A stretch of DNA of 64,000 nt from Aminobacter niigataensis (GTDB lineage Bacteria > Pseudomonadota > Alphaproteobacteria > Rhizobiales > Rhizobiaceae): positions 62,001 to 126,000 of the forward strand of contig NZ_JACHOT010000002.1 in the NCBI RefSeq assembly GCF_014200015.1. Direction: 5' to 3'. Both the position numbers and the translations under genes were made by a program. This document shows positions 1 through 64,000 of the stretch, one piece after another (position 1 is the stretch's first letter; every line of letters starts with the position of its first letter). The notes under the pieces were generated by a model, which was not told the DNA's origin, searched no databases, and was given only the letters and a program-made list of their open reading frames with translations.

Positions 1-126
1 CTCGTACATGCTACGGACTTCTTGAGACGACAGCTCAGTCGCACCTTCCGGTAATGTCGCAGATAGCGTCGTTGACAGTGGTACACATGTAAAGAAAATC
101 GCAGTCACACTAAGCCTGAATTTCAT
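1..126 (-). CDS. DUF995-like secreted protein, N-terminal fragment
   Basis: Only the first 42 codons lie in the window; the gene continues past position 1. The start ATG at 126 is preceded at 7 nt by a GGGAGGG Shine-Dalgarno. The peptide opens with a basic, hydrophobic signal sequence (MKFRLSVTAIFFTCV) and then reads LPEGATELSSQEVRSMY, which resembles the start of small DUF995 proteins common in rhizobia. Secretion is supported by the signal peptide. The family assignment is inferred from a short stretch and the function is unknown. Confidence 0.55.
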   Translation of the reverse strand, partial: MKFRLSVTAIFFTCVPLSTTLSATLPEGATELSSQEVRSMYE

Positions 127-280
127 CACACAACCCTCCCAATCTCGCGATCAGTATTAGCAATGACTAATGTATCACGAAAGAAGGGGATATACTATGA
201 GAAGTGAGAGCCTGCCTGCGGGCCGCGTAGCGGGTCCCTTCAGGTACGATGCTGATTTATTGGCTTTCCACCATAGTTAG

Positions 281-365
281 TGGTGCCCCTAGCCGGGATC
301 GAACCAGCACTCCTTGCGGAACTCGATTTTGAGTCGAGCGCGTCTACCAATTCCGCCATAGGGGC
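281..365 (-). tRNA. tRNA-Leu (CAA anticodon)
   Basis: The reverse strand folds as a class II tRNA of 85 nt with an encoded CCA end. The 7-bp acceptor stem is GCCCCTA/TAGGGGC, the T arm contains GGTTCGATCC, and the anticodon arm is CTCGA-CTCAAAA-TCGAG, giving anticodon CAA (reads UUG). The long variable region is the one expected for tRNA-Leu. Short proteins readable across this locus are not credible. Confidence 0.97.
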
Positions 366-548
366 CTGCCCTAAACGGACAGATCGGTCGCGGACTATAC
401 GGTCAGCCACCCGTCCGTCAACTGCCCTGGCATGCGATTGTGCGACAGATTGTGCAAGTAAAGCTCGTTTCGCATTCGTGAACTCCTCACGCATTGTGCG
501 CCACAGCATTTCTTCCTAAACAGGCAGCGCGTTATCCTAGGGGGCCAG

Positions 549-1136
549 ATGCTTCGCCGACTCTACGACTGGACCTTGTCGCTCGCGGCAAGGAAATCCG
601 CCGAATGGTGGCTGGCTTTCATCGCCTTCATCGAAAGCTCGATCTTCCTGGTGCCGGCCGACGTGCTCTATCTGCCGATGGCGCTGTCGCGGCCCGACCG
701 CGCCTACCGCTACGCGATCGTGGCGACCGTGGCCTCCGTGCTCGGCGGAATCGCCGGCTGGTTCCTCGGCCATTACGCCTTCGAGGCGGTGGCAAAGCCG
801 GTGCTCGAATTCTACGGCAAGTATGACGAATTCGAAGCGCTCAAGCTCGCGTCCGGCACCGGCATCATCCTCTTGATGCTGGTCACCTCCGGCCTTTCCC
901 ACCTGCCGCCGATCAAGGTGGTGACGATCCTTGCCGGCGTCGTCGGCTTCCCGCTCGGCTGGTTCATCGTCTCGGCGATCATCGCCCGCGGCGCCCGCTT
1001 CCTGTTTTTGGCATGGCTGCTCAGGACCTATGGCGAGCCGATCAAGCACTTCATCGAAAAGCGCCTCGGCCTGCTGGCCGGCATCGCGGCCGCTGCCCTC
1101 ATTTTGCTCTATCTTCTCGTCAAATACCTCCACTGA
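549..1136 (+). CDS. YqaA family membrane protein (SNARE-associated/VTT-type)
   Basis: A 195-residue inner-membrane protein with about four to five hydrophobic segments (roughly 20-45, 55-80, 100-125, 130-155, 170-192). Short glycine-rich turns such as GGIAGWFLGHYAFE, and the overall length, match the YqaA branch of the DedA/VTT family. These proteins are linked to membrane homeostasis, but the transported substrate of this branch is not known. The start ATG follows a purine-rich AGGGGG. dsbB follows after 37 nt on the same strand, so the two are probably co-transcribed. Confidence 0.85.
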   Translation: MLRRLYDWTLSLAARKSAEWWLAFIAFIESSIFLVPADVLYLPMALSRPDRAYRYAIVATVASVLGGIAGWFLGHYAFEAVAKPVLEFYGKYDEFEALKLASGTGIILLMLVTSGLSHLPPIKVVTILAGVVGFPLGWFIVSAIIARGARFLFLAWLLRTYGEPIKHFIEKRLGLLAGIAAAALILLYLLVKYLH

Positions 1137-1173
1137 GCGGCAAGCGCCGGTAACAACAGCTGGGCAACACGAA

Positions 1174-1689
1174 ATGACCACCCTCGCCTCCCCGACAGGC
1201 CGCAGCCAGACGCTGACGGCGCTTTTCCTCGCCGTTGCCATGGCCGTCGTCGTCGGCACCGCCCTCGGCTTCCAGCACATCGGCGGCTACATGCCCTGCA
1301 AGCTCTGCCTAGAGCAGCGCACGCCCTATTATGTCGGCGTGCCGCTGATGGCTCTGGCCGCCCTTTCGTCGGCCATGCACTGGCCGGCCTGGATGACCCG
1401 GGCGCTGCTGGCACTTGGCGGGCTGCTGATGCTCTACGGGCTTTATCTCGGCGCCTTCCACGCCGGCGTCGAATGGCGCTGGTGGGCCGGCCCGACCGAC
1501 TGCGCGGCGGTGAGCGGCACCATCGACACCGGCGGCAAGGGCTTGCTCGACGTGCTCAACGAGGTCGTGCCGCCGCGCTGCGAGGATGCGGCACTTCGCG
1601 TGCTCGGCCTGTCCTTCGCCGGCTGGAACGTGCTCGCCAGCGCATTCCTGGCGGTCGTGGCGCTGCGCGGTGCGTTCAGGAAGGGGTGA
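1174..1689 (+). CDS. dsbB: disulfide bond formation protein DsbB
   Basis: DsbB reoxidises the periplasmic thiol oxidase DsbA and passes electrons to quinone in the inner membrane. The 171-residue protein has four predicted membrane helices. It carries the expected two periplasmic cysteine pairs: C42-KL-C45 (PCKLC) after the first helix, and C110/C136 in the second periplasmic loop. The ATG at 1174 is chosen because the much longer upstream reading frame is antisense-like low-complexity sequence overlapping yqaA. It probably forms a unit with yqaA. The gene converges on the HNH gene, with a stem-loop between them. Confidence 0.93.
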   Translation: MTTLASPTGRSQTLTALFLAVAMAVVVGTALGFQHIGGYMPCKLCLEQRTPYYVGVPLMALAALSSAMHWPAWMTRALLALGGLLMLYGLYLGAFHAGVEWRWWAGPTDCAAVSGTIDTGGKGLLDVLNEVVPPRCEDAALRVLGLSFAGWNVLASAFLAVVALRGAFRKG

Positions 1690-1734
1690 CGGCGTTGGGG
1701 AGTTCGCGATCTGTCGCGCCCCGTCCCGCCGGAC

Positions 1735-1757
1735 ATCTCCCCCGCAAGGGGGGAGAT
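1735..1757. repeat. RIME-like hairpin between convergent genes
   Basis: The perfect 9-bp stem ATCTCCCCC/GGGGGAGAT with a short loop sits between the stops of dsbB and the HNH gene. The 'ATCTCCCCC..aGGGGGGAGAT' palindrome is typical of dispersed rhizobial intergenic mosaic elements. Its position lets it act as a bidirectional transcript end, although there is no T tract. Confidence 0.7.
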
Positions 1758-1771
1758 CAGATCAGCCTTCA

Positions 1772-2329
1772 TCAAGGCTCCAGTTCGACATCCCAATAGA
1801 GATAATCCATCCAGCTTTCGTGCAGATGGTTGGGCGGGAACAGCCGGCCGTTGTTGTGCAGGTCGTGCACCGTCGGCTGGAACGGTTTCTGCAGCGGCCA
1901 CATCTTGGCCTTGGCCGGCATCAGTCCGCCCTTGCGCAGGTTGCACGGCGAGCAGGCGGCGACGACGTTTTCCCAGGTCGTCGCCCCGCCGCTGTGGCGC
2001 GGGATGACATGGTCGAAGGTCAGATCCTCCGGCGTGCCGCAATACTGGCACTGGAAGCGGTCGCGCAGGAAAACGTTGAAGCGGGTGAAGGCCGGATAGC
2101 GCGACGGCTTCACATAGGTCTTGAGGCTGACGACGCTGGGCAGCTTCATCGAGAAGGTCGGCGAGGAAACGGCGTGCTCGTATTCGGCGACGATGTTGAC
2201 GCGCTCGAGGAACACCGCCTTGATCGCGTCCTGCCAGGACCAGAGCGACAAGGGGTAGTAGCTGAGCGGACGATAATCCGCATTCAGCACTAGTGCTGGG
2301 AGCCCATCCGGAGACACGGCAACCGTCAC
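1772..2329 (-). CDS. HNH endonuclease
   Basis: A 185-residue protein with an HNH nuclease fold in the middle. A CQYCG zinc knuckle is followed by FDHVIPRHSGG and then CSPCNLRKG, giving the Cys4 zinc site and the catalytic His/Asn positions of McrA-like HNH proteins. No partner methylase is nearby, so a restriction role is unlikely. This is the small housekeeping HNH family found across Rhizobiales, whose biological substrate is unknown. The GTG at 2329 is preferred because a perfect AAGGAGG lies 8 nt upstream; longer starts read into non-conserved low-complexity sequence. Confidence 0.88.
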   Translation of the reverse strand: MTVAVSPDGLPALVLNADYRPLSYYPLSLWSWQDAIKAVFLERVNIVAEYEHAVSSPTFSMKLPSVVSLKTYVKPSRYPAFTRFNVFLRDRFQCQYCGTPEDLTFDHVIPRHSGGATTWENVVAACSPCNLRKGGLMPAKAKMWPLQKPFQPTVHDLHNNGRLFPPNHLHESWMDYLYWDVELEP

Positions 2330-2447
2330 TTCGTGTACCTCCTTGGCTCCCGAACCTAACGGTGCGGATACTGTAAGCCCGAGGTGACAGGAATGTGAAG
2401 CGCCTTGTCGGTCACAAAGCCCGTCAAAAATACGCGATTTTGCGCAT

Positions 2448-3101
2448 TCAGGCGGGATTTCCGGCCGGCGGCGCGCCATCGCGGCCCCGGGTCTCGCGAT
2501 AATACGCCCAGAACAGCCGCGACGCGACCCCCCGCCACGGCGCCCATGATTCGGCAAGCCGAATCAGCGCCCTCTCGCCGGGGCGCGGATCGATGCCGAG
2601 CGCATGGCCAACGGCCGACTGCAGGGCGACGTCGCGGGCCGGAAAGATGTCGGGGTGGCCGGCGGCGAACAGCAAATAGACCTCCGCCGTCCACGGCCCG
2701 ATGCCTGATATGGCGACCATCCTTGCCATGGCTTCCTGCGCTTCGAGGCGACAGAGACCATCAAGGTCGAGGCCGTCGGCGGTAGCCTGGGCGACGGCCA
2801 GCAGCGTGCGCTGCTTGGGCCTGGACAGGCCGGCTTCGCGGAACATGTCCTCGCCGGCAGCGAGCAGCGCCGCGGGTGTCAGCGGGTCGACAAGTGTGGT
2901 CAGCCGACCGAAGATCGCCTTGGCGCTTGCCGTCGAGACCTGCTGCGAAACAATGATCGAGGCGAGGCTGGCGAAACCGGGCTCGGTCAACCTGAGCGGC
3001 ACCTCGCCGGCAATGCCACGCACGACCTCCAGCCGCGGGTCGATCGCGCAGAGAGCATCGAGACCGCGATGTACGTCGTCGAGATTGGAGATCCGGCGCA
3101 T
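2448..3101 (-). CDS. DNA-3-methyladenine glycosylase II (AlkA-type, HhH-GPD)
   Basis: Base-excision repair enzyme that removes alkylated purines. Of its 217 residues, 129-140 form the helix-hairpin-helix ISGIGPWTAE and D157 in PARDVAL is the catalytic aspartate of the HhH-GPD family. There is no C-terminal Cys4 iron-sulfur cluster, which fits AlkA/MAG rather than Nth or MutY. The ATG at 3101 is used because the family normally begins near this point. It is divergent from gluQ. A second alkylation-repair gene (ada) lies about 30 kb away. Confidence 0.87.
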   Translation of the reverse strand: MRRISNLDDVHRGLDALCAIDPRLEVVRGIAGEVPLRLTEPGFASLASIIVSQQVSTASAKAIFGRLTTLVDPLTPAALLAAGEDMFREAGLSRPKQRTLLAVAQATADGLDLDGLCRLEAQEAMARMVAISGIGPWTAEVYLLFAAGHPDIFPARDVALQSAVGHALGIDPRPGERALIRLAESWAPWRGVASRLFWAYYRETRGRDGAPPAGNPA

Positions 3102-3176
3102 GGCGTCACTTGTTAGGTTGCGTCGGGCAACGTAGCAATCGGCAACGCAAACCTTCAATGCGAAACCGCAACGCTC

Positions 3177-4052
3177 ATGACTGCTCCTGTCTTCCGCTTC
3201 GCCCCCAGTCCGAATGGTGAGTTGCATCTCGGCCATGCGCTTTCGGCGCTGACCAACCAGCGCATGGCAAAGGCCGTCGGCGGCCGGCTGCTGCTGCGCA
3301 TCGAGGACATCGACGTCACCCGCTGCACGCCGGAATTCGAGGCCGGCATTTTCCGCGACCTATCCTGGCTCGAGCTGACCTGGGAGGAGCCGGTTCGCAG
3401 GCAGTCGGAGCATTTCGGCGCGTATGAAGCCGCGCTCGAACGCCTCAAGCGCGAGGGGCTGGTCTATCCGGCATTCATGAGCCGGGGCGATATCCGCGCC
3501 GCGATCATGACGTTCGAGGCCACGGGGAAGACCTGGCCGCGCGATCCCGACGGCGCGCCGCACTATCCCGGCACCGACAGGACCATTTCGACGCGCGAGC
3601 GCAAGCGACGCATAGATGCAGGTGCACCCTTTGCCTGGCGGCTCGACACGGCAGAAGCGCTAGCGCGGCTCGATGGCCGGCTGAACTGGCTTGAATGGAC
3701 CGACGAAACGATGGGCACGACCACCGACGTGGCAGCGGACCCGCTGCAATGGGGCGACGTCGTCATCGCTCGCCGCGAGATTCCGACCAGCTATCATCTG
3801 TCGGTGGTTGTCGACGACGCGCTGCAGGGAGTGAGCCACGTCGTGCGCGGTCGCGACCTCTATTTCGCAACCTCGGTGCAGAGGCTGCTGCAGGAGATGC
3901 TCAGGCTGCCGCAGCCGACCTATTTCCACCACAGGCTGGTGCTCGGGCCGGATGGCCGCAAGCTGTCGAAAAGCCAACGCGACACCGGCCTCGCGGCATT
4001 GCGCGAGGCCGGTGAGTCGCCGCAATCGGTGATGCGGATGCTACAGACCTAG
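3177..4052 (+). CDS. gluQ: glutamyl-Q tRNA(Asp) synthetase
   Basis: A truncated GluRS paralogue that attaches glutamate to the queuosine base of tRNA-Asp. The 291-residue protein carries the class I signatures FAPSPNGELHLGHA (HIGH-like) near residue 8 and KLSKS (KMSKS-like) near residue 263, and lacks the anticodon-binding domain, as the family does. The cysteines that bind zinc in the E. coli enzyme are absent (the segment reads YPAFMSRGD). Its stop shares a CTAG tetramer with the stop of the convergent gene. A queuosine-precursor transporter lies elsewhere in the window, so the pathway is plausible here. Confidence 0.93.
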   Translation: MTAPVFRFAPSPNGELHLGHALSALTNQRMAKAVGGRLLLRIEDIDVTRCTPEFEAGIFRDLSWLELTWEEPVRRQSEHFGAYEAALERLKREGLVYPAFMSRGDIRAAIMTFEATGKTWPRDPDGAPHYPGTDRTISTRERKRRIDAGAPFAWRLDTAEALARLDGRLNWLEWTDETMGTTTDVAADPLQWGDVVIARREIPTSYHLSVVVDDALQGVSHVVRGRDLYFATSVQRLLQEMLRLPQPTYFHHRLVLGPDGRKLSKSQRDTGLAALREAGESPQSVMRMLQT

Positions 4053-4336
4053 AACCTGGCAAATCCCGCCTTGACCAGCGCCAGCACGCTGATGAAGACG
4101 AACGCGCCGCCAAGCCCCCAGGCGACGGCGAGGTTCAGGTCGCGCAGTGTAATGCCATAGCTGTTGGCGACCAGGACGGCGCCAAAGAAGCCGACCGTGA
4201 ACAACAGCATGTTGCCGGTCGGGCCAAAGCCGTCGTCCTTCATGATGGCGTCGAGTGCAGCGCCAAAAAAGAACGCCATGACGGCGACGAAGGCGATTGC
4301 CATCATCAACCAGCCCGGGTCGAGATTCCACAACAT
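4049..4336 (-). CDS. small three-helix membrane protein
   Basis: A 95-residue protein made almost wholly of three hydrophobic segments (about 8-30, 42-62, 68-90) joined by short loops, one reading KDDGFGPTGN. No enzymatic motif is visible. It resembles small conserved inner-membrane proteins of Rhizobiales with no known role. It is the only gene on this strand between two plus-strand genes, and its stop overlaps the gluQ stop within a CTAG. Confidence 0.72.
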   Translation of the reverse strand: MLWNLDPGWLMMAIAFVAVMAFFFGAALDAIMKDDGFGPTGNMLLFTVGFFGAVLVANSYGITLRDLNLAVAWGLGGAFVFISVLALVKAGFARF

Positions 4337-4487
4337 CCTCGGTCCTTTCAGAGGCCGACTGTGTAGTTTCTACCGGGCCGCCTCCCGGGTGCGCTCACCC
4401 AGATCGGATCGTCAGATCAGGTTCGGTGAATCTATGGATCAATCGTTTCATTTTGCTTGCGCGAATATTCGGCATTAGAGCGATCGC

Positions 4488-5426
4488 ATGAACTCCTACC
4501 GGGCGCGGCGTCCGGCGACGCGCGGTGGACCCATGACATCCTCTCCAAAGCGGCTGATCCCGGCCACCTTCGTGCTGTTGTGGGCGACCGGCTTCATCGG
4601 TGCGCGCTATGCCATGCCGTGGGCGGAACCGTTCACCTTCCTCGCCATCCGTTTCGTGCTCGCCTTCCTCATCCTCGGCGGCGTGATGCTCGTGCTGGGC
4701 TCCGGGCGGCTTTCACGACGCGCGGCACTGCATGCCGTGCTGATCGGCATGCTGCTGCACGGCGTCTATCTCGGCGGCGTGTTCTGGGCGATCCACCAGG
4801 GCCTGCCGGCCGGGTTGTCGGCGCTGATCGCCGGGCTCCAGCCACTGGTGACGGCGGTGCTGGCCGGCAAGCTGCTTGGCGAAGAGATCCGCCCGCGCCA
4901 TTGGGTCGGGCTCGCCACAGGCTTCGTCGGCGTGGTGATCGTGCTGTCGCCGAAGCTCGGCACGCTCGGCGGAGGCGTGACCTGGCAGACGCTGACCGCA
5001 TCGGTCATCGCCATGGCCGGCATCAGCGCCGGCACCATCTGGCAAAAGCGCGTCGGCGCGACCGGCGACCTCGTCACCGGCACCTTCTGGCAGTATGTCG
5101 GCGCGGCGATCCTGATGACCATCGCCTCGCTGGTGTTCGAGACGCGGCAGATGACCATCAACGGCGAACTGATCTTCGCCATGACCTGGCTGGTGTTCGT
5201 GCTGTCGATTGGCGCGATCTTCCTGCTGATGGTGATGATCCGCGACGGCGCCATGTCGAAGGTCGCCTCGCTGTTCTACCTCGTGCCGGCGGTGACGGCC
5301 GTCATCGCCTGGGCCCTGTTCGGCGAGCAACTGTCGGCAATCCAGCTTGTCGGCATGGCGATCGCCACGCTGGGCGTCGGCCTTGCCACGGCTCAGCCGG
5401 GCACGCGGGCGCGGGCCTCGAGATAG
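4488..5426 (+). CDS. DMT family (EamA) transporter
   Basis: The 312 residues form ten predicted membrane helices in two EamA repeats, the drug/metabolite exporter architecture. The early segment PATFVLLWATGFIGARYAMP is the usual first helix of this group. The substrate cannot be told from sequence. An internal ATG at codon 16 is an alternative start that removes an arginine-rich leader. The 3' end overlaps the convergent YihY gene by 34 nt. Confidence 0.87.
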   Translation: MNSYRARRPATRGGPMTSSPKRLIPATFVLLWATGFIGARYAMPWAEPFTFLAIRFVLAFLILGGVMLVLGSGRLSRRAALHAVLIGMLLHGVYLGGVFWAIHQGLPAGLSALIAGLQPLVTAVLAGKLLGEEIRPRHWVGLATGFVGVVIVLSPKLGTLGGGVTWQTLTASVIAMAGISAGTIWQKRVGATGDLVTGTFWQYVGAAILMTIASLVFETRQMTINGELIFAMTWLVFVLSIGAIFLLMVMIRDGAMSKVASLFYLVPAVTAVIAWALFGEQLSAIQLVGMAIATLGVGLATAQPGTRARASR

Positions 5427-6244
5427 CGGCTGATCGCGGCATTGAGCTCGCCGCCGAGGATGAAGATCGCCGAGACGATGTAGAGGAACACGACCGCGAT
5501 CATGATCGAAGCGAGGCCGGCATAGGTGGTGACATAGGACGAAAAGGTGTCGAGATAGGCGGCGAAGATCGTCGATCCGACGAGCCAGGCGAGCAGCGTG
5601 AAGACGATGCCGGGTAGAATGCTCATAAAGCGCCGGCGGCCGGCCGGAAGCCAGATATGCACGGCAAACAGCCCGAACACGATGACCGCCGAGGCGATGA
5701 TGAAGCGCCAGACGGTGATGGTGCCCATGTAGGGCTGGATCCATTCGAACTTGGCCTCGAGGATGCGCGCGATGATCGGCGCGAACACCAGCAGCACCGA
5801 GATGGCAACGAAGCCGATCGTGGCGATGAGCACGAAAATCAGGCTCTGGGTGCGCCGGAACCAGAAGGTGCGGGTTTCGGCGACGCGGTAGGCGCGGTTG
5901 AGCGAGGTGCGCAGCGCCTCGACGCCGTTGGAGGCGAAGTAGGCGGCGAGCAGCACGCCATAAGTCAGAAGGTCTGTGCGCGGCACGGTGAGCACGTTGA
6001 CCACCTCGCGGGCGATGGGTGCCGCGATCTGCTCGGGCCAGGTGTCGAACACCAGGTGCACTGCGGTTTCGGCAAAGGCGTCGGCGCCGAGGAAGCTGGC
6101 AAGCGTGGTGGCGAAGATGAGGAACGGAAACAGCGCCATCAGCGTCGAGATGGCGAGATGACTGGCCATCGCCCAGCCGTCGTCGTCATGGAAGTGGCCG
6201 GCTGCGTCAAAGAGCACGCGCCTTGTGGCGACGATCTTGCGCAT
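5393..6244 (-). CDS. YihY/BrkB family inner-membrane protein
   Basis: A 283-residue protein with six predicted helices. It has the family's typical landmarks: DDGWAMASHLAISTLMALFPF near the N-terminus, SNGVEALRTSLNRAYR in the middle, and a C-terminal FILGGELNAAISRY. The family was once annotated as ribonuclease BN, which is now regarded as wrong; its function is unresolved. The ATG at 6244 is preferred to the upstream TTG at 6316 because family members begin near MRKI. Confidence 0.87.
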   Translation of the reverse strand: MRKIVATRRVLFDAAGHFHDDDGWAMASHLAISTLMALFPFLIFATTLASFLGADAFAETAVHLVFDTWPEQIAAPIAREVVNVLTVPRTDLLTYGVLLAAYFASNGVEALRTSLNRAYRVAETRTFWFRRTQSLIFVLIATIGFVAISVLLVFAPIIARILEAKFEWIQPYMGTITVWRFIIASAVIVFGLFAVHIWLPAGRRRFMSILPGIVFTLLAWLVGSTIFAAYLDTFSSYVTTYAGLASIMIAVVFLYIVSAIFILGGELNAAISRYLEARARVPG

Positions 6245-6333
6245 CAGCTCCAGTTTACCGCTCCATCCGATTGTTTCCAGGGCGCGAATATGGGAAGGGT
6301 TTGCCCCGGTTGGCAAGTGTTGGCGGCAGCGAA

Positions 6334-7176
6334 GTGAACCCGATCAAGGAGTTACGCACGATAATCGTGACCGGCGCGTCGTCGGGCATCGGCGCGCATT
6401 GCGCCCGTGCGCTGCAGGCGGAGGGCTGGCGGGTGTTCGCCACGGCGCGCAAGCCGGAAGACATCGCAGCCCTGGAGGCAGATGGCATCGAAGCACTCTA
6501 TCTCGACTACGCCGAACCGCAATCGATCGAAGCGCTGGTGGAAACCGTGCTCGAACGCACCGGCGGCAGGCTCGACGCGCTGTTCAACAACGGTGCGCAT
6601 GCCCAGCCCGGCGCGGTCGAAGACCTGCCGATGGCGGCACTCCGTGACCAGTTCGAGGCCAACTTCTTCGGCTGGCACGACCTGACCCGCCGCATCGTGC
6701 CCATCATGCGCGCCCAAGGACATGGCCGCATCGTCAACTGCTCTTCGATCCTCGGGCTGACGCCAGTGCCCTTCCGCGGTGCCTATACCGCCTCCAAGCA
6801 CGCGCTAGAGGGCCTGATGCTGTGCATGCGACAGGAACTCAGCGGGACAGGCATCCATGTCTCGATGATCGAGCCGGGCCCGGTGAAATCGAAGATCGCC
6901 ACCAACGGGCTGACCTGGTTCCTGCGTTACATCGATCACGAACGCTCGGCCCACCATGAAGCCTATCGTGCCCAGCTCGCAAGGCTGTCCAGCGGCGGCT
7001 CCAAATCGCGGATGAAACTGGGGCCGGAAGCGGTTCATGCGGTATTGCGACACGCCCTGCTGTCGCCGCGCCCGCGTCCGCATTATGTTGTCACGACCCC
7101 GGCGAGAATCGGCGTCGTGCTGAAACGCCTCCTGCCCGCCTCGCTGCTCTATCGCATTCTGGCCCGCCAAGCCTGA
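6334..7176 (+). CDS. SDR family oxidoreductase
   Basis: A classical short-chain dehydrogenase of about 280 residues. It shows the cofactor loop TGASSGIG, an FNNGA variant of the NNAG motif, a conserved serine in VNCSSILG, and the catalytic YTASK. The substrate is unknown. The C-terminal extension ending PASLLYRILARQA resembles membrane-associated SDRs. The GTG at 6334 is the most economical start; TTG codons at 6301 and 6310 are possible. The gene is divergent from yihY and followed by two small same-strand genes. Confidence 0.85.
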   Translation: MNPIKELRTIIVTGASSGIGAHCARALQAEGWRVFATARKPEDIAALEADGIEALYLDYAEPQSIEALVETVLERTGGRLDALFNNGAHAQPGAVEDLPMAALRDQFEANFFGWHDLTRRIVPIMRAQGHGRIVNCSSILGLTPVPFRGAYTASKHALEGLMLCMRQELSGTGIHVSMIEPGPVKSKIATNGLTWFLRYIDHERSAHHEAYRAQLARLSSGGSKSRMKLGPEAVHAVLRHALLSPRPRPHYVVTTPARIGVVLKRLLPASLLYRILARQA

Positions 7177-7203
7177 CCGGCGGCCAATCGAACTGGAACT
7201 CAA

Positions 7204-7395
7204 ATGGCTACCGTATTCAACATCATTGCCGTCGTCCTCATGTTTGCCGTGGTGGTCGTCCTGATCCGCGGCCTCATCAACATGCTGCGCGGCGGCTCGG
7301 GCAACACCTCCAACAAGCTGATGCAGGCACGCGTGCTCTTGCAGGCGGTGGCGCTGGTGTTCATCCTGCTGACCCTCTATTTCACGCGCGGCTGA
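7204..7395 (+). CDS. HIG1-domain twin-transmembrane protein
   Basis: A 63-residue protein with two hydrophobic helices (about 5-25 and 43-60) separated by a short loop containing LRGGSGNTSNKLMQARVLLQ, which matches the HIG1 signature. In eukaryotes HIG1 proteins associate with respiratory supercomplexes; the bacterial role is not established. It lies 27 nt after the SDR and 6 nt before the adenosyltransferase gene, so all three are likely co-transcribed. Confidence 0.82.
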   Translation: MATVFNIIAVVLMFAVVVVLIRGLINMLRGGSGNTSNKLMQARVLLQAVALVFILLTLYFTRG

Positions 7396-7401
7396 GCGGA
7401 A

Positions 7402-7983
7402 ATGGTCAAGCTCAACAAGATCTACACCCGCACCGGCGACGACGGCACGACAGGGCTCGGCAGCGGCGAGCGCCGCCTGAAATCGGACCTGCGTGTCGAG
7501 GCCTACGGCGCGGTCGACGAGGCCAATGCCTGCATCGGCATGGCGCGGGTTCATACGGCAACCGAGCATTCCGACATCGACGCCATGCTCGGTCGCATCC
7601 AGAACGACATGTTCGACCTCGGCGCCGACCTGTCGACGCCCGACACCGGCAAGGACCTTGGCTACGAGCCGCTGCGCATCGTCGCCAGCCAGACCGCGCG
7701 CATCGAAGCCGACATCGATCGGCTCAACGCCGACCTCGCCCCGCTCAGGTCGTTCGTGCTGAATGGCGGCTCGCCGGCGGCTGCGGCGCTCCATCTCGCC
7801 CGTACGGTCGCCCGGCGCGCCGAGCGCGTGATGGTGGCGCTGGCCCAGGACCCGGCCGAGCGCGTCAACCGCGAAGGCATCCGCTACATCAACCGCGTCT
7901 CCGACCTGCTGTTCGTCGCCGCGCGCGTGGTCAATGACAACGGAAAAGCCGATGTGCTATGGGTTCCCGGCAAGAACCGCTGA
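7402..7983 (+). CDS. PduO-type cob(I)yrinic acid a,c-diamide adenosyltransferase
   Basis: Transfers the adenosyl group of ATP to reduced corrinoid, making coenzyme B12. The 193 residues include the N-terminal ATP-binding signature KIYTRTGDDGTTGL and the C-terminal helix VNREGIRYINRVSDLLFVAAR, both diagnostic of the PduO fold. The gene overlaps nothing and is followed 38 nt later by a rhomboid protease gene. Together with cobS/cobT near 53 kb it indicates that the organism makes and uses adenosylcobalamin. Confidence 0.93.
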   Translation: MVKLNKIYTRTGDDGTTGLGSGERRLKSDLRVEAYGAVDEANACIGMARVHTATEHSDIDAMLGRIQNDMFDLGADLSTPDTGKDLGYEPLRIVASQTARIEADIDRLNADLAPLRSFVLNGGSPAAAALHLARTVARRAERVMVALAQDPAERVNREGIRYINRVSDLLFVAARVVNDNGKADVLWVPGKNR

Positions 7984-8021
7984 TCAGCAGATAAAGTCGC
8001 CGGGAGGCGGAAGCGAGCCGC

Positions 8022-8810
8022 ATGTTCATTCCGCTCTACGATTCGAACCGCCTGCGCCACATCCGGATGCAATATGTGACGTTGGGCCTGATCGCCATCA
8101 ACGTCATCGCCTATTTCGTGACGTCGCTCGGCAGCGAGGAGTTCGCAACCGCCGCGGTCTTCGGCCTGGGCTACATCCCCTCGGTGGTGCATGACCTTGC
8201 CGAACTGTCGCCGGACCTGATCATCATCCCGGAAGACCTGAGCTACGTCACCTATTCCTTCCTGCATGGCGACATCCTGCATCTCGGCGGGAACATGCTG
8301 TTCCTGTGGGTGTTCGGCGACAATGTCGAGGATGCGCTCGGGCACTTCCGCTTCCTGGTCTTCTACCTGCTCTGCGCCGTTGCCGGCGCTTTCCTGCACG
8401 GCCTGATCCTGCCCGACTCCCAGACGCCGCTGATCGGCGCGTCGGGCGCCATCGCCGGCATCGTCGTCGCCTATCTGATCCTCTATCCCCGCGTGAAGGT
8501 GTGGGTGCTGGCCTTCGCCCGTATCCCGCTGCGCATCCCGGCCTGGATTCCGCTCGTCCTATGGGTGCTCTTCCAGTTCCTGATGATCGCCATCGGCGGC
8601 GACGACGAAGTGAGCTGGGCGGCCCATGTCGGCGGCATCGTTGCCGGCGCCGTCCTGGTGCTGGTGCTGCGCCGGCGCGACGTGCCGTTGTTTGCAGATG
8701 CGGAAGCGGCCGTGCCAAGCCCCGAAAAGACCGAAGCGCCCGCCATGCCCGAGCCCGCGACGCCGGAACCGCCGACGGCGCAACCGGCACCGCGCTGGGG
8801 CCGGCAATAG
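8022..8810 (+). CDS. rhomboid family intramembrane serine protease
   Basis: The 262-residue protein has six predicted helices and the complete catalytic apparatus. H87 and N91 lie in HLGGNMLFLW, the catalytic serine is S141 in GASGAIAG, and H202 is in AAHVGGIVAG. A proline-rich cytosolic tail follows residue 230. Rhomboids cleave transmembrane substrates within the bilayer; the target here is unknown. It is probably the last gene of the SDR-HIG1-pduO unit. Confidence 0.92.
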   Translation: MFIPLYDSNRLRHIRMQYVTLGLIAINVIAYFVTSLGSEEFATAAVFGLGYIPSVVHDLAELSPDLIIIPEDLSYVTYSFLHGDILHLGGNMLFLWVFGDNVEDALGHFRFLVFYLLCAVAGAFLHGLILPDSQTPLIGASGAIAGIVVAYLILYPRVKVWVLAFARIPLRIPAWIPLVLWVLFQFLMIAIGGDDEVSWAAHVGGIVAGAVLVLVLRRRDVPLFADAEAAVPSPEKTEAPAMPEPATPEPPTAQPAPRWGRQ

Positions 8811-8830
8811 CGGGAAAAACGCAGCTTGTT

Positions 8831-8872
8831 TCAAACGATTTGAGCTTGAAGCAGATATTGACGCTAACGTCA
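8831..8872. promoter_or_regulatory. two palindromic operator-like sites upstream of etfBA
   Basis: Two perfect short inverted repeats lie in the 220-nt gap before etfB: TCAAA-CGA-TTTGA (8831-8843) and TGACG-CTAA-CGTCA (8859-8872). Such symmetric sites suit a dimeric repressor. The second resembles operators of acyl-CoA catabolism regulators, but that link is inference. No confident -35/-10 pair was found. Confidence 0.35.
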
Positions 8873-9030
8873 GCCACAACTACGTTCCGCCCGCTTGCGG
8901 CAGCCCTCCCGCCACCAAAAGCGCGAGATCAAGTCTGTTTTTCCGCCCAATATGTCGGCAATCGACAATTGCGTCGGCCCGAGCGCTGCTATAGCGCGCC
9001 TAACATCGCTGTTCAGAGAGGTACCAGCCC

Positions 9031-9780
9031 ATGAAAGTTCTCGTCCCGGTGAAGCGGGTTGTCGATGCGAACGTTAAGGTGCGCGTGAAGAGCGACGGCT
9101 CGGGTGTCGAGCTTGCCAACGTCAAGATGGCGATGAACCCGTTCGACGAAATCGCGGTCGAAGAGGCGATCCGGCTCAAGGAAGCCGGCAAGGTCGAGGA
9201 GATCGTGGTGGTCTCGATCGGGCCTGCCCAGGCCCAGGAAACGCTGCGCACGGCACTCGCCATGGGCGCCGACCGCGCCATCCTGGTCAAGGTCGACGAG
9301 GCGGTCGAGCCGCTCGGCGTCGCCAAGGTGCTGAAGGGCGTGGTCGACGCAGAGAAGCCGGGCCTGGTGCTGCTCGGCAAGCAGGCGATCGACGACGACA
9401 GCAATCAGACCGGCCAGATGCTGGCTGCCCTTCTGGGCTGGGCCCAGGGCACCTTCGCCTCGAAGATCGAGCTTGGCGGCGACAAGGCCAGCGTGACGCG
9501 CGAAGTCGACGGCGGCCTGCAGACCGTCGAGCTCAAGATGCCGGCGATCGTGACGGTCGACCTGCGTTTGAACCAGCCGCGCTATGCCTCGCTGCCCAAC
9601 ATCATGAAGGCCAAGAAGAAGCCGCTCGACGAGAAGTCGGCCGCCGACTTCGGCGCCGACGTCACGCCGCGCCTCAAGGTTCTGAAGACCGAGGAGCCGG
9701 GCGGACGCAAGGCAGGCGTCAAGGTCAAGACGGTGGCCGAGCTGGTCGACAAGCTGCGTAACGAAGCCGGCGTGCTGTAA
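9031..9780 (+). CDS. etfB: electron transfer flavoprotein subunit beta
   Basis: Small subunit of the soluble FAD/AMP heterodimer that takes electrons from acyl-CoA and other flavin dehydrogenases and passes them to ETF-ubiquinone oxidoreductase. The 249-residue protein begins [12 protein letters not shown] and contains [15 protein letters not shown] and [13 protein letters not shown], characteristic of EtfB. The ATG is preceded by GAGAGG. etfA follows after 23 nt. Confidence 0.97.
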
Positions 9781-9803
9781 GCGAAGCGAAAGGGATCAAA
9801 AAC

Positions 9804-10733
9804 ATGGCAATTCTCCTCATCGCCGAACACGATAACGCTTCGCTCTCCGACCAGACCGCCAAGGCGCTGTCGGCAGCACAGAAGATCGGTTCCGACATCG
9901 ACGTGCTGGTTGCCGGCAAGGGCGCCAAGGCCGCGGCCGACGCCGCCGCCAAGCTCAAGGGCGTGCGCAAGGTTCTGCTGGCCGAAGCCGACGAACTGGC
10001 CGAGCGCCTGGCCGAGCCGATGGCGGCCCTGGTCGTCTCGCTCGCGCCCAACTACGACACCATCGTCGCTGCCGCGACCTCGACCGGCAAGAACGTCGCC
10101 CCGCGCGTCGCGGCCCTGCTCGACGTCGCCCAGGTGTCGGAGATCATCGAGGTGATCTCGGCCGACACCTTCAAGCGCCCGATCTATGCCGGCAACGCCA
10201 TCCAGACGGTGCAGGCGACCGACGCCAAGAAGGTGATCACCGTGCGCACCGCCTCGTTCCAGGCAACTGGCGAAGGCGGCTCGGCTTCGGTCGAGACGGT
10301 TTCGGCTGCAGCCAATCCCGGCCTGTCCTCGTTTGTCGAGAACAAGCTGTCGGAAAGCGACCGTCCGGAGCTGACCTCGGCCAGGATCATCATCTCGGGC
10401 GGCCGTGCGCTCGGCAGTTCAGAGAAGTTCCAGGAGGTCATCCTGCCGGTCGCCGACAAGCTCGGTGCCGCCGTCGGCGCCTCGCGTGCTGCCGTCGACG
10501 CCGGCTACGCCCCCAACGACTGGCAGGTCGGCCAGACCGGCAAGGTAGTGGCGCCCGACCTCTACATCGCCTGCGGCATCTCGGGTGCGATCCAGCACCT
10601 CGCCGGCATGAAGGATTCCAAGGTCATCGTCGCCATCAACAAGGACGAGGAGGCCCCGATCTTCCAGGTTGCCGACTACGGCATCGTCGGGGATCTGTTC
10701 GTCATCCTGCCGGAACTCGAAAAGGCGCTTTGA
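9804..10733 (+). CDS. etfA: electron transfer flavoprotein subunit alpha
   Basis: The large, FAD-binding ETF subunit, 309 residues. The C-terminal FAD domain is clear in [17 protein letters not shown] and [17 protein letters not shown]. It pairs with EtfB, encoded immediately upstream, in the cytoplasm. A strong hairpin follows the gene, separating it from the dehydrogenase gene downstream, although all three belong to fatty-acid or branched-chain acyl-CoA oxidation. Confidence 0.97.
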
Positions 10734-10762
10734 CGCCCCAACGAGTGACGTACTAAAATGTG

Positions 10763-10800
10763 ATGGCCGGGGTAGACGATGCTACCCCGGCCATTTAGTT
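10763..10800 (+). terminator. strong hairpin after etfA
   Basis: A perfect 13-bp stem, ATGGCCGGGGTAG/CTACCCCGGCCAT (10763-10775 with 10782-10794), with a 6-nt loop and followed by TTAGTTT. The T tract is weak, but stem stability and placement 30 nt after etfA support a terminator or partial attenuator before hbdA. Confidence 0.75.
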
Positions 10801-10842
10801 TGCATTGCACAAAACTAAAAAGCCTGCGACGGGATAGGTGTG

Positions 10843-11724
10843 ATGACGGGTAAGATCGAGACGATCGGCATTGTCGGCGCTGGCCAGATGGGCGGCGGTA
10901 TCGCACATGTCTCCGCGCTGGCCGGCTACAGCGTGCTGCTCTACGACATTTCTCCGGAACGCATCGAAAAGGGCATCGCCACCATCAACGGCAACCTGGC
11001 GCGCCAGGTCGCGTCGGGCAAGCTCGAGGACCAGGCCCGCAAAGACGCCATGGCCCGCATCGGCTCGGCGCCTGCCATGGCCGACCTCGCCAGCGCCGAC
11101 CTTGTCATCGAGGCGGCGACCGAGGACGAGACGATCAAGCGCAAGATCTATGCGCAGCTCTGTCCGCAGCTGAACCCCGAGGCGATCCTCGCCACCAACA
11201 CCTCCTCTATCTCGATCACCCGCCTGGCCGCCCAGACCGACCGTCCGGAGCGCTTCATCGGCATCCACTTCATGAACCCGGTTCCGGTGATGAAGCTGGT
11301 CGAGCTGGTGCGCGGCATCGCCACCGAAGACAAGACCTTCGAGGCCGCCAAGGACTATGTCCGCCACCTCGACAAGACGGTAACGGTGTCGGAAGATTTT
11401 CCGGCCTTCATCGTCAACCGCATCCTTCTGCCGATGATCAACGAGGCGATCTACACGCTCTATGAGGGCGTCGGCACCGTCGAAGCCATCGACACCGCCA
11501 TGAAGCTTGGCGCCAACCATCCGATGGGCCCGCTGCAGCTGGCCGACTTCATCGGCCTCGACACCTGCCTGTCGATCATGCAGGTGCTGCATGACGGCCT
11601 GTCGGACTCGAAATACCGCCCCTGCCCGCTGCTGGTGAAATATGTCGAAGCCGGCTGGCTCGGCCGCAAGACCGGGCGCGGTTTCTACGATTACCGCGGC
11701 GAGCACCCCGTTCCGACGCGCTGA
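10843..11724 (+). CDS. 3-hydroxybutyryl-CoA dehydrogenase
   Basis: NAD-dependent 3-hydroxyacyl-CoA dehydrogenase of 293 residues, acting in fatty-acid or poly-hydroxybutyrate metabolism. The Rossmann loop [10 protein letters not shown] is at residues 11-20. The substrate motif [15 protein letters not shown] contains the catalytic histidine, and the C-terminal half includes [13 protein letters not shown] and [16 protein letters not shown] lies directly upstream at 10840; the ATG is preferred because of its spacing to GGATAGG. The setting behind etfBA fits electron flow from beta-oxidation. Confidence 0.93.
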
Positions 11725-11730
11725 TCGCCT

Positions 11731-12543
11731 TCAGTTCAAGAGGCTGGGCGCAAGCCAGCCGGGCGTCAAGTCCGGCGGCATCGGCGCAAGCTCGACGCGA
11801 TTGCGCCCCGCGCCCTTGGCTTCGTAGAGATGCAGGTCGGCGACGCGGAAAAGCTCCTCGAAGCCGACCGGGCTGTTGAACACCGCCCCGCCGACGCTGA
11901 CCGTCAGCCGATGGAGCCGGCCGGCAGGCTGGAACGGAGCCTCCGCCACCGAACGGCGGATGCGCTCAGCGATGTCGGCGGCATTGACCGGCGACGCTCC
12001 CGGCAGAAAGACCGCGAACTCCTCGCCACCGAGGCGGCCGAGCATGTCGTCCGAGCGCAGGCAAGGCTGGATCGCGGCGACGATGACGCGCAGCGCCACA
12101 TCGCCCTCGGCATGGCCGAAACTGTCGTTGATCGTCTTGAAGTGGTCGGCATCGATGACCAGCAGCGCGCCCATGGTGCGCTGGTTGCGACGTGCGATCT
12201 CGCGCGCCAGCACGTCGTTGACACGGCTGGAGAATGCACCCCGGTTGAGGCAGGCGGTCAGGGCATCGGTCGATGCAGCGACGACGAGCTTGTGGTTGAC
12301 GATCGCCAGTTCGCGCAATTTCAGCGTCAGGTAGAAGAACAGCGGCGCCGCCAGCAGGATCGGAACCACGGTCGCCTCGATCAGCACCAGGTCGAAGACC
12401 TCGGCGCCGGCATTTTGGAAAAGCACGAAGGTAACAGCGAGCGAAAACGCGACGCAGCCAAGCGTTCCGAACACCGTCCAGCCGGCCAGTTGCAGCCACG
12501 CGCTCCACGACAGCTTCTTCAACGATGCCCGCAATGCCGCCAC
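11731..12543 (-). CDS. membrane-anchored diguanylate cyclase (GGDEF)
   Basis: Makes the second messenger cyclic-di-GMP from two GTP. The 270-residue protein has two N-terminal helices (about 17-42 and 50-73) and then a GGDEF domain with an intact GGEEF active site. An RxxD inhibitory site (RSDD) lies exactly five residues before it, so product feedback inhibition is expected. There is no separate sensory domain. The GTG at 12543 abuts an AAGGAG; the TTG at 12534 has better spacing and may be the true start. Confidence 0.92.
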   Translation of the reverse strand: MAALRASLKKLSWSAWLQLAGWTVFGTLGCVAFSLAVTFVLFQNAGAEVFDLVLIEATVVPILLAAPLFFYLTLKLRELAIVNHKLVVAASTDALTACLNRGAFSSRVNDVLAREIARRNQRTMGALLVIDADHFKTINDSFGHAEGDVALRVIVAAIQPCLRSDDMLGRLGGEEFAVFLPGASPVNAADIAERIRRSVAEAPFQPAGRLHRLTVSVGGAVFNSPVGFEELFRVADLHLYEAKGAGRNRVELAPMPPDLTPGWLAPSLLN

Positions 12544-12653
12544 CTCCTTGATCCTACACCGATCTTCGGTCGAGCGGCATGAACAACAGGTTATCGCCGG
12601 CGCTCAAATGCAAGCGATGTGGCGATCGGTTGCGGTTGCGGTTGTTGGGTTGT

Positions 12654-12734
12654 GCGTCCTTCGACAGGCTCAGAATAAGGATCTCAGGCGAACGTCAGCG
12701 CAAACTCCCTCATCCTGAGCCTGTCGAAGGACGC
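12654..12734. repeat. palindromic intergenic repeat, 20-bp arms
   Basis: Arms GCGTCCTTCGACAGGCTCAG (12654-12673) and its exact reverse complement (12715-12734) enclose 41 nt. Close relatives of these arms recur at 21625-21757. The 234-nt gap between the cyclase and ugpC holds little else. The 3' ends of neither flanking gene face the element, so it is likely a dispersed repeat rather than a terminator. Confidence 0.85.
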
Positions 12735-12777
12735 AAGACGGCACGACCGCGCTGCTGGCCCGCGCAATCGCCAAGCA

Positions 12778-13824
12778 TCAGACCCGTTTGCCGTCGCTGC
12801 CGAAGAAATGCACCTTCTCGCGCCGGGCGAGCACCGGCAACTGGTCGCCGACGGCCACGGCAGTGCGGCCGGGCACCCGAACGACGATCCGCCCGCCGGC
12901 GGCCTCGCAGTAGAGAAAACTCTCCGCACCGACCGGCTCGACGCCCAGGACGCGGGCCATGAGCCGAAGCCCGCCTTCCGACGCGGCGCCATCCGCACCG
13001 ACTTCGCAATCCTCCGGCCTGAAGCCGATCGTCGCAGCATTGGCGGGAATCGCCGGCAGCGACACCGCGCCCTCAAGCTGGCCGCTGCGCAGCGGCAGGA
13101 GGTTCATCGGCGGCGCGCCGATGAAGGAGGCGACGAATGTCGAGGCGGGCTTTTCGTAGATGTCGAGCGGCGCGCCGAGCTGTTCGACGAGGCCGGCATT
13201 CATCACCACCAGCACGTCGGCCAGCGTCATGGCCTCAAGCTGGTCGTGGGTGACGTAGACCGAGGTGACGCCGAGTTTGCGCTGCAGGCTCTTGATCTCG
13301 ACGCGCATCTGGCCACGCAGCTTGGCGTCGAGGTTGGACAGCGGCTCGTCGAAGAGGAAGACCTTGGGGCTGCGCACGATGGCGCGGCCCATGGCGACGC
13401 GCTGACGCTGGCCGCCCGACAGTTCGCGCGGGCGCCGCTCGAGCAGATGGGCGAGCTCCAGCGTCTCGGCAGTGGTGCGGACGCGCTTGTCGATCTCGTC
13501 CTTCGGCATGCCGCGGTTGCGCAGGCCGTAGGCCATGTTGTCGTAGACCTTCATATGCGGGTAAAGCGCATAGTTCTGGAACACCATGGCGATGTCGCGC
13601 TCGGTCGGGCCGATGGCGTTGACCACCTTGCCGTCGATCGAGCAGGTTCCGGCCGAGATCGTCTCCAGGCCGGCGATCATCCTGAGCAAGGTCGACTTGC
13701 CGCAGCCGGACGGCCCGACGAGCACGCACAGCTCCTTGTCGGGAATGGCGATGGAAACGCCCTTCACCGCCTCGACCCCGCCCGGGTAGACCTTCTTGAC
13801 GTCCTTGAGATCGACGGTTGCCAT
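12778..13824 (-). CDS. ugpC: glycerol-3-phosphate ABC transporter ATP-binding protein
   Basis: The ATPase of the importer, 348 residues. It contains Walker [10 protein letters not shown], the signature LSGGQRQRV, Walker B VFLFDEP and the switch histidine in THDQ. Roughly 110 C-terminal residues form the MalK/UgpC-type regulatory domain. Its ATG overlaps the last base of the ugpE stop (TAATG), so the two are translationally coupled. It is the last gene of the ugpBAEC order. A very long reading frame continues upstream but is out of register with ugpE and is not used. Confidence 0.92.
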
Positions 13825-14672
13825 TATTTCTCCGTATCGACGAGGCCGCGGACGAACCAGCGCTGCATCAGCACCACGACCAGGATGGGCGGCACGATGG
13901 CCAGCATGGAAGTGACCATGACCAGATGCCATTCGGTGTCGGCATCGGCGAACGAGATCATCTTCCTGAGCGCAATGACGATGGTGTTCATGTCGTTGCG
14001 GTTGGTGACGAGCAGCGGCCAGAGATATTGCGTCCAGCCATAGATGAAGAGGATGACGAACAGCGCCGCGATGTTGGTGCGCGACAGTGGCAGGAGGATA
14101 TCCCAGAAGAAGCGCCATGGCCCGGCGCCATCGACGCGCGCGGCCTCGACCAGCTCGCCCGGGATGGTGAGGAAGAACTGGCGGAACAAAAGCGTCGCCG
14201 TCGCCGACGCGATCAGCGGCACGATCAACCCGGTATAGGTGTCGATCAGGCCGAAATCGACCATCACCTTGTAGGTCGGCAGTATGCGCACCTCGACCGG
14301 CAGCATCAGCGTGATGAAGATCAGCCAGAAGAACGTCATCCTGAGCGGGAAGCGGAAGAACACGATGGCATAGGCCGACAGCAGCGAAATGATGATCTTG
14401 CCGATGGCGATGCCGAGCGCGACGACCGTGGTGTTGAACAGCAGTGTCGCCACGCTGACCCCGCCGATGCGCCCCACCCCGCCGAACAGCGCCTCGGAAT
14501 AGTTCTCGACGAAACGATCGCCGGGCAGGAGCGGCAGCGGCGGACGCAGGATGGTCTGCAGCGAATGCGTCGAGGCGACGAAGGTGTAGTAGATCGGAAA
14601 CGCCACGATCAGGATGCCGAGCACCAGCACCAGGTGGGCGATGAACGTGCGGATGGGGGAATTGTCGATCAT
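13824..14672 (-). CDS. ugpE: glycerol-3-phosphate ABC transporter permease UgpE
   Basis: One of two membrane subunits, 282 residues with six predicted helices. The ABC-permease EAA loop is [24 protein letters not shown], which contacts the ATPase. The ATG at 14672 ([10 protein letters not shown]) is chosen because upstream codons belong to a RIME-like repeat, not to coding sequence. It pairs with UgpA. Confidence 0.92.
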
Positions 14673-14689
14673 GGGTAGACACCGCCCTC

Positions 14690-14851
14690 CCTTCTCCCCC
14701 TGCGGGAGAAGGTGTCGCCGAAGGCGACGGATGAGGGGTGTTCCAGCAAGCACTCGGTCGCGAGTTTGGTGGGACGAAGGCCTGCGCCCTGTCCAACACC
14801 CCTCATCCGACCTCGCTGCGATCGGCCACCTTCTCCCACAAGGGGAGAAGG
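14690..14851. repeat. RIME-like composite palindrome inside the ugp operon
   Basis: Three nested inverted repeats fill the ugpA-ugpE gap: CCTTCTCCC/GGGAGAAGG hairpins at 14690-14712 and 14829-14851, and between them 15-bp arms CGGATGAGGGGTGTT (14728-14742) with their exact complement (14795-14809). This mosaic of palindromes is typical of rhizobial intergenic mosaic elements. Confidence 0.85.
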
Positions 14852-14861
14852 CAAAAACATC

Positions 14862-15746
14862 TCACCCATAGTGCACCTTCTTCTCGACATAGCGGAACTG
14901 GACGGCGGTGAGCGCAATCACGATGACCATCAGGATCACCGACTGCGCCGCCGAGTCACCGAGGATCAGATTGACGAAGCCGTCGTTGTAGACCTTGTAG
15001 ACCAGCGTCTCGGTGGCCTTGCCCGGCCCGCCGCCGGTGACGGCGTGGATGATGCCGAAGGTGTCGAAGAAGGCGTAGACGGTGTTGACGACCAGCAGAA
15101 AGAAGGTGGTCGGCGCAAGCAGCGGAAAGACGATCGTCCAGAAGCGCTTGAATGGTTTGGCGCCATCAATGGCTGCCGCCTCGATCAAGGTCTTCGGGAT
15201 CGCCTGCAGGCCGGCGACGAAGAACAGGAAATTGTAGCTGATCTGCTTCCACGAGGCGGCGGCAACGACCAGCACCATCGCCTGCTCGCCGTCGAGCAGA
15301 GGGTCCCAGTTGATGCCGAGCCAGCGCAGGCCATAGGCGAGTGAGCCGATCGACGGGTTGAACAGGAACAGCCACAGCATGCCGGCAATCGCCGGCGCGA
15401 CCGCATAGGGCCAGATCATCAGCGTGCGGTAGACGCCGCGGCCGCGGATGACCTTTTCGGCCATGACGGCGAGCAGCAAAGCCGTGCCCATCGCGACGGC
15501 TGCGGTGGCAATTGAAAATACCGCCGTGACCTGGATCGAATTGAGATAGTTGGGGTCCGACAGGACCTTCTTGAAATTCGCGAACCAGACGAACTTCGAC
15601 GACAGGCCGAACGGGTCTTCCCGGAGCATCGACTGGCGCAGCGCCTGGCTGGCCGGCCAGTAGAAAAAGACCAGCGTGATCGCCAGCTGCGGGGCGACCA
15701 GCAGGTAGGGCAGGATCTTGTTGGGAAAGACGACGCGTGGGGACAA
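14862..15746 (-). CDS. ugpA: glycerol-3-phosphate ABC transporter permease UgpA
   Basis: The other membrane subunit, 294 residues and six helices. The N-terminal [20 protein letters not shown] is typical of UgpA-type permeases, and the EAA loop reads [20 protein letters not shown]. It lies between two RIME-like elements that separate it from ugpB upstream and ugpE downstream. It forms the translocation channel with UgpE. Confidence 0.92.
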
Positions 15747-15781
15747 TGAGAGCCTCGTGACGAACGTCGAACGTCAATGCC

Positions 15782-15896
15782 GCCCCTCATCCGCCTGCCG
15801 GCACCTTCTCCCCGTGAAAGACGGGAGAAGGAACAAGCGGGAACGTGGATGCCCCCTCTCCCCGTTTTTCACGGGGAGAGGGTAATGGTGAGGGGC
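15782..15896. repeat. RIME-like composite palindrome between ugpB and ugpA
   Basis: Two stem-loops, CCTTCTCCCCGT/ACGGGAGAAGG (15804-15831) and a perfect 12-bp CCCTCTCCCCGT/ACGGGGAGAGGG (15854-15882), are bracketed by outer arms GCCCCTCA/TGAGGGGC (15782-15789, 15889-15896). It is the same mosaic type as at 14690. It sits just after the ugpB stop, where it could protect the ugpB message from 3' decay. Confidence 0.85.
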
Positions 15897-15918
15897 AATT
15901 CTGGGCCTGGCGTCCGGC

Positions 15919-17229
15919 TTAGTTTCCGATCGCTTCCTGGATCGCCTTGTTGCCGCGCGCAACGATGTTGTCGAGTGCCTGCTGGGCGGTCTGCTGACCG
16001 GCGAGCATCTTCTCGTACTCTTCGTTCTGGATGTCGCGGACCTGCGGCAGGTTGACGAGGCGGACGCCCTTCGAGTTTTCGGTCGGCGCCTTGCCCATCA
16101 TCTGCTTGATCGGAATCTCGCGGGCCGGGTTCTTGTCGTAGAAGCCCGACTTCTTGGTTTCCTCGTAGGCCGCGAGCGTGACCGGCAGGTAGCCCGAGAC
16201 CTGGTGCAGCCGCGCCTGGATCGGCGTCTGCGACAGGAAGTTGAAGAAGGCGCCGACGCCCTTGTATTGCTCTTCCGGCAGGCCGGCGAAGATCCACAGC
16301 GATGCGCCGCCGGGGATGGTGTTCTGCGGCGCGCCCGCAGCATCGGCTTCGTAGGGCAACTGGCCGGTGCCGTAGTTCATGCCCGACTTGACGATGTCGC
16401 CAAGACCACCGGAGGACTCGGTGAAGATGCCGCATTCGCCTGCGAGGAAGATCTGCTTGGCCTCGGAGGTGCGGCCGCCATATTTGAACGTGCCGTCCTT
16501 GGCGAGATCGGCAAGCTCCTGGAAGTGCTTGACGAAGGCCGGAGCGTTGATCTTGAGCTCGACGTCGGTGCCGCCGATGCCGTTTTCATTGGTGCCGTAG
16601 GACAGGTTGTTCCAGGCGGCGAAATTCTCGGTGTGGATCCAGGTCAGCCAGGTCGAGGTAAAGCCGCAAGGTGCAGCACCGCTCGACTTGATCTTTTTGG
16701 CGGCGTCCCAGACCTCGCCCCAGGTCTTGGGCGGATTGTCGACGTCGAGGCCGGCTTTCTGGAAGATGTCCTTGTTGTAGTAGAGGATCGGCGAGGACGA
16801 GTTGTACGGGAACGACAACATGGTGCCGTCGGGCTTGGAATAATAGGCGACGATGCCCGGCAGGTACTGGCTCTTGTCGAAGGCCTGGCCGCCCATCGAC
16901 AGGATTTCGGCGACCGGCTTGATGGCGCCTTCGGCACCCATCATCGTGCCCGTGCCTGCATCGAAGACCTGCATGATCGTCGGCGGCTGCTTGGCGCGGA
17001 ACGCGGCGATGCCGGCATTAAGCGTCTCGGGATAGGTGCCCTTGAAGACCGGAACGACCTTGTATTCGCTCTGGCTCTCGTTGAATTCCTTGGAAAGCTG
17101 GTCGACGACCTCGTTGTTCGCGCCGGTCATGGCGTGCCACCATGAAATCTCGGTGACGGCGAAGGCGGAGGTGCTGGACAACAGCGTCATGGTGGCGGCA
17201 ACACCGGCCGCGAAGCCTAGGGTCTTCAT
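15919..17229 (-). CDS. ugpB: sn-glycerol-3-phosphate ABC transporter substrate-binding protein
   Basis: Periplasmic receptor that captures glycerol-3-phosphate or its diesters for the UgpAEC importer. The 436-residue protein has a cleavable signal peptide ending near STSAFA, then VTEISWWHAMTGANNE, SFPYNSSSPILYYNKDIF and GGASLWIFAGLP, all characteristic of UgpB. It is the first gene of the operon. The ATG has a GGGAGCGAG ribosome site, and a PHO box lies 63 nt upstream. Confidence 0.94.
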   Translation of the reverse strand: MKTLGFAAGVAATMTLLSSTSAFAVTEISWWHAMTGANNEVVDQLSKEFNESQSEYKVVPVFKGTYPETLNAGIAAFRAKQPPTIMQVFDAGTGTMMGAEGAIKPVAEILSMGGQAFDKSQYLPGIVAYYSKPDGTMLSFPYNSSSPILYYNKDIFQKAGLDVDNPPKTWGEVWDAAKKIKSSGAAPCGFTSTWLTWIHTENFAAWNNLSYGTNENGIGGTDVELKINAPAFVKHFQELADLAKDGTFKYGGRTSEAKQIFLAGECGIFTESSGGLGDIVKSGMNYGTGQLPYEADAAGAPQNTIPGGASLWIFAGLPEEQYKGVGAFFNFLSQTPIQARLHQVSGYLPVTLAAYEETKKSGFYDKNPAREIPIKQMMGKAPTENSKGVRLVNLPQVRDIQNEEYEKMLAGQQTAQQALDNIVARGNKAIQEAIGN

Positions 17230-17277
17230 TGTCTCGCTCCCGTTCTGGTTGGCGAAATGTTTAGTTCCGCGGGGAGC

Positions 17278-17309
17278 AGTATTGTCGGATTATGACAGCG
17301 CTACAACAG
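17278..17309 (-). promoter_or_regulatory. PHO box and -10 of ugpB
   Basis: The minus strand reads CTGTTGT-AGCG-CTGTCAT (17309 to 17292): two 7-bp direct repeats spaced by 4 nt, the second identical to the PhoB half-site and the first matching 5 of 7. A candidate -10, AATACT (17283-17278), follows after 8 nt, the arrangement of PhoB-activated promoters. Phosphate-starvation control of ugp is established in other bacteria. The rest of the 355-nt gap (17230-17584) holds only the tlpA terminator. Confidence 0.75.
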
Positions 17310-17483
17310 TTTTGTATTGATCGTATGAAGGGCGCATTTGGCGCACTTCATTTTCACTTGCGTTGCAACCTGGCAATGAATATTCGGATCGTTCGAAAAC
17401 GAAACCGAATTGCCGACAATTAGGCGCATCTGAATTACCGGCAACGCCGGCTAACGAAAGGCACGGCCAACGCCGTCAGACAA

Positions 17484-17521
17484 CGAAAAAGCCTTTCGCG
17501 CACGAATGGCGCGAAAGGCTT
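17484..17521 (-). terminator. Rho-independent terminator of tlpA
   Basis: The minus strand has a 12-bp stem AAGCCTTTCGCG/CGCGAAAGGCTT with a 9-nt loop, followed by TTTTTCG. It lies about 65 nt beyond the tlpA stop. Confidence 0.85.
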
Positions 17522-17584
17522 CGCCTTCGCTTTGCAATCTGGAATTGCAGTCGGCAAAACGACTGCGGTGTGGAAACGCCGGGC

Positions 17585-18280
17585 TTATTTGGCCAGCGCC
17601 GCCTCGATGAGCTTCTTGGCGTCGGGGCTGGCCCATTCCGCCGGGCCGTTCATGTTGGCGAGCAGGCAGCCTTCGCCGTCGACCAGCAGCGTCACCGGCA
17701 GGCCCAGCGCCAGGCCGCGCTTCTTGAGGTCATTGAAGACGGCAAGCGTGTTGTCTCTGTAGTAGCCGAGCGAGGTGATGCCGATCTCGTCGAGGAACTT
17801 CTTTGGCTTGGTGTCGTCGCCGGTGTCGACGTTGACCGCCACGACCTCGAAATTCTCGCTGCCCATCTCGCGCTCCAGCGCATCGAGCGCCGGCATTTCG
17901 GCGCGGCAGGGCGCGCACCATGTCGCCCAGAGATTGATCAGCAACGTGCGGCCCCCATGATCGGCCACCGTCATCGGCTTGCCCTCGGGGTCGTTGAAGG
18001 CGAGCTTCTTCAGCGACTGCGGCGGATCGGCCGGCATCATTGCCGCCACCTGGCCGGTGGCTGCGGCCCCGACCGCCTTGGCGATGTCCGCCTTGGCGGC
18101 ACAAACCTTGTCCTCGGCGCTTGCGTCCGCGCTCGTATCAGTGGCGAGCTGAGGCGCAGAGGCGTTGTTGCCAGGAAGGGTGCTGCTGACATATACCGCG
18201 ACCGCGCCGGCGATCACGCCTGCAACGGCGGCTAGGACGATATGGCGTGGCGCGGGGATCATTTTTCTGCGGTCCGACAT
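17585..18280 (-). CDS. tlpA: TlpA-type thiol:disulfide interchange protein
   Basis: A membrane-anchored periplasmic thioredoxin of 231 residues that keeps thiols reduced for cytochrome oxidase assembly. Residues 12-33 form the N-terminal anchor. The active site is W121-C122-A-P-C125 in [15 protein letters not shown], and the cis-proline lies in [10 protein letters not shown]. It is divergent from argH with a 32-nt gap, the arrangement often seen in rhizobia. Its own terminator follows. Confidence 0.9.
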
Positions 18281-18312
18281 CTAATCAATTTTCTCCGGAG
18301 CCCGGTATCACG

Positions 18313-19713
18313 ATGAGCGACAAGAAGGCCAGCAACCAGATGTGGGGCGGACGTTTTGCCTCGGGCCCGGCCGCGATCATGGAGGCGATCAACGCCTCCA
18401 TCGGCTTCGACAAGAAGCTCTACGCCCAGGACATCCGAGGTTCCGTCGCCCACTCCGAGATGCTGGCGGAAACGGGCATTATTTCTGTCGCAGATCAACA
18501 GAAAATCGCTCACGGGCTGAACACGATCCTGCGAGAAATCGAAGACGGCAAGTTCACCTTCTCGACCCGGCTCGAAGACATCCACATGAACATCGAGTCG
18601 CGCCTAGCTGAGCTGATCGGTCCGGCCGCCGGCCGCCTGCACACCGCCCGCTCGCGCAACGACCAGGTGGCGGTCGACTTCCGCCTCTGGGTCAAGGATG
18701 AATTCCACCGCATCGCCGAGGCGCTGAAGGGGCTGATCGCGGCCTTCCTCGAACGCGCCGAGCAGCACGCAGGAACGGTCATGCCCGGCTTCACCCATCT
18801 CCAGACGGCGCAGCCGGTGACCTTCGGCCATCACTGCATGGCCTATGTCGAGATGTTCGCGCGTGACCTCAGCCGCGTCCGCGACGCGGTTCAGCGCATG
18901 GACGAGAGCCCGCTGGGTGCCGCCGCTCTCGCTGGCACCGGTTTCCCGATCGACCGTTTCAAGACCGCCGCAGCGCTCGGCTTCCGCGAGCCGACCCGCA
19001 ACTCGCTCGACAGCGTCTCGGACCGCGACTACGCGCTCGAGTTTCTGTCGATCGCCGCGATCTGCGCCACGCATATGTCGCGGCTCGCCGAGGAGATCGT
19101 CATCTGGTCGACGCCGCAATTTGGCTTCGTGCGCCTGTCGGATTCCTTCTCCACCGGCTCGTCAATCATGCCGCAGAAGAAGAACCCTGACGCCGCCGAA
19201 CTGGTGCGTGCCAAGACCGGCCGCGTCAACGGTCATCTGATCGGTCTTCTGACTGTGATGAAGGGCCTGCCGCTGACCTATTCCAAGGACATGCAGGAAG
19301 ACAAGGAAGCGGTGTTCGACGCCGCCGAGACGCTCGACCTGATGCTCGCCGCCATGACCGGCATGGTCGGCGACATGACCATCAACGACCAGGCAATGAA
19401 GCGCGCCGCCGGCTCGGGCTATTCGACCGCGACCGACCTTGCCGACTGGTTGGTGCGCGAGATCGGCCTGCCCTTCCGCGAGGCCCACCACGTCACCGGC
19501 CGGGCCGTGGCACTGGCCGAAAGCAAGAAGGTCGGGCTGGAAAAGCTCACGCTTGACGACCTCAAGTCGATCCACGACGGCATCACCGACGACATCTTCT
19601 CGGTGCTGTCGGTGCAGAACTCGGTGAAGAGCCGCACTTCCTTCGGCGGCACGGCACCCGCAGAGGTGAAGAAACAGATCCGCTACTGGAAGAAACGTCT
19701 TACCAAGGCCTGA
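18313..19713 (+). CDS. argH: argininosuccinate lyase
   Basis: Last step of arginine synthesis: argininosuccinate to arginine plus fumarate. The 466-residue protein has the fumarase-superfamily signature [12 protein letters not shown] and the conserved [10 protein letters not shown] and [16 protein letters not shown]. The ATG at 18313 begins [15 protein letters not shown], the usual start of the family. It heads a plus-strand group with a small gene, lptM and lysA. Confidence 0.97.
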
Positions 19714-19721
19714 GGTCTGAG

Positions 19722-19997
19722 ATGGAAACCGACGACATCTTTGTAAGGCATGCCAATCAAGGCAAGGCCAAACTGAGTCTGTCGCTCCTTCCGAACGAAA
19801 GTGAGGAAGAGGCGGCCGCCCCACTCATTCTCATTCAGTGGCCCCAGCAAGCACTGCGTCTGTTGGGCGAACTTCTGATCGCAATAGCAGACAGCGAAAA
19901 AGAGCGGCATAGGTCGGCCAGTCCCAAAGGCGCCGGAAGCTTTCACTTTGATCCGGCGTCGGAATTCGGTTTCTACATTAATCGACTGGACGAATAG
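19722..19997 (+). CDS. conserved small protein of unknown function
   Basis: A 91-residue soluble protein with an acidic N-terminus, a central hydrophobic helix (PLILIQWPQQALRLLGELL), and a basic segment before the end. No known domain is recognised. It starts 8 nt after argH, behind GAGGTCTGAG, and matches neighbouring codon use, which supports real translation. It is probably part of the argH-lysA transcript. Confidence 0.6.
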   Translation: METDDIFVRHANQGKAKLSLSLLPNESEEEAAAPLILIQWPQQALRLLGELLIAIADSEKERHRSASPKGAGSFHFDPASEFGFYINRLDE

Positions 19998-20087
19998 CTG
20001 AAGACAACGCGGCGCGTGATTGCCGGGGTGCAAAGCCCAAAAATCTCCGCTACAAGCGGCGAGGAATTTTTCTCGGATGGATGGGTC

Positions 20088-20294
20088 ATGACCGCTGGCA
20101 GGATTTTGGTGACGCTTGGGCTGATCGCGGCGGTCGGCATGGTTTCGGCCTGCGGCCGCAAGGGCGACCTCGACACCCCTTACGATGCAGCAGTGCAGGC
20201 GCAAAAAGATGCTGCAAAGGCCGGCCAGCCCGCGACCGCCACGCCGCAGAAACCGGTCGAGGACAAGCCTTTCATCCTCGACCCGCTGCTCTGA
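20088..20294 (+). CDS. lptM: LptM-like small lipoprotein
   Basis: A 68-residue lipoprotein: hydrophobic signal, then lipobox VSAC with the acylated cysteine at position 22, followed at once by GRKGDLDTP, the conserved core of the LptM/YifL family. In E. coli LptM helps LptD mature into the LPS translocon at the outer membrane. The setting directly upstream of lysA is the classic one. The ATG at 20088 is used because only it gives a proper signal peptide. Confidence 0.82.
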   Translation: MTAGRILVTLGLIAAVGMVSACGRKGDLDTPYDAAVQAQKDAAKAGQPATATPQKPVEDKPFILDPLL

Positions 20295-20324
20295 GCCGCG
20301 CTCCACCTTTCGAAAGCAGTTGCC

Positions 20325-21593
20325 GTGAACCATTTCGACTATCGTGACGGCGTCCTCCACGCTGAAGACGTAGCGCTGACCGACATCGCGCGGATCGTCG
20401 GCACGCCGTTCTATTGCTATTCCACGGCGACGCTGACGCGACACTTCAACGTCTTCTCCAAGGCCTTTGCCGACCTCGACGCGCTGGTCTGCTACGCCAT
20501 GAAGGCGAATTCCAACCAAGCAGTGTTGAAGACGCTTGCCCGGCTCGGCGCCGGCGCCGACGTGGTGTCGGAAGGCGAGATGCGGCGTGCGCTGGCCGCG
20601 GGCATTCCGGCGAACAAGATCCTGTTCTCCGGCGTCGGCAAGACGGCCCGCGAGATGGATTTCGCGCTGCAGGCCGGCATCCTGTGCTTCAATGTCGAAT
20701 CCGAACCGGAACTCGAGCTTCTGTCGGCACGCGCAGTGGCCAATGGCAAGGCCGCACCGGTGTCGCTGCGCATCAACCCCGATGTCGACGCCAAGACGCA
20801 CAAGAAGATCTCGACAGGTCTCGCCGAAAACAAGTTCGGCATTCCAAGGCAGCACGCACGTGAGGTGTATGCCCGCGCGGCCGCCCTGCCCGGTCTCAAG
20901 GTGACCGGCATCGACATGCATATCGGCAGCCAGATCACCGAGCTGCAGCCCTTCGACGACGCCTTTGCGCTGCTGGTCGAGCTGGTCGCGACGCTGCGCG
21001 CCGACGGCCATGCCATCGACCATGTCGATCTCGGCGGCGGGCTGGGCATTCCTTACAAGACCGACAACTCGCCGCCGCCGCTGCCCGACGCCTATGCCCA
21101 GATCGTGCACAAGCATGTCGGCAAGCTCGGCCTCAAGGTGATGTTCGAACCGGGCCGCCTGATCGTCGGCAATGCCGGCATCCTGGTGTCCGAAGTGATC
21201 TTCGTGAAGGAAGGCGACGCCAAGAACTTCCTCATCGTCGACGCGGCGATGAACGACCTGATCCGGCCGACGCTCTACGACGCCTATCACGACATCCGCC
21301 CGGTGGTGCAGGCCAAGGCCGATGCGCCGCGCATGACGGTCGACATCGTCGGGCCGGTCTGCGAGACCGGCGATTTCCTCGGCCTCGACCGCGACCTGCC
21401 AAGGCTCAACTCAGGCGACCTGATCGCGGTCAGCACTGCCGGCGCCTATGGCGCGGTGCAGGCGGGCACCTACAACACCCGTCCCTTGGTGCCGGAAATT
21501 CTGGTCGACGGCGACCGCTTCCACGTCATCCGCAAGCGCCAGACCTATGACGAACTGATCGGCCTCGATTCTGTACCGGACTGGCTGGCGTAG
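20325..21593 (+). CDS. lysA: diaminopimelate decarboxylase
   Basis: PLP enzyme converting meso-diaminopimelate to lysine. The 422-residue protein contains the PLP lysine in CYAMKANSN, FEPGRLIVG for phosphate binding, and GPVCETGDFLG, which supplies the cysteine reaching across the dimer. The start is a GTG (reads VNHFDYRDG) 30 nt after lptM. It completes an amino-acid synthesis unit with argH. Confidence 0.96.
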   Translation: MNHFDYRDGVLHAEDVALTDIARIVGTPFYCYSTATLTRHFNVFSKAFADLDALVCYAMKANSNQAVLKTLARLGAGADVVSEGEMRRALAAGIPANKILFSGVGKTAREMDFALQAGILCFNVESEPELELLSARAVANGKAAPVSLRINPDVDAKTHKKISTGLAENKFGIPRQHAREVYARAAALPGLKVTGIDMHIGSQITELQPFDDAFALLVELVATLRADGHAIDHVDLGGGLGIPYKTDNSPPPLPDAYAQIVHKHVGKLGLKVMFEPGRLIVGNAGILVSEVIFVKEGDAKNFLIVDAAMNDLIRPTLYDAYHDIRPVVQAKADAPRMTVDIVGPVCETGDFLGLDRDLPRLNSGDLIAVSTAGAYGAVQAGTYNTRPLVPEILVDGDRFHVIRKRQTYDELIGLDSVPDWLA

Positions 21594-21610
21594 GAGCGTC
21601 GTATCTGGTG

Positions 21611-21772
21611 CGGTTGCTCGGCCGTGCGTCCTTCGACAAGCTCAGGATGAGGACGGTCAGCGCCAGCGATGTATCGTCGAACCGTTCAAATCGAACTCCT
21701 TCAACGTGAGCGCCACCAGCACCAACGGTCCACATCCTGAGCTTGTCGAAGGACGCATGATCGAGCAACCGC
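21611..21772. repeat. 162-bp palindromic repeat element
   Basis: Perfect 25-bp arms at 21625-21649 and 21733-21757 (core CCTTCGACAAGCTCAGGATG) are nested within outer 11-bp arms GCGGTTGCTCG (21611-21621) and CGAGCAACCGC (21762-21772). It is the same family as at 12654. It occupies half of the 319-nt gap between lysA and the DUF4175 gene; nothing else was seen there apart from a GCGGAAGGG ribosome site. Confidence 0.88.
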
Positions 21773-21912
21773 ACTAACTCGATCAACAATCAGCGAAGAT
21801 AAACCTGGGTGGCTATTTCACGATTGCGTTGGTCGCCTCGCCTTCGCCGTGATTGATGGTATTCTGCCATAGGCAGGTGGCCGCATCCCGCGCCGCCCAA
21901 GCGGAAGGGCCG

Positions 21913-24489
21913 ATGACGGAACCGACCAGATCAGCTCTGCATCGAGACATCGCCGCCAGACTGGGCAGGACACGCCTGGCCATAGGCGCGGCCATGATCG
22001 TCGAGCGTGGCTGGCCGCTGGTGCTGCCGCTGCTCGTCACAGCCAGCTTGTTCCTCAGCCTGTCATGGCTCGGCCTGTTCCGCCTGTTGCCCGACATGGC
22101 GCGACTGGCGCTGATCGTGGCCTTCGCCATCGCCGGGCTCGCGTCGCTCTATCCCCTGCGTTTTTTCCGCCTGCCTTCCTGGGCCGAGATCGACAGCCGC
22201 CTCGAACGCGCCAACCAGCTGCTGCACACGCCGGTGCAGGTCCAGACCGACCGGCCATCGGGCAAGGCGGACGGGTTTGCCGACGCCCTGTGGCGCGAGC
22301 ACCAAAAGCGCATGGCCGAGCGGCTGGGCACCCTTGGCGGCGACATGCCGCGCACCAACGTGCCGGAGCGCGACCCCTGGGCGCTGCGGGCGGCGGCGGC
22401 ACTGCTGCTGGTCTGTGCCTTCGCCTTCTCGTTCGGCCCGATGGGCGGCCGGCTGGGCGACGCCTTCCGGGCGCATGCGGCGCGCGACGCCGTTCCGCCG
22501 CGCATCGACGCCTGGGTGACGCCGCCGACCTACACCGGCAAGGCACCGATCTTCCTGACCGCCGACGCCAGCAAGGACGTTCCCGTCATCAGCGTGCCGG
22601 AAGGCAGCGAACTGTCGTTGCGGGTGACCGGCGGCAGCGGCGAGGAAACGCTTGCCTACACCAATGCCAAAGGCGAGGTCCGTGATATTGCACCGAGCGG
22701 AGCCAACGCCGATCCGGCCAAGCCGGCAATGACAGGCCCGGTTGCCGCCGTGCGGCAGTTTGCCGACAAGCTGACCACCGAGGGCCGGCTTACGCTGAAA
22801 TCCGGCAACGACGATCTGGACAGCTGGGCCTTCACCGTCGTCGCGGACAATGTGCCGAAGATCAGCTTCGTCGGCGAGCCCAAGCGCGCCGTCAACGGTA
22901 CGCTGGAACTGACCTACAACATCGAAGACGACTACGGCGCCGCTTCGGCCAAGGCCGATTTCGCCCTTGCCGAGGACCAGGCGCCGGATGCGCGCCCGCT
23001 CTACGGCGCACCCGAAATGCCGCTTTCACTGCCGCGCCGCGGCGCCGCGAAGAAGCCTGTGAAGGCAACGCGCGACCTGACTGAGCATGTCTGGGCCGGC
23101 GCCTCCGTCAGGCTCACACTGCACGCCGTCGACGACGCCGGCCAGGAAGCGAAAAGCGAAACCAAGACGATCATCCTGCCCGAAAAGCCCTTCACCAACC
23201 CGCTGGCCCGGGCGGTGATCGAGCAGCGCCGGCTGCTGGCGCTCGACGCCAACGCCAAGCCGCGCGTGCTCGAGCTGATGGACGCCATCACGCTGAGACC
23301 AGAGGACACGATCGACAACCTCTCGCACTATCTCGCTTTGATGAGCGCGCGTGCGCGGCTGAAGATGGCCGGCTCCGACGACCAGTTGCGCGAGGTCGTG
23401 ACCTATCTCTGGCAGGTCGCGCTCGGCATCGAGGAAGGCGACCTGTCGGCGGCGGAGAAGCGTCTGCGCCAGGCGCAGCAAGCACTTCAGGATGCGCTCG
23501 AACGCGGCGCCAGCGACGAGGAGATCGACAAGCTCATGGCCGAGCTCCGCGAAGCCATGAACGATTTCCTGCGCGAGTTTGCCGAACGCAACCAGCAGAA
23601 CCAGACCACCCAGAACCAGGCGCCCGGCCAGGAGCTGCGCCAGAGCGACCTGCAGCGCATGCTCGACCAGATCGAGAACCTGGCCAAGTCGGGCAATCGG
23701 GACCAGGCCCGCGAGTTGCTGTCGCAGTTGCAGGACATGATGAACAACCTGCAGGCCGGCAGGCGCCAGCAAGGCCAGCAGGGCCAGCAGAACTCCGAAA
23801 TGCGCCAGCAGATGGACAAGCTCGGCGAGATCATGCGGCGCCAGCAGGAGATGATGAACGAGACGTTCCGCATGGACCAGATGCAGCGCGGCCAGCAGCA
23901 GCAGGACAACCCTTTCGGCGAGAACGGCGAGCCCGGCGAGCAGCAGCAACAGGGCCAGCAAGGCGAAGGCCAGCAGGGCCGGCCGATGACGCCGCAGGAA
24001 TTTGCCGACGCGCTCAAGCAGTTGCAGCAGGGCCAGGGCCAGCTTGAAAAAGACCTCGAAGCGCTGATGAAGGGCCTCGAAGGCATGGGCATCAAGCCGG
24101 GAGAAGGTTTCGGCGATGCCGGCGAATCGATGAACCAGGCCGAGGGTGCGCTCGGCAAGGGCGAAGGCGACCGCGCCGTCGGCCACCAGGGTCGCGCGCT
24201 GGAAGCCCTGCGCAAGGGCGCGCAGGACATGATGCAGCAGATGCAGGCCATGCAGGGCGACCAGGGCGGCAGCGAGGAAGGCGGCCGCCAGCAAAACGCC
24301 GACCGCGACCCGCTGGGCCGTCCGCGCGCCACCACCGGCCCCGATTTCGGCGATTCGGTGAAGGTGCCTGACGAGATCGACGTCCAGCGCGCGCGCCAGA
24401 TCCTCGACGCCATCCGCAAGCGGCTCGGCAACGCGCTCAGCCCCGAGCTGGAGCGCAGCTATCTCGAACGGCTGCTCGAGTTGAAGTAG
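21913..24489 (+). CDS. DUF4175/TIGR02302-like large membrane protein
   Basis: An 858-residue protein. Two to three helices lie near the N-terminus (about 35-85 and 160-180), then an Ig-like extracellular region, then a long helical region rich in Gln, Glu and Met (about 500-800) with runs such as QQGQQGQQNSEM and MQQMQAMQGDQ, and a conserved C-terminus ending ERSYLERLLELK. This layout matches the alphaproteobacterial family usually labelled TIGR02302. No enzymatic motif is visible and the role is unknown. The ATG at 21913 follows GCGGAAGGG. Confidence 0.85.
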   Translation: MTEPTRSALHRDIAARLGRTRLAIGAAMIVERGWPLVLPLLVTASLFLSLSWLGLFRLLPDMARLALIVAFAIAGLASLYPLRFFRLPSWAEIDSRLERANQLLHTPVQVQTDRPSGKADGFADALWREHQKRMAERLGTLGGDMPRTNVPERDPWALRAAAALLLVCAFAFSFGPMGGRLGDAFRAHAARDAVPPRIDAWVTPPTYTGKAPIFLTADASKDVPVISVPEGSELSLRVTGGSGEETLAYTNAKGEVRDIAPSGANADPAKPAMTGPVAAVRQFADKLTTEGRLTLKSGNDDLDSWAFTVVADNVPKISFVGEPKRAVNGTLELTYNIEDDYGAASAKADFALAEDQAPDARPLYGAPEMPLSLPRRGAAKKPVKATRDLTEHVWAGASVRLTLHAVDDAGQEAKSETKTIILPEKPFTNPLARAVIEQRRLLALDANAKPRVLELMDAITLRPEDTIDNLSHYLALMSARARLKMAGSDDQLREVVTYLWQVALGIEEGDLSAAEKRLRQAQQALQDALERGASDEEIDKLMAELREAMNDFLREFAERNQQNQTTQNQAPGQELRQSDLQRMLDQIENLAKSGNRDQARELLSQLQDMMNNLQAGRRQQGQQGQQNSEMRQQMDKLGEIMRRQQEMMNETFRMDQMQRGQQQQDNPFGENGEPGEQQQQGQQGEGQQGRPMTPQEFADALKQLQQGQGQLEKDLEALMKGLEGMGIKPGEGFGDAGESMNQAEGALGKGEGDRAVGHQGRALEALRKGAQDMMQQMQAMQGDQGGSEEGGRQQNADRDPLGRPRATTGPDFGDSVKVPDEIDVQRARQILDAIRKRLGNALSPELERSYLERLLELK

Positions 24490-24527
24490 CCGGCCTCCAG
24501 CCGGCCGGCTGCATCAGATTGGGATCT

Positions 24528-25154
24528 TCAGCCTGGAACCATCCCCGCTTCGCGCGCCATGGCGAAATCCTTCTGGCTGGCGCGCTGGAAGGCCGGCCGG
24601 GCGGTCAGCCTGTCGAGATATTCCTTGAACACCGGCTTCTCGGGCAGGACCTTCAGCACCTGGGTGCCAAAGTTGATGCCGCCGCCGATCTGGGTGTCGG
24701 CCGCGGTGAAGCGGTCGCCGGCGATGTAGGGCCGCGACGACAGCGTGCGTTCCAGATTGGTGATCATTTCGCTGAACGAACCGTAGGAATAGCCGCTGCC
24801 CATGAACTCGTGGCCATGCGCCTTGGCCGCCAGGACGGGGTCGAACACCCCATCGGCATAGACAAGCCAGGTCAAATAGGGTGCGCGCATCTTGTCGCCG
24901 ATGGCGGGCGCCAGGCCCGCTTCGGGGAAGGCATCGCAGAGATAGGTACAGATCGCAGCCCGCTCGGTGACGACCGTGCCGTCATGGACAATCGCCGGGA
25001 CCTTCTTGTTGGGCTGGATCGACCGGTATTCTTCCGGCGCCCCGTCAGGCGCACGGATATCGATCTTCTCGATCTGGTAAGGCGCGCCGAGTTCCTCGAG
25101 CAGCCACAGGATGTTGGACGCGCGCGACCATGGCGCATGGTAAAAAGTGATCAT
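24528..25154 (-). CDS. glutathione S-transferase family protein
   Basis: A 208-residue soluble protein with a thioredoxin-like N-terminal domain (MITFYHAPWSRASNILWLLEE, with S11 as the likely catalytic serine; KKVPAIVHDG carries the cis-proline and TERAAI the glutathione-binding residues) and a helical C-terminal domain with FTAADTQIG. It detoxifies or isomerises electrophiles using glutathione; the substrate is unknown. It lies downstream of the LysR gene on the same strand. Confidence 0.88.
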   Translation of the reverse strand: MITFYHAPWSRASNILWLLEELGAPYQIEKIDIRAPDGAPEEYRSIQPNKKVPAIVHDGTVVTERAAICTYLCDAFPEAGLAPAIGDKMRAPYLTWLVYADGVFDPVLAAKAHGHEFMGSGYSYGSFSEMITNLERTLSSRPYIAGDRFTAADTQIGGGINFGTQVLKVLPEKPVFKEYLDRLTARPAFQRASQKDFAMAREAGMVPG

Positions 25155-25248
25155 GGCTTCCTCCTCGTTTCAGCTGCCCCCAGCATAGCATCGCCCTCCT
25201 GACAGCAGTTTGTCAGGAGCATTGACAGGAAGTCGCCCCAGTCCGGGA

Positions 25249-26109
25249 TCAGCGGCGCTGATGGAAAGCGTCGCGGATGGCGTCCGCCATGGCGTCGACG
25301 GCTTCGCTGATGGCGCGCGGGTTACGATGCAGCACGACCCTTGTCGTATCGATCGGGCCGAAGCCTTCGGCTTCCGTCAACTCCCGGCAGTCGGCCGGGA
25401 TATTGCTGCGCGCGATCGGCGCCACGCCCAGGCCGGCAGTGACGGCAAGGGTCAGCCCGTTCGTGGTGTCGCTGGTATAGGCGAACCGGTAGTCGATGCC
25501 GCGCTGTTCGAGCGAGCGGAGTGCCAATTCGCGACACCAGCCCTCGCGGGTGTAGATGGCGACCGGCAAGGGCCGCTCCCGATGCAGGTCATGATGATTC
25601 GAGGTGACCCAGACAGTCGGGTCATGCATCAGCACCTCGACGCCCGTAGGCGCCTGCCATTCGAAAACCACCGCCAGGTCAAGCTCTCCAGCCGCAAGAG
25701 CCGCCAGTTGGGAGACCGAATAGCCGAACCGGACCGTCACTTCCACCTGGGCGTGGCGCTTGGTGAATGCTCCCAGCGCACGCGACAGGACGGGCTGCCC
25801 ATACTCCTCCGGCAGCCCGATGCGGACCGGGCCGCCGAGCGGCGCCGACCGCATCGACGAGGCCGTCTCGTCGAGCAATGCGATGATGCGGCGGGCATTG
25901 TCGACAAGATCGCCGCCTCGCTGCGTCAGCGTCACGCCACGCGCGCCGCGTTCGAACAGGACGTCGCCGACGACCTCCTCGAGCCGCTTGATCTGCATGC
26001 TGATCGCCGACTGGGTGCGCCCGACGGCTTCCGCCGCGCGGGTAAAATTGCCGCTGTCCGCTACCGCCAGGAACGTACGCAAGAGGTCGCTGTCGAGGCG
26101 AACGGTCAT
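25249..26109 (-). CDS. LysR family transcriptional regulator
   Basis: The 286 residues consist of an N-terminal winged helix-turn-helix (LLRTFLAVADSGNFTRAAEAVGRTQSAISMQIKRLEE) and a periplasmic-binding-like effector domain. Its own start faces a 340-nt gap that precedes a DMT transporter, so that transporter or the small ORF in the gap is the most likely target. The effector is unknown. Confidence 0.92.
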   Translation of the reverse strand: MTVRLDSDLLRTFLAVADSGNFTRAAEAVGRTQSAISMQIKRLEEVVGDVLFERGARGVTLTQRGGDLVDNARRIIALLDETASSMRSAPLGGPVRIGLPEEYGQPVLSRALGAFTKRHAQVEVTVRFGYSVSQLAALAAGELDLAVVFEWQAPTGVEVLMHDPTVWVTSNHHDLHRERPLPVAIYTREGWCRELALRSLEQRGIDYRFAYTSDTTNGLTLAVTAGLGVAPIARSNIPADCRELTEAEGFGPIDTTRVVLHRNPRAISEAVDAMADAIRDAFHQRR

Positions 26110-26140
26110 GGCATTTCACCACCAGTCATAAGGAATTCTA

Positions 26141-26242
26141 ATGACTGCCATCATTCCAATTCGTTTGCATCGTGTCAAACGCCAATGGATAGTCCGCCTA
26201 CCCATTGGAAGGTGGCCGTTAGATGCGGCTACGGACTGGTAA
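26141..26242 (+). CDS. candidate 33-residue small protein or leader peptide
   Basis: The ATG at 26141 has AAGGA six nucleotides upstream and opens MTAIIPIRLHRVKRQWIVRL, with three tryptophans (15, 25, 33) in 33 codons. The stop TAA at 26240 is followed 17 nt later by a strong terminator, so a short independent transcript is plausible. The peptide is basic and has no recognised homologue. It may equally be an untranslated small RNA. It is divergent from the LysR gene. Confidence 0.35.
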   Translation: MTAIIPIRLHRVKRQWIVRLPIGRWPLDAATDW

Positions 26243-26259
26243 GTACCGTCCTCACTTTC

Positions 26260-26293
26260 ACCCGCCGCGGTTTTCACGGCGGGTATTTTTTTG
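26260..26293 (+). terminator. Rho-independent terminator with no annotated upstream gene
   Basis: The 8-bp stem ACCCGCCG/CGGCGGGT with a 9-nt loop is followed by ATTTTTTTG. The T tract shows it ends plus-strand transcription, yet the gene to its left runs the other way, so it marks a short transcript starting in 26110-26260. Confidence 0.85.
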
Positions 26294-26319
26294 CCCGATT
26301 CAAAATGCTGCGACGTCCG

Positions 26320-26343
26320 TTGCGCGTCCGATGGGACGCGCAA
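26320..26343. repeat. 10-bp inverted repeat upstream of DMT transporter
   Basis: TTGCGCGTCC (26320-26329) and its exact complement (26334-26343) form a tight hairpin with a GATG loop, 106 nt before the transporter start. It could be an operator or an RNA hairpin; no T tract follows. Confidence 0.5.
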
Positions 26344-26449
26344 AGCTGTAGACCGCTGGACCAACAGCCGGCTGCGACAAGCGCTCTCTATCCGCCGCGT
26401 CTCGCGGTAGAACTATCCGACGATCTCATGCGACAGGCCGACGGAGACC

Positions 26450-27394
26450 ATGCAGAACAGAACGCTTCTCGGCATCCTGTGCCTGTGCCTGGGCGTGCTG
26501 GTGTTTTCGATCCAGGATGCGCTGATCAAGGCCGTGGCCGGCACCTATCCGGTCAGCCAAGCGCTGCTGATCCGCGCCGTCGTGGCCCTGCCGATCCTGC
26601 TTTTTCTCGTACATCGTGATGTTGGCCTGGGCGCGCTGGCGTCACCGAACTGGCGCTTCCTGGCGACACGCTCGTCGATCCTGTTCATCTCCTACTGCGC
26701 CTACTACCTAGCGATCCCCGCCCTGCCGATCGCCGATGCCGCGGCACTGTTTTTCCTGGCACCGCTGCTGATCATGACGATGGCAGGCCCCTATCTCGGC
26801 GAACGGGTGCCGTGGCAGAGCCTCGTTGCCGGCGCTGTCGGCCTGCTCGGCGTCATCGTGATGGTCAATCCGGGTGCCGGAATTTTCGAATGGGCCGCGC
26901 TGCTGTCGCTGGTCTCGGCCTTCCTCTATGGCTTCTCACAGCTGATGGCGCGCAAGATCGGGGTGACCGAAAGCGCCACCACCATGGCCTTCTACCAGAA
27001 CGCCGCCTATCTCGTCGGCGCGGTCGCGATCGGCGCCACGTTCTCGGCAACCGGCTTCACCCAGACGGGCCACCCCAGCCTCGACTTCCTGATGCGTCCC
27101 TGGGTCTGGCCGAGCCTGCGCGATTTCCTGATGATGGGAGCCTGCGGCGTCATTGCCGCGGTCGGCATGACCCTTCTGGGCCAGGCCTACCGGCTTACGC
27201 CCGCCAACAAGGCAGCGACGTTCGAATATACCGGCCTGCTATGGGCGCCGCTGTGGGGTTTCCTGTTCTTCACCGAGATCCCGGACAGCGGCACGATCAT
27301 CGGCGCCCTGTTGATCGTCGGCGCCGGCATCTTCGCGCTGAATGTCGGCGGCCGGTCGCCTCAGGCCGCGCCAGCGAATGCCGCGGCCGACTGA
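26450..27394 (+). CDS. DMT family (EamA) transporter
   Basis: A ten-helix exporter-type membrane protein of 314 residues with two EamA repeats. The segment FSIQDALIKAVAGTYPVSQALLIRA is the conserved first repeat, and RLTPANKAATFEYTGLLWAPLWG the equivalent in the second. The substrate is unknown. The gene probably responds to the LysR regulator across the gap. Its 3' end overlaps the response-regulator gene by 34 nt, tail to tail. Confidence 0.88.
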   Translation: MQNRTLLGILCLCLGVLVFSIQDALIKAVAGTYPVSQALLIRAVVALPILLFLVHRDVGLGALASPNWRFLATRSSILFISYCAYYLAIPALPIADAAALFFLAPLLIMTMAGPYLGERVPWQSLVAGAVGLLGVIVMVNPGAGIFEWAALLSLVSAFLYGFSQLMARKIGVTESATTMAFYQNAAYLVGAVAIGATFSATGFTQTGHPSLDFLMRPWVWPSLRDFLMMGACGVIAAVGMTLLGQAYRLTPANKAATFEYTGLLWAPLWGFLFFTEIPDSGTIIGALLIVGAGIFALNVGGRSPQAAPANAAAD

Positions 27395-27762
27395 CCCGTC
27401 CTGGCCAATGCCAGCGACACCCGGTCGCGAATATCGGCAAGCGTGAACGGCTTCTGCACGACATCGATGATGATCGCGTCGAGCTCCTCGGCGCGTTCAC
27501 GCTGGTCGGCGTAGCCTGTCATCAAAAGGATCGGCAGCCCCGGGAAGGAGCGTGCCGCCAACTGCGCCATCTCGATGCCGTCCATCTCCGGCATGCGGAT
27601 GTCGGAGACGACAAGGTCGTAGACGCCCTTTTCGGCATGGATGCAGTCGAGCCCCTGCGCACCGTCGCAGGCGACATCGACAATATGGCCGGCGCGTTCG
27701 AGCGCGCGGGCAGCGAGGGTACGGACGGACTCGTCGTCCTCAACGATCAGAAGCTTTGCCAT
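27361..27762 (-). CDS. single-domain response regulator (CpdR-like)
   Basis: A lone receiver domain of 133 residues: acidic pocket at D9/D10 (VEDDESVRT), phospho-acceptor D54 in VVSDIRMPEMDG, and the conserved lysine in VVQKPF. No output domain is present. In alphaproteobacteria such proteins include CpdR, which directs ClpXP to degrade CtrA in the cell cycle; the match to the CpdR group is by general similarity. It lies downstream of hpt on the same strand and may share its transcript. Confidence 0.85.
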   Translation of the reverse strand: MAKLLIVEDDESVRTLAARALERAGHIVDVACDGAQGLDCIHAEKGVYDLVVSDIRMPEMDGIEMAQLAARSFPGLPILLMTGYADQRERAEELDAIIIDVVQKPFTLADIRDRVSLALARTGQSAAAFAGAA

Positions 27763-27831
27763 GGCGGCGATATTTGCCGCGACAGGTTGACGATTTCTGA
27801 AGGCCGGCGAGATTTGTGCCCCGTTGCGGGA

Positions 27832-28374
27832 TCAGGCCTCGCCCTTGACCACCCCGACGAAAGGCAGTTCGCGGAATGCGTGCGCCACGTCCATGCCGTA
27901 GCCGACGACGAAATAATCCGGGCAGTCGAAACCGACATAATCGGCATCAAGGTCGGTCTTGCGGCGCATGCGCTTGTCGAGCAGCACGGCGATCGAGCAG
28001 CTCTTGGCGCCGCGCGACATCATCAGCTCGCGGGTGAACTTCAGCGTCTTGCCCGATTCGAGGATATCGTCGATCAGCAGCACATCGCGGCCCTTGACCT
28101 CGTTGTCGATGTCGCGCAGCACGCGGACCTCGCCGCTGGTCGTGCCGGCGCCGTAGCTCGAGATGAAGATGAACTCGACTTCCGGCGACAGGCCGACATC
28201 GTGCATGGCGCGGATCAGGTCGGCGGCGAAAATGAACGAGCCCTTGAGCACCGAGATGACCAGCAGGTCGGTGTAGTCGTGCGCCGCGATATCCTTGGCG
28301 AGTTCGAGATTGCGCCGCGCAATCGCCGAAGCGGAGAACAGCACTTCGATTTCCTTGTCGCGCACAACTGGCAT
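27832..28374 (-). CDS. hpt: hypoxanthine phosphoribosyltransferase
   Basis: Purine salvage: hypoxanthine or guanine plus PRPP to IMP or GMP. The 180-residue type I phosphoribosyltransferase has the PRPP loop VLLIDDILESGKT and the flexible-loop SSYGAGTTSGEV. VGFDCPDYFVVGYGMD is the C-terminal base-binding segment of the Hpt family. It is flanked on the same strand by a receiver gene and a membrane protein. Confidence 0.94.
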   Translation of the reverse strand: MPVVRDKEIEVLFSASAIARRNLELAKDIAAHDYTDLLVISVLKGSFIFAADLIRAMHDVGLSPEVEFIFISSYGAGTTSGEVRVLRDIDNEVKGRDVLLIDDILESGKTLKFTRELMMSRGAKSCSIAVLLDKRMRRKTDLDADYVGFDCPDYFVVGYGMDVAHAFRELPFVGVVKGEA

Positions 28375-28383
28375 GACTTCATC

Positions 28384-29022
28384 CTATTCCGAGAAAGCGA
28401 CCGTGACGGTCTTTATCCCGTTCATAGGCACCTCGAGCCGGCTCGAAAAGGCCCATCTTGCGCCTGGCGCCACCGGATCGGCGCCTTTCCCCAGCCTGTA
28501 GCGCAGGATCTTGCCGTCGTTTGCCGCAACGGCAATGTCGATCGGTGGCAATGGCGCAGCCGCCTTGCCATCGTTGAACGCAGCCCCGTCGACGAGCAGC
28601 ACCGGCCTGCGGCCGGAGCTGTCGACCCGCGACGTGACCTCGGCAATGCGCAAGGAAGAGGCCTGCCAGGCCAGCGGAAACGCCGCCGCACGCACGACCG
28701 CATGGCCGCCGGACACCCAGAATGCCATTGCCGCCAACGAGATGCCGGCGAGCCAGAAGATCGGACCACCACGAACGGGACTTGGTTCCCGACGTGCTCT
28801 TGTCGCCCGCAGCATCTCCATTCCGCCGGCCGAAGCCGCCGAGCCGGGGAAGGCCGGCGGGTCGTCAGCTGATTCGTTGCGGGTATGGGAAGGTTCAATG
28901 ACCTCGAAATCGGCGTCGACGATGTCTGCCGAATCCACAGCTATCGGCTGGGCGAATGTGTCGCGGGCGTCGGCGGCCATGATTTCGCCGGAAACCGGGC
29001 GTGCTTTCCGCTGCTCAGCCAT
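28384..29022 (-). CDS. single-pass membrane protein of unknown function
   Basis: The 212 residues comprise an acidic N-terminal cytoplasmic part, one helix at about 88-110 (FWLAGISLAAMAFWVSGGH), and an extracytoplasmic domain that looks like a small beta-rich fold (LRIAEVTSRVDSSGRRPVLLVDG, ending GIKTVTVAFSE). Related proteins often sit next to ftsE in alphaproteobacteria, some with an N-terminal zinc ribbon that is missing here. It is divergent from ftsE across a 197-nt gap containing a CtrA-like box. Confidence 0.75.
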   Translation of the reverse strand: MAEQRKARPVSGEIMAADARDTFAQPIAVDSADIVDADFEVIEPSHTRNESADDPPAFPGSAASAGGMEMLRATRARREPSPVRGGPIFWLAGISLAAMAFWVSGGHAVVRAAAFPLAWQASSLRIAEVTSRVDSSGRRPVLLVDGAAFNDGKAAAPLPPIDIAVAANDGKILRYRLGKGADPVAPGARWAFSSRLEVPMNGIKTVTVAFSE

Positions 29023-29115
29023 CAGACCCCTTAGACATTTTGCCGAGAGGGGGTAAACGGAAATGGTTAATGCTTCGCCACCGAGGTGCTTTCGAGCCCC
29101 ACCCCGGACGGAAAC

Positions 29116-29130
29116 TTAACCGTCCGTTAA
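29116..29130. promoter_or_regulatory. CtrA-like binding box
   Basis: TTAA-CCGTCCG-TTAA exactly matches the TTAA-N7-TTAA consensus of the cell-cycle regulator CtrA. It lies 90 nt before the ftsE start and about 94 nt before the divergent membrane protein gene. Full spacing is met on both strands because the half-site TTAA is its own complement. Confidence 0.6.
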
Positions 29131-29219
29131 CCATGCGGACCCAAGGTCGTTTCATAGAAACGGGCGACCGGGGTCCCGAGAAAAATCATCGGGATCGATA
29201 AACCCAAGGTCTGCAGCAC

Positions 29220-29879
29220 GTGATCCGATTCGAGAATGTCGGCCTCAGATACGGAATGGGACCGGAGATCCTGCGCGATGTCTCCTTCCACATTCCCGAG
29301 CGCTCGTTCCAGTTTTTGAGCGGGCCTTCCGGTGCGGGCAAGACCACCCTGCTCCGCCTGCTGTTCCTGTCGCTCAAGCCGACACGCGGGCTGATCAGCG
29401 TTTTCGGCAAGGATCGCACCCGCATTTCGCGCGCCGAGTTGCCATTGATGCGCCGGCGCATCGGCGTGGTGTTCCAGGATTTTCGCCTGCTCGACCACAT
29501 GACCACCTACGAGAACGTGGCGTTGCCGCTGCGCGTGCGCGGACGCGAGGAGGCGAGCTACCGCACCGACGTCATCGAACTGCTGAAATGGGTCGGCCTG
29601 GGCGAACGCATGCATGTGCTGCCGCCAGTGCTTTCGGGCGGCGAAAAGCAGCGTGCCGCGATTGCCCGCGCACTGATCGAGCAGCCGGAGATCCTGCTGG
29701 CCGACGAGCCGACCGGCAATGTCGATCCGCCGCTGGCGCGACGCCTGCTCAGGCTATTCATCGAACTCAACCGGCTCGGCACAGCAGTGGTCATTGCCAC
29801 CCACGATCTCGGCCTGATGGACCAGGTCGACGCCCGGCGCATGATTCTCGCCGGCGGAAAGCTCGACATCTATGACTGA
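29220..29879 (+). CDS. ftsE: cell division ATP-binding protein FtsE
   Basis: The ATPase of the FtsEX complex, which controls peptidoglycan hydrolases at the septum. The 219 residues include Walker A GPSGAGKTT, the signature LSGGEKQRAA, Walker B ILLADEPTGNVD and the switch THDLGLMD. The start is GTG (reads VIRFENVGLRYG). Its end overlaps the ftsX start by 8 nt, so the pair is translationally coupled. A CtrA-like box lies upstream. Confidence 0.94.
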   Translation: MIRFENVGLRYGMGPEILRDVSFHIPERSFQFLSGPSGAGKTTLLRLLFLSLKPTRGLISVFGKDRTRISRAELPLMRRRIGVVFQDFRLLDHMTTYENVALPLRVRGREEASYRTDVIELLKWVGLGERMHVLPPVLSGGEKQRAAIARALIEQPEILLADEPTGNVDPPLARRLLRLFIELNRLGTAVVIATHDLGLMDQVDARRMILAGGKLDIYD

Positions 29880-30885
29880 AGCTCCTGCCGACACCCGCGA
29901 CCACGACGAGGAATTCGAGGACGAATTCGAAGATGCGCCGATGCAGCAGCCGGCTCCGCGCCTGCAACGCAAAACGGCACCCATCGTGCCGTCGCAGAAC
30001 GTCGCCGGCCGGGCGCTGGTGCTGGTCATCGCCATCATGACGTTCCTGTCGTGCCTGACACTGGGTGCGGTGACGCTGGTGCGCGATACCGCCTCGGTGT
30101 GGGAGAACCAGATTTCGCGCGAGGCCACGATCCAGATCAAGCCGGTCGACGGGCTCGACATGGACGCAGCGCTTGAGACTGCCGCCCGCATCGCCGGTGA
30201 ATTTGCCGGCGTGGTTTCGACCAGGATCGTCGACCGCGAGGCCACTGCCCGCCTGCTCGAACCCTGGCTCGGTTCGGGGCTCAACATCGACGAACTGCCG
30301 GTGCCGCGGCTGATTATCGTCACCATCGATGAAACCAGCCCGCCGGACTTCGGCGCCATGCGCGCCGCCATCACGCCGAAGGTGCCGACAGCTTCGCTCG
30401 ACGACCATCGCACCTGGGTCGACCGGCTGGTGGCGATGGCGCGCACCACTGTGACGATCGGCACCGGCGTGCTGGTTTTGATGCTGGCGGCGACCGTGCT
30501 GTCGGTGGTGTTTGCCACGCGCGGCGCCATGGCCGGCAACGGTCACATCATCGAGGTGCTACATTTCGTCGGCGCCGAGGCGCGCTTCATCGCCAGCGAA
30601 TTCCGCCGCCACTTCCTGCTGACCGGCATGAAGGGCGCGGCCGCCGGCGGCGCGGCCGCGGTCATCGTGTTCATCATCTTTTCCTGGTGGTCGTCGCGCA
30701 ACCTGGCGACGCCGGAAGCCGACCAGGCGACGGCACTGTTCGGCAACTTCGCCATTGGTGCCAACGGCTATCTCGGGGTCGCGGTCATCGTCGCCGTCAT
30801 CGGCGGGCTGACCGCCGCCACGTCGCATTTCACCGTGGTTCGCTTCCTCGGCGACATGGATCTGCACCAGCCGGACGGGATGTAG
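29872..30885 (+). CDS. ftsX: cell division protein FtsX
   Basis: Membrane partner of FtsE, 337 residues. An acidic N-terminal cytoplasmic tail (DHDEEFEDEFEDAP) precedes helix one (about 47-70), a roughly 100-residue periplasmic loop that contacts hydrolase activators, and three further helices, the FtsX topology. The segment VLHFVGAEARFIASEFRRHFL is the conserved coupling region. It follows ftsE with an 8-nt overlap; ydcF follows after 62 nt. Confidence 0.92.
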   Translation: MTEAPADTRDHDEEFEDEFEDAPMQQPAPRLQRKTAPIVPSQNVAGRALVLVIAIMTFLSCLTLGAVTLVRDTASVWENQISREATIQIKPVDGLDMDAALETAARIAGEFAGVVSTRIVDREATARLLEPWLGSGLNIDELPVPRLIIVTIDETSPPDFGAMRAAITPKVPTASLDDHRTWVDRLVAMARTTVTIGTGVLVLMLAATVLSVVFATRGAMAGNGHIIEVLHFVGAEARFIASEFRRHFLLTGMKGAAAGGAAAVIVFIIFSWWSSRNLATPEADQATALFGNFAIGANGYLGVAVIVAVIGGLTAATSHFTVVRFLGDMDLHQPDGM

Positions 30886-30947
30886 ACCATGCCGCTATCA
30901 CGGATCATGTCAAAACGTCACGCAATGTGCATAATGGGGCTCTGTAA

Positions 30948-31691
30948 ATGCCGCATTCCCTGCTTAACCATGGCTTCGTGATGGGACAGAACGCGCTCGC
31001 TGCATCGGGGACGGTTTCAGGAACGAGATTCTACCCGGCCGGGCGCTCGCCGCGCCGGAGAACAATCTTTTTGCGCCGCATTCTGTTCATCCTCGTGACG
31101 TTCGCCGTCATCTTCACCGGCGGATTCGGCTTCTTTGCCGTCCATGTCAGCGGCATGAGCACGCCTGCGAACCCCGACAAGGCCGACGCCATCATCGTCC
31201 TGACCGGCGGGCAGTCGCGGCTCGACGCGGCACTTGACCTGCTCAAGGCGGGCAAGGGCGAGCGTCTGCTGATCAGCGGCGTCCACCCCTCGGCGACGCG
31301 CCACCAGTTGCAACTGGCCACCGGCAGCGACAAGTCGCTGTTCAACCGGGTCGACATCGATCGCGCCGCGCTCGACACCATCGGCAATGCCGAGGAAAGC
31401 GCCAAGTGGGTCGTCAGCCACGACTACGAGCGCGTCATCCTCGTCACCAACAACTACCACATGCCGCGCAGCCTGCTGGAAATGGGACGGCTGCTGCGCA
31501 ACGCCAGCCTGGAGCCCTATCCTGTCGTCAATTCCAAGCTGGACGAAGGCCGCTGGCTGACCAAGCCCGAAGCGTTCCGCGTCCTGTTCACCGAATACAA
31601 CAAGTACCTGCTGGCCCTTGCCCGCGGCATCGTGCCGGTCAAGCCGACGGCCGACGGCGTGCTTGTCGTCCAGGCCCAGGCGGCCGACTAG
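30948..31691 (+). CDS. YdcF family protein (DUF218)
   Basis: A 247-residue protein with one N-terminal helix (about 43-65) and a periplasmic DUF218 domain carrying DAIIVLTGGQSRLDAAL, GERLLISGVHP and LVTNNYHMPRSLLEM. The family is tied to cell-envelope metabolism, including ElyC in E. coli, but the reaction is unknown. Its place between ftsEX and plsC fits an envelope role. A terminator follows. Confidence 0.88.
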   Translation: MPHSLLNHGFVMGQNALAASGTVSGTRFYPAGRSPRRRTIFLRRILFILVTFAVIFTGGFGFFAVHVSGMSTPANPDKADAIIVLTGGQSRLDAALDLLKAGKGERLLISGVHPSATRHQLQLATGSDKSLFNRVDIDRAALDTIGNAEESAKWVVSHDYERVILVTNNYHMPRSLLEMGRLLRNASLEPYPVVNSKLDEGRWLTKPEAFRVLFTEYNKYLLALARGIVPVKPTADGVLVVQAQAAD

Positions 31692-31718
31692 CTTTTCATT
31701 TTCAGCTTTATCGACGTG

Positions 31719-31747
31719 AACGGCGCGACGCGCCGTTTTCCTTTTTC
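31719..31747 (+). terminator. Rho-independent terminator after ydcF
   Basis: The 7-bp stem AACGGCG/CGCCGTT with a CGACG loop is followed by TTCCTTTTTC, 27 nt after the ydcF stop and 52 nt before plsC. Confidence 0.8.
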
Positions 31748-31798
31748 GGCAGCTTGGTGTAACCAACGGCAACTTCCGTCCTCAGGCGTTCCCCGACA

Positions 31799-32587
31799 AT
31801 GCTCCAAATCCGCTCGCTGGCATTCAACTTCGTCTTCTATGTCAGCCTAGTCGTCCAGATGATCCTGTGGACGCCCTACTATTTCCTGTCGCCGCGCCAT
31901 CGCGCCTGGTTCGTGCCGAAGTTCTGGGCGCGCACGAGCCTGTGGCTGCAGGAAAAGATCGCGGGCACGAAGAGCGAGATATCAGGCATGGAGAACCTGC
32001 CGGAAGGCTCGTTCATCCTGGCGCCAAAGCACCAGTCGTTCTGGGACGCCATCGCCTTCTTCCCCTACCTGCGCGACCCGCTCTACATCCTCAAGCGCGA
32101 GCTGATGTGGATCCCGTTCTTCGGCTGGTACATCGCCAAGATGAAGATGATCCCGGTTAACCGCGGCAAGCGCTCGGCGGCGCTGAAGGCGGTGGTCGTG
32201 GCGACCCGCAAGGAGATGCAGCACGACCGCCAGCTGATCATCTATCCAGAGGGCACGCGCCGCGCACCGGGCGACGAACCGGCCTACAAATGGGGCATCG
32301 CCGAGCTTTATGCGGCACTCAACATGCCGGTGGTGCCGGTTGCCCATGTCGCCGGCCTTTACTGGCCGCGCCGCAAGTTCCTGCGCTTTCCCGGCACCAT
32401 CAAGGCGCGCTTCCTGCCGCCTATCCCTGCCGGGCTGAGCCGCGAAGAATTCATGTCGCGACTGGTCGCTGAAACCGAAGCCGCCTGCGACCAATTCCTG
32501 ATCGAGGCCGCCAGGTCCGACAACCCGCCGCCTATGCCGCCCACGGCGGTGAAGCGACTCAGGGAACTGGGTATCGAAGTCGGCTAG
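31799..32587 (+). CDS. plsC: 1-acyl-sn-glycerol-3-phosphate acyltransferase
   Basis: Adds the second acyl chain to lysophosphatidic acid, giving phosphatidic acid at the inner membrane. The 262 residues include the catalytic HX4D (KHQSFWDA), the substrate-binding YPEGTRRAPG, and an N-terminal membrane helix (about 8-32). Rhizobia often have several PlsC paralogues, so the exact acyl preference is unknown. The stop shares a CTAG with the convergent ada gene. Confidence 0.92.
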   Translation: MLQIRSLAFNFVFYVSLVVQMILWTPYYFLSPRHRAWFVPKFWARTSLWLQEKIAGTKSEISGMENLPEGSFILAPKHQSFWDAIAFFPYLRDPLYILKRELMWIPFFGWYIAKMKMIPVNRGKRSAALKAVVVATRKEMQHDRQLIIYPEGTRRAPGDEPAYKWGIAELYAALNMPVVPVAHVAGLYWPRRKFLRFPGTIKARFLPPIPAGLSREEFMSRLVAETEAACDQFLIEAARSDNPPPMPPTAVKRLRELGIEVG

Positions 32588-33645
32588 CCCTGGGTCATCC
32601 GTCGCTCGTGCTCGAGCAGCCAGCGCTTGCGCCAGAGGCCGCCGCCATAGCCTGTCAGGTCGCCGCTGACACCGACGACGCGATGGCAGGGAATGACCAC
32701 GGCGATCGGATTGGCGCCGTTGGCGCGCCCGACCGCGCGCACGGCGGCTGGCTTGCCGATCTCGGCGGCAAGGCCGGAATAGGTCGCCGAGGTACCCGCC
32801 GGAATGCGCCGTAGACCATCCCAGACCTGACGCTCGAAAGCGGTGCCCTGCGGCGCCAGCCGGGTGGTGAAAATGGCAGATTTGCCAGCGAAATAGGCGC
32901 CCAACTCTGCTTCGATCTGGTCGATCGGTGCAGCCCGCCCAAAGGCGATGGCCGAGCCGGTGGCAGCCTGCAGCTTGTGCACCTCCAATGCCAGGGCCTT
33001 GCGTTCGAGGAATTCGAGAATGTGCAGGGCGCGCCGGTCGGCAATGGCGATCATCGGACCGATGGGCGTTTCGATCCAGTCGGCCTTGAGCATGGTCTTG
33101 CCGCGCAGCCTGGCCGGTGCCTCGCCGAGGAGCCGGGTCACCGCCGCGCGAAAGCCGCTGCCGGAATCGAAGCTGGCATCGAGTTGCGCGTCGATGACGC
33201 TGTCACCCGAAACCAACCGCTCCGCCGCCTGCCCGAGCCGGCGCAGCCGCGCCATCTCGAGAAAGCTCATGCCGAAGCGGCGCTTGAAGGCGCGGCGCAC
33301 GGTCGAGGCATCGAAGCCCATCGCAATGATGTCGGTTTCGAGCCAGCGCCGCTCCGGTTCGCGTTCGAGCGCGTCGAGCAGGGTCGACACGACCGGCTCG
33401 GGAGCACCCGTGCCCATCATCGGCCGGCAGCGCTGGCAGGGCCGGAAGCCGGCATGCAAACATTGGGCGGTGGTGTCGAAGAACTGCACGTTCTCGCGCT
33501 TGGGCTTGCGGGCAGCACAGGTCAGCCAGCAGAAGATGCCCGTCGTGCGCACCCCGACATAGGCAAATCCGTCGTAGCCCGGATCGCGCGCGATCAGGGC
33601 ATCGTAGAGCGTATCATCGCTGGGGCGTTGGAAAAGCATGGCCAA
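32584..33645 (-). CDS. ada: Ada: methylphosphotriester/O6-methylguanine-DNA methyltransferase and regulator
   Basis: Suicide repair protein and activator of the adaptive response. The 353 residues show the N-terminal zinc domain with cysteines 39, 43, 70 and 73 (FCWLTC, FRPCQRC), C39 being the phosphotriester acceptor; an AraC-type helix-turn-helix around 100-180; and a C-terminal methyltransferase with IPCHRVVG, whose cysteine accepts the methyl group from O6-methylguanine. All three parts are intact. A second ATG two codons in is an alternative start. Confidence 0.95.
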   Translation of the reverse strand: MAMLFQRPSDDTLYDALIARDPGYDGFAYVGVRTTGIFCWLTCAARKPKRENVQFFDTTAQCLHAGFRPCQRCRPMMGTGAPEPVVSTLLDALEREPERRWLETDIIAMGFDASTVRRAFKRRFGMSFLEMARLRRLGQAAERLVSGDSVIDAQLDASFDSGSGFRAAVTRLLGEAPARLRGKTMLKADWIETPIGPMIAIADRRALHILEFLERKALALEVHKLQAATGSAIAFGRAAPIDQIEAELGAYFAGKSAIFTTRLAPQGTAFERQVWDGLRRIPAGTSATYSGLAAEIGKPAAVRAVGRANGANPIAVVIPCHRVVGVSGDLTGYGGGLWRKRWLLEHERRMTQG

Positions 33646-33710
33646 TGCTTAGCGCGAGTCCGCTTCCTGGTGCGCCGAAAATCGGGCACGCATTTTTCGC
33701 TGCTGACAGG

Positions 33711-34229
33711 TCATTTGCCGACCAGCCGCGCCACCTCTTCCAGCCAGTGATCGCGGATGCCGAGCGCCTTGAGGTGCTCGACCGTGCTTGCGACGTAGTC
33801 CTCGTTGCGGCCGGACTGTCCGACCGCCCCGGTGACGATCTCGGCGGCATGAGCGGCATCGAGATTGCCGGCATATTGGGAATGCTTGCGGTCGGCGACA
33901 TAGCAGACCGCCTCCACCTTTTCGCCCTGGTCGAGCTGGATCGCGAGCCGGCGCTCGAGATAGACGCTGGTGACGAGTTCCCGGTCGCGCAGATAGGCAA
34001 GCACTTCGTCGCGCAGATCTCCAGGCACGCGGAAGGCGAGGCCGACGCAGGAGCCTCCGCGGTCGAGGCCGAGTACCAGCCCGGGCCGCTGCTCGGTGCC
34101 GCGATGGACCCAGGACCGGATGCACAGCGCGCGGCGAAAGCCCATCAGCCGGGCGCGGCGCGTTTCGACATGGGCGAACCCCGGACGCCACATCAGCGAG
34201 CCATAGCCAAAAACCCAAAAATCGCCCAT
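33711..34229 (-). CDS. ChaC-type gamma-glutamylcyclotransferase
   Basis: Degrades glutathione to 5-oxoproline and Cys-Gly in the cytoplasm. The 172 residues begin with the signature FGYGSLMWRPGF and contain VTSVYLERRLAIQL and AGNLDAAHAAEIVTGAVGQSGRN, all typical of ChaC. It is downstream of ada on the same strand with a 65-nt gap. Confidence 0.9.
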   Translation of the reverse strand: MGDFWVFGYGSLMWRPGFAHVETRRARLMGFRRALCIRSWVHRGTEQRPGLVLGLDRGGSCVGLAFRVPGDLRDEVLAYLRDRELVTSVYLERRLAIQLDQGEKVEAVCYVADRKHSQYAGNLDAAHAAEIVTGAVGQSGRNEDYVASTVEHLKALGIRDHWLEEVARLVGK

Positions 34230-34283
34230 ATCGCCAAGCCTGTTGGTGGTTCGCGGTCGAACCGCGTTAGCGAGAGCCTTAGC

Positions 34284-35282
34284 ATGACGTCAAGCCAGGA
34301 CCGGAAACCGAACTCAAGCCGCCGCTTCCTGTGGCTGGCACTGTTCATCATCGTGCTGTTCGGTGGCTACAGCGCCGGGTGGTTCTGGTTTGCCGAGCGG
34401 GCGCAGCAGGAAGTGGTCCGGCGTATCGCCGAAGTCAACCGCGACGGCGTATCCGCCACCTGCGCCAAGCCCGAGATCAAGGGCTTCCCGTTCCGGATCG
34501 GCCTGTTCTGCGACAGGCTGGAATTCGAGGACGCGACGCGGCGGGTTTCGGTGAGCGCCGGCAGCCTGCGCACCGCGGCCCAGGTCTACCAGCCGATGCG
34601 CACGGTGCTCGAAATCGACGGGCCGCTGCGCCTGACGGCGCCGGACCTGCCGCAACTCCAGTTCGACTGGGAACTGCTGCATGCCAGCGCTCGCATCGCC
34701 CAGCCGCTGCCCGAACGGCTGTCGATCGAGACGCGCAAGCTCGTCGGCCAGGCATCATTCAGCGACGGCACGCCGATGCCGCTGTTCACCGCCGAGGACA
34801 CCCAGTTGCATCTGCGTCCCAACGGCCCCGATATCGACATTGCCGGCACCTTCACCGGGTTGGCGATCGACCCCAAGGCAACGCATGGACGTCAGCTGCC
34901 GCCGCTGGACGGCAGCGCCGACACCTCGCTCAAGAACGGCGTGGCGCTGCTTGCAGACAAAGCGAGAAGCCTGCGTGGCCAGGCAGGCACGATCCGTTCG
35001 ATGACGCTGTCGACCGGCGGCAACGCGGGTGCTGCGATCAGCGGGCCATGGTCCATCGCTGAAGACGGGCTGTTGGACGCCGACCTCAAGGTGACGATCC
35101 GCAACCCGCGCGAGCTGTCGCGCATCCTTTCGGAGATCGTGCCGGAACAGCGCCAACAGTTCGAGACCGCCTTCTCGGGCCTCGCAATTCTCGGCGACGC
35201 ACCGACCCTGCCGCTCAAGATCGTCAAGGGCAAGGCGACGCTGGGGTTCATTCCGCTGGGCATGGTGCCGGCGGTGGAGTGA
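34284..35282 (+). CDS. DUF2125 domain-containing envelope protein
   Basis: A 332-residue protein with one N-terminal helix (about 14-35) followed by a periplasmic DUF2125 domain: VRRIAEVNRDGVSATCAKPE, GFPFRIGLFCDRLEFED, and the C-terminal PLKIVKGKATLGFIPLG. The two cysteines near residues 55 and 72 probably form a disulfide. The family is common in Alphaproteobacteria and resembles lipid-transfer AsmA-like beta-sheet proteins, but has no known function. The ATG at 34284 begins the conserved region; a longer frame upstream overlaps chaC in antisense. Confidence 0.85.
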   Translation: MTSSQDRKPNSSRRFLWLALFIIVLFGGYSAGWFWFAERAQQEVVRRIAEVNRDGVSATCAKPEIKGFPFRIGLFCDRLEFEDATRRVSVSAGSLRTAAQVYQPMRTVLEIDGPLRLTAPDLPQLQFDWELLHASARIAQPLPERLSIETRKLVGQASFSDGTPMPLFTAEDTQLHLRPNGPDIDIAGTFTGLAIDPKATHGRQLPPLDGSADTSLKNGVALLADKARSLRGQAGTIRSMTLSTGGNAGAAISGPWSIAEDGLLDADLKVTIRNPRELSRILSEIVPEQRQQFETAFSGLAILGDAPTLPLKIVKGKATLGFIPLGMVPAVE

Positions 35283-35289
35283 GGTGAGC

Positions 35290-35370
35290 GAATAGCGAAT
35301 AGCGACGATGTCAGCCCGTGCGGCAGATGCCTGTCACTATTCGCTACTCACTACTCCCTATTCGCTATTC
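35290..35370. repeat. intergenic palindrome built from GCGAATAG units
   Basis: 13-bp perfect arms GAATAGCGAATAG (35290-35302) and CTATTCGCTATTC (35358-35370). The right side carries further CTATTCGCTA and CTACTCACTA copies. It lies between the convergent DUF2125 and tyrC genes and could end both transcripts. Confidence 0.75.
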
Positions 35371-35371
35371 C

Positions 35372-36307
35372 CTAGTTCTTCACCGGATGTTCGATCGCCT
35401 CGCGGCCGAAGTTCGGCACGTCGACCTCCTGGCCGGCGTCGATGATCGACCGGCGGATGGCGCGGGTGCGGGTGAACATCTCGAACAGCTTGTCGCCGTC
35501 GCCCCAGCGGATCGCCCGCTGCAGCGAGGCGAGGTCCTCGGAGAAGCGCGCCAGCATTTCCAGGATCGCGTCCTTGTTGTGCAGGCACACGTCGCGCCAC
35601 ATCGTCGGGTCGGAGGCGGCGAGACGGGTGAAGTCGCGGAAACCCGAAGCCGAATACTTGATGACTTCCGACTTGGTCACCGACTCCAGGTCGTCGGCGG
35701 TACCGACGATGTTGTAGGCGATGATGTGCGGCAGGTGCGAAACGATGGCGAGCGTCATGTCGTGATGCTCAGGGTCCATCGTGTCGATGTTGGAGCCGCA
35801 GCGGCGCCAGAACTCCGACAGCTTTTCGAGCGCCACGGGATCGGTATCCGGCAGCGGCGTGAAGATGCACCAGCGGTTCTCGAACAGGTCGGCGAAGCCG
35901 GCGTCGGGTCCCGACTTCTCGGTACCGGCCAGCGGGTGGCCGGGGATGAAGTGCACGCCCTCGGGCACGTACGGGGCCATCTGCGCGATGACGGAGGCCT
36001 TGGTCGAGCCGACGTCGGTGAGGATGGCGCCGGGCTTCAGTGCCGGCGCTATCTCGGCTGCCACGACGCCGGAGGAGCCGACCGGCACCGAAACGATGAT
36101 GAGGTCGGCATCCTTCACCGCTTCCTTGGCGTCGGTCGAGTAGCTGTCGCCGAGGCCGAGTTCCTCGGCCCGCGCCAGGGTTGACGCGCTACGGGTCGAA
36201 ATGGCGATGTGGCGGGCAATTCCTTCGCGGCGGATGACGCGGGCCAGCGACGAGCCGATCAGGCCGATGCCGACGAGGGCGATCTTGTCAAACAGGGCTT
36301 TGGACAT
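35372..36307 (-). CDS. tyrC: prephenate/arogenate dehydrogenase
   Basis: NAD(P)-dependent enzyme of tyrosine synthesis. The 311 residues open with the Rossmann motif GIGLIGSSLARVIRREG, then DVGSTKASV and the substrate loop GHPLAGTEKSGPDAGF with its catalytic histidine. Prephenate and arogenate use cannot be separated by eye; the rhizobial enzymes are usually called TyrC or cyclohexadienyl dehydrogenase. It starts 3 nt after hisC ends, so the two are co-transcribed and coupled. Confidence 0.92.
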   Translation of the reverse strand: MSKALFDKIALVGIGLIGSSLARVIRREGIARHIAISTRSASTLARAEELGLGDSYSTDAKEAVKDADLIIVSVPVGSSGVVAAEIAPALKPGAILTDVGSTKASVIAQMAPYVPEGVHFIPGHPLAGTEKSGPDAGFADLFENRWCIFTPLPDTDPVALEKLSEFWRRCGSNIDTMDPEHHDMTLAIVSHLPHIIAYNIVGTADDLESVTKSEVIKYSASGFRDFTRLAASDPTMWRDVCLHNKDAILEMLARFSEDLASLQRAIRWGDGDKLFEMFTRTRAIRRSIIDAGQEVDVPNFGREAIEHPVKN

Positions 36308-36310
36308 TTT

Positions 36311-37423
36311 TCAACTTTTCAGGAATTCGGTGAGTGCGGCAATGACGCCGCGATTGGCCTCTTCGGTGCCGATGGTCATCCGCAGCGCATTGGGGAAGCC
36401 GTAGCCGGCGACCCTGCGCAGGATATACCCGCGCGCGCTGAGATACTCATCGGCAACTGCTGCCGAATGCTTGGCATCGTCCGGGAAGTGAACCAGCAGG
36501 AAGTTGCCGACCGAAGGCGTAACGCGCAGGCCGAGCTTCTCGAATTCCTGCACCAGCCACTCAGCCCACTGGGCGTTGTGGGCGATGGTGCGTTCGACAT
36601 GGGCGCGGTCTTCCATCGCCGCCACTCCGGCCTCGATGGCCGCCGCGTTGACGTTGAACGGTCCGCGCATGCGCTCCAGCACGTCGATGACGTGCGACGG
36701 CGCGTAGACCCAGCCGATGCGCATGCCGCCGAGGCCATGGATCTTGGAGAAGGTGCGCGTCATCACCACGTTCTCGTTGGCCGCCACCAGTTCGACACCC
36801 GCCTCATAGTCGTTGCGGCGGACATACTCGGCATAGGCGGCGTCGAGCACCAGAAGCACGTTCTTCGGCAGCGCCGCGTGCAGGCGACGGACCTCCTCGA
36901 ACGGCACGTAGGTGCCGGTGGGGTTATTGGGGTTGGCCAGGAAGACGATCCTGGTCTTCGGCGTCAGCGCGGCAATGATGGTGTCGACGCTGGCCTTCTC
37001 GGCGTCTTCCTTGGCGACGACCGGCGTGGCGCCGGCGGCCTGGATGTAGATCTTGTAGACCATGAAGCCGTGCTCGGTGTAGACCGCCTCGTCGCCCGGC
37101 GACAGGTAGCTCTGCGACAGCAGGCCGAGCACCTCGTCCGAGCCGTTCGAGCACAGGATGTTGGCCGGGTTGAGCCCATGGGTCGCCGCAATCGCCTGCC
37201 TCAGGCGTGACGACGACCCGTCGGGATAATACTCCATCTTGTCGGCGAGTTTCTTCACCGCCTCGATGGCATGGGGCGAGGCACCGAGCGGATTTTCGTT
37301 CGACGAGAGCTTATGGACCTTGGTGACGCCTGCGGGAGCTGCGCTCTTGCCGGGGACATAGGCTGCGATGTCCATGATGCCGGCGCGGGGTTCGGGGCGA
37401 ATCTGCTCAGGTGCCTTGGTCAT
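36311..37423 (-). CDS. hisC: histidinol-phosphate/aromatic aminotransferase
   Basis: PLP-dependent class I/II aminotransferase of 370 residues. It has [14 protein letters not shown] at the N-terminus, [12 protein letters not shown] and the PLP lysine in [17 protein letters not shown]. HisC makes histidinol phosphate; in rhizobia the copy next to tyrC can also transaminate prephenate or aromatic keto acids, which the operon suggests. The ATG at 37423 starts [12 protein letters not shown]; longer frames run into the metA promoter region. Confidence 0.92.
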
Positions 37424-37542
37424 GTCGAAAATCCTGGATTGGCGCCTCCGGATGGAGGCCGCAGCGGAAATACCCCCCGGGGCCGCCAATGTCGAGGAAA
37501 ACCGAAGGAAACGGCCGTCCTGGCTGGACCATTGGGTCGCGG

Positions 37543-37571
37543 TTGACGCAATCCGCGCCCAGGCGTAATAG
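37543..37571 (+). promoter_or_regulatory. sigma-70 type promoter of metA
   Basis: -35 TTGACG (37543-37548) and -10 TAATAG (37566-37571) with an ideal 17-nt spacer. The predicted start near 37579 is only about 5 nt before the SAM-II aptamer, so the aptamer begins at the very 5' end of the message. The 281-nt gap between hisC and metA holds this promoter, the riboswitch and its terminator. Confidence 0.75.
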
Positions 37572-37583
37572 CAGGGCATAGAC

Positions 37584-37640
37584 CCGTGGTGATTTGGCCG
37601 GTCGGCTTGCAGCCACGTTAAACAAGTCGCTAAAGGGCCG
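37584..37640 (+). ncRNA. SAM-II riboswitch (metA motif)
   Basis: The sequence CGTGG-TGATTTGG..GCTTGCAG-CCACG..TTAAACAAGTCGCTAAAG closely follows the SAM-II consensus. P1 is CGTGG/CCACG (37585-37589 with 37613-37617), with conserved TGATTT and GCTTGC in the loop and the AAGTCGCTAAAG pseudoknot strand (37625-37635). SAM-II aptamers bind S-adenosylmethionine and repress methionine genes in Alphaproteobacteria. metA directly downstream confirms the assignment. Confidence 0.93.
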
Positions 37641-37652
37641 TTTGCGATCCGT

Positions 37653-37692
37653 AAACCGGCTTTGCGACAGCAATGCCGGTTTTTGTTTTTTG
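37653..37692 (+). terminator. riboswitch-linked terminator before metA
   Basis: The 8-bp stem AAACCGGC/GCCGGTTT (37653-37660 with 37675-37682) is followed by TTGTTTTTTGG. The T tract runs straight into the metA Shine-Dalgarno (TGGAG at 37691). Its left edge and loop (CTTTGCGAC, 37660-37668) can instead pair with GTCGCTAAAG of the aptamer (37626-37635, one bulge), a candidate antiterminator. Confidence 0.8.
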
Positions 37693-37704
37693 GAGTTCGC
37701 AACA

Positions 37705-38628
37705 GTGCCGATCAAGATCCCGGATCAACTCCCCGCCCGCGAAGTACTGGTGAAAGAGGGCGTCTCCGTCATGGACGAGCAGACAGCGCTCCGCCAGGAC
37801 ATCCGTCCGCTGCAGATCGGCCTGCTCAACCTGATGCCCAACAAGGTTCGGACGGAGACCCAGATCGCGCGGCTGATCGGTGCCAGCCCGCTGCAGGTGG
37901 AACTGACGCTGGTGCGTATCGGCACCCACAAGGCCAAGAACACCTCCGAGGACCATCTCATTGCCTTCTACCAGACCTGGGAAGAGGTGAAGGACCGCAA
38001 GTTCGACGGTTTCATCATCACCGGCGCGCCGGTGGAACTGCTGCCCTTCGAGGACGTGACCTACTGGGACGAACTCAAGCAGATCATGGACTGGACGACG
38101 ACCAACGTGCACTCGCCATTCTTCATCTGCTGGGGAGCGATGGCGGCCGCATGGCATTTCCACCGGGTTCCGAAGCACACGCTGGACCAGAAGGCCTTCG
38201 GCGTGTTCCGGCACAACAACAACGCCCCCGCTTCCCCCTATCTCGCCGGCTTCTCGGACGATTTCGCCATTCCGGTGTCGCGCTGGACGGAGGTCCGCGC
38301 CCAAGACATTCCCGAGGGCTCCGGCCTGGAACTGCTGATGGAATCGGAAGAGACGGGCCCGAGCCTGCTGGCCGAAGAGGCCGGCAACCGGCTCTACATG
38401 TTCAACCACATCGAATACGACTCGACCTCGCTCAAGGAAGAGTACGACCGCGACGTGGCCGCCGGCGTCGAGATCGCGGTGCCGCACGAATATTACCCCG
38501 ACGACGACCCGCAGCGCCGGCCGCTCAACCGCTGGCGCTCGCATGCCCATTTGCTGTTCGGCAACTGGATCAACCGGGTCTACCAGACCACCGAGTACGA
38601 CATGGAAAGCATCGGCAAGGGTCGGTAG
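37705..38628 (+). CDS. metA: homoserine O-acetyltransferase (MetA family)
   Basis: First committed step of methionine synthesis. The 307-residue MetA has nucleophile C142 ([11 protein letters not shown]) and catalytic H235/E237 (NHIEYD), all at family positions. Residue 111 is glutamate ([10 protein letters not shown]); published work on MetA ties Glu111 to acetyl-CoA use and Gly111 to succinyl-CoA, so acetylation is predicted despite common 'succinyltransferase' labels. The start is GTG (reads [14 protein letters not shown]), 9 nt after TGGAG. It is controlled by the SAM-II riboswitch. Confidence 0.95.
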
Positions 38629-38675
38629 CCGATCGCAACATGGCCGCGCTCGGCATCCGGGCGTGGCCTGGCACC

Positions 38676-39533
38676 CTACCCCGCCGATGCCCGGTGTTCG
38701 CGGAAGGCGCAGGCGAGGATGCGCAGCGCCTCGCGCGACCGGCGGTCGGTCAGCGTGGTGTGCAGCACGATCTCCGATGACGGCACTGCCGGCAGGCCGA
38801 ACTTGCGGCTGATCTCGACGGTGCCGGGCGGCGCCAGCCTGCTCGGGAAAACGGACGTCGCAAGCCCTGCTGCGACACCTGCCGTCACCAGCGATGAGCC
38901 GCCACCGACGAACACCTCGACCCACGGGATACCGGCATCGTCGAGCGTGCGCGTGGCCACGTCGCGCACGCCGCAAGCTCGCGACAGCGTCGCCAGCCGG
39001 ATCGGCTCGCCCTGGCGATGATGGAAGTCCGGAGTGGCGAACCAGCCGAAATGCTCGGGTCCCAAGACCTCGCCATCGCGGCGGTCGTCCTCGCGCCTGA
39101 CGATCGCCGCATCCAGCTTGCCGCGATCGAAGGCATCGAGCAGATTGCTCGAATTGTCGACCTGGACCTCGATCGTCAGCGCCGGGTCATGCTGGTTGAG
39201 CCGTGCCAGCAGCGTCGTCACCTCCGGCCCGGCGACATGCCCGGCAATGCCGAGCGCGAAGTGGCGCGTGCCGCAGGAAAGGCCGGCGACTGCATTGTCA
39301 TGCGCGACAAGAAACGCGCGCGCGGAATCGATGAACAGAGCGCCTTCGGCCGAGAGCCTAACGCGGCGCGGCGTGCGTTCGATCAGCTTGCGGCCGACCC
39401 GCTCCTCCAGCCGCTTCAGCTTGACGCTGACGGCCGCCTGCGTCGAACCCAAAGCGTCGGCGGCGCGCGTGAAACTCTGCAGTTCCGCCACCATGACGAA
39501 GTTCCGCACCGCTTCTGCATCCAGCCACAGCAT
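38676..39533 (-). CDS. LysR family transcriptional regulator
   Basis: The 285 residues have an N-terminal helix-turn-helix (VRNFVMVAELQSFTRAADALGSTQAAVSVKLKRLEERVG) and a C-terminal effector-binding domain. The gene is divergent from an MFS transporter with a 134-nt shared control region that carries an inverted repeat, the standard arrangement for a LysR regulator and its target. Confidence 0.92.
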   Translation of the reverse strand: MLWLDAEAVRNFVMVAELQSFTRAADALGSTQAAVSVKLKRLEERVGRKLIERTPRRVRLSAEGALFIDSARAFLVAHDNAVAGLSCGTRHFALGIAGHVAGPEVTTLLARLNQHDPALTIEVQVDNSSNLLDAFDRGKLDAAIVRREDDRRDGEVLGPEHFGWFATPDFHHRQGEPIRLATLSRACGVRDVATRTLDDAGIPWVEVFVGGGSSLVTAGVAAGLATSVFPSRLAPPGTVEISRKFGLPAVPSSEIVLHTTLTDRRSREALRILACAFREHRASAG

Positions 39534-39545
39534 CTCATTTATTCC

Positions 39546-39564
39546 ATTTCGTTATCACTGAAAT
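39546..39564. promoter_or_regulatory. LysR-type operator between lysR and MFS gene
   Basis: ATTTC-N9-GAAAT is a dyad with the T-N11-A shape of LysR binding sites, 13 nt before the regulator start, in the usual autoregulatory position. The surrounding sequence is unusually AT-rich for this genome. Confidence 0.5.
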
Positions 39565-39667
39565 AGGATTGCATAGCATTTTTATATGTACAAGCGTCGC
39601 TTATCTGGAACGCTCAAAGCAACAGTACGGCAGTGCCCATCGCACCTGCCTGCAGCAGAGGTGCCAG

Positions 39668-41209
39668 ATGAACCAAGCAAGCAGAAACTACATAGCGCTC
39701 GGCGCAGTCTGTCTGGCCTCGCTGATGTTCGGCCTCGAAATTTCCAGCGTGCCGGTGATCCTGCCGACACTCGAACATGTGCTGCAGGCCGACTTCAAGG
39801 ACATGCAGTGGATCATGAATGCCTACACCATCGCCTGCACGACGGTGCTGATGGCCACCGGCACGCTTGCCGACCGCTTCGGGCGCCGGCTTGTCTTTGC
39901 CATTACCGTCATTGCGTTCGGCGTAACGTCGCTGATGTGCGGCATTGCACCCAACACCGAAGTGCTGATCATTGGCCGGTTCCTGCAGGGCATGGCTGGC
40001 GGAGCGATGTTCATCTGCTCGATCGCCATCCTCTCCAACCAGTTCGACGATGCCAAGGCGCGCGGCAATGCCTTCGCCATCTGGGGCGTGATCGCCGGTA
40101 TCGGCCTGGGCTTCGGACCGATCATCGGCGGCATGATCGTCGCCCTGTCGGCCTGGCAGTGGGTCTTCCTGGTCCACGCGCCGCTGGCGCTGCTGTGCCT
40201 GGGGCTGACCTTCAGCGGCGTGGAAGAATCGCGCGACCCGCAGGCCAGGAAGCTCGACCTGCTCGGCATCGCCACGCTGAGCGCCACGGTCCTCGGCCTG
40301 ACCTTCTACATCACCCAGAGCGCCGATCTTGGCTTCCTGAGCCCGACCGCCATCGGTATCGCAGCCGCAACGCTGGTAGGCCTGGTCGCCTTTGTCGCTG
40401 TCGAGCGGCTGCATCCCCATCCGATGTTCGATTTCTCGGTGTTCAGAATCCGCGATTTCTCCGGCGCCATCGTCGGTTGCATCGGCATGAACTTCAGCTA
40501 CTGGCCGTTCATGGTCTATCTGCCGATCTACTTCACCGTCGGCCTTGGCTACGACAGCACCGCGACCGGACTGGCACTGCTCGCCTACACCGTGCCCTTC
40601 CTAGTGATGCCGCCGGTGGCCCAGTATCTGCTCCTGCGCACCAGCGCCCGCACCGTCATCCCGCTCGGCCTGTTCACCATCGGCCTCGGCTTCATCGGCA
40701 TGTGGGTGGGCAGCCGCATCGACGGCGCAAGCGGCCTGGCCGTGCTGCCCGGCGCGTTGATTGCCGGCATCGGCCTCGGCCTGACGACGACCCCCGCCAC
40801 CAACATGACCACCGGCTCGGTGCCGGCCAGCCGTGCCGGCATGGCCTCGGGCATAGACACCAGCGCAAGGTTGATCGCGCTCGCCGTCAACATTGCCGTG
40901 ATGGGCTTCGTGCTGGTCGAGGGCATCCTCTCGGGGCTGAGAAGCGCCCTGCCCGCAGTTGACGACACCGGCCAACTGAGGATGCTTGCCGAGCGTATCG
41001 CCGCCGGCGGCGCGACGCCTTCGCTCGAGGGCTCGCAAGGCGCGCTTGAAGTGCCGGCCGATGTCGTCCACGCCGCACTGGTCAATGGCTTCGGCTGGGT
41101 GATGCTTTATAGCGGCATCGGCGTGTGGGTCCTTGCGGCGATCAGCTTCGCGCTGTTCGGGGCCGGCAAGTCGGCTGACGTGACGAAGGCCGAGACGTCG
41201 GCAATCTGA
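39668..41209 (+). CDS. MFS transporter, DHA2 (14-helix) drug exporter type
   Basis: A 513-residue membrane protein with about fourteen helices. Motif A lies in GTLADRFGRRL, and motif C-like glycine-rich sequence in GVIAGIGLGFGPIIGGMI, placing it among proton-driven multidrug exporters. The ATG at 39668 (MNQASRNYIALGAV) is used; the longer frame upstream covers the operator region. It is probably controlled by the divergent LysR protein; the substrate is unknown. Confidence 0.92.
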   Translation: MNQASRNYIALGAVCLASLMFGLEISSVPVILPTLEHVLQADFKDMQWIMNAYTIACTTVLMATGTLADRFGRRLVFAITVIAFGVTSLMCGIAPNTEVLIIGRFLQGMAGGAMFICSIAILSNQFDDAKARGNAFAIWGVIAGIGLGFGPIIGGMIVALSAWQWVFLVHAPLALLCLGLTFSGVEESRDPQARKLDLLGIATLSATVLGLTFYITQSADLGFLSPTAIGIAAATLVGLVAFVAVERLHPHPMFDFSVFRIRDFSGAIVGCIGMNFSYWPFMVYLPIYFTVGLGYDSTATGLALLAYTVPFLVMPPVAQYLLLRTSARTVIPLGLFTIGLGFIGMWVGSRIDGASGLAVLPGALIAGIGLGLTTTPATNMTTGSVPASRAGMASGIDTSARLIALAVNIAVMGFVLVEGILSGLRSALPAVDDTGQLRMLAERIAAGGATPSLEGSQGALEVPADVVHAALVNGFGWVMLYSGIGVWVLAAISFALFGAGKSADVTKAETSAI

Positions 41210-41217
41210 CGCTCAAG

Positions 41218-41242
41218 GGCCGGGCCCTTTTGGCGCCCGGCC
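41218..41242. terminator. bidirectional hairpin between convergent genes
   Basis: GGCCGGG (41218-41224) pairs with CCCGGCC (41236-41242) across a loop with CCCTTTTGG, filling nearly all of the 33-nt gap between the MFS and lipid-kinase stops. It lacks a good T tract on either side. Confidence 0.6.
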
Positions 41243-42130
41243 TTATCCCTTCGGCGCGAACACGCGAACCGACTTCGGCCGGATGCGGAAATGCGCCGGG
41301 GTCCAGGTGACCAGTTCGCCGTCGGTGTTGACCGGACGCGGCCGCTTGGTGCGGATGGTCACCTCGGTGGTCTTGAAGGCGCGGACGTCGTCCCACTGGC
41401 CTTGGGTGCCCTTGCGCAGGCTGGGCAGCAGGCGCAGCAGCCGCCACCAGTGGTCGACCTCGAGGCTGTAGAGGTCGAGCCAGCCGTCGTCGGCCGTCGC
41501 CGTCTCCTCGACCGTCATGCCGCCGCCATAGTGGCGGCCATTGCCGACCGAGACCTGCATGGTGTGGATTTCTTCGGTCGTGTCGTCATGGTCGACATAG
41601 GCAGTGAACAGCCGCGAGCGCATCAACAGCCGCGCCGCGACGATGCCGTAACCGAGCGTGCCCCAGCGCTTCTTGGCGTGCTCGGTGAGTTCGCCCGCCA
41701 GTTCGGCGCTGAAGCCGATACTGGCAACGTTGAAGAACAGATGGCCATTGACCTCGCCGAGATCGACCGTCGTCTCATGACCGGCGGCGATGACTTCGGC
41801 AGCCTTCACCGGATCGGTCGGGATGCCCATAGTACGGGCGAAATCGTTGGCAGTGCCCAGCGGCAGCACGCCGAGCGCCAGGCCGCAATAGGCAAGGCCG
41901 GAGGCCGCATTGTTCAACGTGCCGTCGCCGCCGCCGACGATCGCCATGTCGAAATGGTCGGCATGGCGCGAAATCAGCTCGGAGGCGTTCTCATCCTTGC
42001 TGGTCGTCATTTCCTCGATGTCGATGCCGGCATCGACAAGCACCTGACGGGCAGCATCTATGGAGCCGCCACCGCGTCGGGCGCGCGGATTGACGATCAG
42101 CATCGCGCGCTTGCCCTTGGAATGTTGCAC
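41243..42130 (-). CDS. diacylglycerol/lipid kinase family protein
   Basis: A 295-residue soluble kinase of the DagK/YegS family. MLIVNPRARRGGG and the nucleotide loop GGGDGTLNN (66-74) are intact, and LPLGTANDFARTMGIP and DDGWLDLY are conserved. It phosphorylates a lipid, perhaps diacylglycerol; the substrate is not proven by sequence. The start is GTG at 42130 with no clear ribosome site; the ATG at 42103, just before the first strand, is a real alternative. Confidence 0.88.
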   Translation of the reverse strand: MQHSKGKRAMLIVNPRARRGGGSIDAARQVLVDAGIDIEEMTTSKDENASELISRHADHFDMAIVGGGDGTLNNAASGLAYCGLALGVLPLGTANDFARTMGIPTDPVKAAEVIAAGHETTVDLGEVNGHLFFNVASIGFSAELAGELTEHAKKRWGTLGYGIVAARLLMRSRLFTAYVDHDDTTEEIHTMQVSVGNGRHYGGGMTVEETATADDGWLDLYSLEVDHWWRLLRLLPSLRKGTQGQWDDVRAFKTTEVTIRTKRPRPVNTDGELVTWTPAHFRIRPKSVRVFAPKG

Positions 42131-42262
42131 GGCGCGTTTCTGGTGGATGACGTCGGTCAGGAGGGCATTCCCTGTTGTTGTCGAAAGGCAGGTCTGTCCC
42201 GCGTCATCTAGGAAGCAAACCGTACTATTTTAAGATGCACCCCCTAAATCAGGAGGGATAAC

Positions 42263-43066
42263 CTACCGGTCGAGTTGGGGAAAATAGGGATCGGAATAGA
42301 TCCGCCGGTCGCGCTCGCCGGCCATGCAGTCAACCGGAGCGGCCGCATCGATCCTGACGACCGGCGACAGGTCGGTATTGCCGCTGACCTCGAGCACCAG
42401 CTTGCGCCGGATGGCCATCGCGAACTCCGCCGCGGCACGGATCGGCAAGACGAACGAGCCCGGCCCGCCTGTGACGCATTCGGCATAATAGCGATCGAGC
42501 TCAGCGGCCGTGCGCGACGGCCGGATCAGGATCGGCAGGCCGTTGATGACGATGCCCTGCGCCACCGCGGCGTCGCGGGCCCGGACCACCGGTGAGCCGA
42601 AATTGTTCGGCCCGTCGCCCGAAATGTCGATGACGCGGCGAAAGCCCTCGGCGGCGTTGCGGTCGAACAGGGCCGCGCCATAGGTGACGGCGCCAGAGAT
42701 CGAGGTGCCGCGAAAGCCGGTGAACGGCCGCGCCTCCAGTTTGGCCGCGAATGCGGCAGCACTCGCAGCACTGTCGATGACCTCCCAGGGTACGACCGAC
42801 TCCTCGCGGACGGTGCCGGCCCATTCGAAATAGGTGATGGCGACACGGCCGTTCTGGCCGGACAGAACCGCATCGACGAAATCGGGATGGCGCAACGCTT
42901 CGACATAGCCGGCACGCTGGACCGTGAACTCCTCCAGGTCCATCGAGCGCGACACGTCGACGGCCAGCACCAGTTCGACATCGACAGACAAGCCCGCCAC
43001 AGGCACGACCAGGGGCTTGGGCAATTCGCAGCCCAGGCACAAGACGATCGCCAGCGCTTCCAGCAT
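42263..43066 (-). CDS. DUF1194 secreted VWA-like protein
   Basis: A 267-residue protein with a signal-peptide-like start (MLEALAIVLCLGC) followed by a von Willebrand A domain. The metal site DVSRSMD near residue 37, GTSISGAVTYGAALF and DISGDGPNNFGSP supply the MIDAS-type residues. Two cysteines near the C-terminus may form a disulfide. The family is common in rhizobia and its role unknown. The ATG at 43066 is used; an earlier ATG at 43105 is possible. Confidence 0.82.
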   Translation of the reverse strand: MLEALAIVLCLGCELPKPLVVPVAGLSVDVELVLAVDVSRSMDLEEFTVQRAGYVEALRHPDFVDAVLSGQNGRVAITYFEWAGTVREESVVPWEVIDSAASAAAFAAKLEARPFTGFRGTSISGAVTYGAALFDRNAAEGFRRVIDISGDGPNNFGSPVVRARDAAVAQGIVINGLPILIRPSRTAAELDRYYAECVTGGPGSFVLPIRAAAEFAMAIRRKLVLEVSGNTDLSPVVRIDAAAPVDCMAGERDRRIYSDPYFPQLDR

Positions 43067-43154
43067 CGACGGACACCCCTGTCGGCCGCTGGAGTGTCGC
43101 GGCAATGGCGCCGGAATGGAAGTGCCCCGGCTTCACCCCTTCGTGAGGTGAAGC

Positions 43155-43922
43155 TCAGCCGCCACGCTCGTCGCCGCGCCGCAAGGCAGGAAAGCCGCGC
43201 GTGGCGCCGCTGGGCGACAGCACCGGCATGAACACGCGGCGCGAGGCGCGCTGCGCCACCGGGATGCCCTGGTAGACGCGCTTTTGCGCCTCGACCACGA
43301 TGACGCCTGAGAAGATCGGCCACAGGCGACGACCGGCGCGTTCGAACAGGTGGTCGAACTTCATCATCCACTTGCGCCGCGACGGCGGGAAATGCAGCGC
43401 GTCCGACCACGCCGACACGGTGAAATTGGCTTCGCGCAGAAGCTCGTTGAGCTGACCGGAGGAGAACGGCCGGCCGGTCCCGAACGGCGTGTGCTCGAAA
43501 CGGGCCCAGACGCCGCGCCGGTTGGGCACGACGATGACGATGCGCCCGGCCGGCGACAGCACGCGCCAGATCTCCTTCAGCGTCTCGCGCGGGCTCTCGG
43601 CATGTTCGAGCGAATGGACGAGCAGCACCCGGTCGATGGAGGAATCGACAAGCGGCAGTTCCTCGTCGAAGACAAGCGCCGTCGACGACGGGCCATTCGC
43701 CGGCCACACGACCGCGCCCTGCGTTGCCGGCATGAAGGCGAAGACCCGCTCGGCATCGCTGCCGAAGCGGTCGAGCCAGGGCAGCGTGTAGCCGAGCCCG
43801 ACCAGCCGCTCGTTGGGTAGGCCTGCCCACACCGACGACAACCCCATGGTGATCGACTGCTCGGCCAGGCGGCCGAGCGGTGTCGAGTAGAACGAGCGAA
43901 GGTCGACGATGTCGGAATTCAT
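43155..43922 (-). CDS. class I SAM-dependent methyltransferase
   Basis: A methyltransferase-11-type protein of 255 residues. DRVLLVHSLEHAESPRETLKEIWRVLSPAGRIVIVVPNR is the conserved core after the acidic loop. The glycine-rich SAM loop is degenerate (GLGYTLPWLDRF), as in the rhizobial family encoded opposite gloB. The ATG at 43922 is preferred to a GTG one codon earlier. It is divergent from gloB across 107 nt; the methyl acceptor is unknown. Confidence 0.85.
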   Translation of the reverse strand: MNSDIVDLRSFYSTPLGRLAEQSITMGLSSVWAGLPNERLVGLGYTLPWLDRFGSDAERVFAFMPATQGAVVWPANGPSSTALVFDEELPLVDSSIDRVLLVHSLEHAESPRETLKEIWRVLSPAGRIVIVVPNRRGVWARFEHTPFGTGRPFSSGQLNELLREANFTVSAWSDALHFPPSRRKWMMKFDHLFERAGRRLWPIFSGVIVVEAQKRVYQGIPVAQRASRRVFMPVLSPSGATRGFPALRRGDERGG

Positions 43923-44029
43923 CACCGGAACGTAGACGCGCGCACGGCCGACTTCAACGACCCCGCCCCAATTGGGGTGACAGCGCCTGACGCGCGCCCT
44001 ATCGTTCCCGCCAGAAGTGGAGTTTTGCG

Positions 44030-44797
44030 ATGCCGGTCGAGATCAGACTTTTCATGTGCCGCACCGACAATTTCGGGGCGCTGTTGCACGACCGCGAGAG
44101 CGGCGAGACGGCGATCGTCGACGCGCCGGAGGAGGCACCGATCCTTTCGGCGATCGAACACAGCGGCTGGACGCCGTCGATGATCCTGACGACCCATCAT
44201 CACGCAGACCATGTCGAAGCCAATCTGGCGCTCAAGCAGCGCTACAAGCTGCGTATCGTCGGCCCGGAGGCCGAGCGCGACAAAATTCCCGGCATTGACG
44301 ACACGGTCGAGCAAGGTTCGGTGATTCCCTTCGGCAATGAGACCATCGAGGTCATCGAGACGCCCGGCCACACCGCCGGCCATGTCTGCTACCACCTGCC
44401 GAAGTCGAAGATCGCCTTCACGGCCGACACGCTGTTTGCGCTCGGCTGCGGCCGGCTGTTTGAGCGCCCGGCGCCGGTCATGTTCGAATCACTGAAGAAG
44501 CTCGCCGCCCTGCCCGCTGAGACCGTGGTCTATTGCGGGCATGAGTACACGCTGTCCAACGCCCGCTTCGCCCTGACCATCGACCCGGACAATGCTGCGT
44601 TGCGGGCCCGCGCCGAAAAGATCGAGGCGCTGCGGGCCGACGGCAAGCCGACGCTGCCGACGACCATCGGCGAGGAACTGGCCACCAACCCGTTCCTGCG
44701 CTGGGCCGATCCTGGTGTGCGCAAACATCTCGGCATGGAAAAAGCCAGCGACGTCGACATCTTCGCCGAGATCCGCAGGCGCAAGGACAATTTCTGA
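44030..44797 (+). CDS. gloB: hydroxyacylglutathione hydrolase (glyoxalase II)
   Basis: Hydrolyses S-lactoylglutathione in methylglyoxal detoxification. The 255-residue metallo-beta-lactamase-fold protein has the binuclear metal motif H56-H-H58-A-D60-H61 (TTHHHADHVE), with further ligands in TPGHTAGH and TADTLF, and the C-terminal glutathione-binding region YCGHEYTLSNARF. It is followed 3 nt later by a cupin gene. Confidence 0.94.
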   Translation: MPVEIRLFMCRTDNFGALLHDRESGETAIVDAPEEAPILSAIEHSGWTPSMILTTHHHADHVEANLALKQRYKLRIVGPEAERDKIPGIDDTVEQGSVIPFGNETIEVIETPGHTAGHVCYHLPKSKIAFTADTLFALGCGRLFERPAPVMFESLKKLAALPAETVVYCGHEYTLSNARFALTIDPDNAALRARAEKIEALRADGKPTLPTTIGEELATNPFLRWADPGVRKHLGMEKASDVDIFAEIRRRKDNF

Positions 44798-44800
44798 GCG

Positions 44801-45238
44801 ATGCTGGCCGCCGAGATCATCGCCAGCCTCGGCATGCGCCGCCATCCCGAGGGCGGCTGGTATGTCGAGACCTTTCGCGACAATCCCGAGGGCGGGCCGC
44901 AGGGTGCGCGCGGCCACTCGACGGCAATCTACTTCCTGCTGGAAAATGGCGACGTCTCGCACTGGCACCGGGTCAGGGATGCCGCCGAGATATGGCACTA
45001 TCATGCCGGCGCACCGATCGAGCTCAGGCTGCATCGGGAGGGCGGCGGAACCGTCGCCCAGACGCTCGGCATCAACCTTGCGGCAGGAGAACGCCCGCAA
45101 TGCGTCGTGCCTGCGGGCTGGTGGCAGACCGCGCGTTGCCTCGGCGACTGGACGCTGCTCGGCTGCACGGTCTCGCCCGGCTTCGATTTCGCCCAGTTCG
45201 AACTGGCCGAACCCGGCTGGGAGCCCAAGCCGGACTAA
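44801..45238 (+). CDS. DUF985 cupin-like protein
   Basis: A 145-residue single-domain RmlC-like cupin. RRHPEGGWYVETFRD, TAIYFLLENGDVSHWHRV, EIWHYHAGAPIEL and GWWQTARCLGDWTLLGCTVSPGFDF are all conserved in DUF985. The histidines could bind a metal or sugar-nucleotide-like ligand. No activity is established. It is co-transcribed with gloB. The stop overlaps the convergent transporter stop. Confidence 0.87.
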   Translation: MLAAEIIASLGMRRHPEGGWYVETFRDNPEGGPQGARGHSTAIYFLLENGDVSHWHRVRDAAEIWHYHAGAPIELRLHREGGGTVAQTLGINLAAGERPQCVVPAGWWQTARCLGDWTLLGCTVSPGFDFAQFELAEPGWEPKPD

Positions 45239-46131
45239 GCCCCTACCCCGTCTGCTGCCGTCCCCTTGCGCCCGCCGAAAATCAGCGATTTGGCTGCCAG
45301 CACCGCACCGCCGGTGATGAGCACGCAAGCCGCCAGGATGCGCAAGCTTGGCTCGGCGAAGCCGGCTGCGATCAGCACCAGCGTCGACAATAGCGGCGCG
45401 GCATAGCTCGCCGCCCCCAACACCTGAATGTTGCCGCGCTTGACGCCGATATCCCAGGCATAGAAGGCCGCACCGACCGGCATCAGGCCAAGGCCGAGCA
45501 CTGCAAGCCACTGGCCGGCATTGGCCGGCAGCACGGTCTCTTCCAGCGCCAGATGGCAGACAAGCGACAGCACCGACGTTGCCAGGCAGAACCAGGTGAC
45601 GATTGTCGTCGGCACCGACGGGAAGCGGCGCGACAGCAGCGAATAGCCCGACCACAGGAAGGCGCAGGCGAAAGCCATGGCATAGCCGAAGCTGTATTGC
45701 GCGTCGAAGGCTAGCCCGCCGCCCTTGGTGACGATCAGGAAGGTGCCGGCAAGGCCGAGCAGCGCGCCGGCGATGTGGTTCCAGCGCAACCGCTCGCCTG
45801 GCATCAAGGCCGAGCCCAGCACGATGAACAGCGGCCAGAGATAGGCGATCAGGCTGGCCTCGACCGCCGGCGCGTTGCGCAGCGCCGTGAAGTAGAAGAA
45901 ATGGTAGCCGAACAGCCCGGCAATGCCGATCACCCAGACCTGCGGCGGAATTCTCTCGGCCTTCTCAGGCTTGGCCATGAACAGTCGTGCCACGAGGCCG
46001 ACGCAGGTGCCGATGGCAAAGGTGATGGCCGAAAGCAGGAACGGCGGCACCGAGCCCGAAGCGTCGGTCAGCAGCGCCAGCAGTGCCCACATGGCGACTG
46101 CCGAAAATCCGATCAAAGTCGCGCGCCCCAC
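45235..46131 (-). CDS. DMT family transporter, YddG-like
   Basis: A ten-helix membrane protein of 298 residues with two EamA repeats. The first helix (TLIGFSAVAMWALLALLT) and PPFLLSAITFAIGT resemble the YddG aromatic amino-acid exporter group; the exact substrate remains inference. The start is GTG at 46131 with GGGAGGGG just upstream. It is 14 nt downstream of the DUF3108 gene and co-transcribed with it. Confidence 0.85.
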   Translation of the reverse strand: MGRATLIGFSAVAMWALLALLTDASGSVPPFLLSAITFAIGTCVGLVARLFMAKPEKAERIPPQVWVIGIAGLFGYHFFYFTALRNAPAVEASLIAYLWPLFIVLGSALMPGERLRWNHIAGALLGLAGTFLIVTKGGGLAFDAQYSFGYAMAFACAFLWSGYSLLSRRFPSVPTTIVTWFCLATSVLSLVCHLALEETVLPANAGQWLAVLGLGLMPVGAAFYAWDIGVKRGNIQVLGAASYAAPLLSTLVLIAAGFAEPSLRILAACVLITGGAVLAAKSLIFGGRKGTAADGVGA

Positions 46132-46145
46132 TTACCCCTCCCGGT

Positions 46146-46928
46146 CTAATCGGTCGCTTCGAACCGCCGTGCCTTCACCGTGATCGTGCCGATCTCCGTG
46201 CTGACGGTGGCGTAGATGGGCGCATATACCCCGGTTTCGCCGAGCGGCGCAAACGTCACCATGATGCGGCTGCGGTCACGCAGGAAGGTCAGCGCCTTCT
46301 TGTCGGTGCGGTAGCCCGAGACCGGCTGGAAACCCATGCGGCAGGTGACCGTGTCGCCGGAGAAACCCTTGACCGACATCTTCTTGCGCGAAACCTCGGT
46401 CAGCCTGAGGTCGGCACGCAACTCGCCATCGTACATCTTGACCGTCCGGCCGCAGACCTTGTCGAGGCCGGGGGCACGGATGATCGTTGCGGCAATCGGA
46501 TCGGCAACGGCGCGAAGGTCGCCCGCTCCGAGCGGAATCCAGGTCTTGCCGCGTTTCCTGGGCGGCGGCACGACCTCGCTGCGGCTGACTTGATCGCCGG
46601 AGAAGCGGACATCGACGAGCGAGTTGACCTTGCCCGAGACATAGTCGGCACGGAAGGCGCGCGGGCGGGTGCGGCCTTCGCCAAAGCTGCCGCGCGACGA
46701 GATCGTGCCGCGGGTGTCGTCGAAGAATGCAGCAAGTCCGGCGCTGGAGACCTTGCCCGTCACTTCGTAGGAATCGCCATCGTAGCGGCTGTCGAAGGTG
46801 GCCTTGGCAACCGGAATGCCGAGGAAGGACAGCGAATAGTCGCCGCTGAAGGATTTGGCCGCCGCCGGCGATTGCGAGGGCAGCATGGCGAGAGCGAAAG
46901 CAAGCAGGATAGGCGAAAGGCGCGGCAT
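46146..46928 (-). CDS. DUF3108 periplasmic protein
   Basis: A 260-residue secreted protein: signal peptide (SPILLAFALAMLPSQSPAAA), then a beta-rich DUF3108 fold with GDYSLSFLGIPVAKATFDS, TIIRAPGLDKVCGRTVKMYDG and LGETGVYAPIYATVSTEIG. Two cysteines probably pair. The function is unknown. The ATG at 46928 has TGAGGTG upstream; a GTG at 46940 lies too close to any ribosome site. Confidence 0.82.
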   Translation of the reverse strand: MPRLSPILLAFALAMLPSQSPAAAKSFSGDYSLSFLGIPVAKATFDSRYDGDSYEVTGKVSSAGLAAFFDDTRGTISSRGSFGEGRTRPRAFRADYVSGKVNSLVDVRFSGDQVSRSEVVPPPRKRGKTWIPLGAGDLRAVADPIAATIIRAPGLDKVCGRTVKMYDGELRADLRLTEVSRKKMSVKGFSGDTVTCRMGFQPVSGYRTDKKALTFLRDRSRIMVTFAPLGETGVYAPIYATVSTEIGTITVKARRFEATD

Positions 46929-47054
46929 TGTAGGGAACACCTCATCGTCAGCGGAAGCTGACTTCCGGCTGTTCGTGTCCCTTGCAATCGGTTATAGAAC
47001 CAATTCCGGCCATTCTGTGGAGTTGGGGACAACGCCCCGAAACCACCGGGACGC

Positions 47055-47083
47055 TTGACGCGTCAGCCAAATACACCTATGGA
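47055..47083 (+). promoter_or_regulatory. promoter of rpmB
   Basis: -35 TTGACG (47055-47060), 17-nt spacer, -10 TATGGA (47078-47083). It would give a leader of about 90 nt before rpmB, a plausible length for ribosomal-protein control. It lies in a 254-nt gap where nothing else is evident. Confidence 0.5.
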
Positions 47084-47182
47084 ACGCCAACTTTTTCCAT
47101 GAGGCCGCCTGACTGAGACCGCGCGCCATCCTTAATCGGTGCGTTATCGTCGCTTGGTCCGCCAGAACTGAAGGTAAGTAAC

Positions 47183-47479
47183 ATGTCCCGCGCTTGCGAA
47201 CTCACCGGCAAAGCCGTCATGACCGGCAACAATGTGAGCCACGCCAACAACAAGACCCGTCGTCGCTTCCTGCCGAACCTGGTCAACGTCACGCTCATCT
47301 CCGAGACGCTGAACCAGAACGTGCGCCTGCGCATTTCGGCCAACGCCCTGCGTTCGGTCGAGCATCGCGGTGGCCTCGACGCCTTCCTGATCAAGGCTGA
47401 CGCCGAAGAGCTGTCGCAGCGCGCGCGCCTGCTCAAGAAGCAGATCGCCAAGAAGACCGCCGAGCAGGCTGCAGCCTAA
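47183..47479 (+). CDS. rpmB: 50S ribosomal protein L28
   Basis: Ribosomal protein of 98 residues. The N-terminal [32 protein letters not shown] is diagnostic of L28, as is the middle [20 protein letters not shown]. The alanine- and lysine-rich C-terminal extension is usual for alphaproteobacteria. GAAGGTAAGTAAC precedes the ATG. A transporter gene with a structured leader follows. Confidence 0.97.
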
Positions 47480-47576
47480 TCGACGAATCAAGGCGGGGGA
47501 CGACCGCCTGGAGCCTCTGCGCGCCGCAAGGACGATAGAGGCTCCGACCAAATCCGCCCGGGCGACGCCCGTACCG

Positions 47577-47605
47577 CTGGTTCCATTACCCAGGATAAAA
47601 AAATG
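47577..47605 (+). ncRNA. preQ1-I riboswitch-like element over the yhhQ start
   Basis: CTGG-TTCCATTAC-CCAG-GATAAAAAAATG fits the compact preQ1-I plan. P1 is CTGG/CCAG (47577-47580 with 47590-47593). The loop begins GGTTC and ends ACCC as in known aptamers. The A-rich tail ATAAAAAA docks on P1, and the pseudoknot pairs CATT (47584-47587) with AATG (47602-47605), so the start codon is in P2. The AGGA ribosome site overlaps P1. P1 is only 4 bp, one weaker point. The downstream gene is a queuosine-precursor transporter, the right function. Confidence 0.6.
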
Positions 47606-48286
47606 AACTCCGGTTCAAAATATCTGCCTTTCGTGGCGGCCATGGCGCTTGTCGTCGTCGCTTCCAATATTCTCGTCCAGTTCCCGATGCAGGGACAGGT
47701 CGGATCGCTCGCGCTTGCCGACATCCTGACCTGGGGCGCCTTCACCTATCCCTTCTCGTTCCTGGTCACCGACCTCGCCAATCGCCGCTACGGGCCGAAG
47801 CTGGCGCGGCGGATCGTCTTCGTCGGTTTCATGATCGCGGTGATCTGCTCGATCGTCATTCCGCCGGTCCTGTTCCGCTACGGACTCATTCCGTTCGACA
47901 CTGCCGCCGATCGCCTGGCCCGCATCGCGGTGGCCTCCGGCACCGCCTTCCTGACCGCTCAGCTGCTCGACGTCACCGTGTTCAACTGGCTGCGCCGGCA
48001 GAGCTGGTGGCGCGCACCGATCTTCGGCACGCTGGTCGGCTCGGTGTTCGACACGGCGATCTTCTTCGGCGTCGCCTTCGCCGCAGCCTTCGCCTTCCTC
48101 GGCCCCGAGGACGCCTTCGCGATCGAACCGGCACCGCTGTTCGGCATCATGGCCACCGAAGCCCCTCGCTGGGTTTCCTGGGCGCTTGGCGACCTGATCG
48201 TGAAGCTGTTGATCGCCGTCTTCGCGCTGATCCCCTACCGGCTGATCGCCACGCGCTGGAGCCAACCTGCGCTGGCCGCCCACTAG
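47603..48286 (+). CDS. yhhQ: queuosine precursor transporter (YhhQ/COG1738)
   Basis: Imports preQ0/preQ1 for queuosine synthesis. The 227-residue membrane protein has about six helices, and the motif ILTWGAFTYPFSFLVTDLANRRYG carries the D-x-x-N-R/K core of the family. Its start codon lies in a preQ1-I-like pseudoknot, so it is probably repressed by its own substrate. gluQ at 3.2 kb, which modifies queuosine in tRNA-Asp, uses the end product. Confidence 0.9.
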   Translation: MNSGSKYLPFVAAMALVVVASNILVQFPMQGQVGSLALADILTWGAFTYPFSFLVTDLANRRYGPKLARRIVFVGFMIAVICSIVIPPVLFRYGLIPFDTAADRLARIAVASGTAFLTAQLLDVTVFNWLRRQSWWRAPIFGTLVGSVFDTAIFFGVAFAAAFAFLGPEDAFAIEPAPLFGIMATEAPRWVSWALGDLIVKLLIAVFALIPYRLIATRWSQPALAAH

Positions 48287-48292
48287 ACAGCC

Positions 48293-48721
48293 CTATCTGT
48301 CGATTCGCGTCGACAGGATGATCGACGACAGGGTGCGTTCGACGCCGTCGAGCGCACCGATACGGTCGATCAGCGTATCGAGGTCCTGCACCGACGGGGC
48401 CTCCACCACCACGATCATGTCGAAGTTGCCGCTGACCGAGTGCAGCGTGCGCACCTCGGGAATGCGGCGCAGCACCGACTCCACTGCAGCCGACACCTTG
48501 GGCAGGGCCGTGACCAGGATGTGGGCGCGGACGAGATTCTTCTCGTAGTCCGCCGACAGCTTGACGCTGTAGCCCGATATCACCCCGCGCTGTTCCAGCC
48601 GCTCGATGCGGCTTTGCACCGTCGTCCGCGACACCCCGAGCTTGCGTGCCAGTTCGGCGGTCGAGGCGCGGGCATTTTCGCGCAGCAGGGCAATCAAGGC
48701 GCGATCGGCATCGTTCGTCAT
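48293..48721 (-). CDS. Lrp/AsnC family transcriptional regulator
   Basis: The 142 residues comprise a helix-turn-helix (ENARASTAELARKLGVSRTTVQSRIERLEQRGVI) and a RAM ligand-binding domain (VRTLHSVSGNFDMIVVVEA). The ATG at 48721 (MTNDADRALIALL) is the family start; longer frames cover the divergent promoter. It is divergent from lysine dehydrogenase, so it most likely senses an amino acid, probably lysine, and controls that gene. Confidence 0.92.
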   Translation of the reverse strand: MTNDADRALIALLRENARASTAELARKLGVSRTTVQSRIERLEQRGVISGYSVKLSADYEKNLVRAHILVTALPKVSAAVESVLRRIPEVRTLHSVSGNFDMIVVVEAPSVQDLDTLIDRIGALDGVERTLSSIILSTRIDR

Positions 48722-48842
48722 TTCAACAAATCTCTTCGGCGAATAGCTCAAATCATATCGGCTTTTCGGCAATATCGATACTGCCTTTCGACAGCAGGCA
48801 GGCATAGAATCCGCGCGAAATCCATTTGCAGGGGACATGACC

Positions 48843-49943
48843 ATGAAACAGATCGTTGTCGTAGGCGCAGGCAAGATCGGCTCGACCATCGCCGACATGT
48901 TGGCTGAAACGGGCGATTACCAGGTAACCGTGGTCGACCGCTCGCAGGCGGCCCTCGATTCGCTCGAAACCGGCAACCCCGTCGAGACGCTGAAGGTCGA
49001 GATCTCGGAAGCCGGCGCGCTCGACGCCGTTCTGGCCGGCAAGTTCGCCGTGCTTTCGGCGGCCCCCTTCCACCTCACCACGCGCATCGCCGAGGCCGCC
49101 GCCAAGGCCGGCGTGCACTATCTCGACCTGACCGAGGACGTCGCCTCGACCCGCATCGTCAGGGAACTGGCCGTCACCGCCAAGAGCGCCTTCATCCCGC
49201 AATGCGGCCTGGCGCCAGGCTTCATCTCGATCGTCGCCAACGACCTTGCCAAGCGCTTCGACACGCTGGAAAGCGTGCGCATGCGCGTCGGCGCCCTGCC
49301 GCAGTACCCCTCCAATGCGCTCAACTACAACCTGACCTGGAGCACCGACGGCGTCATCAACGAATATTGCGAGCCCTGCGAGGCGATCGTTGAAGGCTCG
49401 CTCGTCGAAGTGCCGCCGCTCGAGGAGCGCGAGGAGTTCTCGCTCGACGGCATCACCTATGAGGCGTTCAACACCTCGGGCGGTCTCGGCACGCTGTGCG
49501 AGACCTACAAGGGCAAGGTGCGCACGCTGAACTACCGCACCATCCGCTATCCCGGCCACGCCGCGATCATGAAGGCGCTGCTCAACGACCTCGGCCTGCG
49601 CCACCGCCGCGACGTACTCAAGGACATCCTGGAGAACTCGCTTCCGGCCACAATGCAGGACGTGGTGGTGATCTTCGTCACCGTCAGCGGCCGCAAGGGC
49701 GGTCGCCTGCTGCAGGAGAGCTATGCCAACAAGATCTACAGCCGCCAGATGGGCAAGGTGACGCGCAGCGCCATCCAGATTACCACTGCGTCAGGCATCT
49801 GCTCGGTGCTCGACATGCTCGCTTCCGGCGCGCTGCCGCAGCAAGGCTTCATCCGCCAGGAAGACATCGCACTCGACGCTTTCCTGGCCAACCGCTTCGG
49901 CCACAACTACGCCCAGGCAGGCACCGCGCACCTGGCGGCCTGA
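48843..49943 (+). CDS. saccharopine dehydrogenase family protein, probable lysine 6-dehydrogenase
   Basis: NAD(P)-binding oxidoreductase of 366 residues. The Rossmann loop is VVVGAGKIGSTIADMLAETG, followed by AAPFHLTTRIAEAAAKAGVHYLDLTED and IPQCGLAPGFISIVAN. It resembles lysine 6-dehydrogenases of Agrobacterium type, which oxidise lysine to the semialdehyde; that substrate is inferred. ATGs occur at 48837 and 48843; the second has better spacing from AGGGG. A divergent Lrp gene and a strong terminator flank it. Confidence 0.85.
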   Translation: MKQIVVVGAGKIGSTIADMLAETGDYQVTVVDRSQAALDSLETGNPVETLKVEISEAGALDAVLAGKFAVLSAAPFHLTTRIAEAAAKAGVHYLDLTEDVASTRIVRELAVTAKSAFIPQCGLAPGFISIVANDLAKRFDTLESVRMRVGALPQYPSNALNYNLTWSTDGVINEYCEPCEAIVEGSLVEVPPLEEREEFSLDGITYEAFNTSGGLGTLCETYKGKVRTLNYRTIRYPGHAAIMKALLNDLGLRHRRDVLKDILENSLPATMQDVVVIFVTVSGRKGGRLLQESYANKIYSRQMGKVTRSAIQITTASGICSVLDMLASGALPQQGFIRQEDIALDAFLANRFGHNYAQAGTAHLAA

Positions 49944-49995
49944 TCCGCCGGTCGCCTCACGGAGAGGATGCTCCGGAGGCCAAGAATTATGGGCA

Positions 49996-50027
49996 GCGAG
50001 GGGTTGGGGGACCCCTCGCTTTTTTTT
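49996..50027 (+). terminator. Rho-independent terminator of lysine dehydrogenase gene
   Basis: The perfect 8-bp GC stem GCGAGGGG/CCCCTCGC with an 8-nt loop is followed by eight T residues, 53 nt after the stop. Confidence 0.93.
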
Positions 50028-50099
50028 GCATTTCGCGTGGGGTTCAGCGGGAGCGCGGGCCTGGGCAGACGCGGCTCCCTCTTTCTCCAGCGACCGACA

Positions 50100-50471
50100 T
50101 CAGATCGGCATCATCGGCCCGAAAAAGCCGACGATACGCTCGATACGCTCACCGTCTGGCGTCAGGAAGGCGACATCGATCCCTTCGGGCAGCGGTGTGC
50201 CGTCAGCCTCGACGACACGCCATCCGAAACGTGCGATGCAGTGGTGAAGGTCGACCGCGCTCGTACGGACGATCACCGCGCCGGGGCGGCCAGCCCTAAT
50301 GTTTGCGATATGGGCCAGCAGTTCGTCTGCGCCGACAGCGTCGGCACGCGGGTCGGTGTATGTCGCCCCCTCGGCCCAGACAGCTTCGAGCGACGCCTTG
50401 CGCCGCACCGGGTCGGGTTCGTTCCAGACCGCGCAGTAGCGGTCAATGAGGCTGGTGGCATCGGACGACAT
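50100..50471 (-). CDS. SnoaL/NTF2-like protein
   Basis: A 123-residue soluble protein of the cone-shaped NTF2-like fold. SLIDRYCAVWNEPDPVRRKASLEAVWAEGATYTDP and HCIARFGWRVVEADGTPLPEGIDVAFL match nuclear-transport-factor-2/SnoaL proteins. The catalytic role, if any, is unknown. It starts 47 nt after the esterase-like gene and may be the last gene of the cobS-cobT transcript. Confidence 0.82.
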   Translation of the reverse strand: MSSDATSLIDRYCAVWNEPDPVRRKASLEAVWAEGATYTDPRADAVGADELLAHIANIRAGRPGAVIVRTSAVDLHHCIARFGWRVVEADGTPLPEGIDVAFLTPDGERIERIVGFFGPMMPI

Positions 50472-50518
50472 GGCCGGCTCCTGCATCGCAAGCATCGACC
50501 ATAGCGAAAAATCGCCGG

Positions 50519-51538
50519 TCAATCGCCGTGCAGGATGAATTCCAGGTAGAGATTGCGCTGCAGGATCGAGTGGTTGTCGTCGGAGATCAGCGACACCATC
50601 AGCGCGCCGTCGCTGCGCTGCCAGACGTCGAGTCCTTCCATATTGTCGATCTGGTAGCCCATGTTGGCTTCCAGCAGCACCTGGCCGTCGGCAACCTGGC
50701 CCTTGGCAATGCTGGCGGAAGCGATGCGCCTGAGCCGCATCTTGACCCCTGAGGCCATCGAGAAGCTGCGCTCCAGCAGCAACAGGTCGCCGCCGGGCAG
50801 GAAGGCACCATCGGTGATGTCGAACTCGCCGTCGCGCTTGACGGTGAAGATGCCCTTCTGTGGTCCCTCGATGATGGCGGCAAAGATGTTGCCGGCCGGA
50901 TCGAGGCTCTTTTCCGACACCACCACCAGCCCGCCCTTCTCGGCGGAATAGGCCACGGTCTCGAAGCCGCGGTTCTGGCGCAGTTCGTTGCGCGGTACCA
51001 GGAAGTCGAGTTCGCGCAACGCCGGCTTCATGTTGGCGGGGTCGATGCGGAACTGGGCGATACGGTGGGTACGCTCGAAGCCGACGGTGGCGATGCCGTC
51101 CCTGACGGCGAGCCCTTCGGCATCGGCCATCCACTTCTTTTCGATGGCATTGCCCGAGGCGTCGACCATCTGGACCATGCTGAAATTCTCGACGCCCGCA
51201 GGCCGCAACGCGGCGTCGCGGGAAATCCGGCCGAAGAACCAGAAACCGGTGTCGGCGACGCCGATGAAGTCGCTTCCCGGCTTGAGGAAGCGGAACGCCG
51301 ACAGCGCGCCGAGATTGCGCGAAGACGAGGTCAGTTCGAGGCCGCCGACGAACTCCAGCGGGCCGAACATCTTCTCGTCGAGGCCGATCTGGAACCGGGC
51401 GATCGGGCGCGCGGAAATCTCGATGCGTTCGATGGCGGGTTGCTCGGCCCGCGATGAGGCGGTGAGCGACGTGCAAAGGGCAAGCGCCGCCACAGCAGCG
51501 CAAGCAATGTGCCGCAGGCGGGCCGCGGACAGGATCAT
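50519..51538 (-). CDS. secreted esterase-like protein of the phytase-like family
   Basis: A 339-residue periplasmic protein: signal peptide ([21 protein letters not shown]), then a beta-propeller-like domain with [55 protein letters not shown] and [21 protein letters not shown], which match the 'esterase-like activity of phytase' family. The substrate is unknown. Its ATG overlaps the cobT stop in ATGA, so it is translated from the cobT message although it acts in a different compartment. Confidence 0.85.
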
Positions 51539-53433
51539 CCGGCGCGCCGGAAGCCGCCGCGGCGGTTCTCGCGGGCGCTCTCCTCGCCAAACAGCGATGC
51601 AAGCTGCTCGGTCATCGCGCCTGCCAGTTCTTCGGCGTCGACGATGGTGACGGCACGACGATAGTAGCGCGTGACGTCGTGGCCGATGCCGATGGCCAGA
51701 AGCTCGACCGGCGAGCGCGTCTCGATCAGGTCGATGACCGCGCGCAGGTGGCGCTCGAGATAGTTGCCGGGGTTGACCGACAGCGTCGAGTCGTCGACCG
51801 GGGCGCCGTCCGAGATCATCATCAGGATCTTGCGCTGCTCGGGCCGCGCGATCAGGCGCTGGTGCGCCCACAGCAGCGCCTCGCCGTCGATGTTTTCCTT
51901 GAGCAGGCCTTCGCGCATCATCAGGCCGAGATTGCGCCGCGAACGCCGCCAGGGCGCGTCGGCGCTCTTGTAGATGATGTGGCGCAGGTCGTTGAGGCGG
52001 CCGGGATTTGGCGGCTTGCCGTCCTTCAGCCATTTCTCGCGCGCCTGCCCACCCTTCCACGCACGCGTGGTGAAGCCGAGGATCTCCACCGAGACGCCGC
52101 AGCGTTCCAGCGTGCGCGCCAGGATGTCGGCGCAGGTGGCGGCAACCGTGATCGGACGGCCGCGCATCGAGCCGGAATTGTCGAGCACCAGCGTGACGAC
52201 GGTGTCGCGGAACTTGGTGTCGCGCTCCTGCTTGAACGACAGCGGCTGCATCGGGTCGATGACGACGCGCACGAGGCGGGCCGGATCGAGGTAGCCCTCT
52301 TCCAGGTCGAAGTCCCAGGAACGGTTCTGCTGCGCCATCAGGCGGCGCTGCAGGCGGTTGGCCAGACGGCCGACCACGCCCGACAGGTTGGCGAGCTGCT
52401 TGTCGAGGAAGGCGCGCAGACGATCGAGTTCGTCCTCGTCGCACAGTTCTTCGGCACCCACCGTCTCGTCGAAGGCGTTGGTGAAGACCTTGTAGTCGAT
52501 CTCCCTCGGCAAGTTGGCGAAGGGATTGTCCTGGCGGCGCGCCTCGCCCGGCGTCTCCGAATCGACATCGTCGTCGTCGGACATGTCGTCGGATGTGGCG
52601 TCGGACGCCTCCATCTCGCCTGACGGCTCCTCTTCGGCAGAGGATTCGGCCTCATCGGACTGCGATTGGTCGGCGCCGGAATCGTCCTCGCCGCCGTCCT
52701 CGCTCTGCTCCTCGCCTTGCGGCTGATCGTCGTCCTGGTCCTCGTTGTCCTCGGTTTCCTGGTCGTCGCCGTATTCCTCGGCCATTTCCAGCGAAGCGAG
52801 CATGTGGCGGACCATACGGGCGAAGGCCTGCTGGTCTTCAAGGCTGCCGAGCAGCCCCTCGAAATCCCCGCCGGCCTTGTCCTCGACCCATGAGCGCCAG
52901 AGCTCGACCATGCGCTCGCCGCTCTTGGGAACGGGCTGGCCGGTCAATTTCTCGCGCACCATCAGCGCCAAGGCTTCCTCGAGCGGCGCTTCGGACTGTT
53001 CGGTGACCTCGGCCAGATTGGCCTTGGCGTATTTGTCCTCGAGCATCGAGGTGATGTTCTGGGCGACGCCGGCCATGGCACGGCTGCCGATCGCCTCGAC
53101 GCGGGCCTGTTCGACGGCGTCGAAGACGGCGCGGGCCTGCTTGCCCTCGGGCGCAAGGCGGGCGTGGATGCGGGTGTCGTGACAGGCGCGCTTGAGCGCC
53201 ATGGAATCGCCGAGTCCGCGGGTGACGGCAATGTCGCTGGCCGAAGCCTTCTTGGGCAGTTCCGGCAGGCGGGCGCGATTGCCGGCAAGTGCCGGCCGCT
53301 CCTTGGCGAATGCCACTTCGAGCTCGTTGTCGCCCGAAATGGCGCGCATGGAGACGGTCACGGCACGCTTGAAGCTGTCAGCTTCCGAGCCCGTCTTCGA
53401 TTTGTTGCGCGTGTTGTCGCCCGGCCCCGCCAT
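51535..53433 (-). CDS. cobT: cobaltochelatase subunit CobT
   Basis: The VWA-type partner of the CobN-CobS-CobT cobalt chelatase of aerobic B12 synthesis. The 632 residues show a helical N-terminal region, a very acidic linker (about 225-300, rich in D, E, Q and S), and a C-terminal von Willebrand A domain with [13 protein letters not shown]. The last residues are basic. It follows cobS by 12 nt on the same strand. CobN is not in the window. Confidence 0.95.
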
Positions 53434-53445
53434 CTGAGCCTGTTC

Positions 53446-54432
53446 TTATCCCAGCACGACGTTGGCGGCTGATTCGGGCAGGTCCTCGCCGAAGGCGCGC
53501 TGGTAGAACTCGGCAACGACGGAGCGTTCGAGTTCGTCGCACTTGTTGAGGAAGGTCAGCCGGAACGCCATGCCGACATCGCCGAAGATCTCGGCGTTCT
53601 CAGCCCAGGTGATGACGGTACGCGGGCTCATCACGGTCGACAGGTCGCCGTTGATGAAGGCCGAACGCGTCATGTCGGCAACGCGGACCATCTTGTTGAC
53701 GATCTCCTTGCCCTTGGCGTCGCGGTAATGCTTGGCCTTGGCAATGACGATGTTCACTTCGTTGTCGTGCGGCAGGTAGTTCAGCGTCGTCACGATCGAC
53801 CAGCGGTCCATCTGTGCCTGGTTGATCTGCTGCGTGCCGTGATAGAGGCCGGTCGTGTCGCCGAGACCGACGGTGTTGGCGGTGGCGAACAGGCGGAACG
53901 CGGGGTGCGGACGGATGACGCGGCTCTGGTCGAGCAGGGTCAGGCGGCCCGACGATTCGAGCACGCGCTGGATGACGAACATCACGTCCGGACGGCCGGC
54001 ATCGTACTCGTCGAAGCACAGCGCGACATTGTGCTGGTAGGCCCAGGGCAGGATGCCGTCCTTGAACTCGGTGACCTGCATGCCTTCCTTGACGACGATG
54101 GCGTCCTTGCCGACGAGATCGATGCGGCTGACATGGCTGTCGAGATTGACGCGGACCATCGGCCAGTTGAGGCGGGCTGCGACCTGCTCGATGTGGGTCG
54201 ACTTGCCGGTGCCGTGATAGCCCGACACCATGACGCGGCGGTTGTAGGCAAAGCCGGCGAGGATCGCCATCGTCGTCGCCTTGTCGAACAGATAGTCCGG
54301 ATCGATGTCCGGCACATGCTCCGACGACGCCGAATAGGCCGGCACGACCATCTTCGAATCGAAGCCGAAGGTGTCTTTCACTGACACTGTCGTGTCCGGC
54401 AGGTTGGTGATGTCGCGATCGACCTTGTTCAT
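53446..54432 (-). CDS. cobS: cobaltochelatase subunit CobS
   Basis: AAA+ ATPase (328 residues) that with CobT forms a chaperone-like ring driving cobalt insertion into hydrogenobyrinic acid diamide by CobN. Walker A is [15 protein letters not shown] and Walker [11 protein letters not shown], followed by the sensor segment [12 protein letters not shown]. The N-terminal [13 protein letters not shown] is typical. The start [11 protein letters not shown] is well supported by family length. Confidence 0.96.
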
Positions 54433-54498
54433 AGCGTCTCCACGCGCGAAGCCTCAGCTACGCCGGCAATCGAAAATTTCTTCGGGGGCGGTCTTAAA

Positions 54499-54532
54499 GC
54501 CTTTTCCGACCAGATGAAAGTTGGAAAAAGGC
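54499..54532 (-). terminator. possible terminator downstream of the J-domain gene
   Basis: The minus strand folds GCCTTTTTCC against GGAAAAGGC with one bulge and a 15-nt loop, then TTTAAG. It sits 17 nt beyond the J-domain gene stop and before cobS. The stem is AT-rich and the tail short. Confidence 0.4.
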
Positions 54533-54548
54533 CGCGGCCGCGGCTGGC

Positions 54549-55157
54549 TCAACACAATCCCGCTTGCTTGAGCACGCGATATGCCTGGAGCACATCCCTG
54601 AAGCGGTCCTCCGAACCCCGATCGCCGCCATTGGCGTCGGGATGGTGGCGTTTCACCAGTTCCTTGTAGCGCGCCTTGATGTCGGCGCCGGTGGCTTTCG
54701 AATCCAGCCCAAGCGTCTCCAGCGCCTTGGCCTCGAGGGGCTTGGCCTTGCGCTGTCGCGGCGCGCCGGCAGTGCCGAACATGTTGTGCGGATCGCGCAT
54801 GCGGTTGTGGTAGCCGGCGCGGCCCGAGCGCTGCTGGGCGAAGTCGGGCGCCGAACGCGCCGCACTGTTGGAACCCATGGTCCAGGTCGGCCTGTGGCCC
54901 GTCATCGCCTCCTTCTGGAAGCGCGCGATCTCACCGTCGGCGAGGCCGGAGAAATAATTGAAGCCCTTGTTGTACTCGCGCACGTGGTCGAAGCAGAACT
55001 GGAAATACTCGCCTTCCTTCATGCGGCCGACTGGCGCCTTGTGCGTGCCGGGCTGCTTGCAGCCGTCCCACTGGCAGGCCGGGGCGCGCGACTTCACCTC
55101 CGCTTCCGGATCGGGCCGGACGCGGATCTTGTCGAAATATTTCGGATACGGCTTCAT
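54549..55157 (-). CDS. J-domain-containing molecular chaperone
   Basis: A 202-residue protein with an unusual order. The N-terminal part carries a cysteine/histidine group that may bind zinc (CQWDGCKQPGTHKAP, FCFDHV), and the DnaJ domain lies at the C-terminus (about 140-200) with the HPD motif in KRHHPDANGGDR. The HPD shows it can stimulate an Hsp70 ATPase. This J-at-the-end type is common in rhizobia and stands next to cobS or bolA; its client is unknown. Confidence 0.88.
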   Translation of the reverse strand: MKPYPKYFDKIRVRPDPEAEVKSRAPACQWDGCKQPGTHKAPVGRMKEGEYFQFCFDHVREYNKGFNYFSGLADGEIARFQKEAMTGHRPTWTMGSNSAARSAPDFAQQRSGRAGYHNRMRDPHNMFGTAGAPRQRKAKPLEAKALETLGLDSKATGADIKARYKELVKRHHPDANGGDRGSEDRFRDVLQAYRVLKQAGLC

Positions 55158-55297
55158 CTAATGGTATTTACCGCCTCTTGGCGCGGCGAAACAAGAATTG
55201 ACATTTCGAGGATGTTGGCCCTAACGCCTGATTTGCGGCTCAATTGCGCCCGATGGCGCGAATGCCGCAGCGACACATGTGGTGAAAGGCGAAACCG

Positions 55298-55600
55298 ATG
55301 TCCATACAGGCGACCATCGAAGACAAGCTGAACAAGGCATTTTCGCCGGAACGGCTCGTCGTCCTCAACGAAAGCCACCTGCACGCCGGCCATCACCATG
55401 TCGACGGCGGCCATGAAGCGGTGTTCGACGGCTCCGGCGAGACGCACTTCCGCATCCGCATCGTCGCACCCGGCTTCGCCGGCATGAACCGTATCGACCG
55501 CCACCGCGCGGTCAACGAGGCGCTCTCCGCCGAACTCAAGGCCGGCCTGCATGCGCTGGCGATCGAGCCGGCGGCACCGGGCGAACAGACGCGCTGGTAG
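55298..55600 (+). CDS. bolA: BolA family protein
   Basis: Small regulator and iron-sulfur trafficking protein that usually partners a monothiol glutaredoxin. The 100 residues include LVVLNESHLHAGHHHVDGGHE, histidines that can ligate a shared cluster, and the helix-turn-helix-like GMNRIDRHRAVNEALSAEL. It is divergent from the J-domain gene, and its stop comes within 2 nt of the convergent vapC stop. Confidence 0.92.
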   Translation: MSIQATIEDKLNKAFSPERLVVLNESHLHAGHHHVDGGHEAVFDGSGETHFRIRIVAPGFAGMNRIDRHRAVNEALSAELKAGLHALAIEPAAPGEQTRW

Positions 55601-55602
55601 GA

Positions 55603-56004
55603 CTACCAGACGGTTACGACATGCGGGTAGCGCGTTATCTTGCTATCCGCGGTAACCAGCGGGGCAGCAAGTTCACGCGCCAGCGCCACGATCATCCGAT
55701 CCGCCGGATCCGCGTGGAATTCACCGGGCAACATGACGCTATTCACCGCTACCCTGTTGTCGACAGGGATGAAGCGAAAACCTTCAATTTCACTGACGAC
55801 ATCCAGCCAGTGCGACACATCCATGGACAGTTCGAGTTTGCCTTTTGAAACCAGCATGGCGATCTCCCATGCGGAAATCGCCGAGGCCACTACGCCTTCA
55901 TGGTCGTTCAATGCGCTTTCAATGGCTTGCCGCGCCGCGGCAGACAGCCTGGATGCATCGCTGCCAGCCCACCAGACGAGGGCGTGAGTGTCCAGGACGA
56001 TCAT
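55603..56004 (-). CDS. vapC: VapC-type PIN-domain toxin
   Basis: Ribonuclease toxin of 133 residues. The four acidic residues of the PIN active site are present: D5 (IVLDTHALVWW), E47 (SAWEIAML), D102 (DPADRMI) and D120 (VTADSKI). Its ATG overlaps the antitoxin stop as ATGA, so translation is coupled. Codon use is less GC-biased than in its neighbours, suggesting acquisition. In related systems VapC cleaves tRNA; the target here is unknown. Confidence 0.9.
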   Translation of the reverse strand: MIVLDTHALVWWAGSDASRLSAAARQAIESALNDHEGVVASAISAWEIAMLVSKGKLELSMDVSHWLDVVSEIEGFRFIPVDNRVAVNSVMLPGEFHADPADRMIVALARELAAPLVTADSKITRYPHVVTVW

Positions 56005-56234
56005 TTCAGGGCGTCCCAGTCCGCCACGCCAACTGGTTCAAAAGGATTGTCATAGCGCTGCACCGACCCCTTCAGAAGATCGAGCGGATTGCGGTGTTTT
56101 CGATCAAGTCGTCGGATTTCAAGCTTCGGCTCACCGTGATCAGTGACGATCAGTGGCTCGCCGGTCGCTTCGATTTCACGAAACAACTCCAGCGCCTTTG
56201 CCTTGAACTGAGATTTTGACACGCGGACAACCAT
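56001..56234 (-). CDS. Phd/YefM-type antitoxin
   Basis: A 77-residue antitoxin: VRVSKSQFKAKALELFREIEATGEPLIVTDHGEP is the Phd/YefM DNA-binding fold, and the C-terminal tail (KGSVQRYDNPFEPVGVADWDALK) is the part expected to block the toxin. The ATG at 56234 is preceded by AGGAGG. A longer frame to 56285 crosses the promoter and is rejected. It probably represses its own operon. Confidence 0.87.
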   Translation of the reverse strand: MVVRVSKSQFKAKALELFREIEATGEPLIVTDHGEPKLEIRRLDRKHRNPLDLLKGSVQRYDNPFEPVGVADWDALK

Positions 56235-56257
56235 CAACGTACCTCCTGCACACCTAC

Positions 56258-56297
56258 AAGATAGTGCAGAAATGACTATGGTCAATGACTATGGTCA
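56258..56297 (-). promoter_or_regulatory. vapBC promoter overlapping a tandem 13-bp repeat
   Basis: On the minus strand, -35 TTGACC (56285-56280) and -10 TATCTT (56263-56258) are 16 nt apart, with a short leader to the antitoxin. The plus strand carries ATGACTATGGTCA twice in tandem (56272-56284, 56285-56297). The -35 spans the junction, so the repeat could be the antitoxin operator. The second copy also contains the stop codon of the upstream CorC-like gene. Confidence 0.55.
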
Positions 56298-57215
56298 ACG
56301 AGGCGTTTGCGTCGCCGGTTGCGGCTCCACCACTGCCGGCCTGATCCTGATCCGCGCCAGCCGGTTCTTGTCGCGCTTCATGACGATGAAGCGCTTGCCG
56401 TGGAAGGTAAATGCCTGCTTTTCCTCGGGGATCGACTGGGTCTCGTGAATGACAAGCCCGGCGATCGTCGTCGCCTCGTCGTCGGGCAGGTGCCAGTCGA
56501 GCGCACGGTTGAGGTCGCGAATCGGCACCGTGCCGTCGACCACCACGGAGCCGTCGGCCTCCTGCTTGACGCCCTGGACGTCGATGTCATGCTCGTCGGC
56601 GATCTCGCCGACGATCTCCTCGATGATGTCTTCGAGCGTCACCAGCCCTTCGACCTCGCCATATTCGTCGACGACGATGGCGAAATGCGCCTTTCGGCGC
56701 AAAAAGGCGTTGAGTTGCTCCTGAAGTGTCGTCGTGTCAGGCACGAACCAGGGTTTGGATGCGACTTTCGGCACGTCGACCCTGCTGTAATCGCCCTCGA
56801 CGTCGTTCAGGGCACGCAGCAGATCCTTGGCGTGAACGACGCCGACGATGTTGTCGAGCGAGCCGCGCCACAGCGGCATCCGCGTATATGGGCTCTGCAG
56901 GATCTCGCGGACCAGCGCCTCGGATGCGATGTCCGCATTGACCGACCGCATGGCGGTGCGGTGGACCATGACGTCGGAGACTTCGAGCTCGTGCAGGTCG
57001 AGCAGGCCACCGACCTGGTCGCGGTCCTGCTTCACCACCTGGCCGTCGCGGTGGAATTCGTCGACGGCGCCGCGCAGCTCGTCATGGGCGGAACGCTGGG
57101 GCGACAGTGCGATCAGCTCGTAACCGAGGGACGCGAGCAAGCGGTCGCGGAATACCATGATGGCAAGCATCAGCCCCCCAAGAACTGCCGCGGCGATCCA
57201 GCCTGCTTCGCTCAT
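56295..57215 (-). CDS. CorC/HlyC-like CBS protein lacking the CNNM domain
   Basis: The 306 residues have one N-terminal hydrophobic segment (about 6-32), then a CBS pair ([69 protein letters not shown]) and a C-terminal CorC_HlyC domain. Relatives begin with a four-helix CNNM/DUF21 membrane domain of about 180 residues; here MSEAGW leads almost straight to [17 protein letters not shown]. Family members are linked to magnesium efflux. The start overlaps the aroB stop in ATGA. Confidence 0.85.
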
Positions 57216-58327
57216 CCCGGGTGATTCTCCTTGAGGAAGGAGATCACTTCGGAGGCTGGCACGTCCTTGGCGATGAAGGACTGGCCGATGCCGCGCGTCA
57301 GGATGAAGGTCAACGCGCCGCGCGACACCTTCTTGTCCTGGGTGATGAAGTTGAACAGCGCATCGGCGTCGGGCAGGCTGCCCGGGATGTCGGCCATGCG
57401 CCACGGCAGGCCGACGTCGCGAAGATGCGCCTCGACGCGCGCCGCATCGTCCGGGCTCGCGAGGTTGAGGCGAGCCGAGAAGCGATGCGCCAGCGCCATG
57501 CCGATGGCGACGCCCTCGCCATGGACGAGCCGCGCGCCGTCATAAGCGGTCGCGGCTTCGAGCGCGTGGCCGAATGTGTGGCCCAGATTGAGCAGCGCAC
57601 GGTCGCCGGTCTCGAACTCGTCGCGGGCGACGACATCGGCCTTGGCGCGGCAGGATTGGGCGATGGCCTCGATGCGAGCCGGGCCGCCGGAGAAGACCTC
57701 CTGCCAGTTGCTTTCCAACCAGGCGAAGAAGTCCGGCCTGTCGATCAGGCCGTATTTGGCGACTTCGGCATAACCGGCGCGGAATTCGCGCAGCGGCAGC
57801 GTGTCGAGGGCGGCGGTATCGGCCAGCACCAGCTTCGGCTGATGGAAGACGCCGATCAGGTTCTTGCCGCGCAGGCTGTTGATGCCGGTCTTGCCGCCGA
57901 CCGACGAATCGACCTGTGCCAGAAGCGAGGTCGGCATCTGGACGAAATTCATGCCGCGGCGGACGATGCCGGCCGCGAAGCCGGTGAGATCGCCGATGAC
58001 GCCGCCGCCGAGCGCGATCACCGCGTCGCCGCGTTCGAGGCGGGCGGCGATGATCTGGTCGACCACGGTTTCCAGAGAATCGAAGCTTTTCGTCTTTTCG
58101 CCCGCTGGGAGCTTGATCACGGCAGGCGGATTGCCGCCAGCGGTGAGGCTTTCGACCAACGGCCCGAGATGGGCAGCGGCGACGTTTTCGTCAGTGACGA
58201 TGGCCGTGCGCGCCTTTGGCAAGCGTTTCTGGATCAGCTCCGCGCCACGCGCAATCAGGCCCGGGCCGATCAGGATGTCATAGGCGCGGTCGCCAAGCCC
58301 GACTTCGACTGTGACGGTGCCTGTCAT
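57212..58327 (-). CDS. aroB: 3-dehydroquinate synthase
   Basis: Second step of the shikimate pathway, NAD- and metal-dependent. The 371 residues contain the NAD loop [14 protein letters not shown], substrate contacts in [13 protein letters not shown], and metal ligands in [21 protein letters not shown] and [10 protein letters not shown]. It sits between aroK and the CorC-like gene, with ATGA overlaps at both ends, so all three are translated as a coupled unit. Confidence 0.97.
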
Positions 58328-58947
58328 TCGTGATCCTCCGAGACTTCCGATACGTGTATGCTGCCGGGCACGCCGAGATGGTTGCAAAGCGCTTCGATGA
58401 CCTCGCTGGCGATCGCTTCCTTGCGGTCGTCGCGCGTCGCCACTGCGAGATCGGCAAGTGCATAGACCGGGTAGCGCTCGTCCATCAGCTTGGCCAGCAC
58501 GGCGCGTGGGTCGGCGTTCTGCAGCAGCGGCCGGTTCTGCTTCTTGGAAACGCGCTCCATCAGCAGGTCGAGATCGGCCTTGAGCCAGACCGAGACGCCG
58601 TGCGCGGCAATGGCCGAACGCGTCTGCGCATTCATGAAGGCGCCGCCGCCGGTCGACAGCACCTGCGGGCCGCTTTCCAGCACCCGGCCGATGACGCGCT
58701 GCTCGAGCGCGCGAAACTCGGCTTCGCCGTAGCGTTCGAACAGCTCGGGGATCGTCATCCGCGACACGCTTTCGATCTCGTGGTCGCTGTCGATGAAGCG
58801 GAGACCGAGCACCTGGGAGACCTTGCGGCCGATGGCGGTCTTGCCCGCGCCCATCAGACCGACAAAGACGATCGAGCGCGTGCCGAGCCGTTCAAGCAGG
58901 GCAGTTGTCGAACCGTCCGGAAATGGAGTCTGCTCGTCGGGTGTCAT
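58324..58947 (-). CDS. aroK: shikimate kinase
   Basis: Phosphorylates shikimate at the 3-hydroxyl. The 207 residues include Walker [12 protein letters not shown] (30-40), shikimate-binding D53 and D55 (FIDSDHEIE), GGGAFMN, and the lid NRPLLQ. The N-terminal 24 residues are an extension typical of rhizobia. It is the first gene of the aroK-aroB-corC unit and is divergent from a small membrane protein gene. Confidence 0.95.
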
Positions 58948-59079
58948 GGCGTCCCTTTCGCCGGCGTATCGACATGAAAAGCCCCGTTGCGTCAAGCGCA
59001 GGGCGCCAAGAGCACCCTTGAATTGCAGGGAACGGCGTCCCATAAGGGCACAGGATAGGACAGACGGGCAAACACATCG

Positions 59080-59229
59080 ATGCCGACACTTTTCCGGTTC
59101 CTTGTCACGCTCGCCGTTCTGGCGGGCATCGGCTACGGCGCGATGTTTGCGCTGGTGATGTTCGTCGAGCCCAAGAAGGCCGAAATCACCATCCGCATTC
59201 CGCCGGAAAAGCTCGCGCCAAAGCAATGA
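59080..59229 (+). CDS. 49-residue single-pass membrane protein
   Basis: ATG at 59080; the product is [20 protein letters not shown].. with one helix (about 5-28), then a short, charged, proline-rich tail ([19 protein letters not shown]). Its stop overlaps the xerD start in ATGA, which makes it the coupling cistron for xerD. It is the first gene on this strand after aroK. No homologous function is known. Confidence 0.7.
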
Positions 59230-60137
59230 AAAGCGGCGCGCGCATCGAAGCTTTTCTCGAAATGATGAGCGCCGAGCGCGGTGCCGCCGACAACACCCTG
59301 GCCAGCTACCGCCGCGACCTCGAAGACGCCTCCGAACATCTCGGCGGCCGCCTGGCCGACGCAGACGCCGCCGGCATTCGCGGCTATCTCGACGACATCG
59401 CCGGCCGCGGCTTCGCCACCACCTCGCAGGCCCGCAAGCTGTCGGCGCTCAGGCAGTTCTTCCGCTTCCTCTATGCCGAAGGGCTGCGCGGTGACGACCC
59501 CACCGGCATCCTCGACAGCCCGAAGAAGGACCGGCCGCTGCCCAAGACGATGAGCGAGGGCGAGACCGGACGATTGCTCGACCGCGCGGCGGCGGAAGCG
59601 AAAGCTGCCACCGGCAACGAAATGGCGAGCGCAACGCGGATGCACGCGCTGGTCGAAGTGCTTTATGCCTCCGGCCTGCGGGTGTCGGAACTTGTCAGCC
59701 TTCCGCTGACCGTGGCGCTACGCGACGAACGCTTCTTCGTGGTGCGCGGCAAGGGCGACAAGGACCGCATGGTGCCGCTGTCGGCCAAGGCACGCGAGGC
59801 TATGCGGCGTTGGCTGGAAGAACGGAATCGCGATCCGAAACTAGTGGAAAGCCTGTTCCTGTTTCCGGCGGCGTCGGACAGCGGCCACATGCCCCGCCAG
59901 GTTTTTGCCCGCGATCTCAAGGCGCTGGCCGCGCGCGCCGGCATCGCCTCGGCAAAAATATCGCCGCACGTGCTGCGCCACGCCTTCGCCAGCCACCTGC
60001 TGCAGAATGGCGCCGACCTGCGCGCTGTGCAGCAATTGCTTGGCCATTCCGACATCTCGACCACGCAAATCTACACGCATGTGCTCGAAGAAAGGCTGTT
60101 GAAACTGGTCAACGAACATCACCCGCTTGCCGATTAA
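59226..60137 (+). CDS. xerD: tyrosine recombinase XerD
   Basis: Site-specific recombinase of the XerCD pair that resolves chromosome dimers at dif. The 303 residues include an N-terminal SAM-like core-binding domain and the full catalytic set: R152 (SGLRVSEL), K176, H248 and R251 (HVLRH), H274 (LGHSD) and nucleophile Y283 (TTQIYTHV). Its setting beside aroK and accA is the usual chromosomal one, so it is not a phage integrase. Confidence 0.94.
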
Positions 60138-60235
60138 GGTCCATATCGCTATGTGAGTGCCACGTTCCACTGGCGCGGCGCCGCATTTTTCGTGCCCCGG
60201 TGCCTATTCTTTTCAGCGTGGTAGTCCGCTCGCCA

Positions 60236-61186
60236 ATGTACAATTACCTCGATTTCGAAAAACCGGTCCAAGATCTCGAAGGCAAGATCCTCGAGCTCAA
60301 GAAACTCGCCGAGAACGGCGAGGCCGTCGATGTTGGCGACGAGATCAAGCGGCTGGAGAAGCGCTCGCGCGATGCGCTGCGCGACGCCTACAAGGCGCTG
60401 ACCCCGTGGCAGAAGGTCCAGGTCGCGCGCCATCCCGACCGCCCGCATTGCCTCGACTACGTCAGGGCCCTGTTCACCGATTTCACCACTCTCGCCGGCG
60501 ACCGCAATTTCGGCGAGGACGCCGCCATGGTCGGCGGATTTGCCCGCTTCCGCGGCGAACCGGTTCTGGTTCTGGGCCAGGAGAAGGGTTCCGACACCAA
60601 GAGCCGCCTCAAGCACAATTTCGGCTCGGTCCGCCCCGAAGGCTACCGCAAGTCCGTGCGCCTGATGGAAATGGCCGACCGTTTCAAAATTCCTGTCGTC
60701 ATGCTGGTCGACACGGCAGGCGCCTATCCCGGTGTCGGCGCCGAGGAGCGCGGCCAGGCCGAAGCCATTGCGCGCTCGACCTCGGCCTGCCTCGGCCTCA
60801 AGGTGCCGTCGATCGCCGTCGTCATCGGCGAAGGCGGTTCGGGCGGTGCGATCGCCATCGCCACTGCCAACCGCGTCTTCATGCTCGAACACGCGATCTA
60901 TTCGGTGATCTCGCCGGAAGGCGCGGCTTCCATCCTGTGGCGCGACACGACGCGCTCCAAGGATGCGGCGACCAACATGAAGATCACCGCGCAGGATCTG
61001 CTCGGCCTCAAGATCATCGACCAGATCATCGACGAACCGCTTGGCGGCGCGCACCGCAATGCCGAGGCGGTGATTTCGGCCACCGGCGACCTGATCGCCA
61101 AGACGTTCAGCGAATTTGCCGGCTCGAACATCGATTTCCGCGAGCACCGCCGCGAGAAATACCTGGCCATCGGCCGCAGCCTCTGA
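60236..61186 (+). CDS. accA: acetyl-CoA carboxylase carboxyltransferase subunit alpha
   Basis: Half of the carboxyltransferase that makes malonyl-CoA for fatty-acid synthesis. The 316 residues begin YLDFEKPVQDLEGKI and contain VDTAGAYPGVGAEERGQAEA and the oxyanion region GEGGSGGAIAI. The ATG at 60236 follows a 98-nt gap after xerD; longer upstream frames are shadows of xerD. Confidence 0.97.
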   Translation: MYNYLDFEKPVQDLEGKILELKKLAENGEAVDVGDEIKRLEKRSRDALRDAYKALTPWQKVQVARHPDRPHCLDYVRALFTDFTTLAGDRNFGEDAAMVGGFARFRGEPVLVLGQEKGSDTKSRLKHNFGSVRPEGYRKSVRLMEMADRFKIPVVMLVDTAGAYPGVGAEERGQAEAIARSTSACLGLKVPSIAVVIGEGGSGGAIAIATANRVFMLEHAIYSVISPEGAASILWRDTTRSKDAATNMKITAQDLLGLKIIDQIIDEPLGGAHRNAEAVISATGDLIAKTFSEFAGSNIDFREHRREKYLAIGRSL

Positions 61187-61196
61187 TTGCGTAAAC

Positions 61197-61216
61197 TGTG
61201 GCCCGAATGGGCCACA
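61197..61216 (+). terminator. short hairpin after accA
   Basis: TGTGGCCC/GGGCCACA around a GAAT tetraloop is 10 nt after the accA stop. There is no T tract, so termination may be partial or Rho-assisted. Confidence 0.5.
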
Positions 61217-61409
61217 TCACCGTTTCGCCACAAAATTGCCGCCTCGCCGAGTTCAATGAACTTGCCGTGATTTTGCGCGCGTGGGACGGGCCAGGAACTT
61301 GCGGTAAGGATTTTTCAAGGTTAACGACCCTAAGGTCGAAGCAGTATCAGGACGGGCCGGCCGAAGGCGTGAATGCGCTGTGGCCGCAAATGAGACGACA
61401 TTAGCAACG

Positions 61410-62669
61410 ATGATCGCCAATATCGCACGTGCCGGATTGCTTCTCGCCGCTATCGCAGTGGCAGGCTGTTCGGAATCCTCCGTTACGGACTTCGTTCCGC
61501 AGCATGCCAACCGGCAGCTGCCGCCCAAGATCCTGGCCGAAATGAAGGCCAAGGGCATGAGCCGCAGCTCGCCCGTGCTGGCGCGCGTGTTCAAGGAAGA
61601 AGGCAAGCTGGAAGTCTGGAAACAGAAGACCAACGGCCGCTACGACCTGATCGCCGCCTACGACATCTGCAAGATCTCCGGCAAGCTCGGCCCGAAGTTC
61701 ACCGAGGGCGACCGCCAGTCGCCGGAGGGGTTCTATACCGTACGTCCGGGGCAGATGAACCCGAACTCCAGCTATCACCTCGCCTTCAACATCGGCTATC
61801 CCAATACCTATGACCGCGCCAACGGCCGTACCGGCTCGAACCTGATGGTTCACGGCGCCTGCTCGTCGTCCGGCTGCTTCTCGATGACCGATGCGCAGAT
61901 CGAGGAAATCTATGCCTTCGCGCGCGATGCGTTCAAGGGCGGCCAGACCGAGTTCCAAGTGCAGTCCTATCCGTTCCGGATGACCGCCGCCAACATGGCG
62001 CGCTATCGCAGCGACCCGAACTACCAGTTCTGGGCGATGCTCAAGGAAGGCTACGACCACTTCGAGATCACCAAGGTGCCGCCGAAGGTCGACGTCTGCG
62101 AAAAGCGCTACATCTTCAATCGCATTCCCGAGGGCGGCGCCACTTTCAACCCGACCGGCGCATGCCCTGCCTACACCCAGCCGCAGGCGCTGCAGACGGC
62201 CTATCAGTCCTACAAGACCAAGTATGACAGCGCCTTTGCCAGCGCCAGCGGCGGCGAGGCGCCCAAGCCGACCATCGCCGGCATCAAGGAAGCGGCCATC
62301 GTCTCGGACTGGACCAAGAAGCGGGCCCGCGGCGAGCGCGTGCCGATCGAGCCGCCATCCCTGAACCACGACGGCACAGTGACCGTCACCGACCGCATGG
62401 GCCGCATCGACTCGGCCGAAGGCCGCCGCATGGCAGCGCTTGACGCCGCCGAAGCCGCCAAGAAAAGAGCTGCCGAGGAAAAGGTCGCTGCCGCAGCTGC
62501 AGCCAAGGCCGCCAAGCTGGCCGCCCAGCAGCCGGTGGTAACGGCGACCGTGCCGTCCCCCGAGCCCGTGGCAACCGAAGCACCCGCGCAGGCAGCCCAG
62601 GCAGCCCCCGCCGAAGAGGGCGGCGCCGCCAAGCTCAAGAAGAGATTGCTCGGCATGTTCGGCAGCTGA
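61410..62669 (+). CDS. L,D-transpeptidase family lipoprotein
   Basis: A 419-residue envelope protein. A lipobox VAGC puts the acyl cysteine at position 20; a YkuD catalytic domain follows with the active-site motif LMVHGACSSSGCFSM (nucleophile cysteine and conserved histidine). The last 90 residues are Ala-, Lys- and Pro-rich and look disordered. Such enzymes form 3-3 peptidoglycan crosslinks or tether outer-membrane proteins; which one is unknown. The ATG at 61410 is chosen over a GTG ten codons earlier because it gives a normal lipoprotein signal. Confidence 0.88.
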   Translation: MIANIARAGLLLAAIAVAGCSESSVTDFVPQHANRQLPPKILAEMKAKGMSRSSPVLARVFKEEGKLEVWKQKTNGRYDLIAAYDICKISGKLGPKFTEGDRQSPEGFYTVRPGQMNPNSSYHLAFNIGYPNTYDRANGRTGSNLMVHGACSSSGCFSMTDAQIEEIYAFARDAFKGGQTEFQVQSYPFRMTAANMARYRSDPNYQFWAMLKEGYDHFEITKVPPKVDVCEKRYIFNRIPEGGATFNPTGACPAYTQPQALQTAYQSYKTKYDSAFASASGGEAPKPTIAGIKEAAIVSDWTKKRARGERVPIEPPSLNHDGTVTVTDRMGRIDSAEGRRMAALDAAEAAKKRAAEEKVAAAAAAKAAKLAAQQPVVTATVPSPEPVATEAPAQAAQAAPAEEGGAAKLKKRLLGMFGS

Positions 62670-62674
62670 ACGGC

Positions 62675-62908
62675 GTGAGCGAAACCGCCGACATCTACGA
62701 TCTCAGGGGACTCAATTGCCCCCTGCCCGTGCTGAAGGCCAAGCGGCGCCTAGCCGACATGGCCGTCGGCAGCCAGCTCTGGCTCGAAACCACCGACCCG
62801 CTCGCAGTCATCGACATTCCCGCCTTCTGCCAGGACGCCGGGCACAGGCTTGTCGAGACGAAAGCCGTCGAAGGCGGCCATCGCTTCCTGATCGAACGGG
62901 CCGGCTGA
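62675..62908 (+). CDS. tusA: TusA family sulfurtransferase
   Basis: Small sulfur carrier (77 residues). The catalytic C15 lies in the CPxP motif DLRGLNCPLPVLKAK, and the fold's conserved TDPLAVIDIPAF follows. TusA proteins relay persulfide sulfur for tRNA thiolation or molybdenum cofactor synthesis. The start is GTG 5 nt after the transpeptidase stop, so it is coupled to that gene. Confidence 0.9.
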   Translation: MSETADIYDLRGLNCPLPVLKAKRRLADMAVGSQLWLETTDPLAVIDIPAFCQDAGHRLVETKAVEGGHRFLIERAG

Positions 62909-62981
62909 GCTTCAGGCACTTGCAGTGCCTCCTTCGAGGCTCGCCCGCCAAGGGAATTACTGGCTCTGCCACAGCATTGCG

Positions 62982-63121
62982 GGCTCGTTCCTCAGGATGA
63001 GGACCGCGTAGACCCAGCCAGCCCTACTCCAGAGATGCTAAGCGCTTTGTGAATCCGCTGCAGTTGGATCAACCGCCGGTGCATGAACAAACGCAACGGT
63101 CCTCATCCTGAGGTGCGAGCC
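62982..63121. repeat. 140-bp palindromic intergenic element
   Basis: 17-bp perfect arms CCTCAGGATGAGGACCG (62990-63006) and complement (63097-63113), extended by GGCTCG (62982-62987) and CGAGCC (63116-63121). It is related in core sequence to the CTCAGGATG elements at 12654 and 21611 but has a different flank. It lies between the convergent tusA and cobW genes, filling about half of their 293-nt gap. Confidence 0.82.
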
Positions 63122-63201
63122 CACTATGGCATTGAAAAGATGGGAGCAAATGCCGGCGGGCGAGCTCAAAGGAAGCACGCCGCAGCCGATAGACCCGGAT
63201 C

Positions 63202-64000
63202 CTACCGGCCGGCGATGGCCAGCGGGTTGTTTTCCATCGCCTCGCGGTCGGGCGTGTCGATCGCCGGCTTGTTGACGAAGGCCGCAAACAGCCGCTCGAC
63301 ATAATCCTGCGGCAAGTCGATGCCGATCAGCACCAGCCGGGTGCCGCGAACCTCATCCGGCCAAGCCGGCAGGCGTGCCGGCGGATGCAGCATCTTCTGC
63401 ACGCCATGGATGACCAGCGGCCGCAACGGATCCTCGGCCAGCTCGACGATGCCCTTGATACGCAAAAGCTTGTCGCCCTGGGTCGACAGCAGCAGGTCGA
63501 GGAACATCTCGACCGTCGAAAACGGCAGCGCGCCGGCATGGACCAGCGAAAACGACCCGACGCGGGCATCATGGCGATGCGCGTGGTCGTGATGATGGTG
63601 ATGATCGTCGCCGCCGTGGTGATGGTGGTCGCCGTCCGCCGCCTCGCCGAGCCAGCGACGCACGTCGGCGGTCTTGGTTGTGGGATCGTAAAGCCCGCAT
63701 TGCAGCAGGCGAGCCACGGCAGCACCTTCCACTTCGCGGATTTCGGCACCCGGATTGATGCGGGTGAGCCGCGCCTTGAGCGCGTCGAGCCAGTCGGCGT
63801 CGTCGACAAGGTCGGACTTGGTAAGCACGATGCGATCGGCGACCGCCACCTGCTTGACCGCCTCGACATGGGCGTCGAGCGTCATCGAGCCGTTGACCGC
63901 GTCGACGAGTGAGATGACGCCGTCGAGCCGGAAGGCATGGATCAGCGCCGGATGGCCCATGATCGACTGCAGCACCGGCACCGGATCGGCAAGCCCGGTG
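63202..64000 (-). CDS. CobW/COG0523 GTPase, C-terminal part
   Basis: The gene runs off the right edge; about 265 codons are visible. The visible part begins in TGLADPVPVLQS, downstream of the G1 and G3 motifs, and includes the G4-like VLTKSDLVD and the CobW C-terminal domain. A histidine-rich stretch (DHHHHGGDDHHHHHDHAHRHD) is a likely zinc or cobalt store. COG0523 proteins act as metal chaperones; the metal is undetermined and the catalytic P-loop lies outside the window. Confidence 0.9.
   Translation of the reverse strand, partial: TGLADPVPVLQSIMGHPALIHAFRLDGVISLVDAVNGSMTLDAHVEAVKQVAVADRIVLTKSDLVDDADWLDALKARLTRINPGAEIREVEGAAVARLLQCGLYDPTTKTADVRRWLGEAADGDHHHHGGDDHHHHHDHAHRHDARVGSFSLVHAGALPFSTVEMFLDLLLSTQGDKLLRIKGIVELAEDPLRPLVIHGVQKMLHPPARLPAWPDEVRGTRLVLIGIDLPQDYVERLFAAFVNKPAIDTPDREAMENNPLAIAGR

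Follow-up and report, generated by a model that had tools for sequence, protein, structure and literature searches.

Introduction

The preQ1-I riboswitches of solved structure have a P1 helix of 5 to 6 pairs, and the type III form is almost exclusively gammaproteobacterial, according to the available portions of PMC10622847. For the E. coli type III riboswitch, the same portions describe the P2 pairs C9-G30, C10-G29 and U11-A28, an L2 cytosine, C14, that pairs with preQ1, and contacts of preQ1 with U6 (minor-groove edge) and A27 (PMC10622847). In the available text of both the review PMC11625349 and PMC10622847, type III buries the ribosome site AAGG through pairing with CCU. That part of the review does not use the term 'start codon', mentions an initiation codon a single time on a different matter and characterizes type III through AAGG, and neither 'start codon' nor 'AUG' occurs in the text of PMC10622847. 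According to the available part of PMC3766115, most preQ1 riboswitches are in Firmicutes, and one or two lineages are proteobacterial. No preQ1 riboswitch is marked for Brucella abortus in the accessible part of PMC9495176, and a term search of the accessible text of Corbino et al. 2005 (PMC1273637), which deals with motifs of alphaproteobacteria, returned no mention of yhhQ.

Here we describe a 29-nt element at the start of yhhQ in the window, that is, the whole stretch of 64,000 nt from Aminobacter niigataensis that was analysed (contig NZ_JACHOT010000002.1, positions 62,001 to 126,000). It is a real leader element under strong conservation and, judging from sequence comparison, very likely a preQ1-I-like translational riboswitch with the start codon inside P2. 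The type III model reportedly stems from McCown et al. 2014, with 293 sequences. No title or abstract in the literature searched, a search with subscription papers mostly outside it, reports the element; the sequence set of McCown et al. 2014 may include these sequences.

Results

Position and parts of the element

The element, CTGGTTCCATTACCCAGGATAAAAAAATG, lies on the forward strand at 47577-47605, with the sequence and coordinates given in the earlier note, and its 3' end is the yhhQ start codon. The P1 5' strand CUGG (47577-47580) is complementary in all four bases to the 3' strand CCAG (47590-47593), and C47577-G47580 can pair with C47590-G47593. The loop between the two strands reads TTCCATTAC and comprises L1, UUC (47581-47583), the first U of which is the counterpart of E. 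coli U6; the P2 5' strand, CAU (47584-47586), which complements the start codon and corresponds to E. coli C9 C10 U11; L2, UA (47587-47588); and a specificity C (47589), the counterpart of E. coli C14, for which a ligand-pairing role is proposed by analogy. The tail after P1 is GATAAAAAA. L3, GAUAAAAAA (47594-47602), has as its final A the counterpart of E. coli A27 and is followed by the P2 3' strand AUG (47603-47605), which is the yhhQ start codon. A Shine-Dalgarno-like AGGA (47592-47595) lies 7 nt 5' of the AUG and is half inside P1; the overlap between AGGA and P1 claimed earlier thus exists, at A47592 and G47593, and is limited to these two bases.

P2 had been proposed as CATT/AATG. The three pairs CAU/AUG stand, and the fourth, T47587-A47602, was rejected because the loop base there varies between T, C and A among the parsed loci; L2 in relatives reads TA, CA, AA, AC, CT, AT, CAA or CAC.

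yhhQ and the upstream gene

The gene that begins at the element, yhhQ (47603-48286, forward strand, a 227-aa ORF), belongs to the COG1738 family of queuosine-precursor transporters. Its product matched Vut_1 of Pfam (E 6e-29) and TIGR00697, queuosine precursor transporter, at 110 bits against a cut-off of 50.95, which bears out the earlier naming of the gene. One YhhQ match was found in the window's genome, the nearest named relatives of the protein were from Aminobacter species, and no relatives were found in viral contigs. Association with a gene of queuosine synthesis or salvage, a feature of the preQ1-I class, is thus present through yhhQ.

The conserved gene before yhhQ is rpmB, encoding ribosomal protein L28 (47183-47479, forward strand). 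L28 was found upstream in all 157 family loci with at least 900 nt of upstream sequence, at a distance of 30 to 229 nt from the element. By eye, several leaders from other families of the order resemble L28 ends too, so the rpmB-yhhQ pair may predate the element. A scan of 47100-47700 for terminator-like and sigma-70-like sites, which did not extend to other promoter types, found none; together with the constant presence of L28 upstream, this makes a shared rpmB-yhhQ transcript plausible. Control by attenuation or termination in the gap between the two genes, rather than at translation, would fit the two GC-rich hairpins predicted between rpmB and the element (about 47491-47545), but the same stretch contained no terminator-like site and the start codon itself belongs to the conserved unit, which makes this the least probable of the alternatives weighed here. 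As separate observations, the hairpin GGCGGGGGACGACCGCC at 47492-47508 closely follows rpmB, with no terminator-like T-run found, and a GGCGG-loop-CCGCC hairpin occurred in the 200 nt that precede the element at 111 of 216 loci, compared to 4 of 58 leaders from other families.

Conservation of the element

A set of 175 yhhQ loci, fetched by YhhQ similarity and representing the closer matches of the searches, was made up of 35 loci from genus and family genomes, 80 named loci (chiefly from Mesorhizobium, with Aminobacter represented as well) and 60 loci of greater divergence taken from the places listed for the family search. A strict pattern for the element matched in 170 of the 175. A parser, in which a T at the start of L1, the CAT, the specificity C, at least three of the four P1 pairs, a run of at least five A in L3 and any of ATG, GTG or TTG were required, found the element upstream of 173 of the 175 genes, with a total tail length of 8 to 13 nt; in the two failing loci (L164 and L172) the element was missing altogether. 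When 43 loci fetched with the element model itself were added, 216 of 218 were parsed and, as the sets overlapped in part, these amounted to 198 unique contexts. The yhhQ reading frame followed the element in frame in 199 of the 216 (tblastn). Of the remaining 17, 15 came from yhhQ places but included less than 150 nt of downstream sequence, one (L295) ended at a contig edge and one (L223) had a TIGR00697 match a short way downstream.

The information per base, calculated from the 178 unique contexts that have a 29-nt element, was 0.15 bits in the 50 nt upstream, 1.83 bits in the element and 0.58 bits in the 30 nt of coding sequence after the ATG. The flanks thus diverge, and the constraint on the 29 nt is far above that on the adjacent coding sequence. 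On this comparative evidence, conservation in 173 of 175 yhhQ loci while the flanks diverge, a chance origin is excluded, and the element that had been proposed from a single sequence is real. Position by position, CTGG and the loop motif CAT-N-N-C were conserved as strongly as the ribosome site. L1 was TTC in 156, TGG in 37 and TGC in 23 of the parsed loci, its first T being required by the parser. The specificity C (C13 of the alignment) was invariant, and it too was required by the parser. The start codon was ATG in 216 of 216 loci although GTG and TTG were permitted.

Distribution across genomes

A covariance model trained on 21 distinct elements scored 51.9 bits at the element in the window's genome, and the second-best place reached 13.2 bits; repetition of the element at several genes of its own genome was rejected on that runner-up score, with 150 of 2519 first-look candidates scored. 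In the family, the model matched (E ≤ 0.001) in 268 of 297 genomes and YhhQ in 281 of 297. By hand tally, in which unlisted matches were assumed to lie at yhhQ, 267 of the 281 yhhQ genomes carried the element and 14 did not. For this tally two genomes with matches away from yhhQ (G015 and G130) and one with the element at a contig edge and the gene itself missing (G259) were dropped, and two were added by eye (G110 and G181; loci L146 and L147), in which the tail is longer and a 6-bp P1 is possible. The element varies very little within this family, whose members are soil and host-associated bacteria.

In other families of the order, nothing similar was seen by eye or with a loose parser in the leaders of 58 of 64 genomes with a YhhQ match, a few of these matches being weak, near 30% identity. 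A class-wide model search of 385 genomes gave matches at E ≤ 0.1 in 137, the window's own genome counted, and scores outside the own genome of at most 25.8 bits, compared to 38 to 53 bits at family yhhQ genes; surrounding ORFs were viewed for two of these genomes. A phylum-wide pattern covering the TTCCAT subtype matched in 14 of 398 genomes, 11 in the family and 3 outside, and the reversed control gave 6 outside. Neither the class nor the phylum sample rose above noise outside the family. In the genomes sampled, the element was seen only in one family. We take this family to be Rhizobiaceae in the GTDB sense, judging from the named loci.

Some yhhQ leaders had what looked by eye like remnants. 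One genome of 1.5 Mb (G119) lacking the element has a clear decayed copy, ctggttccattaccaagattaagaATG, and fainter remnants occur in G015 and G099. These three leaders (L248, L258 and L246) are from genomes between 1.1 and 1.5 Mb in size, which suggests that reduced genomes have lost the control.

The P1 and P2 helices

The four P1 pairs were standard in 216, 215, 216 and 216 of the 216 parsed loci, respectively, the parser having needed at least three. Two changes were compensatory: U2-A16 to C-G, giving CCGG/CCGG (L222), and G3-C15 to A-U, giving CTAG/CTAG (L213). Each compensation rests on one locus, and one unmatched change, CCGG/CCAG, was found (L088). In the covariation alignment, which comprised 28 distinct elements out of 38 (all 27 with a length of 29 nt, plus that of L222, with 10 of other length omitted), double-sided change at two P1 pairs was reached by 2 of 500 shuffles and by no slid control. 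A further measure in this test, that of further pair types, was no higher than in the shuffles (500 of 500). The closing pair G4-C14 next to the pocket was invariant, as is characteristic of the preQ1-I class. The concern that P1 is shorter than in studied examples was justified, with 4 pairs in most loci compared to 5 to 6; only 22 of 216 loci could form a fifth pair (8 G-C, 4 C-G and 10 U-G).

P2, CAU/AUG, was complementary in all 216 parsed loci and invariant, the CAT being demanded by a parser that only 2 of the 175 protein-fetched loci failed. Such invariance within the family is expected because the 3' strand is AUG. Thus, of the covariation that the earlier note had asked for, CTGG/CCAG has two compensations and CATT/AATG none. 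Compared to one E. coli type III sequence, P2 differs by a single matched pair exchange, C10-G29 to A-U.

Folding energies did not set the element apart. The hairpin energy of -3.4 kcal/mol was no better than that of shuffles (z 0.0), and P1 was not part of the predicted minimum fold in stretches of 81 and 126 nt. The support for the structure is comparative, not energetic.

The unremarkable energy and the lack of P2 covariation inside the family could also be expected of a conserved ribosome-binding site or A-rich translation enhancer, or of a protein or small-RNA site, with no ligand and no pseudoknot, and the AGGA, the A-run and the ATG could be conserved for translation alone. This is very unlikely, as CTGG and the loop CAT-N-N-C match the ribosome site in conservation, P1 is compensated twice and the genome has one strong place rather than many genes. 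Moreover, 8 of the 216 parsed loci have a C directly after P1 and thereby lose AGG while P1 and P2 are retained, which argues that the pattern is not merely a ribosome site; a plain ribosome site was rejected on these grounds. In all 8 of these loci the base before P1 is G, compared to 125 of the other 208, and few lineages are involved.

Correspondence with the E. coli riboswitch and choice of ligand

The Rfam preQ1 model RF00522 gave no match in the window at its gathering cut-off and none at E ≤ 10 on 47573-47615. The scan that had been proposed as a check therefore came out negative. It is uninformative because the proven E. coli type III leader was likewise without an Rfam match. Elsewhere in the window Rfam matched a tRNA gene at 284-365 on the reverse strand (57.1 bits).

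The E. coli K-12 yhhQ leader (9175-9220 of L208) reads ttgggttccctcaccccaatggttaatcaaaaaggtacaatATG, with the loop UUCCCUCAC. The nine-base loops of Aminobacter, UUCCAUUAC, and of E. coli, UUCCCUCAC, align without gaps and differ by an A at the C10 position and a U at the C12 position, the latter being variable in the family. The type III loop is short and pyrimidine-rich, begins with UU next to P1 and ends in AC ahead of the P1 3' strand. It is found complete in the window (UUC CAU UA C) and incompletely in relatives, where 60 of 216 loci have UGG or UGC as L1 and 21 of 216 have C or T rather than A at the end of L2. The three contact bases (the first U of the loop, the C before the P1 3' strand and the A before the P2 3' strand) were kept in 173 of 175 loci, all three being required by the parser. 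The earlier comparison with preQ1-I aptamers in general is upheld by this agreement of loop and contact bases, and is corrected in that the nearest relative is type III.

Since the element has the same contact bases as E. coli type III, preQ1 would be the first-choice ligand. QueF was found over the Pfam cut-off in 168 of 297 family genomes, including the window's own. By a hand tally in which draft genomes may miss genes, the 268 genomes matched by the model divide into about 158 with QueF and about 110 without it; in these about 110 carriers either preQ1 is imported, or another 7-deazaguanine is sensed or queuine salvaged. Salvage of a queuosine precursor without preQ1 synthesis may be common in the family. 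The same fold could thus sense preQ0 or queuine instead of preQ1, given that the carriers without QueF would not convert preQ0 to preQ1 and that YhhQ subgroups have been proposed to carry preQ0, preQ1 or queuine (PMC5372724, available portion). This is unlikely, though less so than the other two alternatives: QueF is encoded in the window's own genome, imported preQ1 would also account for the genomes without QueF, and the contact bases are those of E. coli type III, for which the accessible text gives an approximately 138-fold loss of affinity for preQ0 relative to preQ1 (PMC10622847).

Discussion

These findings point, with a probability of roughly 0.8, to an off-switch of translation that belongs with preQ1-I and is nearest to type III. 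At high levels of preQ1, or of a close 7-deazaguanine, the leader would adopt an H-type pseudoknot in which P1 has 4 bp, the A-rich tail occupies the P1 minor groove, C47589 pairs with the ligand and P2 joins the loop CAU to the yhhQ AUG. Formation of P2 would make the start codon inaccessible, along with half of the ribosome site, and the transporter would not be made; without ligand, P2 would open and yhhQ would be translated. The net effect would be feedback repression of the precursor importer. Because yhhQ lies behind rpmB and control would act at the yhhQ start codon, yhhQ would be regulated and rpmB spared. We infer the three-dimensional fold, the ligand and the off direction.

If this is true, the Mesorhizobium and Aminobacter family controls uptake of a queuosine precursor via an unannotated riboswitch missed by Rfam, and what salvage-only bacteria sense becomes testable. 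It would also mean that one compensatory pair can swap the expression platform of an aptamer from ribosome site to start codon, and would provide a 29-nt test case in which ligand sensing and the start codon sit in one shared helix.

A second compact riboswitch, SAM_alpha (SAM-II), is located in the window at 37576-37653 on the forward strand (Rfam, 79.6 bits). We take SAM-II to differ from the element in sequence, ligand and gene. It is also alphaproteobacterial and is likewise a compact pseudoknot that directly occludes translation (PMC10907184, available portion). With preQ1-I types I and II, in what is available on the Tte, Bsu and Can structures and RF00522, the element shares P1, the A-rich tail, the L1 U and the C before the P1 3' strand. 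In contrast, those types have a bigger loop with purines above the pocket. The AC before P1 in the window is shared with types II and III, whereas type I has UC, as far as the same material goes.

With E. coli type III the element shares the yhhQ gene, the nine-base loop with the positions U6 U7 C8 C9 U11 A13 C14, the A-rich tail, the A before P2 and an H-type pseudoknot topology, which is predicted here. In contrast, P2 there holds the ribosome site AAGG, paired with CCU, and here AAUG with the start codon, its strands being CAU and AUG; P1 is 5-6 bp there and 4 bp in the window; the linker is GGUUAAUC there and a short GAU here; and type III is almost exclusively gammaproteobacterial, whereas the element was found in one alphaproteobacterial family. 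Since neither AAGG in P2 nor a P1 of 5-6 bp is present, the element is not a member of type III as defined; by analogy, it would work like one. We lean towards a separate, fourth preQ1-I subtype, apparently of one alphaproteobacterial family, in which one pair exchange made the start codon the sequestered signal in place of the ribosome site. If so, this subtype would govern a salvage-only economy in lineages without QueF and, with its 29 nt including the AUG, would be more compact than the E. coli element, which has 36 nt in its natural form.
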